Assembly: GCF_013839425.1 (NCBI RefSeq)
Contig: NZ_JACDNP010000012.1
Coordinates: 1 to 63,710 of the forward strand
From: Halorhabdus salina
GTDB lineage: Archaea > Halobacteriota > Halobacteria > Halobacteriales > Haloarculaceae
Direction: 5' to 3'
Length of the DNA stretch: 63,710 nucleotides
The translations under genes were made by a program, and so were the position numbers. The notes under the pieces are model-generated. The model saw nothing but the letters and a program-made list of their open reading frames with translations. It ran no database searches and was not told where the DNA came from. Numbering within the stretch: the stretch's first letter is position 1; the number at the start of each line of letters is the position of its first letter. Positions 1 to 63,710 of this stretch are shown here, one piece after another.

Positions 1-79
1 GTGCTGAAATGTGCCGTCAGAAACGTCGAACTAGCGCTTGACGCCTCTACCCGTGGAAATTAAGCATCTAAACAAGGCC
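1..79 (+). mobile_element. 3' end of an insertion sequence (left copy)
   Basis: Bases 1-79 are repeated exactly, in inverse orientation, at 63631-63709. Frame 1 is open from the window edge to a TAA at 61-63 and encodes a tail that includes LKCAVRNVELAL. This resembles the C-terminus of haloarchaeal IS5-type transposases, which often end in a similar CAVxNIxxAL helix. The repeat ends at GGCC (76-79), probably the outer boundary of the element. Only the last 79 bases are in view, so the family assignment is inference and a target duplication cannot be checked. Confidence 0.6.
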
Positions 80-108
80 CAGCCACTGTAATAGGCGGAA
101 GCCTAACT

Positions 109-882
109 GTGGCTGGCATTGCGAGTGGATCACAAAGTCACACACTGAGTGAATTCAAAGAAGACCTAAATAATGCGTTTGAAATTAGGGACCAAGGAGG
201 CTCAATTGAGGAGTGGAGAAGCTATCTTGTGAATCAGGGTTACTCTGTAGGCGACGCTGTTTACAGCTACCCAGAAGATCATCCCGATGGGGTCACTAAT
301 ATTATTGAGCCTGACCACTTAGCAAATAAGAAGGATTTGGATATCCATATTTCTTTAGTAGGCCCGAAAGATCTCTCGGATTATGGAGAGACATATGCTG
401 CGTCACTCGATATGAAATATATTGAAGACGGCGATCTAATACATGACACACAGGGAGAACCTCCGGTTGATCTCGCTGGATTTGGTTACCATGACCCGCA
501 TTGGGAATTAATCACTAATGATCTCTCAGAGGCCACAGAGACCTCCGAAAATATAAATTATCGAGATGGGTCCTATTCAACCGGAGGGTTAGCGTTTGAT
601 GTATATGACGAAGACCTAACTATAGTTACTAATGGCTCACCTACAGAGCAGTGTACAGTGTTTTTGAACCCAACTGGTGACGCAGACCCGGAAGAACGGA
701 TTGTCCATGGTGACTACCATCATACTTGGAATGAGATAGAAATTCAAGGTGTTTCTATTAATCCGTCAGGTTTGTCAGTAGTTGTAAGCGATGAAGCTCA
801 AGAATGGGAAACAGATACTACAAGGTACGGTGAAGAAATTCTTAAACTTTCTCAAGCAGACGCAACTCCGCCACTGTTTTAG
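109..882 (+). CDS. Secreted protein of unknown function, 5' end cut off by the IS
   Basis: I do not recognise the family. The 257-residue product is acidic and has no obvious catalytic motif. The GTG at 109 is only a nominal start. The same frame is open upstream to the IS edge at about 80 and reads ATVIGGSLTVAGIASGS, which looks like the hydrophobic part of a Tat signal peptide. The twin-arginine start was probably lost when the IS inserted. The mature part begins near SQSHTLSEF and contains HDPHWELI and a Gly/Pro-rich middle. The gene is much more AT-rich than the core of the window, suggesting transfer. It is probably not expressed as a normal secreted protein in this form. Confidence 0.6.
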   Translation: MAGIASGSQSHTLSEFKEDLNNAFEIRDQGGSIEEWRSYLVNQGYSVGDAVYSYPEDHPDGVTNIIEPDHLANKKDLDIHISLVGPKDLSDYGETYAASLDMKYIEDGDLIHDTQGEPPVDLAGFGYHDPHWELITNDLSEATETSENINYRDGSYSTGGLAFDVYDEDLTIVTNGSPTEQCTVFLNPTGDADPEERIVHGDYHHTWNEIEIQGVSINPSGLSVVVSDEAQEWETDTTRYGEEILKLSQADATPPLF

Positions 883-1044
883 AAGTCTCTGTTTTTGCTT
901 GAACCGTTTGAATTTCATCTGTCAGTTGACCCATCATCATTTAATACCCGCTCTTGTCCTCACTGTTGCATCCGGTCGCTTCTCAGTCGTCGATGTCGGT
1001 CACGTAAAGCCGCGTGCAGACGACATCCCTAACAGACGCTCCAC

Positions 1045-1197
1045 TTATTCGAGTGCCTCGACAACCGTTTCCCAGGGCATGGCAGGTCTGTGTTCCGGGG
1101 TCACCGGGCGGAGGACCTCGCCATTTTCGTCGATCGCCGTCGTTCTGGCGACGTGTCCCTGGTAACCGGCCTGAATCACCCATGAATAGCCGACCAA
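1045..1197 (-). CDS. Short conserved-looking protein (about 50 aa) or gene remnant
   Basis: On the minus strand a frame ending in TAA at 1045-1047 encodes VIQAGYQGHVARTTAIDE, then NGEVLRPVTPEH and MPWETVVEALE. Codon choice and residue order look like genuine haloarchaeal coding sequence. No ATG exists in frame; TTG at 1197 or GTG at 1173 could serve as the start, and a GGGAGG lies just upstream of the TTG. The frame is closed by TGA a little farther upstream, so this is either a tiny protein or the 3' remnant of a longer gene. I do not know a function. The stretch from 883 to 1044 shows nothing recognisable. Confidence 0.45.
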   Translation of the reverse strand: MVGYSWVIQAGYQGHVARTTAIDENGEVLRPVTPEHRPAMPWETVVEALE

Positions 1198-1291
1198 AGC
1201 CTCCCATTCAATACACGCCGAGACCCGGATCCGTTCCGGGGGTCATAAGCTGGGCTCGACAGAAAATCTTGGCGACCGTCCGATCGGACGG

Positions 1292-1408
1292 CTACGCCGC
1301 GTTCGCACACGCTGGACTGCAGTAGCCCCGTTCGGCAGCGTTCGAATCGGGGTGTGCCTTGAACGATTCGCCACAGCCGTTGCAGGTGTACGTTTCGAAG
1401 TCCGACAT
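1292..1408 (-). CDS. Tiny zinc-finger protein (38 aa)
   Basis: A 38-residue protein beginning MSDFETYTCNGCGESF and ending with CSPACANAA. The CxxC near residue 9 and CxxxC near residue 32 form a plausible single zinc site. Haloarchaea encode many such one-finger mini-proteins, mostly of unknown role, in binding or regulation. The ATG at 1408 is the first start that places CNGC near the N-terminus. It lies 55 bases downstream of the flavin oxidoreductase gene on the same strand and may be cotranscribed. Function unknown. Confidence 0.6.
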   Translation of the reverse strand: MSDFETYTCNGCGESFKAHPDSNAAERGYCSPACANAA

Positions 1409-1463
1409 GCCATTCGGTGGGTGACAGCCCGGAAACCAAGATAGTTTTGGACGTCTCAGTTCG

Positions 1464-2471
1464 TCACTGGAGCGCGCGACCGGCTTTGAGGCCACTCCGG
1501 AGAGCGGCCCGCGTCCGCCCGATGCCTTCGACCCAGTCGCCAGCGAGTGCAAGATCCGCGTCGAGAGCGTCCTCGACCAGCGATTCGTCCGGTCCACGAG
1601 TCGGGACCGCTGCTCCCCATCGCTGGTACTCCCACCAGGTCGGCTCGTCGAGTCGGTCGTCATCGAGCAGTTCCACCGCACGCTGACTCGCGATCTCGGC
1701 GGCGGCGGCCGGTGACGTCTGGGGATGGGTCACCGCCCACCCCGGGCCGAACTGGACGATGACCATTCCTTCGCCGTCTGGCACGTGGCCCGGCTTGTGC
1801 CCTTCGTTCGAGACCCATGCGACGTCGTAGACACCCTCCTCGCTGACGAGACCGAAGAATTCGGTATCGACCTCGAACGGATAGTGCAACGCAACGGTAT
1901 CCATCGTCCGGTAGGGAATCTCGTCTGCGGTCGTCGCTAATCGACCCCGGAGCGGATCGTCCCAATCGGCCGTCTCGAACAGCACTGAGGCCGATGCGCC
2001 CGGTACTGCCAAGACGACTGCATCGAAGTCCTCTTCGCCGTCTTCGGTCGTCACTCGCCAGCCGTCCGAGAGTCGCTCGAGTCGGGTGACCCCGACGCCG
2101 ACTTCGAGATCCGCTTCACTTTCTTCGATCATGCCACGGACGATCCCATCGAGGCCGTCACGCGTCGTCCAGCGTGGATTCTGCGGCGTCTGTCCGGGGG
2201 CGATCTCCCCGTCGGCGTCGAAGCGCCAGACTGGAGTCTCAATCTCGACGAGGACATCGCTTGCTGCCGTCTCGATGACGGATTGTAAGTTCTCGTCCCC
2301 GACTTCGAGGTAGTTCGCACCGAAGTCGAAGATACAGCCGTTCCGGCGTCGACTCGCCATGCGACCTCCAACAGTGTCCATTTCGTAGACTGTCGTGTCG
2401 GCGTCATCGAGTGCGTGGGCCGCCCCAGCCCCGGCGATCCCGCCGCCAACGATACAGATGCGTTTAGTCAT
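1464..2471 (-). CDS. FAD-dependent amine-oxidase-like oxidoreductase
   Basis: A 335-residue protein with an N-terminal Rossmann FAD motif, ICIVGGGIAGAGAAHAL at residues 5-21, followed by GGRMASRR, the second FAD-contact motif of the flavin amine oxidase family. The C-terminal GDWVEGIGRTRAALRSG is the usual FAD-closing segment. Length and layout fit the short renalase-like NAD(P)/FAD-dependent group rather than full-size monoamine oxidases. The substrate cannot be told. No signal peptide, so cytoplasmic. The ATG at 2471 starts directly before the FAD strand; a longer upstream extension in frame lacks that logic. Confidence 0.85.
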   Translation of the reverse strand: MTKRICIVGGGIAGAGAAHALDDADTTVYEMDTVGGRMASRRRNGCIFDFGANYLEVGDENLQSVIETAASDVLVEIETPVWRFDADGEIAPGQTPQNPRWTTRDGLDGIVRGMIEESEADLEVGVGVTRLERLSDGWRVTTEDGEEDFDAVVLAVPGASASVLFETADWDDPLRGRLATTADEIPYRTMDTVALHYPFEVDTEFFGLVSEEGVYDVAWVSNEGHKPGHVPDGEGMVIVQFGPGWAVTHPQTSPAAAAEIASQRAVELLDDDRLDEPTWWEYQRWGAAVPTRGPDESLVEDALDADLALAGDWVEGIGRTRAALRSGLKAGRALQ

Positions 2472-2737
2472 GCCCACACTTCGATGGGTGGCACCTAAAG
2501 AGCCGCCTTGGAGGCAGGTTCTGTGACAATTTCGGGGAGACTGCTCTGGAATGGGCCAGTGAGGGCCGTCTTGTTTGCTCTTGGGGCCACATACGGAGAG
2601 ATTTTCTGCCCCGAAATGGGTCGACCTCGGCATTTTCGCGGGGCCGGCGACGAGTTGCTTTCACTACCGACGCTGGCTACTGTGCGTAATTATATCTAAT
2701 TACTTTTTTGTGTCTCCGGTGTTGAGGTGGTCAGTAC

Positions 2738-2950
2738 ATGCTGCCGATCGAACGACTGCGGTCGAGGCTCCGGGCTGGCACGCGAACTGATGCCGTGCTC
2801 GTCGGGTTGCCGCTCGCGTTTATCGGGATCTTCGCCGTTTCAAACGGCGTGTGGGCGTCGACCGATAATGCGCTCATGCTGGCTTCGATCGTCTGCGCCT
2901 CACTTATCCTCGACAGCTTGTTTGTCCATCCGCCGACCGAATCGGGGTGA
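2738..2950 (+). CDS. Small membrane protein (70 aa)
   Basis: A 70-residue protein with a basic N-terminus (MLPIERLRSRLRAGTRTDA) and two hydrophobic segments, roughly residues 20-37 and 43-62. It is probably a two-helix inner membrane hairpin with both ends cytoplasmic. An AT-rich TATA-like stretch at about 2690-2705 lies 35-45 bases upstream. I do not recognise a function. The upstream gap (2472-2737) holds nothing else I can support. Confidence 0.6.
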   Translation: MLPIERLRSRLRAGTRTDAVLVGLPLAFIGIFAVSNGVWASTDNALMLASIVCASLILDSLFVHPPTESG

Positions 2951-3153
2951 GTCTGACCGTCGTCTCAGTAGCTGTGACTCGGGTGGATACATCTACCAGA
3001 CAGATCTGGCTAGTACCGACGAATACCTGTTGGCGATGAGCACTTGTGCCGACAAATGGCTACGAAGTGTACTGTTGTGACTTGGTGTGTCCAGCTATGC
3101 CCAAAACTAACTCAACGTTCAAGGGAGGGAAGGCCCAATCTCTACGTATCCAA

Positions 3154-3543
3154 ATGACGGAGACGATCACAGTCTTGCTGGTCGACGAGGATCAGGACAT
3201 CCTCGACATCACGGCCACGTTTCTCGAACGGGAAGACGAAGCACTGGACGTACTGCCAGTGACTGAGACAGCGACAGCGCTCGAAACAGTCCAAGAGCAG
3301 CCAGAGCGCGTCGATTGTGTGATCAGTGACTACAGCATGCCCGAGATGACTGGCGTCGAGTTTTTCCAGTCTGTCCGGGAGGTTGATCCGGACGTTCCGT
3401 TCTTCTTTTTCACCGGTCGTGACCGTCAGCAGATCGAAGCCGAACTCGGTGAGCAGTCAGTCACCGGCTACGTCCAGAAGGGGACTGGTACCGAACGATA
3501 TGCCGACCTGGCGACAGAGATTCGTGACGCGGTTGACGCCTGA
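3154..3543 (+). CDS. Stand-alone response regulator receiver domain
   Basis: A 129-residue single REC domain. The acidic pocket is VDEDQD (residues 10-15), the phosphoacceptor is Asp59 in CVISDYSMPEMTG, the conserved Thr is in FFFFTGRD, and the Lys is in YVQKG. There is no output domain, so it works as a phosphorylation relay or through a partner protein. A hybrid histidine kinase gene lies at 39 kb and carries a similar receiver. The ATG at 3154 gives a standard REC start; the frame extends upstream but adds non-domain sequence. The 200-base gap upstream (2951-3153) shows no gene. Confidence 0.85.
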   Translation: MTETITVLLVDEDQDILDITATFLEREDEALDVLPVTETATALETVQEQPERVDCVISDYSMPEMTGVEFFQSVREVDPDVPFFFFTGRDRQQIEAELGEQSVTGYVQKGTGTERYADLATEIRDAVDA

Positions 3544-3673
3544 TCAGGCTCTGGTAGACGCGAGATCAGTTCGTTCTCTACTGTGCCCGGTCGGTGTTGG
3601 CGAGCCATCGATCGGCAATCGACCGATCCGAACACTCGCCGTTGCAAAACCCAGTCGCCCCAGGATCTGGTGT

Positions 3674-4456
3674 TTATCTTCCGTCGAACGTGGGTTCGCG
3701 ATCTTCCTGGAACGCGTCGATTCCTTCCATGAGGTCGTCCGTGTCCCGGAGCAACCCGAAGGCGCGTGATTCGATTTCAAGCCCGGCCTCGATATCGTCC
3801 TGGCCCTTGTGCATCGCACGCTTGGTCAGTCCCTGGGCGATCGGTGGCCCCGCTGCGAGGTCGGCCGCGAGTTCGTCGACCCGCGCCTCGAACTCGTCGG
3901 GATCGTGGACCTCGTTGACGAACCCGTACTCGGCCATCGATTCGGCGTCGAAGTGGTCGGCCGTGAAGATGATCTCCTTGGCCCGGCCTTCGCCGACGAT
4001 CCGCTGGAGACGCTGGGTCCCGCCCCACCCGGGCATCAGCCCGAGATTGTGTTCGGTCTGTCCGAAGCGAGCGTCACTCGTGGCAATCCGGAGATCGGCG
4101 TGGGTCGCCAGTTCCATGCCACCGCCGAGACAGAAGCCGTCGATTGCCGCGAGGACTGGCATCGAACTCTCCTTGACCGCGCCGAATATTTCCTGGCCCT
4201 TCTGGGAGAGTTCCGCGACGTCGACCGCGTTCCCCTCGGTGATCGAGGAGAGGTCTGCGCCTGCCGAGAATGCGCGATCGCCTGCGCCTGCGAGAACCAC
4301 CACGCGAACCGCGTCGTCATCGTCGAGGGTTTCGATCGCGTCAGCGAGTTCCTCGAGGAGGGTCGGGCTGATCGCGTTCATCCGCTCGGGTCGATCGATC
4401 GTGAGTCGGCCGATCCCGTCCTCGCGGTCGACCAGTAGTGTTTCGTAGTCGCTCAT
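3674..4456 (-). CDS. Enoyl-CoA hydratase/isomerase (crotonase family)
   Basis: A 260-residue crotonase-fold enzyme that hydrates 2-enoyl-CoA in fatty-acid beta-oxidation. The oxyanion-hole motif AFSAGADL and both catalytic glutamates are present, in CLGGGMELA and FGQTEHNLGLMPG, as expected for a true hydratase. Its start overlaps the stop of the 3-hydroxyacyl-CoA dehydrogenase gene by 4 bases, so the two are translationally coupled and carry out consecutive steps. Chain-length preference is not evident from sequence. Confidence 0.9.
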   Translation of the reverse strand: MSDYETLLVDREDGIGRLTIDRPERMNAISPTLLEELADAIETLDDDDAVRVVVLAGAGDRAFSAGADLSSITEGNAVDVAELSQKGQEIFGAVKESSMPVLAAIDGFCLGGGMELATHADLRIATSDARFGQTEHNLGLMPGWGGTQRLQRIVGEGRAKEIIFTADHFDAESMAEYGFVNEVHDPDEFEARVDELAADLAAGPPIAQGLTKRAMHKGQDDIEAGLEIESRAFGLLRDTDDLMEGIDAFQEDREPTFDGR

Positions 4457-5616
4457 CGGTCAGTGAACCCTCCGGCGTCGGCTGCGGTCCGCAGATAATC
4501 GGCTACGTTGTACCGCTCGGCCCCGGACTCCTCGTAGGCTGCATCGAGTGTCTCGACGAGCGTTTCCAGCCCGGCCGCATCCGCCAGGGTGACTGCCCCT
4601 TCGGGAAAACCAGCGCCCAGCTGCATCGCCTGGTCGATCGCCTCGATCGTGGCGACGTCGTCTGCAAGCAGGTTCGCCGTCTCGTTGGCCATCACACCCA
4701 GTAGGTGGTGTTCGACTTCTGTACTGACGGGGGCTCCCTCATAATCCGTGCCGTCGTCGTAATCGTAGAAGCCCTCGCCGGTCTTGCGGCCGAGACGATC
4801 GTCATCGACGGCTGTCTCGAGCAAGGGGGCCGGTTCGTAGGCGTCGCCCAGGACCTCGTGGAGATAGTCCATGATGTGCAACGTGACGTCGTTACCGATC
4901 GTGTCGCTCAACTCGAAGGCACCCATCGGCAGGCCGATCGATGCCGTCGCGGTCGAATCGACTTCCTCGACGGTTGCAACCCCCTCCTCGACTAGCCAGG
5001 CAGCCTCGTTGAGCATCGGGATGAGGATCCGGTTGACGATGAAGCCCGGACTGTCCTTTTGCACCCGGACGGGCGTTTTCCCGAGATCCTCGGCAAGTGC
5101 CTCGACTGTGTCGAGGATCTCGTCGTCGGTGTGGGCCCCGCGAATGACCTCGACGAGATCCATCCGGGTCGGTGGATTGAAGAAGTGCATCCCGCAGAAC
5201 TGGCCCGGACGATCGGTCAACTCCGAGAGATCGGTAATCGAGAGGCTGGAGGTGTTCGTGCCATAAATCGCCTGTTCGGGCGCGTATTCGTCGACTTCAG
5301 TGTAGACGGCTTCCTTGATGTCCATGTCTTCCGGGACGGCCTCAATGACGACGTCGGCGTCACTGACAGCGTCCTCGACCGGGACGACCGGATCGATCCG
5401 GTCGCGTGCCGCGTCGGCGTCGGCCTCGGTGATGTACTCCCGATCGGCCATCTTCGCCAGGCTCGAGTCAATCTGGTCGTAGCCGTTCTGGACAAGGTCC
5501 TCGTTGATGTCGCGCAACCGGACCTGGTAGCCCGACAGAGACGCGACTTGCGCGATGCCGTGGCCCATCGTTCCCGCACCCAGTACCGCAATCGTGTCGA
5601 TATCGTTGATGGTCAT
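4453..5616 (-). CDS. 3-hydroxyacyl-CoA dehydrogenase
   Basis: A 387-residue NAD-dependent dehydrogenase. The NAD-binding motif is LGAGTMGHGIAQ at residues 12-23. The substrate site MHFFNPPTRMDLVEVI includes the catalytic-dyad His, and FIVNRI follows. It has two C-terminal helical 3HCDH domains (EGFYDYDDGTDYEG marks the end of the first; GAGFPEGAVTLADAAG lies in the second). It oxidises 3-hydroxyacyl-CoA to 3-oxoacyl-CoA and is cotranscribed with the hydratase downstream. The ATG at 5616 puts the NAD strand at the normal place; an upstream extension is non-domain. The gap to cysE has a TATA-like TTTAAATA near 5720. Confidence 0.92.
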   Translation of the reverse strand: MTINDIDTIAVLGAGTMGHGIAQVASLSGYQVRLRDINEDLVQNGYDQIDSSLAKMADREYITEADADAARDRIDPVVPVEDAVSDADVVIEAVPEDMDIKEAVYTEVDEYAPEQAIYGTNTSSLSITDLSELTDRPGQFCGMHFFNPPTRMDLVEVIRGAHTDDEILDTVEALAEDLGKTPVRVQKDSPGFIVNRILIPMLNEAAWLVEEGVATVEEVDSTATASIGLPMGAFELSDTIGNDVTLHIMDYLHEVLGDAYEPAPLLETAVDDDRLGRKTGEGFYDYDDGTDYEGAPVSTEVEHHLLGVMANETANLLADDVATIEAIDQAMQLGAGFPEGAVTLADAAGLETLVETLDAAYEESGAERYNVADYLRTAADAGGFTDR

Positions 5617-5823
5617 ACGTTCGTTCGGGAAGACGACTGGCAGGCTGTTTAAACTTCGCTTCCGACAACAATTCGTCAATTTACGCAGTTACATCGCACT
5701 CGCGTTGATCGAACGGGTTTAAATACGAGAGTCGGCTAGCCGGTATATACACGGTCGACTGTCCGGCCGGTGTTCTTCACTGGACCACCCAGCACGGACG
5801 GCGACCCGCTTCAGCCCCTATCC

Positions 5824-6378
5824 ATGTTTGAGCACATCCGCGAGGACGTTCGTACAGCGAAGGCAAAGGATCCGGCGGCTCAATCCACACTGGAAGTATT
5901 TCTCACCTATCCCGGCCTGCACGCGGTCTGGCTGTATCGTGTGGCACACGTCCTGTGGGGGGACGGGTATCGACTCACGGCCCGCCTCATCTCCCATTTG
6001 AGCAGGCTCCTGACTGGCGTCGAAATCCATCCGGCTGCCGATATCGGCGACCGGGTGTTCATTGACCACGGCATGGGCGTCGTAATCGGTGAGACGGCCG
6101 ATATCGGTGACGACGTGATGATGTATCACGGCGTGACGCTGGGCGGCAACTCAATGCGGCGGACCAAGCGCCATCCGACCGTCGAAGACGGCGCAACATT
6201 GGGCGTCAACGCGACGTTGATCGGCAATATCACGATCGGCGAGAACGCCACAGTCGGCGCAGGGGCGACAGTCATCGAGGACGTACCCGCGGGTGAGACA
6301 GTCGCCGGCGTCCCTGCCGAACCCATCGACGGGACGGCGACGCTAGAAGCACCTGTCGCCGGCGAGGACGACGACTGA
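5824..6378 (+). CDS. cysE: Serine O-acetyltransferase
   Basis: A 184-residue protein with the short N-terminal helical CysE domain ([19 protein letters not shown], then [13 protein letters not shown]) and a left-handed beta-helix of hexapeptide repeats. Typical signatures are [35 protein letters not shown] and [13 protein letters not shown]. It acetylates serine with acetyl-CoA as the first step of cysteine synthesis. The ATG at 5824 starts exactly at the family N-terminus; a longer in-frame start at 5770 adds a Pro-rich stretch with no family support. No cysK is adjacent. Confidence 0.92.
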
Positions 6379-6415
6379 CCACAATCTTTTTCGGCCCAGA
6401 ATTTGCCGATTGTCC

Positions 6416-6988
6416 ATGGCGGACCCATATGATTCACTCCGGGACGATCCGGCGATGGCAGCGCTCGTGGACGAGCATGGCGAACTCTCTATCGAACCGG
6501 CCGCGGACCCCTTCGAGCGTATCGTCATTTCAGTGGTCCGTCAACAACTGGCGATTGCCGCCGCCGACGCGATTGAGGAAGCGCTCTTTGACCACTTCGA
6601 GGTGACGCCGACGGCCTTACGGAACGCACCCGTCGAAGAGCTACGGGAAGTCGGTGTGTCCGAACGGAAAGCGGAGACGATCCGCAACCTCGGGAAAGCG
6701 TTCGCCGACCGTGACTATTCGCGCGAGGCGTTCGCCGAACGATCCGACGAGGCGGTGATCGACGAACTGACCGAAATTTCCGGAATCGGACCCTGGACAG
6801 CGAAGATGTTCTGCATGTTCGCGCTTGGTCGAGAGGATGTCTTCCCGGTCGAAGACCTCGGCATCCGACGCGGGATGCAGACAGTGTATGGGAACGAGAT
6901 GACGCGCTCTGCGATGGTCGATCACGCCGAAGTGTGGCGCCCGTATCGGTCTGTCGCATCGCTGTACCTCTGGCAGGTCGTCGACTGA
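6416..6988 (+). CDS. DNA-3-methyladenine glycosylase II-type (AlkA-like) enzyme
   Basis: A 190-residue helix-hairpin-helix glycosylase of base-excision repair. The HhH motif ISGIGPWTAKMF and the following FPVEDLGIRRGM, carrying the catalytic aspartate, match the AlkA group. The N-terminal AlkA beta-sheet domain is absent, as in many archaeal and short bacterial forms. It should remove alkylated purines. The ATG at 6416 lies 37 bases after cysE; an in-frame TTG two codons upstream is less likely. Confidence 0.87.
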   Translation: MADPYDSLRDDPAMAALVDEHGELSIEPAADPFERIVISVVRQQLAIAAADAIEEALFDHFEVTPTALRNAPVEELREVGVSERKAETIRNLGKAFADRDYSREAFAERSDEAVIDELTEISGIGPWTAKMFCMFALGREDVFPVEDLGIRRGMQTVYGNEMTRSAMVDHAEVWRPYRSVASLYLWQVVD

Positions 6989-7224
6989 GCCGACCTGCTG
7001 GCAGGAGAGAGCGTCCACCTCTCGTTGAAATCTATGATGCATCTTTTCAGCAACGGTTATTACGGTAGAGGATAACGTTCGGATCGACGCTGACCCACAC
7101 GTGTAGACTGGCTGCTCGTCGCGGGTTACATCGACCGGGCGGCTTGGCCGTTTGGCACTCGTTGCGGATCTGCTCGATGGGCACCCGTGACGCGGGGTCT
7201 AGCAACGATCGAGAGACATACATC

Positions 7225-9483
7225 ATGACATCCGAACAGATGACCGCTGACTCGGGCACTGACGTGGCCAGTGATCGGGTCGAGAACCTGGTGAATCGAC
7301 TGACGCTCGAAGAGAAGATCGACATCGTCCACGGGGACGTCGATCCGGATGGGATCGCGACGGGATACGTCCCGCCGAACGAACGACTCGACATTCCGTC
7401 ACTGTCGTTGATCGACGGGCCGCTGGGCGTCCGTGCCGGTGATGGAACGGCGGCGACTGCGTTTCCGGCGTCGGTCGCGCTGGCCTCGGCCTGGGATCCG
7501 GACCTCGCCCGAGAGATGGGCGAGACGATGGCGGCCGAAGCGCGCGCACTGGATCAAGATGTGCTGTTGGCTCCCGGATTCAACATCATGCGGGTGCCCC
7601 AGTGTGGTCGCCTCTTCGAATACTACTCCGAAGACCCGCACCTGAACAGTCGGATCGCAGTCGGGTCCGTCGAGGGAATCCAAGCAGGCGACGTCGCTGC
7701 CTGTGGGAAACACTACGTGGCGAACAACCAGGAGACTGCTCGGATGGAAATGAACGCCAACGTCGGCGACCGGGCGCTCCGGGAACTCTATCTGCGCGCC
7801 TTCGAGGCCGTCGTCAAAGAGGCCGACGTCGCCTCGATCATGGCTGCCTACAATCACGTTAATGGCACTCACGCGACCGAGAATCGGCGACTGCTTACTA
7901 ACATTCTCAAAGACGAGTTCGGGTTCGACGGCTTTGTCGTCTCGGACTGGTGGGCGACGACGGATGGTCCCGCGGCCGCCAGGGCGGGACTCGATCTCGA
8001 TATGCCGGGGGCCACGATCGCTGAGATGGCAACCGACAGGAACGTCCTCTATCGGGCGATCAACACTTTCTCGACGTTCGACTGGTTCTCTCAGGACGAT
8101 GCGACGGAACTGATCACCTCGATCGTCGGCCTCGAATCGAGCGAGTGCCGAGTACATCGCTCAGAGAAGTTCGACGGCGACCTTCTGGAGGCAGTCGAAG
8201 ATGGTCGGATCGACGAGTCGGTCCTCGACGAGAAGGTCCGCCGAATCCTCGGGCAGATGGATCGGTTCGGTCTACTCGACGGCGAACAGCCGGACGGTGA
8301 GATCGACACCCCGGCCCACCACGAACGATCCCGTGACGTCGCCCAGCGTGGGACCGTCCTCCTGCAAAACGAGGACGACATGTTGCCACTCTCGACCGAT
8401 GACCTCGACGAGCTCGCGTTGATCGGCCCGCACGCCGACGAACCGAAGGTCGGTGGCGGCGGCAGTTCCGAGGTCGATCCCTCCTCGAAGATCGGGCCGC
8501 TCGACGGCATCAAGTACCGCGTCAGCGGTGACGTCGACGTGACCTTCGAGCGCGGTGGCCCACCTGTCCAGGGCGGCGACGACCGGGACGTCACCGTCTG
8601 GAACCTCTCTGCGGAGACCGTCGTCGACTCGGTGTTCGGTGACGACGACGACCCTGCAGACCCCCCGATGGGCCCGGCAGTCGAGGCTGCCAAGGACGCT
8701 GATGTCGCTGTCCTCGTAGTTCAAGACGCCGCGACGGAGGACTTCGACCGCCCGCTGTCGCTGCCGAACAATCAGGACGAACTCGTCTCGACGGTTGCTG
8801 AGGCCGCCGAGGAAACAGTCGTCGTCCTTCGGACGGCAGGCCCCGTCGAAATGCCCTGGTCCGACGAGGTCGAGGCCATCGTCGAAGCCTGGTACCCCGG
8901 CCAGGAGGACGGTCGCGTCATCGCGTCGCTCCTGTTCGGCGATGCCGAACCGTCCGGTCGACTGCCGGTCACGTTCGGCGAGCGCCCCGGCGATTACTCC
9001 GTGAACACCCGCCGGCAACACCCCGGTATCGAAATGGATGCGGAATACTCCGAGGGAATTTTCGTCGGCTACCGACACTTCGACGCCGAGGACATCGAGC
9101 CGCTGTTCCCGTTCGGCCATGGCCTGAGCTACACTGACTTCGAGTACGACGAGGTGACCGTTGAGGCAGGTGACGGCCCCGAAGCGACGGTGGAGGTCAC
9201 CGTCGAGAACGTCGGCGACCGCGACGGCTACGAGGTCGTCCAGGCGTATCTCGGCCAGGATGACCCATCGGTCGAACGCCCGCCCAAAGAGCTGGCTGCC
9301 TTCGAGTCGGTCGAACTTGCTGCCGGCGAGGCCCAGACAGTCACGCTCTCGATCGAAGAGCGTGACTTCGCCTACTACGACGAAGACGAGGCAGCCTGGA
9401 CGGTCGAAGACGGCGACTATACGGTGTCGGTTGGTCGCTCTTCCCGGGATATCGTCACGACCGAGACCGTTACCGTCGAGTAA
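7225..9483 (+). CDS. Glycoside hydrolase family 3, beta-glucosidase-like
   Basis: A 752-residue GH3 enzyme with the (alpha/beta)8 domain, GH3 C-terminal domain and a fibronectin-like C-terminal domain (VEVTVENVGDRDGYEVVQ). The nucleophile is Asp241 in GFVVSDWWA. Substrate-site motifs KHYVANNQE and FEYYSEDPHL are present. It hydrolyses beta-linked glucosides or related sugars; exact specificity cannot be read. No signal peptide, so intracellular, implying that a sugar disaccharide is imported. Two ATGs, 7225 and 7240, precede the domain; an earlier in-frame start at 7178 is possible. Gap 6989-7224 shows no other gene. Confidence 0.92.
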   Translation: MTSEQMTADSGTDVASDRVENLVNRLTLEEKIDIVHGDVDPDGIATGYVPPNERLDIPSLSLIDGPLGVRAGDGTAATAFPASVALASAWDPDLAREMGETMAAEARALDQDVLLAPGFNIMRVPQCGRLFEYYSEDPHLNSRIAVGSVEGIQAGDVAACGKHYVANNQETARMEMNANVGDRALRELYLRAFEAVVKEADVASIMAAYNHVNGTHATENRRLLTNILKDEFGFDGFVVSDWWATTDGPAAARAGLDLDMPGATIAEMATDRNVLYRAINTFSTFDWFSQDDATELITSIVGLESSECRVHRSEKFDGDLLEAVEDGRIDESVLDEKVRRILGQMDRFGLLDGEQPDGEIDTPAHHERSRDVAQRGTVLLQNEDDMLPLSTDDLDELALIGPHADEPKVGGGGSSEVDPSSKIGPLDGIKYRVSGDVDVTFERGGPPVQGGDDRDVTVWNLSAETVVDSVFGDDDDPADPPMGPAVEAAKDADVAVLVVQDAATEDFDRPLSLPNNQDELVSTVAEAAEETVVVLRTAGPVEMPWSDEVEAIVEAWYPGQEDGRVIASLLFGDAEPSGRLPVTFGERPGDYSVNTRRQHPGIEMDAEYSEGIFVGYRHFDAEDIEPLFPFGHGLSYTDFEYDEVTVEAGDGPEATVEVTVENVGDRDGYEVVQAYLGQDDPSVERPPKELAAFESVELAAGEAQTVTLSIEERDFAYYDEDEAAWTVEDGDYTVSVGRSSRDIVTTETVTVE

Positions 9484-9699
9484 GAGTCTCTCAGGTCTTG
9501 CTCGAGTGTGGCGTGGTATAGAACGCGTCCCTCAGTCTATTTGTCCAAGTCTTGTCGAGATCTCTGTCCAAGATGGAGGGCGCGTATCTGGGACTGTCTG
9601 ATTTGTCGCTGTGTGACCAGTCGCTGAGTCATCGGGGAACGAGTATCCGAATCACGTCTTCTCCACGTTCGTGAGCTGTTTCTTGACAGAATTCAGCAG

Positions 9700-9879
9700 T
9701 CACTCGTGAAAGTGCACCCAATTCTCAGTTCGGATAAACTCTGTTTCACCACAGGCACCGCACGATTCCGGAGCCTCGAAATTGTGATTGGCCGGTGACT
9801 CATGAACTGGCGTTCCAGCATGCGTCACGTGACAGTTCGTACAGACGAATTCTTCTACTTTCTCAGGACTGTGGGCCAT
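9700..9879 (-). CDS. Small zinc-ribbon protein (59 aa)
   Basis: A 59-residue protein with two CxxC knuckles, FVCTNCHVTH (residues 11-20) and CGACGETEF (40-48), forming one treble-clef or zinc-ribbon site. It is rich in His and Glu and has no other domain. Such proteins are common in haloarchaea and mostly uncharacterised; a few are known to affect motility or biofilm. The ATG at 9879 sits about 26 bases from a TATA box, typical of a leaderless transcript. The flanking gaps 9484-9699 and 9910-10143 hold nothing else I can support. Confidence 0.75.
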   Translation of the reverse strand: MAHSPEKVEEFVCTNCHVTHAGTPVHESPANHNFEAPESCGACGETEFIRTENWVHFHE

Positions 9880-9900
9880 ATAATAAAAAACACAACTTAG

Positions 9901-9909
9901 ATATATAAA
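9901..9909 (-). promoter_or_regulatory. TATA box for a leaderless transcript
   Basis: The minus strand reads TTTATATAT here, centred about 26 bases before the ATG at 9879. This spacing puts the transcription start at or next to the start codon, the usual haloarchaeal leaderless arrangement. Confidence 0.6.
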
Positions 9910-10143
9910 ACTATTGTCCTTTTTCGACATTCTCGCAAGCGCGTCCGTACAGCGAAGCCGTCCAAATTACGTCACGAAACGAAGTTTCAGTATTGACTAC
10001 AGACGCTATCTCTTCCCTTGTTCTCCGAACCCTACTCTCCAGACATTTCTCCCCGGGCCATCCTGCAGTGGCTCGGCAGTGCACGATTCTATGACACGCG
10101 ACGGGGTTCGTCCGATCCTCGCTGTTTTGTAAGCTCGTCGCGG

Positions 10144-11313
10144 TTACAACGAACTTTTCAGCCGGTCGAAAAAGCCCTGCTCGACGTCGATCTCTTCGCC
10201 GCTGGCCTCGGCAAACTGTTCGAGTGCATCGCGCTGTTCGTCGGAGAGCGATTCGGGCGTATACACCTGGGCTGTCACGAGTAAGTCGCCGTGACCGCGC
10301 CGGCGCAGTCGCGGCATGCCTTTGTCTTGCAGGCGGAACGTCTCGCCGCTCTGGGTTCCCGCCGGCACGTCGAGTTCGACGGGGCCGTCCAGGGTCGGCA
10401 CTTCGATCGTATCGCCGAGGGCGGCCTGCGGGAACGTGATCGGTGCCGTGTGATGCAGGTCCGCCCCATCGCGTTCGAATTCTTCGTGATCTTCGATTTC
10501 TATTTCGATCAGCAGGTCGCCGTTCGGGCCGTTGTTCTCACCGGGCGCACCCTCCCGGTCCATACGAAGGGACTGGCCAGCTTGGATCCCGGCCGGCACT
10601 TCAACGGAGAGTGTTGCTTCGTTGCGGACCTGGCCATTGCCACTACAAGTCGAACACGTTTCGGTGTGGAGTGATCCTTCACCGTCACAGCGCGGACAGG
10701 TTGTCGTCTGTTGGACGCGACCCATCGGCGTCCGCTGGACGCGAGTTACCTGGCCACGCCCCTCACATTCGGGGCAGTCTCGACTGTCCGCACTCGGCGG
10801 GTGCCCGCTGCCGCCACAATCTGAACACGTCTCCGGGCGCGTGACGCTAAACTGTTTTTCGACACCCTCGTGGGCATCTTCGAGATCGATCGTCAATCTG
10901 GTTTTGAGGTCTTGACCCTGCTGTGGCCGGTTCGATTGGCGGCGACCACCGCCACCGAAGAACTGGTCGAAGATGTCACCCATATCGCCAAAGGGCCCGC
11001 CACCGCCAAAGGGGTCACCGCCGGCGCGTCGCTGTCCACCGGCGCGCCCCCCGCCACGACCGCTATCGTCGAAGCCACCACGCTTTTCGGCTTGCTCGAA
11101 ACGATCGTGGCCCAGGCGGTCGTAGGCCTGGCGCTTTTCGTCATCGGTCAGGACTTCTTTGGCTTTCTTGACTTGCTTGAACTTCTCTTCGGCGTCCGGA
11201 TCGTCACTGACGTCGGGGTGATACTCGCGTGCCTTCTCGCGATAGGCTTCTTGGATGTCCTCGTCGCTCGCGTCCCGTGAGACCCCCAGTACGTCGTAGA
11301 AATCCTCGCTCAT
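10144..11313 (-). CDS. dnaJ: Chaperone DnaJ (Hsp40)
   Basis: A 389-residue type I DnaJ: J-domain with the HPD motif (EYHPDVSDD), a Gly-rich linker (GGGGPFGDMG), four CxxCxGxG-type zinc repeats (ETCSDCGGSG, RDCPECEGRG, TTCPRCDGEG, ETCSTCSGNG) and the C-terminal substrate domain. It stimulates the ATPase of DnaK and delivers unfolded clients. It is unlinked from grpE-dnaK, which lie at 41.8-44.6 kb. Some repeats deviate from the strict consensus (CEGRG, CDGEG) but all eight cysteines are there. Confidence 0.95.
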   Translation of the reverse strand: MSEDFYDVLGVSRDASDEDIQEAYREKAREYHPDVSDDPDAEEKFKQVKKAKEVLTDDEKRQAYDRLGHDRFEQAEKRGGFDDSGRGGGRAGGQRRAGGDPFGGGGPFGDMGDIFDQFFGGGGRRQSNRPQQGQDLKTRLTIDLEDAHEGVEKQFSVTRPETCSDCGGSGHPPSADSRDCPECEGRGQVTRVQRTPMGRVQQTTTCPRCDGEGSLHTETCSTCSGNGQVRNEATLSVEVPAGIQAGQSLRMDREGAPGENNGPNGDLLIEIEIEDHEEFERDGADLHHTAPITFPQAALGDTIEVPTLDGPVELDVPAGTQSGETFRLQDKGMPRLRRRGHGDLLVTAQVYTPESLSDEQRDALEQFAEASGEEIDVEQGFFDRLKSSL

Positions 11314-11464
11314 TCGTTATCCCGAGGTAGGCGATTGAGACACTTCAAAAGCCCGGGTCGATGACGGTCGTACGCAACTGCTCTCTGCCGCCACCCAAAC
11401 TGCGCCGGTGGCACTGATTTCTGCGGGACGATGATTTAAGCCCGACGGTACCAATCACCAATAT

Positions 11465-11581
11465 ATGTTCGTTCCATTGGCGGCCGGCGTCGATGCGGCG
11501 GTGATCAATGCGGCCGGGGCTATCGTCACTATCGGCAGTATCGTTCTCGCCTTGGCCTGGTGGCGGCACCTCGCACGCTGA
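11465..11581 (+). CDS. Very small hydrophobic protein (38 aa)
   Basis: ATG at 11465 opens a 38-codon frame, MFVPLAAGVDAAVINAAGAI then a hydrophobic run to ALAWWRHLAR and TGA. It forms one membrane helix with a basic C-terminus. TTTAAG at about 11435 is a TATA-like element 30 bases upstream. It ends 14 bases before the convergent CinA-like gene. Similar mini membrane proteins are common in haloarchaea; the function is unknown. Confidence 0.5.
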   Translation: MFVPLAAGVDAAVINAAGAIVTIGSIVLALAWWRHLAR

Positions 11582-11595
11582 GCCTGGGTGTGCGG

Positions 11596-12294
11596 TCACG
11601 CCTGGTCTTCCGGGCGGTCGACGCGTTCGCGAAGCCACGCGGCGGCCGCCTCGACTTCCGTTTTGTCTGGGCCGGAGAGTTTGAGCCGAACGGTCTCACC
11701 GGGATAACTCCCGATCGTCACGTCGAATCGTTTGCCTGCGGTTTCGATGCGATCGAGGAGTGCGCTTTCGGGTTCGGCTGCGTAGACCGTTTCGACGTGG
11801 ATCGTTTCGCCGGCGAACTCCTCGGCGACTTCTGCAAACATCGCCTTCATTTCTTCGGGCACGCCCGGCAGGACGTAGACGTTCGCCAGCACGCACCCGG
11901 GCGCGACTCCCTCGTGGTTTCGAATCATCCGCGCCCCCTCGGGTATCTTGGCGGTCCCCTCCGTGAGATCGTCACGGGCGTAGCCGTGGTGGGATTCGAT
12001 CCACTCCAGTGCGTCCTGGCTCGCTTCGAGGTCGACCCCGAACGTCTCAGCCACGGCATCCATCGTCACGTCGTCGTGTGTCGGGCCGACGCCTCCGGTC
12101 GTAATTACGGCGTCGTAGCGTCTGCGGTAGTCATCGACGACGGTGGCGATTTCGTCGATCTGATCGCGAATGACTGTCACCCGTTCGAGCCGGACGCCAC
12201 GGTCGGCCAGCTGGCGGCCGAGCCAGGCGGCGTTCGTGTTGACCGTCTCCCCGGCCAGCAACTCGTCACCGATCGTGACCAGCGCCACGCGCAT
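11596..12294 (-). CDS. CinA/MoaB-type molybdopterin-binding fold protein
   Basis: A 232-residue protein of the MoCF-biosynthesis fold as found in the N-terminal half of CinA. Motifs: LVTIGDELLAGETVNTNA at the N-terminus, ITTGGVGPTHDDVTMDAV, and LPGVPEEMKAMF. It lacks the C-terminal CinA deamidase domain. In this family the N-terminal domain often has ADP-ribose or nucleotide pyrophosphatase activity, so a molybdenum role should not be assumed. The start at 12294 (MRVALVTIGDE) matches the fold. Confidence 0.85.
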   Translation of the reverse strand: MRVALVTIGDELLAGETVNTNAAWLGRQLADRGVRLERVTVIRDQIDEIATVVDDYRRRYDAVITTGGVGPTHDDVTMDAVAETFGVDLEASQDALEWIESHHGYARDDLTEGTAKIPEGARMIRNHEGVAPGCVLANVYVLPGVPEEMKAMFAEVAEEFAGETIHVETVYAAEPESALLDRIETAGKRFDVTIGSYPGETVRLKLSGPDKTEVEAAAAWLRERVDRPEDQA

Positions 12295-12361
12295 ACGCTC
12301 TCTCGGGCCCTGGGGGACATAGCAGTGACGCACTCACGAGAACGGTTTCCTTCCGTGTCAG

Positions 12362-13117
12362 CTAGCCCATCCCCGGCGGCGGCCCACGATCCCGGGGGTC
12401 GTCCTCGGTGTCGACATCGAGCCCTAGCTCCTCCCGCTGGCCTTCGAGCTTCGAAATCTGTCGACGATAGTACGCCAGGCCGACCAGGCCAATCGTCAGC
12501 ACGATCCCGCCCAGGCCGCCAAATAGCAACACGTCACGGTTCCGATAGAACGACACGAGGATCGTGTCCCGATCGACCGATTCCCACCTGACGACGACGC
12601 GTTCGTCTGCCGTCCGCGTGGTGTAGTTTCCGGGGACGGCACGCGAGACGAACGGAAGCGCGATTGCCCGTCCCGGTGGGAGGTGAACCTCGTGGGACCC
12701 GGAAACGACGACAGGCGTCCGGACATCGGGACCCGAACGGGCGACGGTGAACGCCGCAGTCCCGTTCCGTGCCGGGGGCTCGAGCGTCACCTTCGATCGA
12801 CCTGTCTCGACTGCGAAAGCCGAATTGTTGACGACGGTCCCGTTCGGATAGCGAAACTTCAGTGCGGAGATCGGCAACGCCTGATTCGAGCCGAAGGCGT
12901 CTTCGAGGAACAACTCGATCGACGAGCGGTTGTTCACGTCCAGTACCGCCGTGTAGTTGTTCGTGTAGATGTGATAGGTCGCTGATGCGTTCGTCTCCCA
13001 GTCGTAGGTCGCGTTCTCCTCCAGATCGGCGTCGCTGACTGGCGAGAGACAGCCCGAAATCGCGAGTAGCACGAACAGGCCGACAACCGCGAGTGCGAGA
13101 CGTCGCCGCCCGGTCAT
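12362..13117 (-). CDS. DUF5803-type lipoprotein
   Basis: A 251-residue membrane-anchored protein. A basic N-terminus, a hydrophobic segment and a lipobox-like AISGC at residues 19-23 are followed by an extracellular beta-rich domain. A second membrane helix lies near residues 205-225, then a cytoplasmic YRRQISKLEGQREELG tail. The arrangement matches haloarchaeal DUF5803 proteins as I recall them. It overlaps the upstream DUF2110 gene by 4 bases, so it is cotranscribed with DUF2110 and TFE. Function unknown. Confidence 0.75.
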   Translation of the reverse strand: MTGRRRLALAVVGLFVLLAISGCLSPVSDADLEENATYDWETNASATYHIYTNNYTAVLDVNNRSSIELFLEDAFGSNQALPISALKFRYPNGTVVNNSAFAVETGRSKVTLEPPARNGTAAFTVARSGPDVRTPVVVSGSHEVHLPPGRAIALPFVSRAVPGNYTTRTADERVVVRWESVDRDTILVSFYRNRDVLLFGGLGGIVLTIGLVGLAYYRRQISKLEGQREELGLDVDTEDDPRDRGPPPGMG

Positions 13118-13800
13118 GGCACGATGGCTAGTAGTTCTGATGGGAGATACTGCCCGATACTGGCAAGTAACCCCGGCGGATCTGTCTCCTCCCGGCAGAC
13201 GATACTCTGTTCGAGTAGTCCCAGTCGCTCGACGGTGACAATGTCTTCGGCGTGGCCAGCGCGGTTGACCGTCGCGCGCACTTCCGCCCGCGTGGCACTA
13301 TTGACGGTGACCCGTCCTTCGCCCCGCGTCCACGCAAAGAGGCGATCGCGCTCGGCATCTGCCAGACGGCCGACTGCGGTGCCGTCGTCGGTGTCGCCCT
13401 CGTAGACGAACCGTATCGGGAGATGTTGGACGAGGCCGAACCGCGTCCGGAGCTGTGCTGGGGTCCCCTGGCCGAGACCGATGCTATCGGTTGGAATTCG
13501 GACCGTCCGGCCGGCATCAAGCACGAAGCCCTCGTCGTCCCAGGCTTCGAGCGTCCCGATGTATTCATCGCCGGCCTCGAGATGGGGCGTGATCGCGCCC
13601 CAGCGGTCGGCCAGGACGTTCCGGGCGACCGTGGCGTCGTCGCCGCTGATCGTTACCGACGGGAAATCGTCGTCACGGACACCGACATCGTAGGTTACGT
13701 CCAGTTCACCGAGATCGTCCGCCAACAGCGATTCGAGCGAATCGAGCGTTCGCTCGCGGGCCTCTCCCTCGACGTAGCACTTGGTAGCGAGAACGACCAT
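13114..13800 (-). CDS. DUF2110 family protein
   Basis: A 228-residue cytoplasmic protein starting MVVLATKCYVEGEARERTLD, which matches the archaeal DUF2110 family from memory. It contains a central OB/PUA-like beta region (GTLEAWDDEGFVLDAGR) and a C-terminal region (TVERLGLLEQSIVCREETDPPGL). It begins at the last base of the TFE gene and overlaps the lipoprotein gene by 4 bases. Its tight link with TFE suggests a role in transcription or RNA metabolism, but that is inference from context only. Confidence 0.8.
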   Translation of the reverse strand: MVVLATKCYVEGEARERTLDSLESLLADDLGELDVTYDVGVRDDDFPSVTISGDDATVARNVLADRWGAITPHLEAGDEYIGTLEAWDDEGFVLDAGRTVRIPTDSIGLGQGTPAQLRTRFGLVQHLPIRFVYEGDTDDGTAVGRLADAERDRLFAWTRGEGRVTVNSATRAEVRATVNRAGHAEDIVTVERLGLLEQSIVCREETDPPGLLASIGQYLPSELLAIVP

Positions 13801-14324
13801 CAGGCGTTGACGTCGATGTTGAGTTCGTCGACGAGCGCGTCGATGCGGTCGTCCATCGCATCAACCAGCGCCGTATTCTCCATGGACTCCAGTTGTGACC
13901 CACAGTCGGGACACTCGAAGTCGAAGTCCATCGCCTCCTCGAACTCGAAGCGGATACCACAGGCCTCACACAGGTAGAACTGGTGATCGAGTTCGTACTC
14001 GCGTCGATCGGTCAGTCCCTCGTAGAGTTCGTACATCTCACCTTCGAGTTGCTCGGGGATGTTGTCGTACTCGAACGTCCAGAGGTAAGTCAGCCACCCC
14101 GAGTCTTCGTCCCGAAGCCGGCGATAACTCGCCAGGTCGTTCTCGTAGAGAATGAACAGCGCTCGGCGGACGTCGTTGAGTTCCAACCCGAGTTCCTCGG
14201 CGAGTTCCTCGTCGGTCACCTCGCCCTCGGGCGGCGCAGCGGCGACGGGCATGCCCTTCGGTCCCACCAGCTCGTGGAGGTATTTCTGGATGACGGGATC
14301 CTCAAGGTATTCCTCAAAAGCCAT
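13800..14324 (-). CDS. tfe: Transcription factor E (TFIIE-alpha homologue)
   Basis: A 174-residue TFE: an N-terminal winged helix (YLEDPVIQKYLHELVG through LAEELGLELNDVRRALFILY), a coiled linker, and a C-terminal zinc ribbon with CEACGIRF and CPDCGSQLES. It stabilises the open complex with TBP, TFB and RNA polymerase. The ATG at 14324 gives the family start MAFEEYLED; the reading frame extends further upstream without domain support. It is first in an overlapping gene run with DUF2110 and DUF5803. Confidence 0.95.
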   Translation of the reverse strand: MAFEEYLEDPVIQKYLHELVGPKGMPVAAAPPEGEVTDEELAEELGLELNDVRRALFILYENDLASYRRLRDEDSGWLTYLWTFEYDNIPEQLEGEMYELYEGLTDRREYELDHQFYLCEACGIRFEFEEAMDFDFECPDCGSQLESMENTALVDAMDDRIDALVDELNIDVNA

Positions 14325-14379
14325 TGTGTGCCCCTGGGGCCGTGAGTCGTTTAAATTCACCGAACCGCCGGTGGCGACA

Positions 14380-14931
14380 TCACTCCTGTGGGTCGGCCTT
14401 CGAGTCGACGACCCGCTTGCCAGTCTCTTTGGGGATCACACGCTTCTCGGCGTCTTCGAACTCGCGGTCGAGTTCGCGCCCCTCGAACAATCGGTCGAGA
14501 AAGACAGCCAGCGCGGCGATCTCGGAGTGGGGCTGGTTGGTCACGCCCACATTCCAATCGGCGTGCTCGTACACTTCGAAGGGCACCTTCTCGGCACCGA
14601 CGACGACCAGCAGCGGCCCGTCGTGGTGACGGGCCTGGATATCTTCGGTGACAGCCTGTACTGGCTCGCCGTACATCGTGAGGTGGGCGATCGCCCCGTC
14701 CCAGTTGCGTATCTGGCCGAGTGGTGCGTCCGTCACCGTTACCTCGAAGGGGCCACCGAAGCGATCGGTGATATCCGCAACTGTGTCCCGGCGGCCTGCC
14801 GCGACGTCTTCGAGGATGAGTCGGTCGGCACCCAATGCTCGTGCCGTTAGCCCGACGTGTGTCGTCGTCCGTTCGTCGCGACCAGGTCGATGTCCGAGGC
14901 GCAGCACCGTGACCGGTGGTCGTTCGTTCAT
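14380..14931 (-). CDS. trm56: tRNA (cytidine(56)-2'-O)-methyltransferase
   Basis: A 183-residue SPOUT-class methylase. VTVLRLGHRPGRDERTTTHV near the N-terminus, HLTMYGEPV in the middle and LLVVVGAEKVPFEVYEHADW with VGVTNQPHSEIAALAVFLDR form the SAM-binding knot characteristic of aTrm56. It methylates the ribose of C56 in the T-loop of archaeal tRNAs. Lies directly upstream of tfe, 55 bases away, same strand. Confidence 0.92.
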   Translation of the reverse strand: MNERPPVTVLRLGHRPGRDERTTTHVGLTARALGADRLILEDVAAGRRDTVADITDRFGGPFEVTVTDAPLGQIRNWDGAIAHLTMYGEPVQAVTEDIQARHHDGPLLVVVGAEKVPFEVYEHADWNVGVTNQPHSEIAALAVFLDRLFEGRELDREFEDAEKRVIPKETGKRVVDSKADPQE

Positions 14932-14954
14932 GTATCTCTCTCGGATTCAGGCGG

Positions 14955-15644
14955 TTAGCTGGTTTCGATCGCTTCGTCGATCAGCGAGCGAACCTGGTCG
15001 GTCTGGAGTGCGTTGACTGCCTGGCCGCCGACGACGATCGCAGGCGTCCCACGAACACCGGCGTCTGAGGCAGCCTGCGTCGTCTTTCGAACTGCCTGAT
15101 CGTACTCGCCGTCCTCCAGTGCCGTTCTGATCGATTCCGAGTCGTCGACGCCGGCCTCTTTGGCAAATCGTACCAGCTTGTCAGTCGTCGCCCACTGCTC
15201 GCTCTCGGGTGGCTGTGACCGCATGACGTGTTCGTGGAACGTCCAGTACCGGTCCGGGTCGGTATGCCAGACTGCCAGCCCTGCTCGTGCCGCCCGCGGT
15301 GCGTCGGGACCGAGGAACGGGCCGCGTGACGTGTAAGAGAGCGTTCTATACCGCAGGTCGATCGAACCCGGTTCGACGTAATCGGAAACGAGCGTGCCCA
15401 GCGAGCCAGTCGAGAAATCCGCACAGTAGGGACACTTCCAGTTGCCGATGTACGTAACGGTCACTGGCGCGTCGCCGGACCCCATCATAGCGTACGTGTA
15501 CTCGTCGGGATTCGACGGGATCGGTGCATTGGTGACGGGACTGTCGATCGAGACGGTCGTCACGGCATCCGTCGAACTCCCACACCCCGCCAACGCCACG
15601 CCACATGCCGCGAGTACCCCACGTCGCGTCGCAGTACGTTTCAT
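14955..15644 (-). CDS. DsbA-family thiol oxidoreductase, lipid-anchored
   Basis: A 229-residue exported protein. The N-terminus MKRTATRRGVLAACGVALAG carries a twin arginine (RRG) and a lipobox-like LAGC, so Tat export plus lipid anchoring is likely. The thioredoxin-fold domain has the CPYC active site in NWKCPYCADFSTG and the cis-Pro loop in GVRGTPAIVVGG, with the helical insert typical of DsbA. It probably makes or isomerises disulfides outside the cell. It ends 24 bases before the trm56 gene. Divergent from the DUF2797 gene, 91 bases away. Confidence 0.88.
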   Translation of the reverse strand: MKRTATRRGVLAACGVALAGCGSSTDAVTTVSIDSPVTNAPIPSNPDEYTYAMMGSGDAPVTVTYIGNWKCPYCADFSTGSLGTLVSDYVEPGSIDLRYRTLSYTSRGPFLGPDAPRAARAGLAVWHTDPDRYWTFHEHVMRSQPPESEQWATTDKLVRFAKEAGVDDSESIRTALEDGEYDQAVRKTTQAASDAGVRGTPAIVVGGQAVNALQTDQVRSLIDEAIETS

Positions 15645-15735
15645 GCCGCTTCGTTGCAGGCACCTGCATATATGTCGTTCGTCACTCCGTTACTGTCCCG
15701 GCAACGCTAAGAACACCCTTCTCCAAGGGGATCGC

Positions 15736-16494
15736 GTGCAAGTTGTCGGGTACGAAACTGACGTCGGGGACGGCAGTCCCGCCCTCATCGTCGGTGAGGA
15801 CGGATCGATCCGCCGGGAGTCACTCGATACCGGACGTGACCTCGCGTACACGCTTGAGACGCGCCATTGTGCCGGGACGATCGACGACGGCGGTCACCTG
15901 GCCTGCGAGGCACCGGAGACCCCATACTGCCCGCACCATACCGATCGGTGGCCCTGTGCGCGCTGTCGGGGCGACTGTGATCTCCCGCTTGAAAGTTGTC
16001 GCGAGGAACACGCGATCTATCTGGCGGCCTTTGCCCCGGACGTGTTCAAGGTCGGTGTGACGCGGTCCTGGCGGCTCGAAACCCGGCTTCGCGAACAGGG
16101 GGCCGAACGTGGGGCACACGTTCGGACTGTCGAGAACGGCCGGATCGCCCGCCAGATCGAAGCAGACATCGCCGAGACAGTCGGCGATAGCGTTCGCGTC
16201 GATCGCAAACGATCCGGTCTCCATCGAACTGTCGATCGAGATGTCTGGGAACAGCTTCTTGCTGAATTCGATATTCGGGACCGGTTCGTCTTCGAGTACG
16301 GGCTGGAACTTTCAGCCCAGCCCATTGCGGAGACGCTGTTGACGGGCACCGTTCGTGGCACGAAGGGGCGATTGCTCGTCCTGCAGCGACACGGCACCGT
16401 CTATGCTGTTGACATGCGCGATATCGTGGGCTATGAGGTCACCTCGACAGCATCGGATCAGGACGTCCAGGCCAGTCTCGGATCCTTCGAGTGA
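15736..16494 (+). CDS. DUF2797 family protein with Cys-rich and GIY-YIG-like regions
   Basis: A 252-residue protein. The N-terminal half has an unusual cysteine/histidine set (RHCAG, HLACE, YCPHH, CARCRGDC), likely one or two zinc sites. The middle reads AIYLAAFAPDVFKVGVTRSW, then RLREQGA, the order of a GIY-YIG nuclease core (IYL, KVG, R, and an E in QIEADI). The family has no assigned function that I know. GTG at 15736 starts VQVVGYETD, the beginning of the conserved region; upstream in-frame sequence is within the promoter gap shared with the DsbA-like gene. Confidence 0.75.
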   Translation: MQVVGYETDVGDGSPALIVGEDGSIRRESLDTGRDLAYTLETRHCAGTIDDGGHLACEAPETPYCPHHTDRWPCARCRGDCDLPLESCREEHAIYLAAFAPDVFKVGVTRSWRLETRLREQGAERGAHVRTVENGRIARQIEADIAETVGDSVRVDRKRSGLHRTVDRDVWEQLLAEFDIRDRFVFEYGLELSAQPIAETLLTGTVRGTKGRLLVLQRHGTVYAVDMRDIVGYEVTSTASDQDVQASLGSFE

Positions 16495-16579
16495 GGGCTG
16501 TCGAGTCGCCGCCGGACATAATCCAACAGTGTAAATACGTACCAAAAAACACTTATTGGCCACCGACGCTCCGGACAGT

Positions 16580-17569
16580 ATGCGACGTGAGGGGTATCTC
16601 GCCGCCGCGATTGCGCTCCTGTCGGTCCTCGCTGTAGCCACGTTCCTCCTCGTTCCAGGGGCAGTTGCAACACACGAGACGACCGATCCCAGTAGCATCG
16701 GCATCGAAGAGGTGACTGTCGCCCCGGGGACAGTCACCGGTAACGCCGTGACCGTCCAGTTCGGGGTGGCACTCGATCATCGGGGTGGGCCAGCCGAAAA
16801 CATCTCGCTCACTGTTCGGGCCATCGACGCCGAATCCGGGCTGGTCGCCGCTGAAACGTCGACGCAGGTCGCCGAGATCGTCGGCGATCGCGAACATCGG
16901 GCGAGAGCGAATCTGACGGTCGCTCGCGAGGGCGGGTACGACCTCGTGGCGATCCTCTACAGCGACGGTGAACGAATCGGCGTCGAGCGTGGATCGATCA
17001 GCGGCGTCGCGGGACTCTCCCCGACGACGATCGATTTCAAGCGCTTTGAGACGTCGATCCCGACTATCGACTACACGATCGAATCGGCTGGGGACGACCA
17101 GACAAGCCTGGCCGTTCGGACACGGCTCTGGAACAAAGGTGTCGAGCCAGCCGAGGGCGCGACCCTGGAGGTGGTCGCTCGGCAGTCGGATTCGAACGTC
17201 ATCGCGGATCGGGCAACGATCGATGTCGATCGACTCGACTCCGGACAGACTGTCGCGCCGGACGCAGGACTGACAGTTCCCAGCGGCTACGGGTATCATC
17301 TGGATGCAATCCTGAAACACGACGGCGTGGTCGTCAGTTCCGCGTCCTCGATCGCGGATCTGGACCCGGAGCGGGAGATTGAAGCCGACACCACTTTCGA
17401 GAGTGTCCCATTCGAGGCTTCGGACTTCACCGAGGCCGAGGACGTGGGTGACTCGGACAGTCCGTCCCGACACACAACAGTGTCCGGACCGGGATTGGGG
17501 CCACTTTCGGCCCTGCTTGCCATGGCTGGCATCGCTCTCGTCTCGCGGCGATACGGAGGTGACCAATGA
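16580..17569 (+). CDS. Surface protein with PGF-CTERM-like anchor
   Basis: A 329-residue exported protein. A signal peptide (MRREGYLAAAIALLSVLAVA) is followed by tandem beta-sandwich-like regions similar to DUF7490-type proteins, and the C-terminus has GPGLGPLSALLAMAGIAL, then RRYGG. That tail resembles a PGF-CTERM sorting signal with PGL in place of PGF, which would make it an archaeosortase substrate or a variant of one. It overlaps the next gene by 4 bases. The ATG at 16580 directly precedes the signal peptide. Function unknown. Confidence 0.75.
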   Translation: MRREGYLAAAIALLSVLAVATFLLVPGAVATHETTDPSSIGIEEVTVAPGTVTGNAVTVQFGVALDHRGGPAENISLTVRAIDAESGLVAAETSTQVAEIVGDREHRARANLTVAREGGYDLVAILYSDGERIGVERGSISGVAGLSPTTIDFKRFETSIPTIDYTIESAGDDQTSLAVRTRLWNKGVEPAEGATLEVVARQSDSNVIADRATIDVDRLDSGQTVAPDAGLTVPSGYGYHLDAILKHDGVVVSSASSIADLDPEREIEADTTFESVPFEASDFTEAEDVGDSDSPSRHTTVSGPGLGPLSALLAMAGIALVSRRYGGDQ

Positions 17570-17898
17570 CAACAGAATCAATCGGCGAACCTGACGGTAC
17601 CGACGACGAGGGGGGACAAGACACTGACCGCGAAACGACCGAAGACAAAGCCAGGCAGCCATTGCCCGACGAACGGACTAGCAAGATCGTCGAGTATCTC
17701 GAACTCGGCGCGCTTTCCGTCCTCGCGTTGCTCGGTATCATCGCCGTCTTCGGGGCGTACACGAGTGCAATGGGCGCGATCGACACCTGGGTCGCCAGGG
17801 AATACGACTCGATCTTCAGGACGGTGTTCAACCTCGTCGTGCTCGGGTTGGTCGGGATCGGTCTCTCTGTACTCGTCCGTCGTCGGTTCGAATCCTGA
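17566..17898 (+). CDS. Two-helix membrane protein
   Basis: A 110-residue protein with an acidic, disordered N-terminal 45 residues, then two membrane helices (about 48-66 and 86-105) and a short basic tail RRRFES. Its start overlaps the stop of the PGF-CTERM-like gene by 4 bases, so it is coupled to it and may help place or process that surface protein. I do not recognise the family with certainty. Confidence 0.6.
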   Translation: MTTESIGEPDGTDDEGGQDTDRETTEDKARQPLPDERTSKIVEYLELGALSVLALLGIIAVFGAYTSAMGAIDTWVAREYDSIFRTVFNLVVLGLVGIGLSVLVRRRFES

Positions 17899-17941
17899 AT
17901 TGTTCGGAACGCTTTTCCACCGCGCGACGTTTCTCAGCCAC

Positions 17942-18343
17942 ATGGCAGACGACAACGAACGCGAGCAGGGCGAACCAGCGGAAGACGCTAACGGCGACGA
18001 GGACGAACAATCGTTCCGCGAGCGCGTCGAGGAGATCCGTCAGGAACGCGCCGAAGAGGGAGAGGACCGAGACATGGAAGATCGCCGCGAGCGCATGGAG
18101 GAGGCCATGGGTGGCGGTCCGGGCATGGGCGGCGGTGGCAATCCGTTTGCACAGATGATGAGTGGGATGATGGGTGGCGGCCCGGGCGGTCCGGGTGGCC
18201 GCGGTCCAGGCCAGATGGGACCGGAGGGCGAGGAGAGCGACAGCGGCAACGAGGAACTCTCCCGCGAGATGCGAAAGCTTCGTGACGAAGTCCACGACGT
18301 ACGACGCGAACTCGAACGGATCGCGGACGCCCTCGAAGAATAA
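17942..18343 (+). CDS. Charged coiled-coil protein with Gly/Met-rich middle
   Basis: A 133-residue protein in three parts: a highly charged N-terminal helix (QSFRERVEEIRQERAEEG), a Gly/Met-rich linker (residues about 56-95, GGGPGMGGGGNPFAQMM), and a C-terminal helix (EMRKLRDEVHDVRRELERI) that looks like a coiled coil. No transmembrane helix. It follows the two envelope genes by 43 bases. Function unknown; it could be a multimerising scaffold. Confidence 0.6.
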   Translation: MADDNEREQGEPAEDANGDEDEQSFRERVEEIRQERAEEGEDRDMEDRRERMEEAMGGGPGMGGGGNPFAQMMSGMMGGGPGGPGGRGPGQMGPEGEESDSGNEELSREMRKLRDEVHDVRRELERIADALEE

Positions 18344-18426
18344 GTTCGCGTCGCGCCTCGTCGACGTTGTGCTGTGGGGCGACCGAAACAGCTATCATCG
18401 TCTCGATGGTGTTCCCGAACAGTTGG

Positions 18427-19608
18427 ATGGATAGACTGCGTTCGAGGTCCACGATTCTGATCGCTGTGGTGATCGGCGTGGTCCTTCTTGGGAGTCTTGC
18501 GATCGGCGTCTGGGTCGCGGCTGAACCACCCGATTCCACCCCATCGTTCGACGATGTCCAACAGCAGCGAGGCAGTGTCAATGGACTCGTTGGCGTCCGA
18601 AAGACGGTATACAAGCGAGGCAACACGACGAGTGAGTCGGTCGAACGCGTCTGGTTACGACCGGGCACTGGTCAGTATCGTATCGAGGATATCCACGATG
18701 ATCCCCAGTGGCCTGAACGGAAAGTGGCAAATGGGAGCAGTCTATGGCTGTACGACGATGATGCACAAACGGCGATACAGATCGACATTTCACAGACAGA
18801 CCGCTCGTCGAGCGGCGATCGGATTGCTCGGTTGCTTGCCGTCGTGAGAGCGGCAGATGGACCGGTGACGGCGGGGAGTGTTGATCCGCTCCCTGTCGTC
18901 CCCGTCGCTAGCGAGCGTGATGGGACCACCAGGGGCATTGCTGGGCAAATTACTGTCGCGTACACTGGGACGGCGACCGTCGCCGGCCGGGATACGTACG
19001 TCCTGTCCCTTCGATCGACGGCGAACGCGGCCGGGGTGGTGTCGAACTTCTCACAGACGGTCTGGCTCGATCAGGAGTGGTACGTGCCGCTGAAGCGAAC
19101 GACTGAATATCATCGTGACGGGACCCCTGTCAAGATCACGGTCAGCTACGAGAACGTCACGTTCAACCCCGGACTGTCCGACGAGCGTTTCCAGTTCGAT
19201 CTGCCACCCAATGGGACTGTCAAAACCAACGAGACGCCAACACAGCAGCAGTTCGTCGATATCGCACAGCTACAGGCCGTCGCCAACTACTCCGTCCCGG
19301 AGCCGATACTCCCGGATTCGTTCGACCTTCGTGAGACGACCCGAACAGTCGGGAACGTCCGGAGTATTGGCCTGCGATACGCAAACGAGACGGCGACCGT
19401 GGCCGTCTCGAAAAGCAATCTAACCTGGTACCAGCCCCACACGGAGGGCCGGAATGTGTCCATTGGCTCTGAAACCGCAACGCTTCGGAACATCGGGACG
19501 GAACTCCGTATCTCCTGGACGTGTGCGGACGCTCGCTATTCTGTCGCTGGAACCGGCCTCTCAGCCGATCCGTTGATCGAAATCGCCAGGTCAGTCGCGT
19601 GTCGCTGA
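18427..19608 (+). CDS. LolA-like exported protein
   Basis: A 393-residue protein with an N-terminal anchor helix (SRSTILIAVVIGVVLLGSLA) and an extracellular LolA/DUF2092-like beta domain: WLRPGTGQYRIED, SLWLYDDDAQTAIQ, DTYVLSLRSTA, VWLDQEWYVPLK. The C-terminal part (LPDSFDLRETTRTVG) resembles a DUF4367 domain. Such proteins are thought to handle lipids or to sense envelope stress. The ATG at 18406 is an alternative start seven codons upstream. It is the last gene in the envelope group starting at 16580. Confidence 0.75.
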   Translation: MDRLRSRSTILIAVVIGVVLLGSLAIGVWVAAEPPDSTPSFDDVQQQRGSVNGLVGVRKTVYKRGNTTSESVERVWLRPGTGQYRIEDIHDDPQWPERKVANGSSLWLYDDDAQTAIQIDISQTDRSSSGDRIARLLAVVRAADGPVTAGSVDPLPVVPVASERDGTTRGIAGQITVAYTGTATVAGRDTYVLSLRSTANAAGVVSNFSQTVWLDQEWYVPLKRTTEYHRDGTPVKITVSYENVTFNPGLSDERFQFDLPPNGTVKTNETPTQQQFVDIAQLQAVANYSVPEPILPDSFDLRETTRTVGNVRSIGLRYANETATVAVSKSNLTWYQPHTEGRNVSIGSETATLRNIGTELRISWTCADARYSVAGTGLSADPLIEIARSVACR

Positions 19609-19663
19609 TCGGGGATTCGGCCACGCACCACTCTCGTCAGATACCCTGCCGGAGTCTCGGCGG

Positions 19664-20011
19664 TCATTCCTCGTAAGCGAGGTTCATCAACCATTGCGTG
19701 AACTGGTCGCTGTGCATGTTGACCTCTTCGTCGCCGACGAACGGCGAGAGCATGTCGCCGGCCATCAACAGCGAGAAATCGAGGTCCTTCGCGGTTGGTG
19801 TTAGCAAGTACGTGTTGTGTCCCTCGTAGACCGCCTCATTGCGGTTGATGAGGTCTTGCTCGGCCAGGGAGTCGACGATGCGCGATCCCTTGCGTGAACT
19901 CACGTCCAGTTCTTTCCAGAAGTCACTCTGATGGATACCACCGGACTCTCGGACGAGTTCGAGGCCCCGGCGTTCGTCCTCTGAGAGGTCCAGTTCCGAC
20001 TCGGCGCTCAT
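19664..20011 (-). CDS. Winged helix-turn-helix transcriptional regulator
   Basis: A 115-residue MarR-like regulator: SEDERRGLELVRESGGIHQSDF, then KELDVSSRKGSRIVDSLAEQ as the recognition region and HNTYLLTPTAKDLDF as the wing. The C-terminal HSDQFTQWLMNLAYEE may be a dimer helix. The ligand is unknown. A much longer frame continues upstream but runs through the NRDE gene in another frame, so the ATG at 20011 is the correct start. Confidence 0.8.
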   Translation of the reverse strand: MSAESELDLSEDERRGLELVRESGGIHQSDFWKELDVSSRKGSRIVDSLAEQDLINRNEAVYEGHNTYLLTPTAKDLDFSLLMAGDMLSPFVGDEEVNMHSDQFTQWLMNLAYEE

Positions 20012-20036
20012 ACACACACTTGGGGCAGGTTGCCGC

Positions 20037-20777
20037 TTAAACTTGACCTTCGACACGTTGGTATTCGGTCTCACAGGGCGGCCCGCCGGCATACCAGTAC
20101 GTCCGCCCGCCGTCACCGAGTTGTACCAATGACGACGAACGTGTGCCAAACCCGTCCCCATGCACGCAGACGCCGTACTCGTGATCGGCGATGACGCTCG
20201 CTGCTCGATCGAGCCATTCGTCGCCGGACTCGCCGGGGGTTGGTTGCAATGCTGTTTGTAGCTTATTCGCGTTTTCGGCCTGTTCACGCCCAGATGTCGC
20301 CCGAAATGCCGGTATCTGGTAGCGACCGTCAGCCCCGACGTTGACCACGACGTGGACACCAGGGTCGAGGGTCCTGACCGAGAGCGATCCGTCCCATTCG
20401 AGCAGTAGCGCCGCTCGGTCGTCAGCCACGACGAGATTGAACCCATCGTAACTGGTTCGATCGACAGCGCGTTCGACCGTTCGAGCCGCCTTCTCGGCGG
20501 TTTCGGTGTCGAGGGCGTCCTTGACCAGCAATCCACGTGAGCGCTCAGCGGGTGGCCCATCGTCGAGCCAGCGGTTCGTGATCGCGGCAAGGACGCCGTG
20601 CTCGTTGTATCCGAACCACGTGCCGCCCGCTGACTCGTCACGCGGTGCGAGTATCGCCGGGTTTGTCCCCCAGACGGTCGGGGGCTGGGCGGGACGGTCA
20701 GTGGCTTCGTCGCGGTTCGCGGCGACTGCAACTGGCACGTCGGCGAAGACCTGCCAGGCGAGGACCAGCGTACACAC
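20037..20777 (-). CDS. NRDE family protein (TANGO2-like)
   Basis: A 246-residue protein with the family signature: Cys2 at the N-terminus (MCTLVLAWQVF), AANRDEATDRPAQPP and GGTWFGYNEHGVLAAITNR. Cys2 may be an N-terminal nucleophile. The family is linked to heme or lipid metabolism in eukaryotes, but the archaeal role is not known. It ends 26 bases before the regulator and starts 43 bases after menE, so it may be the tail of the men transcript. Confidence 0.88.
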   Translation of the reverse strand: MCTLVLAWQVFADVPVAVAANRDEATDRPAQPPTVWGTNPAILAPRDESAGGTWFGYNEHGVLAAITNRWLDDGPPAERSRGLLVKDALDTETAEKAARTVERAVDRTSYDGFNLVVADDRAALLLEWDGSLSVRTLDPGVHVVVNVGADGRYQIPAFRATSGREQAENANKLQTALQPTPGESGDEWLDRAASVIADHEYGVCVHGDGFGTRSSSLVQLGDGGRTYWYAGGPPCETEYQRVEGQV

Positions 20778-20819
20778 GCGGTTGGATTCGGTCTGGACCG
20801 GCGTAAAATTCTCGACTGT

Positions 20820-22316
20820 TCAGCTGTGCCGGATTTTCTCGACGACAGCTGCCCGATCGACGGTGCCCGAGACGGTCCGTGGAATGGCTTCGCCAATTTC
20901 GATCGACTTGGGGACCTTGTAGGGTGCCAATTCGTCCCGACAGGTCCTTTCGATCGTTTCGGTCGATAGCTCTGCACTCCCGTTTGGCACGACCAGTGCG
21001 GCGACACGCTCGCCCCAGTCGTCGTCCGGCACCCCCACGACCACCGCTTCGGCGACATCAGTACGGGATTCGAGTACGTTGACGACCTCCCCTGGCTCGA
21101 CGTTTTCACCGCCTGTGACGATGCGATCGTCCTGTCGCCCGACAACGTACAGACGGCCGTCCTCGTCGCGATAGCCAAGGTCGCCGGTGTGGAGGCCGCG
21201 TTGGTCGAACACCGCCTCGGTTTCCTCGTCGTCGAGATAGCCCGGAGTGACTGTCGGCCCCTCGATGACGATCTCGCCGGTCGCTCCGGGCGGGACTGAC
21301 TCGCCGTCGTCGATGACGGCCACCTGCGTAAACAACAGTGGCTGGCCGACTGTCCCGGGATTGTCGAAGGACTGGCTGGGGGTTGCGGTGGCGACCTGTG
21401 ACGCCGTTTCGGTCATGCCGTAGGTAGGGTAGACGGGAACGTTCTCCCGCTCACAACGGTCGATCAGATCCCGGGACGCTGACGCGCCGCCAAGCAACAC
21501 GAACCGAAGCGAGTCCGGCCGGTCCCAACCGGCATCGAGCAGTCGCGACAGCATCGTCGGGACAAACGAGACGCCCGTCACGTCGTAGTCGGCCATCGCT
21601 GCGGCGGTCCGAGCTGGCTCGAATTCACGCTGGAGGATCACCGACGTGCCATAGAGTGTCGATCTGACGAGTGGAGCGAACCCGCCCATGTGGGCCATCG
21701 GGATCGAGACGAGCCACCGATCGGATCGAGTGACTCCGAGTCTGAACGCCGAGGCGATCGCGCTTGCAAATAGATTCGTGAGCGTGAGTTGCACGCCCGC
21801 CGGTTCGCCCGTCGATCCAGAGGTAAACATCACGAGGTGGGTCTCGGAGGGATATCGTGCCCTGGGTGTGATGCCGCCAGTCGCTGATGGGAGCGTCGGT
21901 ACTGCCTCGGTAGGGGATGTATCGACACTGAACAGCGCAACGTCGGCGAGATCGCTGACCGCCTCCGCCGTCTGTTCGGTACAGAGGACAGCATCTACTT
22001 CGGCTTTGGTGGCGAGTGTCTCCAGTTGGTCGACCGGCTCGCGGACGTCGAGGGGGACGACCGCTGCGCCCAGTCGCCAGGCGGCGTGGGTCGCCCTGAC
22101 GAAATGGATACTGGTCTCCATGGCGATCCCCACTCGCTGGGGGCGTCCATCACAGGCCGCCTGAAGCCGACCCGCGAGTCGATCGGCCTCGTCGAACAGC
22201 TCCTCGTAGGTCCAGGTGGCCCCCGTTTCCGCCTCGACGACCGCCGTGCGATCGGGCGTCGAACTCGCTCTGGCGGTCAACGGATCGATCTGGGGCCAGG
22301 CGTCGAGTGTTCGCAT
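20820..22316 (-). CDS. menE: o-succinylbenzoate-CoA ligase
   Basis: A 498-residue ANL adenylating enzyme. The P-loop motif is VMFTSGSTGEPAGVQLT, with YGMTETASQ, TGDLGYRDEDG and GRQDDRIVTGGENVEPGEV in order. In menaquinone synthesis it converts o-succinylbenzoate to its CoA ester. Context (menC and menA immediately upstream) supports the name strongly. Odd: the C-terminal A10 motif reads PRTVSGTVDRAAV, with Thr485 where most ANL enzymes have the adenylation-supporting Lys. Spacing to menC is 45 bases. Confidence 0.9.
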   Translation of the reverse strand: MRTLDAWPQIDPLTARASSTPDRTAVVEAETGATWTYEELFDEADRLAGRLQAACDGRPQRVGIAMETSIHFVRATHAAWRLGAAVVPLDVREPVDQLETLATKAEVDAVLCTEQTAEAVSDLADVALFSVDTSPTEAVPTLPSATGGITPRARYPSETHLVMFTSGSTGEPAGVQLTLTNLFASAIASAFRLGVTRSDRWLVSIPMAHMGGFAPLVRSTLYGTSVILQREFEPARTAAAMADYDVTGVSFVPTMLSRLLDAGWDRPDSLRFVLLGGASASRDLIDRCERENVPVYPTYGMTETASQVATATPSQSFDNPGTVGQPLLFTQVAVIDDGESVPPGATGEIVIEGPTVTPGYLDDEETEAVFDQRGLHTGDLGYRDEDGRLYVVGRQDDRIVTGGENVEPGEVVNVLESRTDVAEAVVVGVPDDDWGERVAALVVPNGSAELSTETIERTCRDELAPYKVPKSIEIGEAIPRTVSGTVDRAAVVEKIRHS

Positions 22317-22361
22317 TGGGGAAAATTCGGCCCGGCCCCTACTTGAGTGGCCCCCCGATTC

Positions 22362-23402
22362 TCACCAACTTACAGGCCCGCCGTCCGGACGATCAAGGCT
22401 CACACCGATCCCCGGTGCCACCGGGACGCCCATTCGGCCCTCTCGCACGGGTGCTGGGTCCTTACCGAGGTCTTCAACCAACAGATCGCCGGTCGCCAAC
22501 CCACAGGCACGATCGATCCCGAGGCTTGCAGCCAGATGGAGCGCTGCCGTCCGAGCAACGGCACCGTCGATCGTTGTCGTTACGATCGGTTCGATCGCAT
22601 GCTTGCGTGCTGTCCGTGCCACGGCCGCGGCCTGGTCGAGGCCACCGAGTACCATCGGCTTGAGGACGACTACGTCTGCGGCGTCGGCACTTCTGATTGC
22701 GTCGATTCCACGCTCTCTGAGTGATTCGTCAAGGGCAATGTCGACGCCGTGATCTCGAAGTTCGGCATGCCCGTCAAGATTGTCCGGAGGCAGTGGTTGT
22801 TCGATGAGACTGACGTGCAGGTCGGTGATACCTTCCAGGGCGTCCTCAGCGTCTGCACGAGTCCAACTGCCGTTGGCGTCGAGACGAATCGAAGCCTCAC
22901 GTTCTCTGCGCCGGATCGCTCGCAGTCTCTCGAGATCATCCGCGAGTGGTCTGGCACCGACTTTGACTTTCAGACACTCGAAGCCGGCCTCGACGGCTGC
23001 CGTGGCTGCCTGGGCAGTTGCGTCCGGGTCGGCGTCACCGATCGTCGCGTTGACCGGGACCGAGTCGGCGACGGTAGCGGTGTCGGCCGCAAGCCACCGC
23101 GCCAAGGAGACGCCTGCGTCCCGAGCAGCAGCGTCGGCTTCAGCCAGTGCAATGCCGTGTCTGGCCGCTGGTGTCTCGACGGGATCGACAGACGCCGGCG
23201 CTCGATCGCCGTCGGCGACTGCCCGAAGCGTTTCCTGACACGCATCGAGCGATTCCGTCCAGCCCGGAAGCGGCGTCGCCTCGCCGACGCCACGGACGCC
23301 ATCGCGTTCGACGACGACCAGAAAGCCGTCACGGGACTCGATCGGGCCGGTGGCCGTTCTGAGTGGGGACGCGAGCGGGAGGTTGAACGGTGCTATCTTC
23401 AT
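22362..23402 (-). CDS. menC: o-succinylbenzoate synthase
   Basis: A 346-residue enolase-superfamily enzyme. The catalytic set is visible: LKVKVGA (first Lys pair), RLDANGSW (metal Asp), SLIEQPL (metal Glu), ALDESLRE (metal Asp) and VVLKPMVLGG (second Lys). It dehydrates SHCHC to o-succinylbenzoate. The start shares one base with the end of menA (ATGA overlap), showing one transcript. Start MKIAPFNLPLASPLRTA is the family N-terminus. Confidence 0.92.
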   Translation of the reverse strand: MKIAPFNLPLASPLRTATGPIESRDGFLVVVERDGVRGVGEATPLPGWTESLDACQETLRAVADGDRAPASVDPVETPAARHGIALAEADAAARDAGVSLARWLAADTATVADSVPVNATIGDADPDATAQAATAAVEAGFECLKVKVGARPLADDLERLRAIRRREREASIRLDANGSWTRADAEDALEGITDLHVSLIEQPLPPDNLDGHAELRDHGVDIALDESLRERGIDAIRSADAADVVVLKPMVLGGLDQAAAVARTARKHAIEPIVTTTIDGAVARTAALHLAASLGIDRACGLATGDLLVEDLGKDPAPVREGRMGVPVAPGIGVSLDRPDGGPVSW

Positions 23403-24358
23403 CAGATCACCGTCGGAAGCGCCAGTCCGACCGTGAACAGCAGTCCGTGAGCAGCCATCAGTTGGCCAGTGCGTTCAAGCGCCGGGTTCAACGCTTCGCC
23501 GCTCTGTTCGGTCAGGACCGTCCGCGTGACCGAGATTGCCAGCGGAATCGTCACCAGCGGCAGCAGGACGAACAGGCCGAAGTCGGCACGCTGCCACAGG
23601 ACAACCGGGACGAGATACGCCAGCGCGACCAGGGCCACGTATTCGAGGCGACTCCATCGGTATCCCAGCAGTACAGCCAGCGTTCGCTTACCCGCCTCGC
23701 GATCGCTCTCGATATCTCGAATGTTGTTCACGACGAGGATGGCCGTCGAGAGCCCTGCGGCTGCCAGACTGGCGATGACGACCGCGCTCGGGACGGTTCC
23801 CCCGGGCAGCCACGTCGGGAACAGCCCAACATCGAGAGTGGCAACAGCCTGGACGTAGTACGTACCCGTCACTGCGATCACGCCGAAGTAGACGAACACG
23901 AACAGGTCGCCAAGGCCGTAGTAGCCGTAGGGATACGGCCCGCCCGTGTACAGCAATCCGGCGACGATACTCGAGAGGCCGATAACGAGAATTGGGACGC
24001 CACCAATAGCGACGAGATAGAGGCCAACGAGTAGCGCGAGCGTGTAGGTCCCCGCCATGGCGGCTTTGACCTGTCTCGGAGGGATCAATCCGCCAGCGGT
24101 GACGCGAGTGAACCCTTCACGATCGGCGGTATCCGTTCCTTTCACGGCGTCAAAATAGTCGTTGGCGAAGTTCGTCCCGATTTGAATGAGGAGTGCGCCG
24201 ACGAAGGCTGCAAGCGCAGGGAGTGGCGCAAGAACGTTTTCGTGGACCGCTAGCCCGACGCCGACGATCACCGGCGCTGACCCCGCCGGAAGCGTCTGTG
24301 GCCGCGCGGCCATCAGCCACGCTTTCGTCTTCGAAACGTCTGCCGCTGCCGTACTCAT
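23402..24358 (-). CDS. menA: 1,4-dihydroxy-2-naphthoate polyprenyltransferase
   Basis: A 318-residue UbiA-family membrane protein with about eight to nine helices. The two prenyl-diphosphate motifs are NFANDYFDAVKGTD and NNIRDIESDREAGKRTLAV. It attaches the prenyl tail to DHNA to form demethylmenaquinone. It begins a menA-menC-menE block in which genes overlap or nearly touch. It is separated from menB by 270 bases that contain a hairpin followed by a T-rich or A-rich run, so it likely has its own promoter (TATA-like GTATTTAC near 24422). Confidence 0.93.
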   Translation of the reverse strand: MSTAAADVSKTKAWLMAARPQTLPAGSAPVIVGVGLAVHENVLAPLPALAAFVGALLIQIGTNFANDYFDAVKGTDTADREGFTRVTAGGLIPPRQVKAAMAGTYTLALLVGLYLVAIGGVPILVIGLSSIVAGLLYTGGPYPYGYYGLGDLFVFVYFGVIAVTGTYYVQAVATLDVGLFPTWLPGGTVPSAVVIASLAAAGLSTAILVVNNIRDIESDREAGKRTLAVLLGYRWSRLEYVALVALAYLVPVVLWQRADFGLFVLLPLVTIPLAISVTRTVLTEQSGEALNPALERTGQLMAAHGLLFTVGLALPTVI

Positions 24359-24544
24359 TACGATCAGTTCGGGGCTGGATCCGTGTTAAGGTACCGGAGC
24401 AAGCCGGTCGAGCCGGTGTAAATACACACTCTTGAATTACCCCGAACCAGGTAAGTTGGTTCACCGTGATATTTTCGCTCTGATGAGGTCTCGTTCGTAG
24501 TCGCTTACTAAACCACTGCTGGCGAGTGCAGCGAGCCAGCAGGA

Positions 24545-24611
24545 GTTTTTGGTCCAGCTTTTTGCAAGGTGCCTTCCCGCAGGCCGCTGAGGGCGGCCGA
24601 GGAAAGGCACC
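24545..24611 (+). repeat. Motif-plus-hairpin element, copy 1
   Basis: A 24-base motif (24545-24568) begins GTTTTTGGTCCAG and ends TTTTTGCAAG. It is followed at once by a stem of GGTGCCTT (24568-24575) pairing with AAGGCACC (24604-24611), with a smaller GGCCGC/GCGGCC stem inside. The same motif with one change occurs at 61397-61420 on the other strand, again followed by a hairpin. It lies between menB and menA. A minus-strand terminator for menB is another possible role for the stem. Confidence 0.6.
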
Positions 24612-24628
24612 GCAGTAAAAAGGTGGTC

Positions 24629-25519
24629 TCAGTAGTGCCAGGGGTAGTCGTCGAAATTGGGCTCCCGGCCTTCGTTGAAGGCGTCTCGACCTTCGTGAGC
24701 TTCGTCGGTCATGTATGCGAGGCGGGTCGCCTCGCCGGAGAAAACCTGCTGACCGACCATCCCGTCTTCGGGGAGATTGAAGGCGTACTTGAGCATCCGC
24801 ATCGCCGTCGGGGATTTGCCGTTGATCCGTGCGGCCCACTCTAGGGCAGTCTCCTCCAGTTCCTCGTGGGGGACGGCTTCGTTGACCATGCCCATCTCTT
24901 CGGCCTCCTCAGCATCGTAGGTCTTCCCGAGGAAGAACACCTCGCGGGCCTTTTTCTGGCCGATCTGGCGGGCGAGATATGCCGAGCCGAAGCCACCGTC
25001 GAAACTCCCCACGTCGGGATCAGTCTGGAGGAATTTCGCATGTTCCTCGCTGGCGAGCGTGAGATCACAGATCACGTGCAGGGAGTGGCCACCGCCGACG
25101 GCCCATCCGGGGACGACCGCGATCACGGGTTTTGGCATGTGGCGGATCTGGCGCTGGACTTCCAGAATGTGCAGGCGTGGGCCGTCCCCTTCGCCGTCTG
25201 CGTCCTCGTCTTCATATTCGTAGCCAGCATCGCCGCGGATCGACTGGTCGCCCCCGGCCGAAAAGGCCCAGCCGCCGTCCTTCGAGGACGGGCCGTTGCC
25301 GGTCAGAAGGACACAGCCGACGTCAGTCTGGCGCTTGGCATGGTCAAGCGCGGCGGAGAGTTCGTCGACCGTTTCGGGACGGAAGGCGTTGCGAACGTCC
25401 GGCCTGTCGAGGGCGATCCGGACAGCGCCGACGTCGGTTGCCCGGTGATACGTGATGTCCGAGAAGTCAACAGAGTCGATCTGCTCCCAGCGATCGGCGT
25501 CGAATAGCTCCGAAACCAT
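24629..25519 (-). CDS. menB: 1,4-dihydroxy-2-naphthoyl-CoA synthase
   Basis: A 296-residue crotonase-fold enzyme with MenB features: WAFSAGGDQSIRGD, a flexible acidic loop (GYEYEDEDADGEGDG), VVPGWAVGGGHSLHV, and QTDPDVGSFDGGFGSAYLA. It cyclises o-succinylbenzoyl-CoA to DHNA-CoA. The C-terminal region NEGREPNFDDYPWH is typical of MenB and not of other crotonases. It is transcribed in the same direction as menA-C-E but is separated from them by a hairpin element. Confidence 0.95.
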   Translation of the reverse strand: MVSELFDADRWEQIDSVDFSDITYHRATDVGAVRIALDRPDVRNAFRPETVDELSAALDHAKRQTDVGCVLLTGNGPSSKDGGWAFSAGGDQSIRGDAGYEYEDEDADGEGDGPRLHILEVQRQIRHMPKPVIAVVPGWAVGGGHSLHVICDLTLASEEHAKFLQTDPDVGSFDGGFGSAYLARQIGQKKAREVFFLGKTYDAEEAEEMGMVNEAVPHEELEETALEWAARINGKSPTAMRMLKYAFNLPEDGMVGQQVFSGEATRLAYMTDEAHEGRDAFNEGREPNFDDYPWHY

Positions 25520-25596
25520 ACCGGGGATCCGGTCGCCCGGCGGAAAAATATCTCGCAGTTGGGGGGCCTGGAGAACGCGTCTGACGCTCTGCCAAG

Positions 25597-25604
25597 AATT
25601 AAGG
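25597..25604 (+). promoter_or_regulatory. TATA-like box for the PRC-barrel gene
   Basis: AATTAAGG lies about 28 bases before the ATG at 25628, the spacing for a leaderless or near-leaderless transcript. The divergent menB promoter must lie in the same short gap (ATATTTTT near 25546-25553). Confidence 0.45.
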
Positions 25605-25627
25605 CGACCCCTCTCCAGAAATCCAGT

Positions 25628-25939
25628 ATGGCAATTGATCGTGATGCGAGCCCCCAGGAAATCACGTCACTGGTGGGTCGAGAAGTGTACTCGAACAACG
25701 GCGTATACGTGGGTGAAGTCGAAGATCTCCGACTCGATCTCGACGCTGAGGGCGTGACCGGCCTGGCGCTTCACCAACTCAACACGGAACTGTTCGATGC
25801 TGAGACGGCAAGCGCTCGCGGTGTCATCGTTCCCTATCGATGGGTGCAGGCTGTTGGTGACGTTGTCCTGATTAACAACATTGTCGAGCGTCTGCACGAA
25901 GACGACGGTGAAATCGGCGAAGACGACGTTGTGGCTTAA
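25628..25939 (+). CDS. PRC-barrel domain protein (CdpB-like candidate)
   Basis: A 103-residue protein consisting of one PRC-barrel: ITSLVGREVYSNNGVYVGEV, DLRLDLDAEGVTGLAL, then IVPYRWVQAVGDVVLINN, and an acidic tail. In haloarchaea, small PRC-barrel proteins named CdpB1 and CdpB2 act with SepF in cell division. The sequence and the neighbouring DHH gene make CdpB1 a reasonable candidate, but I rely on memory for this. Its stop overlaps the stop of the convergent DHH gene by a few bases. Confidence 0.8.
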   Translation: MAIDRDASPQEITSLVGREVYSNNGVYVGEVEDLRLDLDAEGVTGLALHQLNTELFDAETASARGVIVPYRWVQAVGDVVLINNIVERLHEDDGEIGEDDVVA

Positions 25940-27366
25940 TTTCCGTTGCTATCGGAGTTCTCGACGCCCATCGCTGCGAACAGCTTCGAGCGAACGGCTT
26001 CTTCGGTCAGTTCGAGCAGCGTATCGCGGTTGTCTTCACTCGTTTCGATGCCGGTGAAGATACCGAGCGGAATCTCGACGCTGGCGTCCGTCGAGTGGCC
26101 GGCCGTCTCGCCGATCTGTCCGAACGCCTCTTCGAGGACGTTGCCGATGTTCATCCGGATGTCTTTCGACCGCGCCGCGAGGTAGATCGTGTCGTCGGCG
26201 ATCGCAAAAACGGCCGTGGTGGTGATGCCTTCGAGATTGAGCAACTGTTGGGCGGCCTGGGCCAGGGCGTCCCGATCACGGATGAATCCCGCATTTGAGA
26301 CAAGGTGACTGCCCCGGACCTGGCGGTTGCGGATCGCCTCGGCGAGGACGTCCAGCGTTTCGGGGCTCATACTCGGCGATTCGACCTGCTCGAGCGTGTC
26401 GTGATCGGCGAATGGATAGAGATAGGCTGCTGCCGTCAAGTCTGCGGGCGTCGTGTCGCGCTTGAAGTCGAGCGTTTCCGCCCGGATTCCGTACAGGAGC
26501 GCGGTCGCAACCTCGTGATCGAGGCTGAGGTCGAGTTCCTGGATGTATTTCGTCAGAATCGTCGAGGTCGCCGAGACGTTCGGTCTGACGTCGGTGAATT
26601 CCGCCTCTGACCCCATCTCGACCTCGTAGTGGTCGATGACGATGTCGATCCGATCTTCGACGTCTTCGGCCGGCGGGCCGCCACTCTTGGCGAAGTCGAC
26701 CAGCGCGAACGTATCGTAGTCATCCAGATCGACCGCGGATCGGGATGTCAGTTCGAGGCCGAGGAGGTTGACGAACGCCCGGTTCTCGTGGTGGCCAATG
26801 TCTCCTTCGTAGATGATGTCCGCGTCGATGTCGCGACTGTCGGCGATTGCCCGGAGCGCTGCGGCGCTGGCGATCGAGTCCGGATCGGGGCCACGGTGGA
26901 TGAGAATGGCCAGTCGTTCGTCGGTATTGTCGACAACGGCGGCCAATTGATTGGCCTTGTGTTCGATTTCACCCGTCTCGAGCGCTCGAAGCGCTGAATC
27001 AGCAATGACTGCAGAGGGATTGATCACCACGTTCGCCCCGAGTTCCGAGAGGTCGTCGGCCGAGACGGGATCGGATGCCCGCGCGACGATGAATTGGTCT
27101 TCGTCACGATCCCGAAGGTGTTCAACGGCGGCTGCGTTGGCCTCAACGTCCGGCGAGAGGATCAAGACGACGTCCCGATCGTCGAGTTCGGCAGCGATGG
27201 ACTCGTCTCGAATGTCTGCCGTCCGCGCATTCAGATCCTGATCGCGCAGGGCTTCGACGCGCCCTTCGTCCTTATCGAGGATGAGAACGTCTTTGTTTTC
27301 CTCGACGAGTGCCTCTGCGACGGCATGGCCCACGCTCCCACACCCCAAAATAGCGTACGTAGACAT
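25936..27366 (-). CDS. TrkA-N / DHH phosphoesterase fusion
   Basis: A 476-residue protein. Residues 1-125 are a Rossmann TrkA-N (RCK) nucleotide-binding domain starting TYAILGCGSVGHAVAEAL. Residues about 150-300 are a DHH domain with HRGPDPDSIASA, YEGDIGHHENR and LVDFAKSG. The rest is a DHHA1-like region (GFIRDRDALAQAAQQLL, MNIGNVLEEAFGQIGETAGH). DHH/DHHA1 proteins cleave cyclic dinucleotides, nanoRNA or pAp. Odd: the name motif reads IDHYEV (residues 245-247 DHY), not DHH. Alternative in-frame ATGs lie at 27375 and 27393. Confidence 0.85.
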   Translation of the reverse strand: MSTYAILGCGSVGHAVAEALVEENKDVLILDKDEGRVEALRDQDLNARTADIRDESIAAELDDRDVVLILSPDVEANAAAVEHLRDRDEDQFIVARASDPVSADDLSELGANVVINPSAVIADSALRALETGEIEHKANQLAAVVDNTDERLAILIHRGPDPDSIASAAALRAIADSRDIDADIIYEGDIGHHENRAFVNLLGLELTSRSAVDLDDYDTFALVDFAKSGGPPAEDVEDRIDIVIDHYEVEMGSEAEFTDVRPNVSATSTILTKYIQELDLSLDHEVATALLYGIRAETLDFKRDTTPADLTAAAYLYPFADHDTLEQVESPSMSPETLDVLAEAIRNRQVRGSHLVSNAGFIRDRDALAQAAQQLLNLEGITTTAVFAIADDTIYLAARSKDIRMNIGNVLEEAFGQIGETAGHSTDASVEIPLGIFTGIETSEDNRDTLLELTEEAVRSKLFAAMGVENSDSNGN

Positions 27367-27514
27367 CGAGGCCATCGTAATGTCGCTGCTCATGGTGTCG
27401 GCAATGTTTACGCGCCAGCCCTTAAACCGTCGCGGTTGTCGCCGGAGACTGAAGATACGCCCCGCGGTCGAAAGGAAACGTATTTGAATCGCCCGACGAA
27501 ACCCTGGATTGTCT

Positions 27515-27588
27515 GGGCCGGTAGCTCAGTCCGGCAGAGCGTCTGACTCTTAATCAGACGGTCAGGGGTTCAAATCCCTTCCGGCCCG
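27515..27588 (+). tRNA. tRNA-Lys (CTT)
   Basis: A 74-base cloverleaf. The acceptor stem GGGCCGG pairs with CCGGCCC. The D-arm has GCTC...GAGC, the anticodon arm TCTGA-CTCTTAA-TCAGA has anticodon CTT, the T-arm is AGGGG-TTCAAAT-CCCTT, and the discriminator is G. No intron and no encoded CCA. A box-A-like TATTTGAA lies about 35 bases upstream. The last 14 bases and two flanking bases recur 282 bases downstream. Confidence 0.95.
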
Positions 27589-27872
27589 CTAAACTTTTCT
27601 CGTCGGGTTCGTGCGTGGCGCGAACCACTCCTCAAAAACTTTAGTATCCAAAAGCCGGACGCGCACTTCGTTCGCGTCCGGAGAAACGGCTCGCTTCGCT
27701 CGCCGTATGATCACTCTTTGCTTAGATCCGAGAAGTTGTAGCCCCGCAAATACAATCAAAATGGCCACACACGTTCGTAATATCTTCACTCGGTTCAAAT
27801 GCTGATAGACTCACTCCATTCGTCTATCAGCGTGTGCTTCGCAACGCTCAGCACACTCCCTTCCGGCCCGCT
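27575..27872 (+). mobile_element. tRNA-Lys att-like direct repeats flanking a 266-base insert
   Basis: The sequence TCCCTTCCGGCCCGCT is found at 27575-27590, covering the tRNA 3' end, and again at 27857-27872. This is the pattern left when an element integrates at a tRNA gene. The 266 bases between carry no gene I can support but hold several hairpins: around GGACGCG/CGCGTCC at 27660-27685, CTGATAGAC/GTCTATCAG at 27801-27830, and GTGTG/CACAC at 27831-27855. It is probably the scar or miniature remnant of an integrative element. Confidence 0.6.
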
Positions 27873-27962
27873 CACTCTGGCGCTCGCAAACTCGCGAGCG
27901 TAGCGAGGTTCGAACGGAGTGACGGACCTCGAATGCGAGCGGTGAAACCGCGAGCGCCTGCT

Positions 27963-29378
27963 GTGCGTTGGGAACTCCTCGACCCATCCCCGGCAGACTT
28001 TTGCTGGCAGACGGTCGACCTCGAAGCAGTGACTCGGGTCACGTTGACCTACGAGGACGGGACAGTCCGGATCGAAGGGGACCTCCCGGAGCGGATCGCG
28101 TCGCTCTCATACGTCGAGCGTGACGAGCGATCGAAGACGTGGCGGACGCCGGCATATCGGTACGACGCGTTGGGGCGGGCACTGTCAGAATCATCAGTCA
28201 CCGTCGACGATCACGCACTGGACGCACCAACGATCGACGTCTCCTCGACCTACAGACTGCGTGACTACCAGCGTAAATCCCTCGAAGCATGGCAAGCGGC
28301 TGGCGAACGCGGCGTTCTCGAACTTCCGACTGGCAGCGGCAAGACGGTGATCGGCATCGCAGCCATCGAAGCCTTGGGGAGGACGACGCTGATCGTCGTC
28401 CCGACGATCGATCTCCTCGAACAGTGGCGAAGAGAACTACAGACGGAGTTCGACGTGCCGATCGGCCAACTCGGCGGGGGCGAGCAGCGAATCGAGGCGA
28501 TCACCGTCTCGACGTACGACTCGGCATACTTGCAGGCCGAGGAGATCGGCGACCGATTCGGACTCGTCATCTTCGATGAATGTCACCATCTCGGCGGGGA
28601 AGGGTATCGAGACATCGCTCGACTGCTCGCTGCACCTGCGCGACTGGGACTGACAGCGACGTTCGAACGCCCGGACGACGCCCACGAGGTCGTCGCCACA
28701 TTGGTCGGCGAGCCGGTGTACCGACTCGATCCCGACGATTTGGCCGGCGAGCATCTCGCGGCATACGATATCAAGCGCCTCGATGTCGATCTCACAGCCG
28801 AAGAGCGAGTCGAATACGAGCACAATCAGGAGACGTTCACCGAGTATTTGGCCAGCTCGGATCTGAATCTCACTAGCGGGGCCGACTACCAGGAGTTGGT
28901 CATTCGTTCGGGATCTGATCCGCGTGCCCGCGAAGCCTTGCTCGCCAAAGAGCGCGCCCGCGAGATCGTACGAACGGCTGACCAGAAGGTCGCGACCCTC
29001 GCCACGTTACTCGACCGCCACGCGGACGACCGCGTCATCGTCTTCGCCGCAACGACGGATTTCGTCTATCGACTCTCCGAACGGTTCCTTCGCCCGGCGA
29101 TCACCCACGAGACAGGGACCGACGAACGGCGGGAGATTCTGCGGGGCTTCCGCTCGGGGACCTACTCGACGGTCATCACGGCGAACGTCCTCGACGAGGG
29201 TGTCGACGTCCCGGACGCCAACGTGGCGGTCCTCCTCGCCGGCAGCGGAAGCCAGCGGGAGTTCACCCAGCGACTGGGTCGCATCTTGCGACCAACGGAC
29301 GATGGGAGTCGGGCACTGTTGTACGAGGTCGTCTGTGCCGAGACGGCCGAACAACGGGTCGCTCGACGGCGGCGATAA
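27963..29378 (+). CDS. XPB-type DNA repair helicase
   Basis: A 471-residue superfamily-2 helicase of the archaeal XPB/Rad25 group. An N-terminal damage-recognition-like domain (TYEDGTVRIEG) is followed by motif Q/I (LRDYQRKSLEAW, LPTGSGKT at 122-128), motif II DECHH at 205-209, motif III LGLTATFERPD, motif IV VIVFAATTDF, motif V ANVLDEGVDVPDANV and motif VI QRLGRILRP. The true start is uncertain: GTG 27963 is preferred because upstream in-frame sequence is palindromic and looks non-coding; ATG 27933 is the alternative. The partner nuclease Bax1 is encoded 520 bases downstream. Confidence 0.88.
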   Translation: MRWELLDPSPADFCWQTVDLEAVTRVTLTYEDGTVRIEGDLPERIASLSYVERDERSKTWRTPAYRYDALGRALSESSVTVDDHALDAPTIDVSSTYRLRDYQRKSLEAWQAAGERGVLELPTGSGKTVIGIAAIEALGRTTLIVVPTIDLLEQWRRELQTEFDVPIGQLGGGEQRIEAITVSTYDSAYLQAEEIGDRFGLVIFDECHHLGGEGYRDIARLLAAPARLGLTATFERPDDAHEVVATLVGEPVYRLDPDDLAGEHLAAYDIKRLDVDLTAEERVEYEHNQETFTEYLASSDLNLTSGADYQELVIRSGSDPRAREALLAKERAREIVRTADQKVATLATLLDRHADDRVIVFAATTDFVYRLSERFLRPAITHETGTDERREILRGFRSGTYSTVITANVLDEGVDVPDANVAVLLAGSGSQREFTQRLGRILRPTDDGSRALLYEVVCAETAEQRVARRRR

Positions 29379-29396
29379 CGAGGCCAGCGCTACGGG

Positions 29397-29798
29397 TCAG
29401 GACGCCGTCTCGAAGTCGATGCCCTGGAGATTGCGGTCCGCGTAGGCGATCGGCAGCGTCACGCGGACCGTCGTCTGTACACCCCCACGAAGTTCGATCG
29501 ATTCTGTCACCGATTCCGTAGCACCGTCGTTGCTGTAGCGGACAATCATCTCGCCCTGACGGGACTCCTCCCGGCTATTTTCGATAGTCGCCACGAGCAC
29601 CGCGTTTCCATCCGGTCCTTCCTCGAACTCGAATTCCGGGACCACGAAGACGTCTTCGGGCGTTGTCGTCGTCTCGGTTTGGGTCTGGTCAGTGGTTCCT
29701 CCGGGTGGTGTCTGTGGACCGGACTCGTACTCCCCACAGCCTGCCAGCGAGACGAGTCCCACGGCCCCGAGTCGACGCAGTAGCGCCCGACGTTGCAT
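29397..29798 (-). CDS. Small Tat-exported lipoprotein
   Basis: A 133-residue protein with twin arginines and a lipobox: MQRRALLRRLGAVGLVSLAG followed by Cys. A Thr-rich linker (TDQTQTETTTTPED) leads to a beta-sandwich-like domain (ENSREESRQGEMIVRYSNDG). It is probably a lipid-anchored surface protein of unknown role. It lies on the opposite strand between the XPB helicase and Bax1 genes, converging with the helicase gene and diverging from Bax1. Confidence 0.7.
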   Translation of the reverse strand: MQRRALLRRLGAVGLVSLAGCGEYESGPQTPPGGTTDQTQTETTTTPEDVFVVPEFEFEEGPDGNAVLVATIENSREESRQGEMIVRYSNDGATESVTESIELRGGVQTTVRVTLPIAYADRNLQGIDFETAS

Positions 29799-29901
29799 GT
29801 CTGAGTCCTTCGCCCGCCGCGCCAAGAATCTTCCCGTCGCCATCGTTCCCGGTCTTCCCATGACCCGCGGTTTTTCGGTCCTCCCGCGTCGATGGACGAC
29901 T

Positions 29902-31416
29902 GTGCTGACGAAGGACCTGCTGCGCGTCTCGCGGGCCGGCGGTGGCTACCAGCCACAGTTCACCGACGAGGCGGACCGCGAGACGGCTGCCAGGGTGATC
30001 GGCATCTATCAGGGTCACGTCGGCGAAACTCGTGAGACGCTACAGGCCGCGCTCGTGGACGTCGAGCGGAGGGCGTCGGACTTCAAACTCGTTCGCGGGT
30101 TCGCGAAGCTTCTCGACCGTGACTCGATGTTCGAGACGCAAGCCCCATTGCCTCCAGCACGGACCCGACGCGCGACCTTCGAGGCGGCCGAGACTGTCGG
30201 CGTGGTCACCACAGACGACAGACAGCGGGCGATCGAGCAGGCAGCCGATCGGCTCGGTGCAAACCCGGACGAAGTCGAGGCATCGCTGTACGCGGATCTT
30301 GACGATCGTCAGATACTCACGAGTCTCGACAGGCAATGGATGCCGTCGGAACTGCTGGCCCAGTACGATCTGTCCCTGGCCCAGACAGCGTTGTTCGACG
30401 CGACCGAGGTCCGCGTACGATCGAGCGATCCGCGGCAATTGGTCACTGCCGTCAAGCGACTCGGCTTGCTCTATGAAGTCCGTCGGACAGACGAGGGCCG
30501 AGAACTTGTCGTGACCGGGCCGGACGCGCTCTTCGAGAACACGCGCCGCTACGGCACGCGATTCGCCCGGTTGCTTCGAAGCGTCGCCGAAACGGCATCC
30601 TGGCGAGTGACGGCCACGATCGACGACGACGGGACTGAGCGGACGATGACGCTGACTGATGCGGATCTCTCGGTGCCTGGCGTCGAGCCCGTCGTGGAGA
30701 TGTCCTTCGACAGCGGCGTCGAGGCCGACTTCGCCACGCGCTTCCAGTCGCTCGGTCTCCCCTGGGAGTTAGTGCGTGAACCCGAACCGCTCGAAGCCGG
30801 GGTGAGTGTCGCGATCCCGGACTTTGCGTTCGACTATCGGTACGCTGAGTTCCGGGTGTTCTTCGAGATAATGGGCTTTTGGACCGAAGAGTACGTCAAG
30901 AAGAAACTCGACCAGTTCGAGGCTATCGAGGGGGTGGAACTGCTCGTCGCCTACGACGAGACCTTGGGCGTCGGCGAGGCCATCGAAGCGCGCGAGCAGC
31001 GTGCGATTCCCTATTCGAAGACGGTTAGTGTAAAAGCCGTCCGAGACGCACTCAGACGCTACGAGGCCGATCTGGTGAACGAAGCGGCAGCCGGTCTCCC
31101 CGAAGAACTCACGCCAGATTCTGACGTGATCACACTGACAGCACTGGCCGAGGCGCACGGCGTCAGCGAAGACGCCATCGAGCAAGTGACGGTTCCCGAT
31201 CACGAGCGTGTCGGGCGCACACTCCTCAGGCCAGCCGTTCTCGAGGCGCTGGAACAGGAAATCGAGGGTGGCATGACCCTCGAGGACACGGAAGCGGTAC
31301 TGGCGACGTACGGAATCGACGACGTGAGTGCCATCCTCTCGCGACTGGGATATCGCGTCGAATGGGAGGGGTTGGGCGGCGGGACGCTTCGAGAATCGAG
31401 TGGCCCCCGTTCGTGA
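29902..31416 (+). CDS. bax1: Bax1-like DUF790 nuclease
   Basis: A 504-residue protein. The start LTKDLLRVSRAGGGYQPQF is the family N-terminus, and the C-terminal half holds a RecB/XPG-like nuclease region: DFAFDYRYAEFRVFFEIMGFW, then EYVKKKLDQF and LLVAYDETLG, with acidic residues for metal binding. In other archaea Bax1 binds XPB and cuts bubble-type DNA, giving an NER-like unwinding and incision pair. GTG 29902 is chosen because it gives the family start; in-frame starts upstream overlap the divergent lipoprotein gene. Confidence 0.85.
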   Translation: MLTKDLLRVSRAGGGYQPQFTDEADRETAARVIGIYQGHVGETRETLQAALVDVERRASDFKLVRGFAKLLDRDSMFETQAPLPPARTRRATFEAAETVGVVTTDDRQRAIEQAADRLGANPDEVEASLYADLDDRQILTSLDRQWMPSELLAQYDLSLAQTALFDATEVRVRSSDPRQLVTAVKRLGLLYEVRRTDEGRELVVTGPDALFENTRRYGTRFARLLRSVAETASWRVTATIDDDGTERTMTLTDADLSVPGVEPVVEMSFDSGVEADFATRFQSLGLPWELVREPEPLEAGVSVAIPDFAFDYRYAEFRVFFEIMGFWTEEYVKKKLDQFEAIEGVELLVAYDETLGVGEAIEAREQRAIPYSKTVSVKAVRDALRRYEADLVNEAAAGLPEELTPDSDVITLTALAEAHGVSEDAIEQVTVPDHERVGRTLLRPAVLEALEQEIEGGMTLEDTEAVLATYGIDDVSAILSRLGYRVEWEGLGGGTLRESSGPRS

Positions 31417-31546
31417 CCGCCAGACCAATATCGCAGCAGACCATCCGACGCCCCCATCGCACGGGCAAACTGGGTCGGACTGCACGACTGCTCGGCGACG
31501 TGGGGTCACAAAACTGAAGCGGTGTCAGCAGCTACGAACGATCGAC

Positions 31547-31801
31547 ATGGCCGAGAAAACGTGGTTCGACAGGACGTTCGACGACCATTTGCTCTTCCGA
31601 GATCTGGTGCTCATCGCGTTCCTGGTCTTTGGGTTCGGTATTCCGATGGGGCTTTTCCTGGAGAGTCACGTCTTCTGGGGGATCGCCTCTGGCGTCGCCT
31701 TCGCTGTCCTCTATCTCGCGGGAATGGAAATCATCTCTCGCCGAAAGGGCGACTCGATGTTCCGGTACTTTTTCGGTGGGGACCCGCTGGCCGAGGAGTA
31801 G
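31547..31801 (+). CDS. Small two-helix membrane protein
   Basis: An 84-residue protein with two hydrophobic helices (about 18-38 and 41-62) and charged ends (EKTWFDRTFDDH, then SRRKGDSMFRYFFGGDPLAEE). The two-helix layout suggests a hairpin with both ends cytoplasmic. I do not recognise a family. It follows Bax1 by 130 bases on the same strand. Confidence 0.6.
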   Translation: MAEKTWFDRTFDDHLLFRDLVLIAFLVFGFGIPMGLFLESHVFWGIASGVAFAVLYLAGMEIISRRKGDSMFRYFFGGDPLAEE

Positions 31802-32146
31802 ATCGGCAGGGTGTCATCGGCCGAACCAGTCGTTCCTGTCGACGGAAATTGAGTCGCCCTCGTTTCGTGGTCGGGATCCAACACGACCAGCGTGTCAGAG
31901 ACCCATTCACACAGCCAATTTGCTGCGGTGTAACCTGGATAGTACACGTTCTGCCGGCTCGCTACTCGGTGTGGACGACACAGTCACCAGGGTCAAGATT
32001 TCCCGGTAGAACAAGTAGATCCTAAGCACGGGCTGGGGCGGTGCTGGGACACTTCATTGAGACCGTTCGGTGGTCCGAGTACCATGTGTTTATCTTTTTA
32101 GATTTCCCAGCAAAGAGTTATTCATCTCTGTCCCTGCCGACTCTAC
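31802..32146. other. Intergenic region without a supported gene
   Basis: This 345-base gap contains no frame that looks coding on either strand. A TATA-like TTTATCTTTTTA at about 32090-32101, about 50 bases before the GTG at 32147, is the probable promoter of the beta-helix lipoprotein gene. Confidence 0.4.
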
Positions 32147-33832
32147 GTGAACAGTGAACCCTTGTCAGACCAACCGAACAGACGAGCGCTGCTCGCCTCC
32201 ATCGGCGCGCTCGGCAGTTGTGCACTCGCCGGGTGCTCGGGCGACGGCGGCGGCGAACCAAGCGAGACGGCACCCAACACGTCAGAGATGACCGAGACAG
32301 CTACCGAGACGACCACCGAGACGGCTACCGAGACGACCACCGAGACAGCCACCGAGACAGCCACTGAGATGCCGGCGGGTCACGACCACTACGTGGCCAA
32401 CGACGGCTCGGACGACGACCCTGGCACGCGTGACGCACCGCTTGCAACCATCGCGGCGGCTGTCGAGGGGGTCACTGCCGGCGAATCAATCTACGTGCAG
32501 TCGGGCGAGTACCAGGAGTACCTGCAGGTTCGGGCTAGTGGCACGACAGACCAACCCATCGAAATCACTGGACCGGCGGACGCTGTCTTGCGGCGGCAGG
32601 CGGACAGAAACGTGGCGATGATTATCGGCGGCAACCACGTCCACGTCACGGGTCTCTCGATCACAGGGGTGTCGGACCCTTCGCGGCGGACGGACCCCGA
32701 GGCCTACGCTGACGCACCGCTGGTGCTGGTTACAGCGTTGCCCCCCTTTGATGAGTACAATCGGGGTGCCGTCATCGCACCCCACCGCATCGGTTACTCC
32801 GGTGCCCAACTGGTCAAGTTCCGGCTCTGTCGAGAGGCCGAGGCAGGCCCGTTCCGGGTATCCGGCCGGGCCGGCGCAGCCTGGCAGTTGACCGAGTCCG
32901 GCCACCCCTCTGGAGAAATCGTCTACGTCGGGACTTCGCCGTCGACGATCGAAAAGACCGCACAGTTGAACAAGTGGGACAACACGCGGAACGTCCGCGT
33001 CCACCACGTCGACAACTCCGCCGGGCATCCGCACAATCAACTAGTCGATATCAAACCCGGGACCGAGAACATCACCGTCGAGTACTGCACCGACGGCGGG
33101 GGCTCCCACAACAACAAGGACTGGGCCGCCCGGTCGATTGCCGTCCGCGGCCACGCCGCGACGGTGCGCTGGAACCGCCTCCAAGACGGCGTAGACACCG
33201 GCATCGGCCTGGGGTCAAGTCATAACAACGACCCGGAGAACGACCTTCAGAAGCGTGCCGGCGAGGATAACGAAATCTACGGCAACGAAATTATCGGCTT
33301 CGGGGGGAACGCGATTGCGTTCCCATGGACGTCTGACGGGCCGGGGCAAGCCCCCGAAGACCAGGCAATTCTCTGTGGCAACGAGTTCGACGGCCCCGTC
33401 GACGGGAATCCCGGACAGGAATGTAGTCCTGACATCCCTGAGGCTGACGAGATTGGACACGTCGGCGGCGATAGCCCCTGGGCAGAAGAATCCCTCCCGG
33501 AGAGCACCGGCCCGGACGAGGCCGACAGAGACGACGACGGAACACCGCCGCCCGAGTTCTCCATATCAGGGACGCTGGAGACCGAAACGGTGACCGTCGG
33601 CGACCGTGCCACGATTCTCGCGACCGTGGGAAATTCGGGTGGCGAGGGCTCAATCGACGTGACCGTTGAGGCGGATGGAACCGTCGGCGGCGAAGAGCTG
33701 GTGCAGGTCCCCGCCGATTCAAAAGTGACGACAGAGGTGAAAACCGGGCCCGTGCCACAATCCGGGACATACATGATTACACTCAACGGCCAAGAGGTCG
33801 GCGAGCTAACCGCCGAGCCGGACGACGAGTAG
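32147..33832 (+). CDS. Lipid-anchored right-handed beta-helix protein
   Basis: A 561-residue exported protein. The N-terminus has RRALLASIGALGSCALAGC, giving twin-arginine plus lipobox, followed by an extended Thr/Glu repeat linker. The core starts with a DUF1565-like strand (HYVANDGSDDDPGTRDAPLA) and continues as a parallel beta-helix (VHVTGLSITGV, ENITVEYCTDGGGSHNNKDW, NEIYGNEIIGFGGNAI), as in polysaccharide lyases and surface adhesins. The C-terminus is a CARDB-like domain (TILATVGNSGGEGSIDVTV). No catalytic residues can be assigned. GTG 32147 or TTG 32162 could both be the start. Confidence 0.8.
   Translation: MNSEPLSDQPNRRALLASIGALGSCALAGCSGDGGGEPSETAPNTSEMTETATETTTETATETTTETATETATEMPAGHDHYVANDGSDDDPGTRDAPLATIAAAVEGVTAGESIYVQSGEYQEYLQVRASGTTDQPIEITGPADAVLRRQADRNVAMIIGGNHVHVTGLSITGVSDPSRRTDPEAYADAPLVLVTALPPFDEYNRGAVIAPHRIGYSGAQLVKFRLCREAEAGPFRVSGRAGAAWQLTESGHPSGEIVYVGTSPSTIEKTAQLNKWDNTRNVRVHHVDNSAGHPHNQLVDIKPGTENITVEYCTDGGGSHNNKDWAARSIAVRGHAATVRWNRLQDGVDTGIGLGSSHNNDPENDLQKRAGEDNEIYGNEIIGFGGNAIAFPWTSDGPGQAPEDQAILCGNEFDGPVDGNPGQECSPDIPEADEIGHVGGDSPWAEESLPESTGPDEADRDDDGTPPPEFSISGTLETETVTVGDRATILATVGNSGGEGSIDVTVEADGTVGGEELVQVPADSKVTTEVKTGPVPQSGTYMITLNGQEVGELTAEPDDE
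32284..32370 (+). repeat. 12-base-period tandem repeat coding a Thr/Glu linker
   Basis: The codons for TETATETTTETATETTTETA repeat with a 12-base period of GAGACNNCNACC type. The linker separates the lipid anchor from the beta-helix domain and is a likely site of O-glycosylation. Its copy number may vary by slippage. Confidence 0.6.
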
Positions 33833-33989
33833 TCGGCAATTCCGGGTGACTCGGGCCCCAGTTGGCTGTTTGGCCGGTCTGCAGACACGCTGTACTGACA
33901 AAACTTGGATGGGGAGTGTGTGCAAAAACACCCTCACACGATACCAGCTCACGGGCCGGAGTGATAGAACGTCGGCCCCGAACCGCAAC

Positions 33990-34553
33990 TCAGTCCCGCA
34001 AGTCCCGCCGGCGTCCTTTCGGTACCTGGGAACGGAGTTCGTCGTAGACGTACAGACCAACACCGAGCGGTTCGCGCTCTCCGGCCAGTTCGTGCGTGAC
34101 GATCAGATACCCCCAGTCGCCGTCCCACGCGAGTTCTTGATCTTCGCCGGCGAGAAACGTCTGGGCTTGCTCACGAGTGAGGTCGATCACGTTGTCACTC
34201 GCAGCGTCGCCGAACCGCTGGATGGCCGACAGCGTCGGCTTCCAGTGTTCCTGGCGCGTCCGCAAGAACGTCATCCCGAGGGCCTCGATCTCGACTGGCG
34301 AGGGCAATTCGCCCCGAAAGGCCCAGATCTTCCCCGATCCACGCTCCCAGAACGTGTAGTCCGCGAACGTGTCTGCGGGGACGCCAAAGCGGTCCGTCCA
34401 GAAGTCGAGGACTGCTTCCCGGCTCGGTCGACCGGCCACTTCGCGATCGCCCTCAGTTGCCGGGAGACGCCCGAACCGCTGGCCGTCGTTGTCCCGGAGT
34501 TGCTCGTCGTCGTTCCGGAGTTTGTCGTCACTGTCGCTTGGCTGGTCAGTCAT
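33990..34553 (-). CDS. DUF7122-type protein coupled to an RNA methylase
   Basis: A 187-residue protein with an acidic disordered N-terminus and a folded domain: RLPATEGDREVAGRPSREAV, VLDFWTDRFGVPADTFADYT, KIWAFRGELPSP, and YLIVTHELAGEREPLGVGLYVYD. The C-terminal part looks like a PUA-type RNA-binding fold. Its start overlaps the end of the NSUN methylase gene by 4 bases. The C-terminal PUA-like segment that some NSUN methylases carry may here be a separate subunit; that is inference. Confidence 0.75.
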   Translation of the reverse strand: MTDQPSDSDDKLRNDDEQLRDNDGQRFGRLPATEGDREVAGRPSREAVLDFWTDRFGVPADTFADYTFWERGSGKIWAFRGELPSPVEIEALGMTFLRTRQEHWKPTLSAIQRFGDAASDNVIDLTREQAQTFLAGEDQELAWDGDWGYLIVTHELAGEREPLGVGLYVYDELRSQVPKGRRRDLRD

Positions 34554-35458
34554 GCTGTCACCTCCAGTTTTGCGACGAAAAAGCCGCCCGTGTCGTTGAA
34601 GTGTGGATAGATCCGCCTGGCTTTCCGAACACTCGGATCGAATGTGTCGCCTTCCCACTCCGTGATACCAGGTCGACTGTCGAGGGGCAAATCGACGTCA
34701 ACCAACCGAGCGTCTGTCTCTTCGACCGCGTCATCGAGGATGGCCTCGTTTTCTTCTGGGGCGAAGGTACACGTCGAATAGACGACAGTGCCGCCCTCGC
34801 GGGTCGCCTCGATCGCGCGCCGGAGGATCCCTTTTTGGACGCCGGCGATTCCCTGAACGTGTTCGAACGTCCACTCCGCCAGGGCATCCGGATTCTTCCG
34901 GATCGTCCCCTCACAGGAGCAAGGAACGTCGACCAGGGCTCGATCGTATTCCCGTCCGTCGAAGGGTTTCAGCGAGTGGTTGCGTGCGTCTTCGTTGGTC
35001 ACCGCGAGATTCGTCACGCCGAGTCGTTCGGCGTTCGACCGGAGCGCGGACAGTCGCCCCAGGTTGTTGTCCGTGGCCACGACCATGCCGTCGTCGTCCA
35101 TGAGCGCCGCCAGTTGGGTCGTCTTACTCCCCGGTGCCGCGGCTGCGTCCCAGACGCGCTCGCCTGGCTGGGGATCGAGGACCAGCGGCGGGAGTGCCGA
35201 GACTTCTTCCTGGCCGTGCAGCCACCCCTGGACGTACGGCCAGTTCGAACCGGGGTTGCCGTCAGGCAGCGCCAGCAACCCGTCGTGCCAGTCGATCGGT
35301 TCGGCGGTGATTCCTTCCGCCGCAAGTGCCTCCGTTGCTCGATCGACCGACGTTTTGATCGTATTGACGCGAACGACCGAGGGAAGCGATCGCTCACACG
35401 CCGCGAGGAACGCCTCGAAGTCGTCGACGATCGATTCGTACCGCTCCAGAACCTCCAT
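34550..35458 (-). CDS. RsmB/NOL1/NSUN-type RNA cytosine C5-methyltransferase
   Basis: A 302-residue SAM-dependent methylase. Motif I is VWDAAAAPGSKTTQLAALM, motif IV VDVPCSCEGTIRKNP with both Pro-Cys, and motif VI YSTCTFAPEENEA with the catalytic Cys. It makes m5C in rRNA or tRNA. The start at 35458 gives MEVLERYESIVDDFEAFL, a typical short N-terminal domain. It is coupled to the DUF7122-type gene. Confidence 0.9.
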   Translation of the reverse strand: MEVLERYESIVDDFEAFLAACERSLPSVVRVNTIKTSVDRATEALAAEGITAEPIDWHDGLLALPDGNPGSNWPYVQGWLHGQEEVSALPPLVLDPQPGERVWDAAAAPGSKTTQLAALMDDDGMVVATDNNLGRLSALRSNAERLGVTNLAVTNEDARNHSLKPFDGREYDRALVDVPCSCEGTIRKNPDALAEWTFEHVQGIAGVQKGILRRAIEATREGGTVVYSTCTFAPEENEAILDDAVEETDARLVDVDLPLDSRPGITEWEGDTFDPSVRKARRIYPHFNDTGGFFVAKLEVTA

Positions 35459-35553
35459 TGGCCCCGAATTGCCGAGACAGGGCTTTGTCGGTTTCGAACG
35501 CCGGCGCTGTTCCCGCCCCGCACGCTTATTGTGGTAGCGTGTCACGTTCACGT

Positions 35554-36291
35554 ATGGCACACGTTGCGGTTCACGACGCAGAGCTGCGTCTCGAAGAACC
35601 GATTCTTGTCGAGGGATTTCCGGGTGTCGGCCTCGTCGGGAAGATCGCTGCTGACCATCTCGTCGATCGATACGAGATGACCCACTACGCGACCTGCCAT
35701 TGTGAGGGGCTCCCTGAGGTCGCCGTCTACCACGAGAACGAGACGTCGATCGCCGGCCCGGTCAGGATCTACGCCGACGAAAACCGAGATCTGCTCGTCC
35801 TTCAGAGCGACGTGCCCGTCTCACCAGCGGCTGCCGAGGAGTTTGCCGGGTGTGTGACAGCTTGGCTCGACGAGCATGACATCTTACCCATCTACCTCAG
35901 TGGGATCCCTGTCGATCCCCAGGACCGTCGCGCACTGTACGGTGTCGCGACGGGCGATGCCCAGGCGCTACTGGGCGATCACGACATCGACCCACCCGAC
36001 GAACGCGGCGCGATCAGCGGGCCGACCGGGGCGCTGTTGTACGAAGCGACTCGGCAGGATCTGGACTGCGTTGGCCTGCTCGTCGAGGCGTCCTCGCAGT
36101 TCCCCGACCCTGCCGCCGCCAAGCTCTTGATCGAGGACGGGATCGCCACACTCGCCCAACTCGACGTCACGACGGCGACGCTCGTCGAACAGGCCGAGGA
36201 GATCCGAACTGCCCGCAAGAAACTGGCAACACAGATGCAACAGGCTAGCGAAGAGAGTTCCAAGGCCGAGCCAGTCGGGATGTACCAGTAG
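35554..36291 (+). CDS. PAC2 family protein (proteasome assembly chaperone-like)
   Basis: A 245-residue PAC2-domain protein: EPILVEGFPGVGLVGKIAADHLVDRY at the N-terminus, VYHENETSIAGPVRIY, and a C-terminal helical region (LVEQAEEIRTARKKLATQMQ) that could contact the proteasome. Archaeal homologues (PbaA/PbaB) act as assembly chaperones or as proteins of unknown function. Divergent from the RNA methylase gene, 95 bases apart. Confidence 0.88.
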   Translation: MAHVAVHDAELRLEEPILVEGFPGVGLVGKIAADHLVDRYEMTHYATCHCEGLPEVAVYHENETSIAGPVRIYADENRDLLVLQSDVPVSPAAAEEFAGCVTAWLDEHDILPIYLSGIPVDPQDRRALYGVATGDAQALLGDHDIDPPDERGAISGPTGALLYEATRQDLDCVGLLVEASSQFPDPAAAKLLIEDGIATLAQLDVTTATLVEQAEEIRTARKKLATQMQQASEESSKAEPVGMYQ

Positions 36292-36337
36292 CGGCGTCTC
36301 GACACGTTTTTCGCCAGGTGGCGGGTAACTGCATTCC

Positions 36338-37036
36338 ATGGCCGTCGTCGACGTCATCGCAACGGGGCTGGCCGGCGGGTTGTTCGGTCTCGCGCTGGCA
36401 GCGCCGCCAGGCCCGATGAATGCCGTCATCGCCGAAGAGAGCGTCGTCCGCGGGCTTCGGGCGGGCGTCATTGCCGGGTGTGGCGCGATGGTCGCCGACG
36501 CGACCTTTTTCATCCTCGCGGCACTTGGAGCTGTTTCGATCGTCAAGCGGATGACGTACGTACAGGGTGTGATGGTCGCCATCGGCGGCATCCTCATGCT
36601 GTATTTTGCCGTCGACGCCGTCCGGGAACTCGATCAGACGTTCACGGATTTCGAGTCCGATGAGACGCGGACGGACGCGCGCGGCTTCCGGCGGGCATTT
36701 CTCCTGGCGCTGACCAACCCCTACCAGATCATCTTCTGGCTAACGGTTGGGGTCGGGCTGTTGACGCCCGGGACCGTCGATGTCCTCGCTCACATGCCCT
36801 ACGTCGGGGAGAGTCTGGTTGGGCTGTTGGTCGTTCACACTGGCGACCCATCGCTTATTGTTGGCTTTTTCGTCGGTATTGGCGTCTGGGTCGTGGGATT
36901 TCCGGCGCTACTGGTTGGAGCCGGCCGGCGGATCGACCAGTTTGCACCCGCCGTGGCAGTGACGAGTGCGCTCTTTCTTTCCGGGTTTGGCGTCTTGTTT
37001 CTCACGGACGCTCTCTCGACGTTCGGGGTACTCTAA
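36338..37036 (+). CDS. LysE-type amino acid exporter
   Basis: A 232-residue membrane protein with about six helices. The family signature LALAAPPGPMNAVIAEESV and GLRAGVIAGCGAMVADATFF are present, with TNPYQIIFWLTVG in the middle. LysE/RhtB proteins export amino acids or related compounds. The substrate cannot be told. It follows the PAC2 gene by 46 bases. Confidence 0.85.
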   Translation: MAVVDVIATGLAGGLFGLALAAPPGPMNAVIAEESVVRGLRAGVIAGCGAMVADATFFILAALGAVSIVKRMTYVQGVMVAIGGILMLYFAVDAVRELDQTFTDFESDETRTDARGFRRAFLLALTNPYQIIFWLTVGVGLLTPGTVDVLAHMPYVGESLVGLLVVHTGDPSLIVGFFVGIGVWVVGFPALLVGAGRRIDQFAPAVAVTSALFLSGFGVLFLTDALSTFGVL

Positions 37037-37061
37037 TCCCGCTCTCTGGGCAACCGAACGG

Positions 37062-37748
37062 CTACTCCGTGGGTTCGGCGTCGATCGCTGCGACTTCTTC
37101 CTGTAGCCACTCCTTGAACCAGCGCACGCGTTTTAGTCGCCGATGGAGGTGGCTCTCAGCCGTATCAGAAGCGATCCGCTCACGTGCGTCTTCACCCCGC
37201 TCGATCACACGCTCGACCATTTCACCGGCATCGGTGTGGTCGCGTGACTCATAGCCCATCCGCAACAACAGGAGCGCCGTGCCGTTGGCCCCGACCTTGT
37301 CGAGGACGTCTGCCTCGATGAGACATTGTGTCTCCAGAGGAAGGTCCGTCAGGTCGCCCTGATAGGAGTGATCGCGAATCGACCCGATGACGGCATCGAT
37401 GAACGATTGCGGGAATTCGCCGTGCGTCGTGAGGTATTCTTTGGCAATTCGGGCCCCGGCCTCGGCGTGTTTGTCCTGTTCGGCTTCGAGTTTGGCGACG
37501 TCGTGAAACACTGCTGCGACTCGGGTCACTTCGACGTCAGCACCCTCTTTTCGGGCGATCTCTGCCGCCAGTTCGACCACGTTCAGGATGTGGTTGTACC
37601 GGTACTTTGCCGAGTGCCATGGGTACCACCGCATTCGGCCCCCCGCTTCCTCGTTTTCGACGCTTGCGCTCAGGTAATCGTGCACGAACCGCTTCATCTC
37701 CGCGAATTCCGCGTCGGAAACCGGCGACTCCTGGATCTCAACACCCAC
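37062..37748 (-). CDS. HD-domain metal-dependent phosphohydrolase
   Basis: A 228-residue HD hydrolase. Metal ligands can be read as His in NHILNV, the HD pair in AAVFHDVAKLEAEQDKHAE and Asp in LIEADVLDKVG. The PWHSAKYRYNHILN lead-in matches the archaeal YedJ/YpgQ-like group. It hydrolyses nucleotide or phosphate-ester substrates; the exact one is unknown. It has a 220-base gap upstream (37749-37967) with no gene. Confidence 0.85.
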   Translation of the reverse strand: MGVEIQESPVSDAEFAEMKRFVHDYLSASVENEEAGGRMRWYPWHSAKYRYNHILNVVELAAEIARKEGADVEVTRVAAVFHDVAKLEAEQDKHAEAGARIAKEYLTTHGEFPQSFIDAVIGSIRDHSYQGDLTDLPLETQCLIEADVLDKVGANGTALLLLRMGYESRDHTDAGEMVERVIERGEDARERIASDTAESHLHRRLKRVRWFKEWLQEEVAAIDAEPTE

Positions 37749-37967
37749 AGAACCACCTCCGAAACTGATGCGTAACGTTCATCTTGCCCGGAAAGACGTG
37801 GTTTCGACTCTTTAGCGTTACGACCCCGACAGGAGCGTGCGAACACCCCTGTCGTTGCCCCTGCCACCTCGCCCATCTGCTGTGTTATTTGATACTTCTA
37901 GGTGAGACGATCTGCGGTATTCCTCACGCTTGAGCGCGCCGGTTGGCTTAAGAGGGAACGTCCCACA

Positions 37968-38732
37968 ATGACTACCATGGAGATCCGTACCGCGAGAGAA
38001 GCTGACAAGCCAGCGATTCGCGACGTCGCACGCCGATCGTTGCAGGCGTCCTATTCGTTGCGTCCCCAGACAATCACGAGCGGCATCGAAGAGTGGTACA
38101 ACGAAGCCCAGTTGACCAAAAGCGTCACGTCAGACGAGCGAATGTTGTTGGTCGCCGACCGGGATGGCCAAATCGTCGGGTTTTCCGAAAGTACGCTGAC
38201 TGCTGACCGGCCCTGGGTGACGGACAAAGAAGATCGCGGCCGTGACGCGCTGTTACTTTGGTTGCACATCGATCCTGAGTATCGGGGGGAAGGCATCGGC
38301 TCCGCGCTGTTCGAAACGACGCTTGACCGCCTCGATGCAGCCGACGCCGCCAGTGTCCAGGGGCGCGTGCTGGCGAACAACCAGGATGGGACGCAGTTTT
38401 TCGAATCACACGGCTTTGAACGAGTCGGCCGAACCGAAATCGACATCGGGGGCCGCAGTCACGTCGAATATCGCTACGTCGCTGAAGCAACTGGCCTGGA
38501 ACCGCTCGAATCCGGCGAGCAGACGGTCTACGTCGATCACGACGAATCGGAAGGTGGGTCGGAAGCACCATTCCATATCGTCTACTCCGACCCAGATCGG
38601 TCAGCCCGATACGGCTACTACTGCGATAACTGTGGTCGCCTCGCGAACGCGATGGACGCGATGGGCCGCATCGAGTGTGAGGCTTGTGGGAATACACGAA
38701 AACCTACCCGTTGGGACGCGGCCTATCTTTGA
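37968..38732 (+). CDS. GNAT acetyltransferase with C-terminal zinc ribbon
   Basis: A 254-residue protein. Residues 4-165 are a GNAT domain with the acetyl-CoA loop WLHIDPEYRGEGIGSALF and GRVLANNQDGTQFFESHGF. The C-terminal 60 residues form a zinc ribbon-like region, YYCDNCGRLANAMDAMGRIE then CEACGNTRKP. The ribbon may help bind a nucleic acid or protein target. ATG 37968 (MTTMEIRTA) and 37977 are both possible starts. Confidence 0.85.
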   Translation: MTTMEIRTAREADKPAIRDVARRSLQASYSLRPQTITSGIEEWYNEAQLTKSVTSDERMLLVADRDGQIVGFSESTLTADRPWVTDKEDRGRDALLLWLHIDPEYRGEGIGSALFETTLDRLDAADAASVQGRVLANNQDGTQFFESHGFERVGRTEIDIGGRSHVEYRYVAEATGLEPLESGEQTVYVDHDESEGGSEAPFHIVYSDPDRSARYGYYCDNCGRLANAMDAMGRIECEACGNTRKPTRWDAAYL

Positions 38733-38746
38733 GCGTCGTAACACTC

Positions 38747-38902
38747 AGTGGGTTGGGGCGGATTTGAACCGCAGTCGCTCCCATTCGCTCGCTCCGCTCG
38801 CTCACCTCCCGCTCCTTGCTTCAAATCAGCCCCAACAGACAAACTTGCGCCTCACGGTATTGTTCGGCGCAAAATTAGTGGGTTAGGGCGGATTTGAACC
38901 GC
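38747..38902 (-). mobile_element. tRNA-Val 3'-end duplication with fold-back structure
   Basis: The 26 bases at 38877-38902, covering the 3' end of tRNA-Val, recur at 38747-38772 with one change. The outer copy also starts a 17-base inverted repeat (38752-38768 with 38820-38836, one mismatch) around a short hairpin CGCTCGCTCCGCTCGCTCA. The arrangement suggests an integrated-element scar or a small element using the tRNA end as its terminus. It holds no gene. Confidence 0.55.
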
Positions 38903-38953
38903 CGACTTCCTCCGTGTGAAGGAGGTATCATAACCGGACTAGATCACCAACCC
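38879..38953 (-). tRNA. tRNA-Val (CAC)
   Basis: A 75-base cloverleaf on the minus strand. The acceptor GGGTTGG pairs with CTAACCC (one G-U). The anticodon arm CCTCC-TTCACAC-GGAGG has anticodon CAC, the T-arm is GGCGG-TTCAAAT-CCGCC, and the discriminator is A. No intron and no encoded CCA. Confidence 0.95.
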
Positions 38954-39093
38954 GGACATGCCAGCCTTATCCAGCACCCAACTTAACAGTTGTTTTCCGA
39001 TCCCGACGGGTATCGTTGGTTCGAAGCGGCGACGATACGGCCTTCGCCAGCAATTCCTGCAACAAGGTCTACCTTCCCTCCCACACCGAGGAC

Positions 39094-40545
39094 TCAGGCT
39101 TGCTTTGGGAGAGCAACCGTGAACACACAGCCTGTCGAACCGTCGTCTCCAGTCACATCCCTGGACTCGGGCCGATCCGCCGCATTCTCGACGTCGACGT
39201 GTCCGCCAAAGCGATCGACGATGGTGTGGACCAGGTAGAGACCGATCCCGGTTCCGGGACTCGCAGGCCCCATCTCACCTTTGCCGAAGATTCCCTCGAT
39301 ATTCGCCTCGGGGATACCGGGGCCGTTGTCAGCGACGTGGACCTCCACGTCCGTCTCCCTGTCTTCGACGCGGATGTTTACCCGTGGTTCGTTCCCGTCG
39401 TTGTGACGGACAGCGTTGCTCAGGAGATTGCCGAACACCGACGACAGAAGTTCATTCCCCTTGACGGAGACGTTCGGAACCTCGCCGTCGAACGAGACGG
39501 CGAGTCGCTCGTGTCGCCGCTCGGCCTTCTGGACTTCAGACTCGAGAACGTGGCTCAGATTCACGCTTGAGTACTCCAAATCAGTGTCGCTCCCGATCGA
39601 CTCGACGAAGTCTCGCGCAATCGTCGTCAACTCTGAAATGTGGTCGCACGTGTGCTGGATGCGCGCCAAGTAATGCTGGCCTTCGTCGTCGACGTGGTCG
39701 GTGAGACCATCAGCCCACCCGATGAGCAACTGGATGTCGTTGTTGATGTCGTGACGGACCAGCCGATTGATGACCGCTAACTTCTCGGTCCGTGCCTCGA
39801 GTTCCTGCTCATGCCGTTTTTGTTGCGTAATATCCCGCGTAATCAACTGAAACGAATCCGTGTCGCTGCCGACGCTCACTGGCACGGCAATATTGTGGAA
39901 ATACCGATACCCGACACTGTCCTGGAATGTCACTGCCGAACTGATCGTGAGGGCCTTTCGGCCCTCTTCTAAGCGCCCGGCTGCGGTCTCTTTGGGCAGG
40001 ATCTCCGTCAGGTGTTGCCCGACCAGCGCAGATTGTGTCGTATCGAACGACCGTGCTGTCGCCTCGTTGGCTGCCAGAATCGTCCCGTCGTTACCGACCT
40101 GTGAAATCTCGTCGGGCGTGTTGTTCACCAGCAGTTCGTACTTCTGGCGTGCCTGGCGCTGTGCGACGACGTTGCGGATCCGATTTACGAGCAGGTCCAG
40201 TTGTCCGCCCTCTGCGATCTCTTCTTTCCGCAAGTAGTCGTCGACGCCGGCCCCGATTGCCAGGCTAGCGGTCTCTTCGTCGCCCTGGCCCGTGAGTAAC
40301 ACGAAAGGCAACCCGTACTTCGATTCGACGCGTTCGTACAGTTCGAGACCAGTCATCTCCGGCATTTCGAAGTCACTCACAACGCAGTCGACAGCTTCTT
40401 GCTCCAACACCTTCAGGGCCTCCGGCCCGGAACTGGCCTTTCGAACCGATAGCGTCTCCGAATCAGCGAGTCTATCCGAAACGATAGTCCGAAAGAATCC
40501 ACTGTCGTCGACGAGCAACACGTCGATCGACGATGATTCTATCAT
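39094..40545 (-). CDS. Hybrid sensor: receiver-PAS-histidine kinase
   Basis: A 483-residue cytoplasmic protein. Residues 1-120 are a receiver with Asp58 (CVVSDFEMPEMTG) and Lys in VDDYLRKEEI. Residues about 135-245 are a PAS domain (LLVNNTPDEISQVGNDGTIL). The dimerisation domain has the phospho-His265 in INRLVRHDINNDIQ, followed by the ATPase with N-box FGNLLSNAVRHN, G1 VADNGPGIPE, and G2 GTGIGLYLVHTI. No membrane segment, so it should sense an intracellular cue. The layout is a common haloarchaeal type. The upstream region has a CDS-free gap. Confidence 0.92.
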   Translation of the reverse strand: MIESSSIDVLLVDDSGFFRTIVSDRLADSETLSVRKASSGPEALKVLEQEAVDCVVSDFEMPEMTGLELYERVESKYGLPFVLLTGQGDEETASLAIGAGVDDYLRKEEIAEGGQLDLLVNRIRNVVAQRQARQKYELLVNNTPDEISQVGNDGTILAANEATARSFDTTQSALVGQHLTEILPKETAAGRLEEGRKALTISSAVTFQDSVGYRYFHNIAVPVSVGSDTDSFQLITRDITQQKRHEQELEARTEKLAVINRLVRHDINNDIQLLIGWADGLTDHVDDEGQHYLARIQHTCDHISELTTIARDFVESIGSDTDLEYSSVNLSHVLESEVQKAERRHERLAVSFDGEVPNVSVKGNELLSSVFGNLLSNAVRHNDGNEPRVNIRVEDRETDVEVHVADNGPGIPEANIEGIFGKGEMGPASPGTGIGLYLVHTIVDRFGGHVDVENAADRPESRDVTGDDGSTGCVFTVALPKQA

Positions 40546-40639
40546 ACACTATGTCGGTCTGAAGCGGTAATATATCTGCCTCTGGTTTGAGAATTCGAGA
40601 ATCTCTCGTCTTTCGGGGCCCAGTTGCCCTCTCAATGAA

Positions 40640-40848
40640 CGGCGCGAACGGGCAGGAGCAACGACCCCCCGTTGTTCGCTCGAGCGCCTTCGATCTTCCG
40701 TTGGACCACGATGATCGCTTCTTTGGATTTTGTCCCCGGCTTGTGCCAGGATCCCTTCGAGACTTATCGAGGTCTTCCTCGACGCCTTTCGTTGCTGTCT
40801 CGCCGGCGCGTGTGAGTGGTACTGTGTGTCTTCGAAGTGCTCAGTCAT
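40640..40848 (-). pseudogene. Frameshifted remnant of a small coiled protein gene
   Basis: From ATG 40848 the frame reads MTEHFEDTQYH and then turns to low-complexity basic residues. Moving one frame gives LTRAGETATKGVEEDLD in sequence, and a further shift gives KEAIIVVQRKIEGARA. Together these look like a small haloarchaeal HFED-type helical protein (DUF7553-like from memory) broken by two frameshifts. Sequencing error cannot be excluded. The rest of the 350-base gap (40546-40895) shows nothing else. Confidence 0.35.
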
Positions 40849-40895
40849 CGCTGACTGTCCGAGAACAACGAATATAGCCGTTGTGGCGGTACCAG

Positions 40896-41432
40896 TCAGT
40901 AGGTCGGCGACGCTTCGGGGACATCGTCCCGGTGGTTGACGAGTCGAGCGAGGGTAAATAGCAAGTCTGAGAGGCGATTTAGGTACGTCATTGCTTCGCT
41001 ACTCACCGCGGCGAACTCTCCTGTCAGCGCCACAGTACGCCGCTCGGCCCGGCGGCAAACAGTGCGTGCGTGGTGTAAGCTGCTGCCGGCCGGTGACCCG
41101 CCGGGCAGGATGAACGATTCTAGCGGGGGCACTTCCTCGTCGGCGTCGTCGATCTTCGTTTCCAAAGCAGTCACGAGCTCGGCGTCGATCGTCGGACCGT
41201 CCACCCCAGCAGCGGGGTTTGCGAGTTCCGCCTGGAGGACGTGCAAGTGGTTTTGTATCTCGGCGAGTGTGTCGTCGACGTCGTCGTAGCCGGTCGGGCG
41301 AACCATCCCGAGCGTCGCGTTGAGTTCATCGACAGTCCCATAGGCTTCGATCCGCGGATCGGTTTTCGAGACGCGCTCGCCGGTTCGCAGGTCGGTGTCG
41401 CCGTCGTCGCCGCGGCCCGTGTACAGTGACAT
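40896..41432 (-). CDS. Cob(I)yrinic acid a,c-diamide adenosyltransferase (PduO/MMAB type)
   Basis: A 178-residue ATP:cob(I)alamin adenosyltransferase. The ATP loop is YTGRGDDGDTDLRTGERVSK at the N-terminus, followed by DPRIEAYGTVDELNATLG. FILPGGSPAGSSLHHARTVC and RRAERRTVAL form the second conserved region. It makes adenosylcobalamin. The ATG at 41432 places the ATP loop at the N-terminus as in the family. No other cobalamin gene is in the window. Confidence 0.93.
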   Translation of the reverse strand: MSLYTGRGDDGDTDLRTGERVSKTDPRIEAYGTVDELNATLGMVRPTGYDDVDDTLAEIQNHLHVLQAELANPAAGVDGPTIDAELVTALETKIDDADEEVPPLESFILPGGSPAGSSLHHARTVCRRAERRTVALTGEFAAVSSEAMTYLNRLSDLLFTLARLVNHRDDVPEASPTY

Positions 41433-41526
41433 TGGGAATCCCAGGGGCTGCGTCGCCATTAATTTCCGGGCGACGGTGATCAACGTCTGAACGCTGAGAA
41501 GCGTGACAGCCCACAGCAGCAATCTG

Positions 41527-41727
41527 TCAGACGCGGCCGACCGCTACGATCCACACTGTGACAGAACCAGCGAGTTCACCAGGGCTGCCCACACGGTCAT
41601 CGATCCCGGCAGCAAGGCGAAGTAGCGCTGTCAGGGCTGTGTCCTTGCCGTCGTGAAGATCGATCCGGATGTCGGGGCGGAACTGACACACTGTGTGGGC
41701 TAAGAGTCTCGTTCTGTTGGAATTCAC
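41527..41727 (-). CDS. Small HPr-like protein without the active histidine
   Basis: A 66-residue frame from GTG 41727. RTRLLAHTVCQFRPDIRI, then LHDGKDTALTALLRLAAGI, resembles strands and helices of HPr phosphocarriers (the part after HARPA: a long helix, a DGK turn and an SLL-x-L-x-x-GI helix). The N-terminal strand with the phosphorylated His is missing, so a PTS role is unlikely. Divergent from grpE, sharing the promoter region. Codon use is normal. The assignment is weak. Confidence 0.35.
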   Translation of the reverse strand: MNSNRTRLLAHTVCQFRPDIRIDLHDGKDTALTALLRLAAGIDDRVGSPGELAGSVTVWIVAVGRV

Positions 41728-41790
41728 AGCGCCTTCGAACAGTCGTCCCGAGGGGAGAGCAACAGGCTGGCAAGCGGAAATTCTCAACCC

Positions 41791-41798
41791 TTTTATCC
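41791..41798 (+). promoter_or_regulatory. TATA box of grpE
   Basis: TTTTATCC is centred about 26 bases before the ATG at 41820, typical of leaderless haloarchaeal heat-shock operon promoters. Confidence 0.6.
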
Positions 41799-41819
41799 GC
41801 AGACAGGCACGTATTTCAC

Positions 41820-42545
41820 ATGACTCAGCCCGAGCAGGACCCCGACGAAACGACAACAGGAGACGCCGATCCCGCCGATGAAGCGAGCGGGGACGATGCC
41901 ACTAGCCCGGAAGACGACGAACCGACGGTCGCCTCACTTCGTGAGGAACTGCTCGAAGAAGTACAGGACGCCACCGCAGACCAACTGGCAGACGAACTTG
42001 CGGCGTCCAGACTCACCATCGAAAATCTCCGTGAGGAGACCGAGGCGCTGACTGAAACTGTTGCGGACAAAGACGCGGAAATTGAAGATCTAACCTCTCG
42101 GCTCAAACGCAAGCAGGCGGATTTCCAGAACTTCAAGAAGCGCATGGAGCGCAAACGCGAGGAGGAAAAACAGCGGGCCACCGAGGACCTCGTCAGCCGA
42201 TTGCTCGACGTCCGTGACAACCTTCGGCGCGCACTCGAGCAGGACGACTCCGAGGCTCTTCGGGACGGCGTTGCGTCGACGCTCACCCAGTTCGAGACTG
42301 AACTCGACCGGGAAAACGTCGAACCGATCGAACCCGAACCCGGCGACGAAGTCGATCCCGAACACCACGAGGTACTGGCCCGGATCGATGCAGACCTCCC
42401 CGAAGACACGATCGCAGACGTCCATCGACCCGGCTATGTGATGGCCGAGAAAGTTTTGCGACCCGCCCAGGTAGCCGTCAGCGACGGTTCGGACAACGAA
42501 ACCGAAGCACACGACGACACCACCAATTCGAGCGACCAGGGGTAG
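41820..42545 (+). CDS. grpE: Nucleotide exchange factor GrpE
   Basis: A 241-residue GrpE. An acidic disordered N-terminus leads into a long coiled coil (ENLREETEALTETVADKDAE, LKRKQADFQNFKKRMERKRE) and the C-terminal beta domain (DLPEDTIADVHRPGYVMAEK, then VLRPAQVAVSD). It releases ADP from DnaK. It sits 140 bases upstream of dnaK on the same strand. Start ATG 41820 follows a clear TATA box. Confidence 0.95.
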   Translation: MTQPEQDPDETTTGDADPADEASGDDATSPEDDEPTVASLREELLEEVQDATADQLADELAASRLTIENLREETEALTETVADKDAEIEDLTSRLKRKQADFQNFKKRMERKREEEKQRATEDLVSRLLDVRDNLRRALEQDDSEALRDGVASTLTQFETELDRENVEPIEPEPGDEVDPEHHEVLARIDADLPEDTIADVHRPGYVMAEKVLRPAQVAVSDGSDNETEAHDDTTNSSDQG

Positions 42546-42556
42546 GGTGGAACTTC

Positions 42557-42567
42557 TGTATAAAACC
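42557..42567 (+). promoter_or_regulatory. TATA box between grpE and dnaK
   Basis: TGTATAAAACC, about 120 bases upstream of the dnaK ATG at 42685, gives dnaK its own promoter in addition to read-through from grpE. The distance implies a 5' leader of about 90 bases, long for a haloarchaeon. Confidence 0.5.
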
Positions 42568-42684
42568 CCCGACTGCAAACGCCCCTCTCGTCCCTAATCG
42601 CACGACTGCGAAGGGATGAATTAGGAACGTGGTTCGGCCTGTCTAGTAATGTTTAACCGGGACAAGCCGGTAGATGCTCCCAAC

Positions 42685-44619
42685 ATGGCGAGCAACAAGA
42701 TCCTTGGCATCGACCTGGGGACGACGAACAGCGCATTTGCAGTGATGGAGGGTGGCGACCCGGAGATCATCGTCAACAGCGAGGGCGACCGGACGACGGC
42801 CTCTGTCGTCGCGTTTGACGACGGCGAGCAACTCGTCGGCAAGCCGGCGAAAAATCAGGCCGTCAAGAACCCTGACGAAACCATCCAGTCCATCAAGCGT
42901 CACATGGGCGAGGAGGACTACACCGTCGAACTCGACGGCGAGGCGTACACGCCCGAGCAGGTCTCGGCCATGATCCTCCAGAAGATCAAACGCGACGCCG
43001 AGGAGTACCTCGGTGAGGACGTCGAGAAGGCCGTCATCACGGTGCCGGCGTATTTCAACGACCGCCAGCGCCAGGCCACGAAAGACGCCGGCGAGATCGC
43101 CGGCTTCGAGGTCGAGCGGATCATCAACGAGCCGACCGCGGCGTCGATGGCCTATGGCCTGGACGACGAGTCCGACCAGACCGTCCTCGTCTACGACCTC
43201 GGTGGGGGAACCTTCGACGTCTCGATCCTCGATCTCGGTGGCGGGGTCTACGAGGTCGTCGCGACGAACGGGGACAACAACCTCGGTGGCGACGACTGGG
43301 ACCAGGCAGTTATCGACTGGCTCGCAGAGGACTTCGAAGACGAACACGGGATCGATCTCCGCGAGGACCGCCAGGCCCTCCAGCGGCTAAAAGACGCCGC
43401 CGAGGAGGCCAAGATCGAACTCTCCTCGCGGAAAGAGACGGAGATCAACCTGCCGTTCATCACGGCGACCGACGACGGGCCGGTCCACTTGGAGAAGGAT
43501 ATTACCCGGGCGACCTTCGAAAGCCTGACCGAAGACCTCATCGAGCGGACCGTCGAACCGACCGAACAGGCCCTGGCAGATGCCGACTATTCGAAATCCG
43601 ATATCGACGAGGTGCTGCTCGTGGGTGGTTCGACCCGGATGCCACAAGTTCAAGAGCAAGTCGAGGAACTCACCGGCAAAGAGCCAAAGAAGAACGTCAA
43701 CCCCGACGAGGCCGTCGCACTGGGCGCAGCGATCCAGGGTGGGGTCCTCTCAGGAGATGTCGACGACATCGTCTTGCTCGACGTGACGCCCCTGTCGCTT
43801 GGTGTCGAGGTCAAGGGGGGGCTCTTCGAGCGACTCATCGAAAAGAACACCACGATCCCGACCGAGGAGTCGAAGATTTTCACCACGGCCGCAGCAAACC
43901 AGACCTCGGTCCAGATCCGCGTCTTCCAGGGTGAACGCGAGATCGCCGAAGAGAACGAGCTCTTGGGTGAGTTCATGCTTTCGGGGATTCCGCCGGCGCC
44001 GGCCGGCACGCCCCAGATCGAAGTCACGTTCTCCATCGACGAGAACGGCATCGTCAACGTGAGTGCCCAAGACCAGGGCTCGGGCAATTCCGAAGAGATC
44101 ACCATCGAAGGCGGCGTCGGTCTCTCAGACGAGGAGATCGAAGAGATGCAGGAAGAAGCCGAGGAACACGCCGAGGAAGACCAGCAGCGCCGCGAGCGCA
44201 TCGAGGCCCGCAACGAGGCCGAGGCCGCGATCCGGCGGGCCGAGACGTTGCTCGAGGAGAACGAGGACGACATCGACGACGACCTCCGGGAGGACATTGA
44301 AGCCCAGATCGAGACCGTCGAGGAGACCCTCGAAGACGACGACGCGACGAAAGAGGACTACGAGAGCGCCACGGAGGAACTGACCGAGGCCCTGCAGGAG
44401 ATCGGCAAGCAGATGTACCAGGAACAGGCCGCTGAAGGCGCGGCTGGTGCTGGTGGACCGGGCGGCGCGGCCGGCCCCGGCGGCATGGGTGGCATGGGCG
44501 GTGCCGCTGGTGGCCCCGCTGGTGCCGGCGGTCCCGCCGGCGCGGGTGCTGGCGACGACGAGGAGTACGTCGACGCTGACTTCGAAGAGGTCCAAGACGA
44601 AGACGACGAGGACGAGTGA
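42685..44619 (+). CDS. dnaK: Chaperone DnaK (Hsp70)
   Basis: A 644-residue Hsp70. Signatures are [53 protein letters not shown] and the substrate domain ([20 protein letters not shown]). The C-terminal tail is a Gly/Ala/Pro-rich linker ending in an acidic run ([15 protein letters not shown]). The ATG at 42685 (MASNKILG) is the family start; an in-frame ATG at 42649 would add 12 unrelated residues. Odd: the frame stays open for about 40 codons past the stop and ends in another acidic tail (see findings). Confidence 0.96.
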
Positions 44620-44650
44620 AACGAGTGTAAGTCGTCTTCGTCTTGGGCTC

Positions 44651-44701
44651 GCGAATCTCCGATTCGCGGTGTCTCGAAGTCCGAGCATAGCGAGGACTTC
44701 G
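44651..44701 (+). repeat. Two hairpins downstream of dnaK
   Basis: GCGAATC-TCC-GATTCGC (44651-44667) and CGAAGTCC...GGACTTCG (44675-44701) form two stems just after the dnaK stop. They may end the transcript or be an inserted palindromic unit. The rest of the gap to 44840 has no gene. Confidence 0.55.
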
Positions 44702-44839
44702 AGTTTGACGAAAGTGAGAACGACGAGGACGACAAGTAACGCTGTCGACCTGGGGAGAGATTGTCGAAGGTTGTTATTTGTGACGTAATTTCTCGACGTA
44801 GATAGAAACATCCAAACCACTCCATCACTAGGTTTTTCT

Positions 44840-45643
44840 ATGACAGAGCTACCCGACATCGGACTCGGAACCTGGCAGAACGAAGATCCCGAGCAGTGTG
44901 CACAGAGCGTTCGAACGGCCCTGGAGATGGGCTATCGGCACATCGACACGGCCGAAATTTACGGCAACGAGGAAGCCGTCGGCGAGGGAATCGCACAGGC
45001 AGATGTCGACCGTGAGAACTTCTTCCTGGCGACGAAAGTCCACGCCTCCTCGACGAGTCTGACCTACGATGGCGTCATCGAGACGGCACACAACAGCCTC
45101 GAACGGCTCGGTGTCGATTACGTGGACCTGCTGTACGTCCACTGGCCGACTGGCGATTACGACCCCGAGGATACGCTGCCCGCCTACGACGACCTGTACG
45201 ACGAAGGCCTTATTCGGAACGTCGGCGTCTCGAACTTCGAGCCGTTCAACGTCGAGGCGGCCCTGGAGATCCTTGACGCACCGCTGTTCGCCAACCAGGT
45301 CGAGATGCACCCGCTCCTTCAGCAAGACGAGTTGCAGGCTCACGCCGACGAACACGACTACAACCTCGTGGCCTACTCGCCGCTGGCGCGCGGTGACGTC
45401 TTCGACGTGCCTGAGGTCGTCGAGGTGGCCGAGAAACACGACGTCAGCCCGGCTCAGGTCAGCCTTGCGTGGCTGCGCGAGACGGGTGCCTACCCGATTC
45501 CGAAGGCCACCAGCGAGAGTCACATTCGGGACAACTTCGAGAGTCTCGATCTCGACCTCGACGCCGAGGACGTCGCGACGATCGATGCGATCGAGCGGGA
45601 GGACCGACACCTCGACTTCGACGTTGCCCCCTGGAACCAGTAA
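44840..45643 (+). CDS. Aldo/keto reductase
   Basis: A 267-residue NADPH-dependent reductase of the (alpha/beta)8 AKR superfamily. The catalytic tetrad can be seen: Asp in HIDTAEIYGNE, Tyr in the same motif, Lys in FLATKVHAS, and His in LLYVHWPTG. NVGVSNFEP and PIPKATSESHIRDN form the cofactor pocket. Reduces aldehydes or ketones; substrate not assignable. It is followed by the COG3199 gene 50 bases downstream. Confidence 0.92.
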   Translation: MTELPDIGLGTWQNEDPEQCAQSVRTALEMGYRHIDTAEIYGNEEAVGEGIAQADVDRENFFLATKVHASSTSLTYDGVIETAHNSLERLGVDYVDLLYVHWPTGDYDPEDTLPAYDDLYDEGLIRNVGVSNFEPFNVEAALEILDAPLFANQVEMHPLLQQDELQAHADEHDYNLVAYSPLARGDVFDVPEVVEVAEKHDVSPAQVSLAWLRETGAYPIPKATSESHIRDNFESLDLDLDAEDVATIDAIEREDRHLDFDVAPWNQ

Positions 45644-45693
45644 CACCGTCTCGACCCGCGCGCTTTTCTCGCTGACTCCCGTAATCCCAGTCG

Positions 45694-46773
45694 ATGCGAC
45701 GCGTCGGCTTTCTGATTAACCCGATCGCCGGCATGGGTGGCCGTGTGGGGTTGAAGGGGACTGATGAGAAATTTGTGGCCGCCCGAGAGCGCGGCGCAGT
45801 GCCACGGGCACCGGACCGCGCCCGCCAGGCTCTTGATGTACTGGCTTCTCACGACGTGGAAGTCGTCACTGTCGAGGGAGTGATGGGTGCCGACGTGGCC
45901 CGAAACGCGGGCTTGGATCCCATCGTCGTCTCTCACCCGGCAGCAGGACAGTTGGCGGGCATTGGCGAGACGACGGCGGCGGATACGCGTCGAGCAGTCG
46001 CCGCGTTCGTCGCCGCCGAGGTTGACGTCGTTCTCTTTGTGGGCGGTGACGGCACAGCAGTCGACGTGGCCGAAACCCTCGCGGGGCTGGAAGCGGATGT
46101 CCCCTTACTCGGCGTCCCCGCCGGGGTAAAAGTCTACTCGGGCGTCTTTGCTGTCGATCCACCGGTGGCCGGCGAGATCGCGGCGACGTTCACGGCGGTC
46201 GAGCGAGCTGACCTGCAGGATCTCGACGAAGACGCCTTCAGACGCGGGGAGGTCGTCCCTGAACTGCGAACCACCGCGCTGACGCCGGTCGCCGAGTTAC
46301 GCCAGTCACCAAAGGAACGGGCCGGTGGGACAGTCGACACGCTGGCGGCGGGCGTCGCCGAGGAGGTCGATCCGGGAACGACCTACGTCTTTGGCCCGGG
46401 CAGTACCCTCGGAGCGATCGAACGAGCACTTGACATCGATCCGTCGCCGCTCGGTGTCGACGTCTGGCGTGACGGGACGGTCCTCGTCCGCGATGGCGGC
46501 CAGTCGGCAATTCTGAATGCACTTGGCGACCGCAATGTCGTGATCGTCTCACCGATCGGCGGCCAGGGATTCGTCTTCGGGCGGGGCAACCAGCAACTTT
46601 CGCCCGATGTCCTTCGAGCGTGTGACATCGAACTCGTTGCCTCGCGCCGGAAGCTGGACGGCCTGGGCGTGTTACGTGTCGACACGGGTGATCCCGAACT
46701 TGACAAGACGCTTCGTGGGTGGCAGCGTGTCCGTGTCGGGCGACGCGAGCGCCGATTTATACAGATTGTCTAA
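45694..46773 (+). CDS. ATP-NAD kinase-like protein (COG3199 type)
   Basis: A 359-residue protein of the NAD/diacylglycerol kinase fold. VGFLINPIAGMGGRVGLKG at the N-terminus and the ATP motif LFVGGDGTAVDVAETL are followed by LLGVPAGVKVYSGVFAVDP. The C-terminal region (GPGSTLGAIERALD, SPIGGQGFVFGRGNQQLSP) matches the archaeal AcoX/PpnK-like group, so the substrate may be acetoin, NAD or a lipid. It is distinct from the classic NAD kinase. Confidence 0.88.
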   Translation: MRRVGFLINPIAGMGGRVGLKGTDEKFVAARERGAVPRAPDRARQALDVLASHDVEVVTVEGVMGADVARNAGLDPIVVSHPAAGQLAGIGETTAADTRRAVAAFVAAEVDVVLFVGGDGTAVDVAETLAGLEADVPLLGVPAGVKVYSGVFAVDPPVAGEIAATFTAVERADLQDLDEDAFRRGEVVPELRTTALTPVAELRQSPKERAGGTVDTLAAGVAEEVDPGTTYVFGPGSTLGAIERALDIDPSPLGVDVWRDGTVLVRDGGQSAILNALGDRNVVIVSPIGGQGFVFGRGNQQLSPDVLRACDIELVASRRKLDGLGVLRVDTGDPELDKTLRGWQRVRVGRRERRFIQIV

Positions 46774-46932
46774 GTGTGTCTCACGTCTTGGCGCTCGGTC
46801 CGCGAGAGCCTCCATTATGGATTTGACTAGCCGGCTTGACAACCACTCTTCCTAATAGATTCTCTGACTTGATCTAGCCCATCCAAATTACTATTCACAA
46901 ACTTAAGGAAGTGTGAATGCCTACAGATGTGT

Positions 46933-47967
46933 ATGGATACACGCAAAGTCCAGCAACTCGGGCCATCGACGCTGGCGATGACGCTCCCGGCGGCCTGGAC
47001 GAGCGACACCGATGTCCAGAAAGGCGACGAGCTGTCGCTTCGTGTCGGTGATAACGGAACGCTGACAGTTCTTCCGGATTCCGTTTCCTCGGGAGGATCA
47101 GAGGCCACAATTCATGCCTCGTCGCTGGATGCCGATGCAGTCGAGCGGGCAATCGTCGCCCAGTACGTCCTCGGTCGCCGGGTCATCAACGTCGAAGCCG
47201 ACGAGGGCGAGACGCTCGCCAGTGCACACATCAACGCAGTCTACAACGCCGAGACACAGTTGATGGGCCTTGGCGTCATCGAGGAGACGCCCGAACGGAT
47301 CTCGATTCGCTGCTCGGTCGACCCGAGCGACTTCACGATAGATAACTTGCTCGAACGGTTAGAGAGTACGGGCTCGACGATGCGAAACGAGGCTGTCAAA
47401 GCCCTGACGCTGGGGAATCCGGATCTCGCCCAGCGGGCGCTTAACCGCGAACGGCAGGCTAACAAGATTTTCGTCCTCGTATTGCGGTTGATCTTTACCG
47501 CCTATCAGAACCCGAACTTTGCTCAGGCGATCGGCTTAGACGACAGCTTTCCGCTGATTGGGTACCGATCGATCGCGAAGAATCTAGAACTGACGGCGGA
47601 CAACGCCGAAGACATCGCAGATATCGCAATGGAAACAGAGGGCCACAGCCTCAGCGTCGATGCCGACACCATGGAGCAGATTCGTGATCTTACCGAGCAG
47701 GTCGACGACTTGACCGCACTGGCAGTGCAGGCAGCGATCGGTCGCGACCACACGACGGCCATCGACGTCCGAGAACAGTTTCGTGAGATCGATGCCCTCG
47801 AAGACGACTTGCTCGACGGCCTGGCCGAGATGAGCAATGAAGATGTCCTCGCTGTACGGGAAGTTCTCGTGTCTCTGCAGGAGACGGCCCAGTACGCCGT
47901 CCGGAACGCCGAGATTGCCACGAATCTCGCGCTCAAAGACGACTCCGAGCACGTACGCATCGAATGA
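46933..47967 (+). CDS. AbrB-PhoU fusion regulator
   Basis: A 344-residue protein. Residues 1-45 form an AbrB/SpoVT-like swapped-hairpin DNA-binding domain (MDTRKVQQLGPSTLAMTLPA, then VQKGDELSLRVGDNGTLTVL). The rest is two PhoU-type helical repeats (QYVLGRRVINVEADEGETLA, NLELTADNAEDIADIAMETE). PhoU-like proteins modulate phosphate uptake or signal a phosphate sensor. The ATG at 46933 sits two codons after another in-frame ATG (46927). Typical of haloarchaeal phosphate regulators; no pst genes are nearby. Confidence 0.9.
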   Translation: MDTRKVQQLGPSTLAMTLPAAWTSDTDVQKGDELSLRVGDNGTLTVLPDSVSSGGSEATIHASSLDADAVERAIVAQYVLGRRVINVEADEGETLASAHINAVYNAETQLMGLGVIEETPERISIRCSVDPSDFTIDNLLERLESTGSTMRNEAVKALTLGNPDLAQRALNRERQANKIFVLVLRLIFTAYQNPNFAQAIGLDDSFPLIGYRSIAKNLELTADNAEDIADIAMETEGHSLSVDADTMEQIRDLTEQVDDLTALAVQAAIGRDHTTAIDVREQFREIDALEDDLLDGLAEMSNEDVLAVREVLVSLQETAQYAVRNAEIATNLALKDDSEHVRIE

Positions 47968-48023
47968 CGGGGCTCCCCGCCGGCAGGCAAACTTACAAGC
48001 CAGTTCCGACCGATCGCTGGGAT

Positions 48024-48206
48024 ATGGCCGCGTCGAACGCATCTGAGAAGGGCATCGGGTTGACGGTTTTGTTCGTGGTTCTCGCGCTTGGGGGCGCACT
48101 GACAATGGGGCTCGGTGCCGAGGACCATCTCGTTGCTGGCGTGGGCTTTGCCGTGGCCGTTGGGGCGGGATCTCTAGCTGTTGCTGCTCGGCACGTCTAC
48201 GTCTGA
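48024..48206 (+). CDS. Small membrane protein (60 aa)
   Basis: A 60-residue protein with two hydrophobic helices (about 10-30 and 35-56), starting MAASNASEKGIGLTVLFVVL. It is likely a two-helix membrane protein of unknown role. It follows the AbrB-PhoU gene by 56 bases. Confidence 0.6.
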   Translation: MAASNASEKGIGLTVLFVVLALGGALTMGLGAEDHLVAGVGFAVAVGAGSLAVAARHVYV

Positions 48207-48245
48207 ACGGACGAGTTTTTATCGCTGGACGGCCTACATACGCCT

Positions 48246-48470
48246 ATGGCGGAGTTCAGTGACGAAGAACGAGCAATCATAGAGTACCTCCGGGACCGCG
48301 TCGGCGGTGGCGAAGGGTACTTCCGTGCGAAGGGGATCGCCGAGAGTATCGGTCTCTCGGCCAAGCAGGTCGGCGTCCGACTCCCAAAGCTCGCCGAAAA
48401 GGCCGACGAGGTCGACATCGAGAAGTGGGGACGCGCCCGTTCGACAACCTGGCGCGTTACTCGCAGCTAG
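48246..48470 (+). CDS. Winged-helix-like protein (DUF7123-type)
   Basis: A 74-residue basic/acidic protein with a winged helix-turn-helix layout: SDEERAIIEYLRDRV, then FRAKGIAESIGLSAKQVGVR as the recognition unit and SRTTWRVT-like wing at the C-terminus (ARSTTWRVTRS). It probably binds DNA or RNA. DUF7123 is recalled from memory. TTTTTATCG about 28 bases upstream may be its TATA. Confidence 0.72.
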   Translation: MAEFSDEERAIIEYLRDRVGGGEGYFRAKGIAESIGLSAKQVGVRLPKLAEKADEVDIEKWGRARSTTWRVTRS

Positions 48471-48506
48471 CGGCGGGTTTTTGCCGCCCGCACTCGGAAG
48501 GGTTCT

Positions 48507-48935
48507 ATGGCGATTCGCCTGGAGCGGGTGCTTGACGTGCCAGCCGAACCGGCGGACGTGTGGGCATTCATTGCCGATCCGAAACACCGCGCACGCCACG
48601 TGAGTGTCGTCGACGACTTCGACCTCGGTGGTGACGGGAGTGCAACCTGGTACCTCTCGTTGCCGATCCCGGTAATCGATCAGACGATTGCTATCGAGAC
48701 TGAGGATGTCGAACGACGACCGCCGGAGTTTGTCAAGTTCATTGGCCGCTCACGAGCGATGCGCGTCGTGGGCGAACACGAACTCGAAGCGACGGCGACC
48801 GGCACGCGACTTACGAACCACTTCACGGTCGAGGGCCGGATCCCCGGCATCGAACGATTCTTTCGGGACAACCTCGAGGCGGAGTTCGACAACCTCGAAG
48901 CGGGTCTCCGTGAATATCTCGACACCCTATCATAA
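48507..48935 (+). CDS. SRPBCC (CoxG-like) family protein
   Basis: A 142-residue START-like/SRPBCC domain: AIRLERVLDVPAEPADVWAF at the N-terminus, WYLSLPIPVIDQTIAIETED in the middle, and NHFTVEGRIPGIERFFRDNL at the C-terminus with a long helix (EAEFDNLEAGLREYLDTL). It likely binds a hydrophobic ligand. The family includes CoxG, but no CO dehydrogenase gene is adjacent. Confidence 0.82.
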   Translation: MAIRLERVLDVPAEPADVWAFIADPKHRARHVSVVDDFDLGGDGSATWYLSLPIPVIDQTIAIETEDVERRPPEFVKFIGRSRAMRVVGEHELEATATGTRLTNHFTVEGRIPGIERFFRDNLEAEFDNLEAGLREYLDTLS

Positions 48936-49419
48936 CACTAACACTCGGACGACTCGATACCGAACCTGGCGCTGTCGAGACGAACGTCGAGCCGGACTGT
49001 GAGGGCACCCGATGGACAATCTCCGACCTGTGGGGATCCCAATCGCCGCCGCTGGTGCGGTACCCACAACAGGTGTTCGGACACTCGACCCAAGCGAAAT
49101 CGATCGTGTCCGGAAGTCGGTCCTCGCTCTCACGGACCGCCGGACGTGACCAGTGGCCCAGTCAAGACTATCCGTCATACAGGGGTTTATATAGGGCAGT
49201 AACAAACGCCCAGTTGCCGGCTTGACGCTTTTCTCGTCATCCCGGCAGAACGCCCGACCCACACAACTGACGTGCAGGCCCCGTCGTCGTCCGGACGACT
49301 GATCCCGCGTCTCGGACATCCGGTCCCGTCCTCGTTTCGTTGCAGCGTCGAACCGAACTACAAAGTTGCAACCTCGGTTCCGTCGCCACTCGACGCTACT
49401 GAAGCGCACACGCCGACCG
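48936..49419. other. 484-base gap with a TATA-like element and no clear gene
   Basis: I found no convincing protein gene. A 45-codon frame from ATG 49013 (MDNLRPVGIPIAAAGAVPTT) ends at TGA about 49150 but has weak codon bias. TTTATATA at 49190-49197 is a strong TATA-like sequence on the plus strand, and its complement on the other strand would also serve. It may drive an RNA. The segment 49200-49408 shows only a low-support frame. Confidence 0.35.
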
Positions 49420-51525
49420 TCACCGGCTCGACGGATCGACCCGTTCACGCGCTGCCTGGAGATGATCCGCCGTGATCGTCACATCAGCAGCCAAGTCGTT
49501 AGCGGCGGCCGGGTCGTGTTCGCCGGCTACCTCGCGGATGGCCGCGAGCGAGGCCTCCCGGAGAATCGCCGCCAGATCGGCACCGGAGTACCCCTCGGTG
49601 TCGGCGGCGAGGGTGTCCAGATCGACCGACTCGCCGAGCGGCTTCCCGTCGGCGTGGACGGCTAAGATCGCGTGCCTGGCCTCGGGGTCCGGTGGCGGCA
49701 CTTCGACGTGAGACTCCAGTCGCCCGGGCCGCAACAGCGCAGGATCGAGTGCGTCACGGCGATTCGTCGCCGCGAGGACAACCAGATTTGGGTCTTCGGC
49801 GGCGGCGTCAAGCTCCGTCAGCAACTGGGAAACGACGCGCTCGGTCACCTCGTGGCCGTCACCGCGTCGGGACGCGATCGCATCGATCTCGTCCAGGAAG
49901 ACGATCGCGGGGGCGGTCTGGCGCGCTCGCTCGAATACCTCCCGGACGGCCTCCTCACTCTCGCCGACGTATCGATCCAGTAGCTCGGGGCCCGCAACCC
50001 GGATGAAGTTGACGCCAGTTTCGCCGGCTAGTGCCCGCGCCAGGAGGGTTTTCCCCGTTCCTGGTGGCCCATACAGGAGGATGCCCGACGGCGGATCGGT
50101 GTTCGTTGCCTCGAACAGCGGTCCGTACGCTAACGGCCACTCGACGGCTTCTTCGAGTGTCGCCTTTGCCTCATCGAGACCGCCCACGTCCGTGAAGTCG
50201 ACAGTCGGGGACTCGGCGACGTACTCTCGCATCGCCGACGGATCGACGCTCGCCAACGCGCGGTCGAAGTCCGTGCGCGTGACTTCTGGCTCGTCGCGTT
50301 CCCGTCTGAGTGCAGCCATTGCAGCTTCCGTTGTGACTGTCGCGACGTCGGCCCCGACGAACCCGTGCATCGTCCCCGCGAGTGCATCAAGATCGACGTC
50401 CCCTCCCAGCGGCATGCCCCGCGTGTGGACCTCCAGAATCTCACGGCGCCCCGTCTGATCGGGGACGCCGATCTCGATCTCCCGGTCGAAGCGACCACCA
50501 CGCCGCAACGCTGAATCGACCGTGTCGACCCGGTTTGTCGCGCCGACGACCGCGACCCGCCCGCGTTCTTCCAGGCCGTCAAGCAGCGTGAGCAACTGGG
50601 CGACCACCCGGTTTTCCATGTCGCTGTCCTCGTCACGCGCGCCGGCGATCGAATCGATCTCGTCGATGAACAGGATCGACGGGGCGTTGTCCTCGGCCCG
50701 CTCGAAGGCGTCCCTGAGTTGCTGTTCGCTTTCGCCTTTGTACTTCGAGACGATTTCCGGCCCCGAGATGGCCTCGAAGTACGCATCGACCTCGTTGGCG
50801 ACCGCTTTGGCGATCAGCGTCTTTCCGGTCCCGGGCGGTCCGTATAGGAGAACACCCTTCGGCGGCGTAATGGCGAGGCGATCGAAGATATCCGGGTCAG
50901 ACAGCGGCAGTTCGATCATCTCCCTGATCCGGTCGAGTTCGTCATCGAGCCCACCGATATCTTCGTAGGTGACGCCCTGGGACCCGGTCGAGTCGGTCGC
51001 CACTGTTTCCTCGTCGCCGGCGGGGTCGGTTGGTTCAGATTCGACCGGCTGGCCGACGCGCACGGTGGTGTCATCTTCGATCCGGACGGTCCCCGCCGGG
51101 TCAACGTCGGCGACGCTGAAGGTGCCGATTTCGGGAACAGTGACGCGATCGCCGTCCCTGACCGGCGTGTTTCTGAGTCGATCGCCGATCGACTGGCCAG
51201 CGTCCCCCTCGACGCTGGCATCGATCGGGCGAAGCGTCACCTGGCTTGCCGCGTCGAGATCGGCTGTCCGGAGTGTGACCGCCGAGCCGATCGTGACCTC
51301 GGCGTTCTGTCTGGTGTCGGCGTCGATCCGAACGTACTCGCCGTCCTCGTCTGCCGGCCAAACCTTTGCGACTGTTGTCCGCTCTCCCTCGATGACGACT
51401 GAGTCACCGCTCAGAACGCCCAGTCGGTCCCGGACGGATTCGGGGAGCCGGGCGATTCCGCGGCCGGCATCGCGCTTGTGCGCGCCCTCGACACTGACGT
51501 CGACCCCCTCCTCAACAGCGACCAT
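49420..51525 (-). CDS. CDC48/VAT-type AAA+ ATPase
   Basis: A 701-residue double-AAA ATPase. An N-terminal double-psi-barrel domain (VVIEGERTTVAKVWPADED) is followed by D1 with LLYGPPGTGKTLIAKAV and ILFIDEIDSIAG, and D2 with LLYGPPGTGKTLLARAL and IVFLDEIDAIASR. Both have arginine-finger regions. It unfolds or extracts client proteins for the proteasome. It is slightly shorter than the 740-residue Haloferax CdcA/CdcB proteins and lacks a long C-terminal tail. Starts MVAVEEGVDVSVEG with a weak upstream. Confidence 0.92.
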   Translation of the reverse strand: MVAVEEGVDVSVEGAHKRDAGRGIARLPESVRDRLGVLSGDSVVIEGERTTVAKVWPADEDGEYVRIDADTRQNAEVTIGSAVTLRTADLDAASQVTLRPIDASVEGDAGQSIGDRLRNTPVRDGDRVTVPEIGTFSVADVDPAGTVRIEDDTTVRVGQPVESEPTDPAGDEETVATDSTGSQGVTYEDIGGLDDELDRIREMIELPLSDPDIFDRLAITPPKGVLLYGPPGTGKTLIAKAVANEVDAYFEAISGPEIVSKYKGESEQQLRDAFERAEDNAPSILFIDEIDSIAGARDEDSDMENRVVAQLLTLLDGLEERGRVAVVGATNRVDTVDSALRRGGRFDREIEIGVPDQTGRREILEVHTRGMPLGGDVDLDALAGTMHGFVGADVATVTTEAAMAALRRERDEPEVTRTDFDRALASVDPSAMREYVAESPTVDFTDVGGLDEAKATLEEAVEWPLAYGPLFEATNTDPPSGILLYGPPGTGKTLLARALAGETGVNFIRVAGPELLDRYVGESEEAVREVFERARQTAPAIVFLDEIDAIASRRGDGHEVTERVVSQLLTELDAAAEDPNLVVLAATNRRDALDPALLRPGRLESHVEVPPPDPEARHAILAVHADGKPLGESVDLDTLAADTEGYSGADLAAILREASLAAIREVAGEHDPAAANDLAADVTITADHLQAARERVDPSSR

Positions 51526-51648
51526 GGGTCCCGTAACAGCGTCTCGCCCTTGAGAATTCCCACCGATATCGGCCGCTCAGCACCGTATCGTGTCACGCTA
51601 TCTAATGTCACGAAAACACATTTATTCACGGCCGCCGGACGAGTAGGT

Positions 51649-51783
51649 ATGGTCCAGCAAACCCAGCGCGACGACATGACGTGGTATCAGTGCGAGCAGT
51701 GTGGAATGTTGTTCGACGAACGGGAGGATGCCCGAAAGCACGAGGACAATTGCGACGCCGAAGATCCCTCGTATATCCAGTAG
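51649..51783 (+). CDS. Tiny C2H2-like zinc-finger protein (44 aa)
   Basis: A 44-residue protein, MTWYQCEQCGMLFDEREDAR in the middle, then KHEDNC. The CxxC and the following H-x4-C (H31, C36) form a C2HC-type finger. It follows a TATA-like TTTATTCA at 51621-51628, 25 bases before ATG 51649. Its stop is one base from the convergent DUF5796 gene. Matches a short DUF7128-type family by memory. Confidence 0.75.
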   Translation: MVQQTQRDDMTWYQCEQCGMLFDEREDARKHEDNCDAEDPSYIQ

Positions 51784-51784
51784 C

Positions 51785-52213
51785 TCACTCCTCAGGGACA
51801 ACTTCGAAGGAGCGTTCGCCCATTTCGTCCTCCTCGAAGACGAACACGCGGCCATCGACGGTGTCGAACTCGGCCTCGACGCGGACGCGGTGGGATTCAC
51901 TCGTTGCCCTGACGCCTGGGAAGACCGTTGTCGTTTCGCCTGGATCGAGGAGGACGCGCCCGACGCCGGTCGATTCGAGGATGTCCTCGTGTGTGACCCG
52001 ATCGTTGACGTAGACGAGGACGCCGTTTGTTTCGGTTGCATCGGTCACGAGCACGTGAGCCTGTTTGCCTGGGGCGGTCGTGACTGCCCCTTCCTTGCGA
52101 GTTGGGACGCCGTGATAGAACGCTTCTCGCCCGTCGAGATACTCGACGACGACCCCCTCCTCGGTCAGTTCGACGCCGATGGTGTCGGGTGGCACGTCCT
52201 CGCGGATGCTCAT
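51785..52213 (-). CDS. DUF5796-type protein
   Basis: A 142-residue beta-rich protein starting MSIREDVPPDTIGVELTEEG with VEYLDGREAFYHGVPTRKEG and a C-terminal FDTVDGRVFVFEEDEMGERS. I recall haloarchaeal DUF5796 proteins with this N-terminus. No catalytic motif is visible. It diverges from the shikimate kinase gene. Function unknown. Confidence 0.78.
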   Translation of the reverse strand: MSIREDVPPDTIGVELTEEGVVVEYLDGREAFYHGVPTRKEGAVTTAPGKQAHVLVTDATETNGVLVYVNDRVTHEDILESTGVGRVLLDPGETTTVFPGVRATSESHRVRVEAEFDTVDGRVFVFEEDEMGERSFEVVPEE

Positions 52214-52304
52214 GGCAGGCCTTCGGCCGAACGGGGGAAAAACGCCGCGCTTGCTCGGCGGCGTAACCACCACATCTATATGCGCCCTCGGCCACCCTCG
52301 CGCC

Positions 52305-53156
52305 ATGAACGGAACGGCTGTGGCTCCCGCGGCGGGGACCGTCCTGAACGCCCTCGCGACGGGCACGGGCTCGGCCTTTGCCATCGACACCGAGCTTCGC
52401 GCCGAGGTACAGCTGACTGGCGAGGACAGCGTTACGGGGACGATTGCCGACGATCCCGACGCTGATACAGCCCTGATCGAGCGCTGTGTCGAACGCGTGA
52501 CGAGCGAATTCGGCGACGGCGAGGGTGGGACAGTCCGGACCGAGAGTGACATCCCGCTCGCCTCGGGGTTGAAAAGTTCGAGCGCCGCTGCGAACGCGAC
52601 CGTGCTGGCGACGCTGTCGGCACTCGATGTGACTGACGAGGTCTCGAAGGCTGACGCCGCCCGCATCGGTGTCCAGGCAGCCAGGGACGTCGGCGTGACG
52701 GTCACCGGCGCGTTCGACGACGCCAGCGCAAGCATGCTCGGCGGTGTCACGGTGACGGACAATACCGGCGACGAACTCCTGGCTCACGAGCCCGTCGAGT
52801 GGGACGTCCTCGTCTGGACGCCACCGGAACGGGCCTACAGCGCCGAGGCCGATGTCGATCGCTGCCAGCAGATCGCGCCGATGGCCGACCTGGTGGCCGA
52901 GATGGCTATGGAAGGCGACTATGCCCGCGCGATGACCGTCAACGGGCTGGCCTTCGCCGCCGCACTCGGCTTTTCGCCCGACCCGATTGTCGAGGCGATG
53001 GCCCACGCCGAAGGCGTCTCGCTGTCCGGGACCGGACCGAGTGTCACGGCGATCGGGAACCGGGAAGATTTAGAGCGCGCACGCGAAATCTGGGCCCAAC
53101 GCGAGGGACGAACGTGGTACACAACAACACAGAACATGGGGGCCAAGCCGACATGA
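52305..53156 (+). CDS. aroK: Archaeal (GHMP-type) shikimate kinase
   Basis: A 283-residue GHMP kinase. The ATP motif is PLASGLKSSSAAANATV, and VEAMAHAEGVSLSGTGPSVT is the third GHMP motif. The N-terminus, NGTAVAPAAGTVLNALATGTG, fits the archaeal shikimate kinase group rather than the bacterial P-loop AroK. It phosphorylates shikimate at C3. Its stop overlaps the chorismate mutase start by 4 bases, so two aromatic-pathway steps are coupled. Confidence 0.93.
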   Translation: MNGTAVAPAAGTVLNALATGTGSAFAIDTELRAEVQLTGEDSVTGTIADDPDADTALIERCVERVTSEFGDGEGGTVRTESDIPLASGLKSSSAAANATVLATLSALDVTDEVSKADAARIGVQAARDVGVTVTGAFDDASASMLGGVTVTDNTGDELLAHEPVEWDVLVWTPPERAYSAEADVDRCQQIAPMADLVAEMAMEGDYARAMTVNGLAFAAALGFSPDPIVEAMAHAEGVSLSGTGPSVTAIGNREDLERAREIWAQREGRTWYTTTQNMGAKPT

Positions 53157-53458
53157 CTCGTGAAGACGCGACCGAGCAAACACCAGAGGAGATGGATCTC
53201 GACGAACTCCGGGGTGAAATCCGTTCGATCGACGAAGAACTCGTCGAGCTGATCGCGCGACGGACCTACGTGGCCGACACCATTGCGGCCGTCAAAGACG
53301 AGCAGGGCCTGCCGACGACCGACGAAACCCAGGAACAACGCGTTATGGATCGGGCCGGCGAGAACGCCCAGCAGTTCGACGTCGACGCCAACCTCGTGAA
53401 GGCAATCTTCCGGCTGTTGATCGAGTTGAACAAAGTTGAGCAGCGGGAGCAGCGCTAA
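53153..53458 (+). CDS. Chorismate mutase (AroQ class)
   Basis: A 101-residue all-helical chorismate mutase: LDELRGEIRSIDEELVELIA then RRTYVADTIAAVKDEQGLPT, with the catalytic Arg and Lys positions, and a C-terminal helix VKAIFRLLIELNKVEQREQR. It converts chorismate to prephenate for Phe and Tyr. It has no fused prephenate dehydratase/dehydrogenase. Coupled to aroK. Confidence 0.92.
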   Translation: MTREDATEQTPEEMDLDELRGEIRSIDEELVELIARRTYVADTIAAVKDEQGLPTTDETQEQRVMDRAGENAQQFDVDANLVKAIFRLLIELNKVEQREQR

Positions 53459-53473
53459 TCTGGATCGCCAGGT

Positions 53474-54154
53474 TCAGTACGTCCACAGCCGACGGATACG
53501 TAACTCGATTTCGGGGTAGGATTCTCGAAGCGCTCTCGGGTCGGTCTCTCCATTGATGTTGATAACGTGTACTTCCCCACGCCGATCGGTATAGACGTCC
53601 TGGAAATCGTAGACGACGCCGACCAGTTCTGTTTCAGCGGGCACGTGCTCGCTCGCCTCGAGGGACTCGATCTGCCGGTCGACGTTGTACTCGACAAGGC
53701 GGTTGATCGCCCCCTCTCGATCGACCTCGGCGGGTAAGGCGTCGACGCCCGCTTCGAGGTGGTCGGCGAGGAGATCGACGCAATGTTCGATTCCTGGCGG
53801 TTCTTCGAGTCCGTCGGTCAAGTGGTCGTACGTGGCGGTGACGGCCCCACAGCCCGTATGGCCGACGACGACCGCGACATCCGTCCCGGTGTGTGCCAGC
53901 GGATAGAGAACGTCGCCGGAGACGACTGTCTCGCCGTCGGTTCGCTGGACGACGCGGTTCCCGATGTTCCCACACGTGAAGAGATGGCCGGGATCGTCGT
54001 TGCCAAAGAGGTGATCCTGCAGGACACGCGAGTCAGAACAACAGACGGTGACCGCTTCGGGGCTTTGTCCGTCCTGCAGGGTGTCGAACCGGTCGTCGAA
54101 CGCCGCGGCGTGGGTTGCGTTACCGGCGAGCAGCGATTCGATGACGTCGCGCAT
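53474..54154 (-). CDS. Beta-class carbonic anhydrase
   Basis: A 226-residue beta-CA. Zinc ligands are Cys in VTVCCSDSR with the Asp-Arg dyad, and His and Cys in VVGHTGCGAVTATYDHL. It interconverts CO2 and bicarbonate. The ATG at 54154 (MRDVIESLLAGN) is the domain start; upstream in-frame sequence is unsupported. It lies on the opposite strand 180 bases from the Lrp gene and 1 kb from dabB-dabA, so it fits an inorganic-carbon cluster. Confidence 0.92.
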   Translation of the reverse strand: MRDVIESLLAGNATHAAAFDDRFDTLQDGQSPEAVTVCCSDSRVLQDHLFGNDDPGHLFTCGNIGNRVVQRTDGETVVSGDVLYPLAHTGTDVAVVVGHTGCGAVTATYDHLTDGLEEPPGIEHCVDLLADHLEAGVDALPAEVDREGAINRLVEYNVDRQIESLEASEHVPAETELVGVVYDFQDVYTDRRGEVHVININGETDPRALRESYPEIELRIRRLWTY

Positions 54155-54332
54155 ATCCGTGAGGAACCTGCCCGGTGGTATAGTCGTTGAGATTTTATCC
54201 CGTGGAGATGGCGTGCCGGGTAGTACTGGATGACGTCGAAACGTACATGACAGATCGGCCGACCTAATATGACCGGTGGCTGGATCTTCGAGCAACGTAC
54301 AAAGGTAAGTGTCTCCCTTGCACAATACCGAT

Positions 54333-54818
54333 ATGGCCGAAACGGAGATCGACGAGGTGGATGAGGCGATCCTCTATGCCCTCCAGGAGGACGCCCGGAA
54401 CATGTCCTCGGGGGACATCGCCGAGCGAACCGGGACCTCCGACAGCACCGTTCGTAAGCGCATCCAGCGACTCGAAGCCGACGACGTGATCAAGGATTAC
54501 AGCGCCCGCGTCGATTACCAGCAGTCAGGCTATCCGCTCCGGATGTTGCTGTACTGTACCGCGTCGATCCCCGAACGCGGGGACCTGATCCCGGAGGTTC
54601 TAGCCATCGAGGGCGTCGTCTCCGTCCAGGAATTGGTCACTGGTGAGGAGAATCTGCTTGTCACCGTAGTCGGGGAATCCGACAGCGACATCACGCCCGT
54701 TGCCCAGGAACTGCTCGACATGGGACTGACCGTGGCCGACGAGGTCCTCGTTCGAACCCACGAGACGACGCCGTTTGGCAAGTTCGACCCCGACGTCTCG
54801 ACAGCGGACGAATCCTGA
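54333..54818 (+). CDS. Lrp/AsnC-family transcriptional regulator
   Basis: A 161-residue regulator. Helix-turn-helix: IDEVDEAILYALQEDARNMS, then DIAERTGTSDSTVRKRIQRLE. The C-terminal RAM-like region (VVSVQELVTGEENLLVTVVGE) binds a ligand and drives oligomerisation. It lies between the carbonic anhydrase and dabB, 350 bases upstream of dabB on the same strand, and could control both. The inverted repeat at 55052-55094 is a possible binding site. Confidence 0.9.
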   Translation: MAETEIDEVDEAILYALQEDARNMSSGDIAERTGTSDSTVRKRIQRLEADDVIKDYSARVDYQQSGYPLRMLLYCTASIPERGDLIPEVLAIEGVVSVQELVTGEENLLVTVVGESDSDITPVAQELLDMGLTVADEVLVRTHETTPFGKFDPDVSTADES

Positions 54819-55031
54819 CGTTACCGCCGGAAGTGCTGTCCCCGGCCAACGACCGTTGGTGCAAAGCACGACGTCATACGCTGACAGTCCGTTCTCTAGT
54901 GAACCGATAGCAGTCACTATCGCCAGGCCATCCGAACCATGTGGCCCCGTGGGTGAGAACAGAGGGATCATCTCGAATAGTACCTCCCGGTCCGTCACGC
55001 ACTGAACGTGCCACACCCTGAAAACATAATG

Positions 55032-55094
55032 TTTTATAATAGAGGGTATTCGAACAGTTTGTGACTAAGACAAGATTTAATAATCAGACTGTTC
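55032..55094 (+). promoter_or_regulatory. Promoter and candidate operator of the dab operon
   Basis: TTTTATAATA at 55032-55041 is a TATA-like box. Just downstream GAACAGT (55052-55058) and ACTGTTC (55088-55094) form an inverted repeat with outer TTCG/CGAA. A second AT-rich element, ATTTAATAA at 55075-55083, lies between the arms. The repeat overlaps the likely transcription start, so a bound regulator would repress. The adjacent Lrp is an obvious candidate. The rest of the 350-base gap (54819-55170) has no gene. Confidence 0.5.
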
Positions 55095-55170
55095 TCGAAA
55101 CGGTGTAGAAACGACCAGTACCGGACCAAATGTGTGGGGGGATTCCCGGAACGGTCGTGAGGGACGAACG

Positions 55171-56655
55171 ATGTCAGGACGCACCGCGAACGCGACGGTC
55201 GGATCGCTCCCGGACACGACGGCGACGAGGTCGATCGTGCCCGCGGCACTCACGTGGCTCATGTGGTCGCTGTTCACCGCGAGTGTCGGCACGCTCGTGG
55301 CCCGACTCGGAACGAGTGATGTCTGGCGAGTGACCGAAGTGGTCGCGATCGACGGGCTGACAGTCCTGCTGTGGGTGGTCGTGACGTTCTTCAGCGGGAT
55401 CGTCCACAGCTACTCGCGCCGATACATGGCCGGGAGCGCCCACGAACGGCGGTTCTTTGTCGCCGTCTTCGGCTTCACGGCGGTCGTGCTGGGGCTGGTC
55501 GCGGCCGATCACGTCCTGGCATTCGGTGTTCTGTGGCTTCTGATGGGCCTCGTGATGGCGGAACTCGTCGGGCTCGTCGATGGCTGGAAACAGGCTCGGG
55601 CGGCCGCACGCGTCGCCCGCCGGTACTTCCTGGCGAGCAGCGGGTTGCTCGGTCTCGCGCTCGGGGCCCTGTGGTGGGCGACGGGCGCGACGACGATCTC
55701 GGGGATCACCGCGGCCGCCGACGGGCTCGGCGGGTCGGTGTGGCTGCTAGCAGCCGGGGCCTTGGTCCTCGCGGCGATGATCCAGTCCGCCCTCGTTCCC
55801 TTCCACACCTGGCTGCTGGCCTCGATGACTGCTCCCACGCCGGCCTCTGCGCTGATGCACGCCGGGTTTGTCAACGCTGGCGGCATCTTACTGACCAGGT
55901 TCGCACCGGTACTCACCGTCGATCCGGCGGTCATGTTCTCGATCGTCTTGGCGGGCGCAGCCAGTGCCCTCCTCGGGAAGCTCCTCAAGTCCGTCCAGGC
56001 GGACATCAAGGGGAAACTGGCCTGCTCGACGGTCGGCCAGATGGGCTTTATGATTATGCAAGCCGGCCTCGGCTTCTTCGGGGCCGCGATCACCCATTTG
56101 ATCCTCCACGGGTTCTACAAGGCCCACCACTTCCTGAGCGCCGGCGAGGAGATCGAACGGACCACGCCAGGCGACGAGTCCACGCATTCGCCGGGTATCG
56201 TCGGTATCGCGGTCACGCTCGCAACCGGGCTGGCCGGCGGCGCGCTGTTCGCGATCCTGACGGGCAAAGGCCGCCACCTCGACAGCGGCCTCGTCCTCGT
56301 GTTGATCGTCGTCGTCACGACGCTGCAGGCGACCCGTAGCGTCGTCGGGAACTCGTCGCTGTCGGCCCTGTTCCGATACGGGGCGATCCCGATCGTCTTC
56401 CTGCCGGCCATCGCCGTCTACGCGCTCGTGTACACGGCCGTTTCGGAGATGTTGAGCGACCTCTCGGTCGTGGCGGCACCGACCGAGCTTACCGTTGTCC
56501 ACCTCATCGTCGCCGTCGGGTTCGTCGGTGCGTACCTCGCTGTCGAGACAGGTGTCTACGAGCGCAGCCGGCGGCTCTACGTGGCATTGCTGAACGCGAG
56601 TCACCCGCCCGCAAGCACCGTGCTGACTGCCAGGGAGGATTACAATGAGTACTGA
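55171..56655 (+). CDS. dabB: DabB: NuoL-like membrane subunit of an inorganic carbon transporter
   Basis: A 494-residue membrane protein with about 13 helices, related to the proton-translocating NuoL/MrpA family. Features include FFSGIVHSYSRRYMAG, LVPFHTWLLASMTAPTPASALMHAG and KGKLACSTVGQMGFMIMQAG, with conserved Lys and His for the proton path. Together with DabA it couples an ion gradient to CO2 hydration and bicarbonate accumulation. It overlaps dabA by 11 bases. The ATG at 55171 (MSGRTANATVG) follows the operator region; an upstream GTG (55132) lies in it. Confidence 0.9.
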   Translation: MSGRTANATVGSLPDTTATRSIVPAALTWLMWSLFTASVGTLVARLGTSDVWRVTEVVAIDGLTVLLWVVVTFFSGIVHSYSRRYMAGSAHERRFFVAVFGFTAVVLGLVAADHVLAFGVLWLLMGLVMAELVGLVDGWKQARAAARVARRYFLASSGLLGLALGALWWATGATTISGITAAADGLGGSVWLLAAGALVLAAMIQSALVPFHTWLLASMTAPTPASALMHAGFVNAGGILLTRFAPVLTVDPAVMFSIVLAGAASALLGKLLKSVQADIKGKLACSTVGQMGFMIMQAGLGFFGAAITHLILHGFYKAHHFLSAGEEIERTTPGDESTHSPGIVGIAVTLATGLAGGALFAILTGKGRHLDSGLVLVLIVVVTTLQATRSVVGNSSLSALFRYGAIPIVFLPAIAVYALVYTAVSEMLSDLSVVAAPTELTVVHLIVAVGFVGAYLAVETGVYERSRRLYVALLNASHPPASTVLTAREDYNEY

Positions 56656-59050
56656 ACACACCATCGAAAACAGCATCGAGAAGGCAGCGACAACCGTCGG
56701 CTCGGTCTGGCCGATCCACTCGTTCGTCACGGCCAACCCGCTGTCGGGTTTCGAGGATACGCCCTTCGAGCAGGCAGTCCGGCAGGCGGGCGAGCTACTC
56801 GGCGGCCGTGGCTACCCCGATCCGGGAACGTTCCGGACTGCCCTCGAAGACGGCCGGATCGACCGCGAGGTGCTGGCGACCGAACTCGCCGAACGGGGAT
56901 TCGAGGCGGACCCGGAAGCACTGCTCGACCGCATGGATGCGACGGCCCGGACGGAAACACCCGACACCGCGAGCGAACGCGTCGATCACGTCCTGACGAA
57001 ATGGCTGTCGGTGTTCCTCGACGAAGGACACGCCGAATGGGCAATGCCTGATCGGGAGGAAGGATTCTATATCGCGTTCCGTGCAGTGGCCTCACACGAC
57101 AGTCATGTCCCCGAGACCGGAATCGTCGCCGACCTTCCCGAGCGTCCGTGCGATGCCATCGAAGCCGTACTGGAGGAATACCCCGAGAGCCAGTGGGTGC
57201 CGATCTTCGAGGAACAACTGGCGGCCCTGCCCGGCTGGACCGGGTTCATCAAGCAACGTGCTGCAGACGGGGGGAACTGGCAGTCGATGTATCCCATCAC
57301 ACTGGTGGAGTATCTGGCCGTCCGCTTCGCGCTCTGTGACGGCTTCGGTGTCGATATCGAGCCCGCTGTCGGCCAGGCAAACACCGAGGCCGACGCATGC
57401 GACGACATCGCGGCGGCGTTCCTCGGGGCCTGGGAGCGGAGTTACCGGAGCGAACTCGTCGAGGGCGTCGCTGTTGAAAGTCAATCACTCACCGAAAGTA
57501 AGTCCACGAGTCGGCCAGACGCCCAACTGGTGTTCTGTATCGACACGCGCTCGGAAGTCATCCGCCGGCACGTCGAGGCCACGGGCGACTACGAGACCCA
57601 CGGCTACGCGGGCTTTTTTGGCGTCCCGATGGAGTACCAGGGCTACGACGCCGAGCGGTCGGTCAACGCCTGTCCACCGATTGTCGATCCACAGCACCGT
57701 ATCACCGAGATGCCGACCGACGACGAAGCGACGGCGAGTCATGATCGCTGGTCGCGGCTCCGTGGGGCTGCCGGTGACGTCATCGAGACCCTATCGACGA
57801 ACCCAGCCACCGCCTTTGGCTTTGTCGAGAACGCGGGCAGCGGCTACGGACTGTCGCTCGTAGCCCGCACGCTCGTCCCCGGCCGCCTGAACGACGTTTT
57901 CGACGCCGCCGACGATGCGGTCCCCGGCGAACACGAGTTCTGTGACCCGCTCGTCGATTACCAGCACACCTACGCCGGCGATCTGCCGGTCGGCCTAACC
58001 CACGACGAGAAGGTCGAGTACGCCGCGACCGCGTTCGAACTAATGGGCATCGAGCAGTTCGGCCGATTGTTCGTCTTCGTCGGGCACGCCAGTGAGACGA
58101 CGAACAACCCGTACGATTCGAGCCTGGACTGTGGGGCCTGTGCCGGCAACCCCGGTGGCCCGAACGCCCGTGTCCTCGCGGCGATCTGTAATGACGATGC
58201 AGTCCAGATAGCGCTTCGCGAGCGCGGTATCGAGATCCCCGAGGACACCGTCTTCGTCGCTGGCGAACACAACACGACGACCGACGAGATCGAACTGTTC
58301 GACGATAGCGTCCCCGAGAGCCACGCTGCCGATATTAAGAAGCTCCGGAGAGATCTGGCCGCCGCTCGCGAGGGGAGCGCCGCCGAGCGCATCGCATCGA
58401 TGGGTACTGACGGGACCGCGGGCGTCACCGAGATCGAGCGCCGGGCGGCCGACTGGGCCGAGACGCGCCCCGAGTGGGGGCTAGCGGGCAACGCCGGCTT
58501 CGTGATCGGTCCCCGTGAACTGACGAGCGATCGCGACCTCGACGGCCGTGCGTTCCTCCACTCCTACGATTACACGATGGACCCCGATGGCGACGCCCTC
58601 GAGGCGATATTGACGGGGCCACTGGTCGTCACCCAGTGGATCAACGCTCAGTACTACTTCTCGACGGTCGATCCCGCCGTCTACGGCAGCGGGTCGAAGA
58701 TCACCCACAACCCAGTCGGCAACGTCGGCGTCTACCAAGGCAACGGCGGCGACCTGATGACCGGCCTCCCGATCCAGTCGCTGTTTGCGGCCGACGACGT
58801 CCCGTATCACCAGCCGCTCCGTCTCTCGACGGTCGTCCACGCGCCGGTCGATCGCGTCACCGACGTGCTGACCGAACACGAAGAAGTGCAGGAACTGCTG
58901 GACAACGACTGGCTCTCGCTTTCGGTCGTCGATCCGACACAGGACCACCGCGTCTTCCACTACGACGGTCAACTCGCCTGGACGCCGGCGAGCGAACCGA
59001 TCGCCGACGAATCGGCGGTCCCGGAAACGCCCGCCGTCGCGGACGACTGA
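56645..59050 (+). CDS. dabA: DabA: UPF0753/DUF2309 carbonic-anhydrase-like subunit
   Basis: An 801-residue soluble protein. The zinc site predicted from Halothiobacillus DabA is conserved: Cys298 and Asp300 in VFCIDTRSEVIRRH, His481 in VGHASETTNN and Cys496 in SLDCGACAGNPGG; the His-to-Cys spacing of 15 equals that of the bacterial enzyme. It is thought to be a vectorial carbonic anhydrase on the cytoplasmic face of DabB. Starts 11 bases inside dabB. Confidence 0.93.
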   Translation: MSTEHTIENSIEKAATTVGSVWPIHSFVTANPLSGFEDTPFEQAVRQAGELLGGRGYPDPGTFRTALEDGRIDREVLATELAERGFEADPEALLDRMDATARTETPDTASERVDHVLTKWLSVFLDEGHAEWAMPDREEGFYIAFRAVASHDSHVPETGIVADLPERPCDAIEAVLEEYPESQWVPIFEEQLAALPGWTGFIKQRAADGGNWQSMYPITLVEYLAVRFALCDGFGVDIEPAVGQANTEADACDDIAAAFLGAWERSYRSELVEGVAVESQSLTESKSTSRPDAQLVFCIDTRSEVIRRHVEATGDYETHGYAGFFGVPMEYQGYDAERSVNACPPIVDPQHRITEMPTDDEATASHDRWSRLRGAAGDVIETLSTNPATAFGFVENAGSGYGLSLVARTLVPGRLNDVFDAADDAVPGEHEFCDPLVDYQHTYAGDLPVGLTHDEKVEYAATAFELMGIEQFGRLFVFVGHASETTNNPYDSSLDCGACAGNPGGPNARVLAAICNDDAVQIALRERGIEIPEDTVFVAGEHNTTTDEIELFDDSVPESHAADIKKLRRDLAAAREGSAAERIASMGTDGTAGVTEIERRAADWAETRPEWGLAGNAGFVIGPRELTSDRDLDGRAFLHSYDYTMDPDGDALEAILTGPLVVTQWINAQYYFSTVDPAVYGSGSKITHNPVGNVGVYQGNGGDLMTGLPIQSLFAADDVPYHQPLRLSTVVHAPVDRVTDVLTEHEEVQELLDNDWLSLSVVDPTQDHRVFHYDGQLAWTPASEPIADESAVPETPAVADD

Positions 59051-59124
59051 ACCTCCCACCTGGGTAACGGAGACCACGAGTCGGGCCCGCGTCATTCAAG
59101 ACGGCCGCCGCCCAACTCGCGGAC

Positions 59125-59634
59125 GTGAGCGACGATGTCACTTCGCGCCACGAGCGCCTCGAACGACACGACGTGCCCGGATCGCGCAACGCCCTGCGCC
59201 ACTGGATCCGGACGCGCAACCCGGTGTGGATGCTCATCGTCCCGGCGATCATCTGGTTCCTCCGGCTCGTCCCGAGCGTCCGCCTGAAGAACGTCGTGCT
59301 CCGTGCGCTCGGGGCCGACGTCGGCGAGGGGGTCGCCCTGGCGTTCGGGGCAACACCGGACATGCTCTGGCCGGACCGCCTGGTCCTTGAAGACGATGCG
59401 ATCGTCGGCTACGACGCGACCCTACTCTGTCACGAATACCTGCAAGACGAGTACCGAACGGGCGAGGTTGTTGTCGGCGAACGAGCGATGATCGGTGCCG
59501 GCGCAATCGTGTTGCCCGGTGTCCGGATCGGGGCTGATGCACAAGTCGCAGCAAACTCGCTGGTGACTGGGGATGTCCCACCAGGGGCGACGGTAGCCGG
59601 CGTGCCTGCCGAAGTCGTCTCGGACGCGGACTGA
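59125..59634 (+). CDS. Membrane-associated hexapeptide acyltransferase
   Basis: A 169-residue protein with an N-terminal membrane helix (NPVWMLIVPAIIWFLRLVP) and a left-handed beta-helix (ALGADVGEGVALAFGATP, GERAMIGAGAIVLPGVRIGA, AANSLVTGDVPPGATVAG). It probably transfers an acyl group to a lipid or glycan at the membrane. It follows dabA by 75 bases but probably belongs to another process. GTG 59125 starts MSDDVTSRHERL. Confidence 0.8.
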   Translation: MSDDVTSRHERLERHDVPGSRNALRHWIRTRNPVWMLIVPAIIWFLRLVPSVRLKNVVLRALGADVGEGVALAFGATPDMLWPDRLVLEDDAIVGYDATLLCHEYLQDEYRTGEVVVGERAMIGAGAIVLPGVRIGADAQVAANSLVTGDVPPGATVAGVPAEVVSDAD

Positions 59635-59639
59635 CTCTT

Positions 59640-60422
59640 CTAGCGGAACCGGGTGATCCCTGAGCGCACGACGCGCTGGTTTGGAATGATAAACTCCGCC
59701 TCATCACTCTCGACATGGGTGACGAAGACGTCAATCTCCTGAACTACGCCGCGTCGATCGTCTATTTCGACTTCGTCGCCGATGCTGTAGGGTTCAGTCA
59801 ACAGCAGATACGTCCCAGCTGCAGCCGCCGTCAGCAGGTCCTTGAACGCCAGCGCGCTCAAAAACAACAGCCCGAACGCGTAGGCAGCGAGCAAGACGAT
59901 CAACGCCATCGTCGCCACGCCCAACTGCCCCAGTGCGATCAGTGCGGCCACGTAGAAAATGCTGTACTTGGCGAGCTTAGGTAACAGCGTCACTTCTGGC
60001 AGCTTGACGCTCTTGAGTCGCTCGCTGATTGCCAGGGACACCTTGTCGCCGATCACCAGGCCGACAATGACCACGACAGCGGCGATGAACAGTTGCGGAA
60101 GGTACTGAGGGAACCGCTGCCAGAAAAGGTCTGCATTCATGATCTGTGCGACCTGTAACGCGATGAATACCGCAAGCACGTAGACGAACAGCGCGGCCAT
60201 CTGTGAAAACAAGCCGACGGTCGAGAGGCCGAAGTTCTGGATTGTCCGTTCGAAGGCCGTCCCTTCGACCGCCCCCGGGACATCGAGTTGAACCAGCAGG
60301 TTCCGCGTCGTTCGCCACACCAGATAGCCGGCGACCGCTCCGATGAAAAGGACGGCGATCGCGACGGTGACTGCCGTTTCTTCAGAGAGCATCGTTCGTA
60401 TGATTGCCGCCGGATCGACCAT
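59640..60422 (-). CDS. MscS-family mechanosensitive channel
   Basis: A 260-residue channel with four to five membrane helices, then a shortened MscS beta-domain (LLLTEPYSIGDEVEIDDRRG, then VVQEIDVFVTHVESDEAEF, and IIPNQRVVRSGITRFR). The last helix (AYAFGLLFLSALAFKDLLTA) should line the pore. The C-terminal alpha/beta cage is missing. Its start shares one base with the stop of dacZ, so c-di-AMP synthesis and turgor release are coupled. Confidence 0.87.
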   Translation of the reverse strand: MVDPAAIIRTMLSEETAVTVAIAVLFIGAVAGYLVWRTTRNLLVQLDVPGAVEGTAFERTIQNFGLSTVGLFSQMAALFVYVLAVFIALQVAQIMNADLFWQRFPQYLPQLFIAAVVVIVGLVIGDKVSLAISERLKSVKLPEVTLLPKLAKYSIFYVAALIALGQLGVATMALIVLLAAYAFGLLFLSALAFKDLLTAAAAGTYLLLTEPYSIGDEVEIDDRRGVVQEIDVFVTHVESDEAEFIIPNQRVVRSGITRFR

Positions 60423-61228
60423 CAGTACTCCTCCGGATCGAGTTCAAGGATTAGTTCCCCGCGCTTGAACGCCCGGACGAGCCCATCGCTCTCGCTGAGG
60501 ACAATCGCGATGGCGTTGGTATCCCGCGTGATTGCCCCAGCTGCCATGTGCCGTGCCCCGAGGCCTTTGGGAATGTCAACCCCCTCCGCAGAGGGTTCAA
60601 GATACCGGTAGGCAGAAACGATCTTCCCCCCGTCGGAGATGACGAACGCCCCATCCAGGCGCGAAAACTCCTTGAGCATCACGTTGACGATCGGATCGCC
60701 GACGTGAACGTGGCTCTTCTCGAAGGGGTTGTAGGAAAGCGGACGGGACTTGTTCATAACCTTCCCGGCGTCACCGACGACGAACAGTGCGCCCACTGGC
60801 TTGCCCTTCTGGCCTTTCTTGCCCAACTCGACGGCGACATCGACGACGTTCCGGATGACCCCCGGTTCAGCCCTGGAGTTGACGAACAGATCGTAGACAC
60901 CAGTCTCGGTGAACTCGCCGGCCCGGACTCGCATCGCCGTATCCAGGCTGTCGCCGTACGTCGTCGCCAGACAGAGGACCTGATCGTTCTCACCGAGGAA
61001 TTCCTGGGCGAGCGCGCCTTCGATTCCAAAGCGCACTCGATCACTCAATTCCGAAAACTCGACGGGCAACTCCACGAAGCGCTCGGCATCCCGCTCGTCC
61101 TCTGCGCTGATCACGACGACCTCGTGGTCGTCTGTGAGTTGTTCGTATAGATCGGCCTCCGGACTGAAGAGCACCACGCCATCCAGATCGCTCGCCAAAG
61201 AATCCAGCACGTCTTCAATATGGCTCAT
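60422..61228 (-). CDS. dacZ: Diadenylate cyclase DacZ
   Basis: A 268-residue archaeal c-di-AMP synthase. An N-terminal PK-like domain (residues 1-120) is followed by a DAC domain with DGAFVISDGGKIVSAYRYLE and GLGARHMAAGAITRDTNAIA, the DGA and RHR-like catalytic motifs (here GARHMAA). It makes c-di-AMP from two ATP. In Haloferax c-di-AMP is essential and linked to osmoregulation; the overlapping MscS gene supports the same role here. Confidence 0.92.
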   Translation of the reverse strand: MSHIEDVLDSLASDLDGVVLFSPEADLYEQLTDDHEVVVISAEDERDAERFVELPVEFSELSDRVRFGIEGALAQEFLGENDQVLCLATTYGDSLDTAMRVRAGEFTETGVYDLFVNSRAEPGVIRNVVDVAVELGKKGQKGKPVGALFVVGDAGKVMNKSRPLSYNPFEKSHVHVGDPIVNVMLKEFSRLDGAFVISDGGKIVSAYRYLEPSAEGVDIPKGLGARHMAAGAITRDTNAIAIVLSESDGLVRAFKRGELILELDPEEY

Positions 61229-61343
61229 TGTCCTATCAGATCATCCGACAGGAAAAAAACTTTGCGGCCCGCACCCCACCTTTTTACTTCGGCGGGTGCG
61301 CTCGCTCGCCCCGCAAGGCTCGCTCACGCACCGCTCTCTGCTC

Positions 61344-61586
61344 ACGGCGGCTTCGCCGCCGTTCGCACGGTCAGCGGGACCTTCGGTCCCGCTCGACTTG
61401 CAAAAATCTGGACCAAAAACATCCGGACGCTCACTGCCTCGCGGCGTCTTCTCGCGGGCTTTGCGAGGCGGTTTCACCGCCTCGAATTCGCGGCGCGTAG
61501 CGCCGCGCATGGCCCGCTCGAATGGTCCGCGGAACTCCGTTCCGCGCTATCGCCGCTCGGCTTCCCGAGGTCGCTCCGCGACCTCG
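61344..61586. repeat. Array of six perfect short hairpins
   Basis: Within 243 bases there are six stems of 7-9 bp with three-base loops: 61344-61362, 61373-61393, 61464-61484, 61490-61506, 61529-61545 and 61566-61586. Loops are TTC, TTC, TTC, GTA, TCC and TCC. A second copy of the 24-base motif found at 24545 lies inside at 61397-61420, minus strand. No protein gene is supported from 61229 to 61710; open frames here are by-products of the palindromes. Confidence 0.7.
61397..61420 (-). repeat. Motif-plus-hairpin element, copy 2
   Basis: Read on the minus strand the sequence begins GTTTTTGGTCCAG and ends TTTTTGCAAG, as at 24545-24568 with one substitution (A for C). It is immediately followed by the hairpin AGCGGGACC/GGTCCCGCT (61373-61393), repeating the order seen in copy 1. 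Confidence 0.6.
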
Positions 61587-61710
61587 CACCGCTCGCGTCC
61601 GGGGAACCGCCTCACTTCGTTCAGCGGATGCTACTCTCCTACAGCCTCTTCCAGAGGTTAAACCAGTCCCAAAATGTCCAGCAGCTCAAAACGCTTCAGT
61701 TGCGCGAGTT

Positions 61711-61827
61711 CTATTCGTCGTCACCGTCGGACCGCTGACGACCTTTGGAGACGCGCTCTCCGCCGTGGAGTAAACTCTCCCGGGCTCGCTCCCGGTCAGA
61801 CTCCTCACTGTGTTCCTGTGTGCTCAT
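61711..61827 (-). CDS. Very small charged protein (38 aa), uncertain
   Basis: From ATG 61827: MSTQEHSEESDRERARESLL, then HGGERVSKGRQRSDGDDE. Highly charged, no hydrophobic core, likely disordered. It lies 37 bases after the membrane protein gene on the same strand. Codon use is compatible with coding, but nothing else supports it. Confidence 0.35.
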   Translation of the reverse strand: MSTQEHSEESDRERARESLLHGGERVSKGRQRSDGDDE

Positions 61828-61864
61828 GTTGCACTGTACTTCATTGAACGGTATAATCTTTGGG

Positions 61865-62545
61865 TCACTGCCATTCTCGAATGTCACGGATCGCACGCCG
61901 GGTCTGCGGAATCAGCCCCGAGGTCAGGACGAATCCACCAATCAGTGCCAGTGTAGCGCCGGAAAGCCATACCGGGACCTGCCCGACGAGCCCAGCATAG
62001 ATACCCAACACGAACGAAACGATCGCACTGACGATCAAGACGATCGTTACTTGAAGAAGTGGAATGTTCCGGATATTTATACTCCTATTGAAATTAATAC
62101 GCATCGCATAGTTCTTGAGCAGCAATTCCTCCGCTTCCTCCTGTGAGAAGTCGGCACGGAGTAGTTGGGTGAGGTTGTCGGAACTGATCCCGACGTCGAG
62201 TTCAGAAGCTGTGTACGTCAGTGCCGCAAACGCGGTCGAGAACAGCAGTGCTCCAACCCCCAGACCCGTGTAAATATTGACGAACGGCTCGATAGCAGTC
62301 AGTCCCGACCCTGAATCGTCGCTCAACTGTGTCCCGATGGAGAGCACAGAGACGAGAATCCCGATCAGGGCAATATTGAGCCGGAGAATCCGACTCGCCT
62401 TCGTGTCGATATCATTGAGCGTGTCTCGCTGTGCATCGACTGTTTCCCGGGCCTCCTCACGCAGTTCTAGGAGGGTCTCCTCGTCGCCTTCGTACGCTAT
62501 CTCGCGAAGTTCGTCACGTAGCTCCGTAGGGTTTCGACTCGACAT
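61865..62545 (-). CDS. Four-helix membrane protein with effector-like IDTKAS motif
   Basis: A 226-residue protein. An acidic coiled N-terminus leads to NDIDTKASRILRLNIALIG (residues 44-62), then helices at about 55-72, 93-111, 160-180 and 190-212. The DTKA..LL..N element recalls the N-terminal helix of two-helix/SLATT/PycTM effectors of defence systems, which depolarise membranes on activation. It starts four bases after the stop of the methylase-type gene, so they form one operon. Function inferred from motif and context only. Confidence 0.7.
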   Translation of the reverse strand: MSSRNPTELRDELREIAYEGDEETLLELREEARETVDAQRDTLNDIDTKASRILRLNIALIGILVSVLSIGTQLSDDSGSGLTAIEPFVNIYTGLGVGALLFSTAFAALTYTASELDVGISSDNLTQLLRADFSQEEAEELLLKNYAMRINFNRSINIRNIPLLQVTIVLIVSAIVSFVLGIYAGLVGQVPVWLSGATLALIGGFVLTSGLIPQTRRAIRDIREWQ

Positions 62546-62549
62546 CGTG

Positions 62550-63596
62550 TCACTCTCCCACCGCTTCCTCGACAATCTCGATTTCCTCGTCGGTCAACCC
62601 ATATAACTCATACACGATTTCGTCGATCAGATCGTCAGTGCGATCGATCTTCGCTTCCAGTTCGTCGGCCCGCTCTTTCGTCTCGATGTAACTCGCCAGC
62701 CCATCGCGCACGTCGTTGACGGCGGGCAACGTCAGCTTTCGCAGGCGATCGACCAGCGAGTTGGTCTTCGTGGCGGTCTCGCGGAAGTCCGCGAACCCAC
62801 CCGCCTCCTCGACGGCGACGGGTACGAAGTGCTCGATCAGGTCCGCCTCTGCTTCGGTGAGGTCAGTGATCTCCAGCGCCGCCAGTGGCTCGGTCTCGGT
62901 GTAGCCCCACTGGTCGGTCTCGTGGGCGTCTTCGTCATCCGGTTTGTACCGGGCCGTCAGGCGAATTTCGACGCTCGTGGGCGACTCGCGGACGACCGTG
63001 GCCTCGCCGACGCGGAGGTTCGGGCGGGTTTCGGTGGTCTCGGTGAGGATGGACTCGGACGCGCCGTCCGGGGGTTGGGTCAAGCCGACTTCGGCGAGGG
63101 TTTGGTCGTCTGAGTAGGAGCCGAGGTGGTCACGGAGGGAGAGATTGAGATCATATTTTTGATTATTCATCCCTGACATTTCTTGCGCAAGACGGACAAG
63201 CACATCATGGACGACCCCCTCTTCTTCTGACCGTAGGTGGTCACGAAGATTGCCAATCATTTCTCCAAATGAATGGCCTTCCAAGCCGCGAGCGTAGTCA
63301 TTTAGATATTCATCTACCACGCTCTCTCGGTCTTCGTCATCCATCCCAAATTGAATTTGTTGGATGGGGAGTTCTCTAAAATATTGTTTGGTACAAGTGA
63401 TATATCCGCCTCTGAAGACATTGCTGATTGATTGGAGGCACAAGAAGAGCAATTTGGAGTTGATTAATGCTAATACGTACATCGGGGAATAGGAGGAACC
63501 ATTTTGGAGCGAGATACCGAATCCACCGCTCGCCATCAGAACATAATCTGACTGAGGTGTTGGATATGGAGCGAAAGACGGTCCATCGGCAAGCAA
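62550..63596 (-). CDS. Methylase/restriction (Eco57I/PglX-like) gene, 5' part cut off by the IS
   Basis: The visible 348 residues are the C-terminal target-recognition region of a large type IIG or PglX-like N6-adenine methylase. ADGPSFAPYPTPQSDYVLMA, LINSKLLFLCLQSISNVFRG and YITCTKQYFRELPIQQIQF are typical of that TRD. The end is a coil (IETKERADELEAKIDRTDDL). TTG 63596 is only a nominal start: the frame continues upstream (PKIHNEGEILIPL) to the IS edge at 63630 and meets a stop inside it. The catalytic NPPY region must lie beyond the window. AT-rich near the break. Confidence 0.8.
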   Translation of the reverse strand: MLADGPSFAPYPTPQSDYVLMASGGFGISLQNGSSYSPMYVLALINSKLLFLCLQSISNVFRGGYITCTKQYFRELPIQQIQFGMDDEDRESVVDEYLNDYARGLEGHSFGEMIGNLRDHLRSEEEGVVHDVLVRLAQEMSGMNNQKYDLNLSLRDHLGSYSDDQTLAEVGLTQPPDGASESILTETTETRPNLRVGEATVVRESPTSVEIRLTARYKPDDEDAHETDQWGYTETEPLAALEITDLTEAEADLIEHFVPVAVEEAGGFADFRETATKTNSLVDRLRKLTLPAVNDVRDGLASYIETKERADELEAKIDRTDDLIDEIVYELYGLTDEEIEIVEEAVGE

Positions 63597-63630
63597 AGGT
63601 ATGAGGATTTCTCCTTCATTATGGATTTTT

Positions 63631-63709
63631 GGCCTTGTTTAGATGCTTAATTTCCACGGGTAGAGGCGTCAAGCGCTAGTTCGACGTTTCTGACGGCACA
63701 TTTCAGCAC
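63631..63709 (-). mobile_element. 3' end of an insertion sequence (right copy)
   Basis: An exact inverted copy of bases 1-79. The transposase-like tail is read on the minus strand and the element boundary GGCC is at 63631-63634, directly beside the broken methylase frame. Confidence 0.6.
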
Positions 63710-63710
63710 G

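Follow-up and report, generated by a model that had tools for sequence, protein, structure and literature searches.

How would a heterotrophic haloarchaeon use a dabAB operon, a system for accumulation of dissolved inorganic carbon (DIC), that lies next to a gene for an Lrp-type regulator and a carbonic anhydrase gene? This arrangement is found in the window, the 63,710-nucleotide stretch of Halorhabdus salina DNA analysed here (contig NZ_JACDNP010000012.1, positions 1 to 63,710). Pfam matches uphold the four identities of the original prediction, namely a beta-carbonic anhydrase (CA), an Lrp regulator, DabB and DabA (Table 1). The start of the CA is most likely the ATG at 54154 (226 aa), its frame being open up to a TTG at 54325 that would overlap lrp. 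The last 11 bases of dabB lie within dabA. The CA gene, being divergent from lrp, is outside the dab operon. DabA and the beta-CA are each encoded by a single copy in the genome. The flanking genes are ordinary in kind: those for archaeal shikimate kinase and chorismate mutase lie on one side, and on the other side are genes coding for a hexapeptide acyltransferase-like protein, for an MscS-like channel and for the diadenylate cyclase DacZ.

Table 1. Features of the dab locus, in positions of the window
Feature	Position	Strand	Details
Beta-carbonic anhydrase (CA)	53474..54154	-	226 aa; PF00484; CxDxR and HxxC motif
CA/lrp divergent intergenic region	54155..54332	.	178 bp
Lrp/AsnC-family regulator	54333..54818	+	161 aa; PF13404; N-terminal HTH and C-terminal beta-alpha-beta-beta-alpha-beta domain; most likely start
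Operator-like palindrome 1, AAAACATAATGTTTT	55021..55035	.	20.9 bits
Operator-like palindrome 2, CGAACAGTTTGTGAC	55051..55065	.	6.8 bits; 30 bp from site 1
Operator-like palindrome 3, TAATCAGACTGTTCT	55081..55095	.	7.9 bits; 60 bp from site 1
TATA-like element, TTTAATAA	55076..55083	+	overlaps start of site 3
DabB, NuoL/MrpA-like membrane subunit	55171..56655	+	494 aa; PF00361; aligns to 9rd0_B; most likely start
DabA, zinc subunit	56645..59050	+	801 aa; PF10070; matches 9rd0_A

DabA matches the complete PF10070 profile (positions 1-747 of 747; 880.5 bits) and the solved DabA2 of Halothiobacillus neapolitanus DAB2 (9rd0_A; E=1.4e-110). It shares a median amino acid identity of 64% with the DabA of 160 other haloarchaeal loci. 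The functionally relevant residues of both subunits were mapped through alignments from the DAB2 structure paper (PMC13144422), whose available text is also the source of the roles assigned to them. C298, D300, H481 and C496 are the counterparts of DabA2 C351, D353, H524 and C539, with the same spacing (C-x-D, and H followed by C 15 residues on). The predicted zinc-site quartet and its bacterial spacing are thereby confirmed, and all four residues are kept in the 161 aligned haloarchaeal DabA (the window plus the 160 fetched loci). The alignment likewise identifies C298, H481 and C496 as the zinc ligands and D300-R302 as the dyad, as in DabA2, together with the conserved S303, H542, D547, R608 and W611. 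L613 corresponds to Leu658 of DAB2, a leucine replacing the canonical Gln/His, and E395 to the finger glutamate E444. Zinc ligands, dyad, L613 and E395 are invariant in all 161 sequences, D547 and W611 being present in 158 and 159, respectively. Differences from DabA2 to the window protein are A703 to G658, L629 to M586, F375 to Y321 and V696 to A651. The dabAB genes of the window very probably code for a DAB, or DIC-accumulating system, and the DabAB complex looks functional.

DabB (134 bits to PF00361; median identity of 61% to the 160 haloarchaeal DabB) aligns with conservation of seven proton-path residues, S239, H243, K293, S299, H322, H326 and K330, whose DAB2 counterparts are S256, H260, K310, S316, H339, H343 and K347. 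Each is kept in 160 or 161 of the 161 haloarchaeal loci. The lysine K235 of TM7 is replaced by Gln in 158/161 loci (one has R and two have gaps), and its partner aspartate in DAB2, D185, is not kept either. Among five bacterial DabB encoded in plasmids, the TM7 position is occupied by K in Methylocystis, a Dysgonomonadaceae and Salinivibrio, by R in Pantoea and by no basic residue in Staphylococcus pettenkoferi. The Lys235/Asp185 ion pair, absent here, is a feature of a sub-type that is not family-wide. DAB2 mutants of the pair lose 30-60% of growth yield and keep part of their function, according to the available text of PMC13144422, so the pair tunes the family rather than defining it. Lack of the lysine and of its partner aspartate indicates that coupling may differ, proton and sodium being both possible. 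The complex could be an MpsAB-like importer of bicarbonate driven by the Na+ gradient of the brine and not a proton-driven CO2 hydratase, a reading that we consider unlikely. It would account for the missing TM7 pair, the lysine being missing also in the S. pettenkoferi homologue, and would agree with the Na+ coupling proposed for MpsAB (PMC6689103, PMC13144422, in their available text). It is at odds with the retention of the proton path, of the zinc site and of the finger glutamate, with the partial function of the DAB2 ion-pair mutants, and with a CA-like zinc site that suits CO2 better than import of HCO3-.

The gene upstream of dabB codes for a protein with an AsnC-type HTH (PF13404, 47.8 bits); the Lrp effector domain PF01037 is absent among the 25 of 30 Pfam matches listed for it. 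The fold model, of moderate quality (pLDDT 62), has the HTH helices and a beta-alpha-beta-beta-alpha-beta domain. Foldseek ranks Lrp/FFRP structures first, and 2cvi, a small protein that is a stand-alone RAM, gives a TMt of 0.74. In 160/161 haloarchaeal loci, dabB is preceded, on the same strand, by a gene for a homologue of this Lrp. The loci comprise, besides the window, regions of up to ~16 kb around DabA from 160 of the 239 genomes that have the gene, and the single miss (L042) has less than 900 bases before its DabA match. A DabA scan of named genomes gave 80 loci, all haloarchaeal by their titles, 77 of which have an Lrp match. Two of the three misses have little upstream DNA and the third, from a Haloquadratum MAG (L274; 6 kb upstream), is real. 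The window Lrp is 77-88% identical to 46 orthologues; its best paralogue in the same genome reaches 44%. Grouping of the DAB-linked Lrps in a single clade is not rejected (p-AU 0.563) in a second, smaller tree that has long branches, the first tree having been spoiled by very long ones. These data point to an orthologous and highly conserved Lrp dedicated to the dab operon.

Gapped palindromes recur in the DNA upstream of dabB. CGAAC-N5-GTTCG is found in 37 and AACAT-N1-ATGTT in 27 of 160 regions, where shuffled sequences average 0.2 and 0.1, respectively. A weight matrix of the 15 bp sites, built from 92 of them, gives at least 12 bits in 141/160 dabB upstream regions and in 1.1% of shuffles. 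Since this score is partly circular, training and testing on separate halves was added, yielding 66/80 and 73/80; at 10 bits, 13/160 loci have no site. The sites are phased: a second one is positioned 30-31 bp away in 117/141 loci and one at 60-62 bp in 71/141, spacings not adjoining 30-31 or 60-61 bp occurring in at most 3 loci each. The 76-bp operator blocks represent 137 distinct sequences. The three sites of the window follow each other at exactly 30 bp. Site 1 is the top match of the whole 63.7 kb (the next one has 14.0 bits) and the sole place of the genome within 1 mismatch, with one other place within 2 mismatches. The TATA-like word recurs in other loci at an offset of 55-56 (or 25) relative to the best site.

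Upstream of the CA gene, a dab-type operator of at least 12 bits is found in 1/54 regions, which is chance level, and the best score for the CA of the window is 1.4 bits. The corresponding count for lrp is 0/100 scored regions, 60 more having failed to be anchored. Sharing of the dab operator by the CA, as well as autoregulation of lrp through a dab-type site, were rejected on these grounds. The idea of one regulated three-part cluster is thus not borne out, the CA being devoid of the dab operator.

The adjacent Lrp and the palindrome array probably form a regulator-operator pair. The array might instead belong to another regulator or be part of the basal promoter, the Lrp controlling something else; overlap with the TATA-like element would be explained in this way, and Lrp sites, many of them degenerate, are not easily predicted (PMC2995911, available text). 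We regard this as improbable given that the gene beside the array is almost always lrp, that the genome has hardly any other match to site 1, as would not be expected of a basal element, and that such sites are missing before lrp and at chance level before the CA. The palindromes have AT-rich centres and lie about three helical turns apart, in the known style of archaeal Lrp sites, for which distances of two or three turns are reported in the same text. Pairing of the array with the dab-linked Lrp is the interpretation retained below.

The CA scores 91 bits to PF00484 with an intact motif (CSDSR...HTGC). A motif-intact beta-CA is encoded at most 7 kb from dabA in 54/161 loci, a number inflated by kinship, and in 22/49 genera. 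Together with the frequency of lrp, this makes the reported proximity of both genes to dabA a real linkage. Counted by genera, the nearby CA is downstream and convergent in 13 and upstream and divergent in 3 (including each of the six Halorhabdus loci). The two same-strand arrangements, upstream and downstream, account for 2 genera each, and two distant arrangements for one each. Proximity of the CA could be incidental, a relic of gene order with no functional meaning, as 96/161 loci have no CA-family gene in the region read and the CA has no dab operator. This is not the likely explanation: a CA at such distance from dabA is expected in ~1% of genomes or fewer (our own estimate, for a genome of roughly 3.5 Mb), and the four near and two distant orientations form a spread that kinship inflates less than it does the locus count.

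Eleven more loci have a CA-like protein encoded between lrp and dabB. The His and Cys residues are kept in 11/11 of these polypeptides and the first Cys in 10/11, one being truncated. Met or Leu replaces the catalytic Asp in 10/10 readable sequences and the dyad Arg is absent in 9/10.

DabA is encoded in 239/391 genomes of the class and is dispensable, as 152 are without it. PF00484 is present in 351/391; CA counts refer to this beta-CA family alone, and take in also the CA-like proteins without catalytic Asp. Both genes are found in 203 genomes, DabA only in 36, CA only in 148 and neither in 4 (Fisher p 2.9e-5, ignoring kinship). At least one of the two is thus present in 387/391 genomes, kinship not being allowed for. 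The genomes without beta-CA-family gene usually have DabA (36/40), which fits interchangeability of DAB and CA. In staphylococci, CA and MpsAB are interchangeable by mutual complementation (PMC6689103, available text). According to the available text of Fan 2021 (PMC8552792), the two rarely coexist in Firmicutes and a CA lessens the advantage that the transporter brings. Coexistence of CA and DabA in haloarchaea runs counter to this Firmicutes rule, and so does their recurrent adjacency. The original prediction held that the beta-CA would normally dissipate the accumulated bicarbonate pool unless it supplied anaplerotic carboxylases; the worry is in print (PMC8552792), and stands to that extent, but the coexistence that raises it is not peculiar to this genome, being found in 203/239 DabA-bearing haloarchaea.

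The genome codes for one PEP carboxylase. Neither a RuBisCO large subunit, nor the biotin-type carboxyltransferase PF01039, nor the SulP transporter PF00916 was found in it. RuBisCO was rejected as consumer of HCO3- in the absence of its large subunit. The proposal that DabAB serves anaplerotic carboxylation in a heterotroph agrees with this gene content. The further step of the original prediction, from the cluster to low-CO2 adaptation in a brine of low gas solubility, is not supported in that form and may at most serve as a hypothesis.

The genes, their key residues, the Lrp linkage, the operator array and its absence at the CA and at lrp are established at the level of sequence. On balance, we favor the hypothesis that the locus provides PEP carboxylase with a switchable, energy-driven supply of HCO3-, next to a passive CA that is outside the dab operator. 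DabB would conduct an ion down its gradient, the path being completed by the membrane-dipping finger of DabA (Glu395). The ion flow would drive the hydration of CO2 to HCO3-, in one direction only, at the buried zinc site of DabA, composed of Cys298, His481 and Cys496 with Asp300-Arg302. The HCO3- produced would go to PEP carboxylase and to further carboxylations, the host being a heterotroph that has no RuBisCO. The adjacent Lrp would bind the three palindromes, spaced by about three helical turns, before dabB. With sites 1 and 2 ahead of the TATA-like element and site 3 overlapping it, the arrangement suits activation when partly occupied and repression when fully occupied, the switch being possibly set by a ligand at the C-terminal domain. 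The divergent beta-CA would be a passive and cheap source of HCO3-, and the DAB would be turned on once CO2 runs short. Catalysis, ion coupling, binding of Lrp to the sites, its sign and signal, and the alternation with the CA are what we infer from the established features. The alternation of DAB with CA is the more tentative part and may well not hold. Quite unlikely, in our view, is a more elaborate version in which the haloarchaeal DAB forms a branch of its own, combining Na+ coupling, following loss of the TM7 Lys/Asp, an Lrp whose RAM-like domain senses the inorganic-carbon or anaplerotic state, a phased three-site switch and alternation with a passive CA.

Haloarchaeal DabAB is a known kind of system, in print as a prediction: the available texts of the COGNAT study of 2017 (PMC5700660), of Pfeiffer 2021 (PMC8305020) and of a 2024 minireview (PMC10880623) all deal with it. 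No published account of a dab-linked Lrp or operator was found in the open-licence literature; the Haloferax mediterranei Lrp paper (PMC8229911) concerns, in its available part, another Lrp, encoded beside glnA. As far as our searches went, the Lrp linkage, the phased operator array, the recurrent nearby CA and the coexistence of CA and DabA are apparently new. DabAB in heterotrophs are found by homology, and it is uncommon for a regulator or a condition to be linked to them. With a dedicated Lrp and a defined candidate operator, both present across haloarchaeal families, the low-CO2 idea becomes directly testable in Haloferax volcanii or Haloarcula hispanica. The system would also provide an archaeal Lrp that may respond to inorganic-carbon status.

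The locus shares with H. neapolitanus DAB2 (PDB 9rd0, PMC13144422) the two-gene dabAB organization, the zinc site, the Asp-Arg dyad, the equivalents of Leu658 and of the finger Glu444, and the seven proton-path residues. It differs in its haloarchaeal host without RuBisCO, in the change of DabB K235 to Gln and in the loss of D185. An Lrp gene takes the place of the LysR gene often found upstream of dabB in bacterial dab loci. The dabAB of H. volcanii (HVO_2410/HVO_2411) belongs to the same family and is predicted from DAB2 to be a carbon dioxide transporter; the available text of that account (PMC8305020) mentions neither the Lrp nor the operator array nor the CA. The Staphylococcus MpsAB (PMC6689103, PMC8552792, available texts) resembles the system described here in supplying DIC to heterotrophs interchangeably with CA, and its S. 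pettenkoferi homologue is also without the TM7 lysine. It differs by its proposed Na+/HCO3- symport and by a CA that rarely coexists with it, in contrast to the frequent co-occurrence in haloarchaea. The regulator, with its HTH, predicted RAM-like fold and candidate sites about three helical turns apart, resembles the archaeal Lrp regulators covered in the available text of PMC2995911, and departs from them in its putative target, an operon for DIC accumulation, and in the lack of such a site before its own gene in the scored regions. The cluster is ordinary in kind and confirmed in fact, and its regulatory layer is new and testable.

Eleven of the haloarchaeal DAB loci (L048, L066, L107, L108, L119, L122, L128, L133, L155, L165, and L190) encode a protein resembling beta-carbonic anhydrases between lrp, the gene of the Lrp/AsnC regulator, and dabB. 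The zinc-type Cys, His, and Cys are retained in this protein, the catalytic Asp is replaced by Met or Leu, and the Arg is mostly absent. It is possibly a dead carbonic anhydrase that now serves as a sensor or accessory component of DAB. An amidohydrolase-family gene coding for a product of about 338 residues occupies the same interval on the opposite strand at many loci (see table). Locus L274, from a Haloquadratum metagenome-assembled genome, has matches to DabA and DabB and no match to Lrp despite 6 kb of upstream sequence, which makes it a natural test case for the proposed pairing of Lrp with the operator-like palindrome array preceding dabB.

Features of the haloarchaeal DAB loci
Feature	Locus	Coordinates	Strand	Remark
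dabB	window	55171-56655		
Amidohydrolase-family gene	L288	3100-4116		annotated
Amidohydrolase-family gene	L087, L104, L120, L133 and others		opposite	between lrp and dabB

Full-length DabA is present twice, on different contigs, in genomes G384 and G300. DabA is divided between two matches in four genomes (G332, G254, G353, and G345) and only short remnants are found in G272 and G205, reflecting either operon decay or assembly errors.

The PF01039 biotin-type carboxyltransferase was not found in the H. salina genome itself and is present in 12 of 14 control genomes. PEP carboxylase may be the main bicarbonate demand in H. salina.

Gln replaces the TM7 lysine, K235 of H. neapolitanus DAB2 DabB, in 158 of the 161 aligned haloarchaeal loci, a substitution relevant to the question of proton versus sodium coupling.
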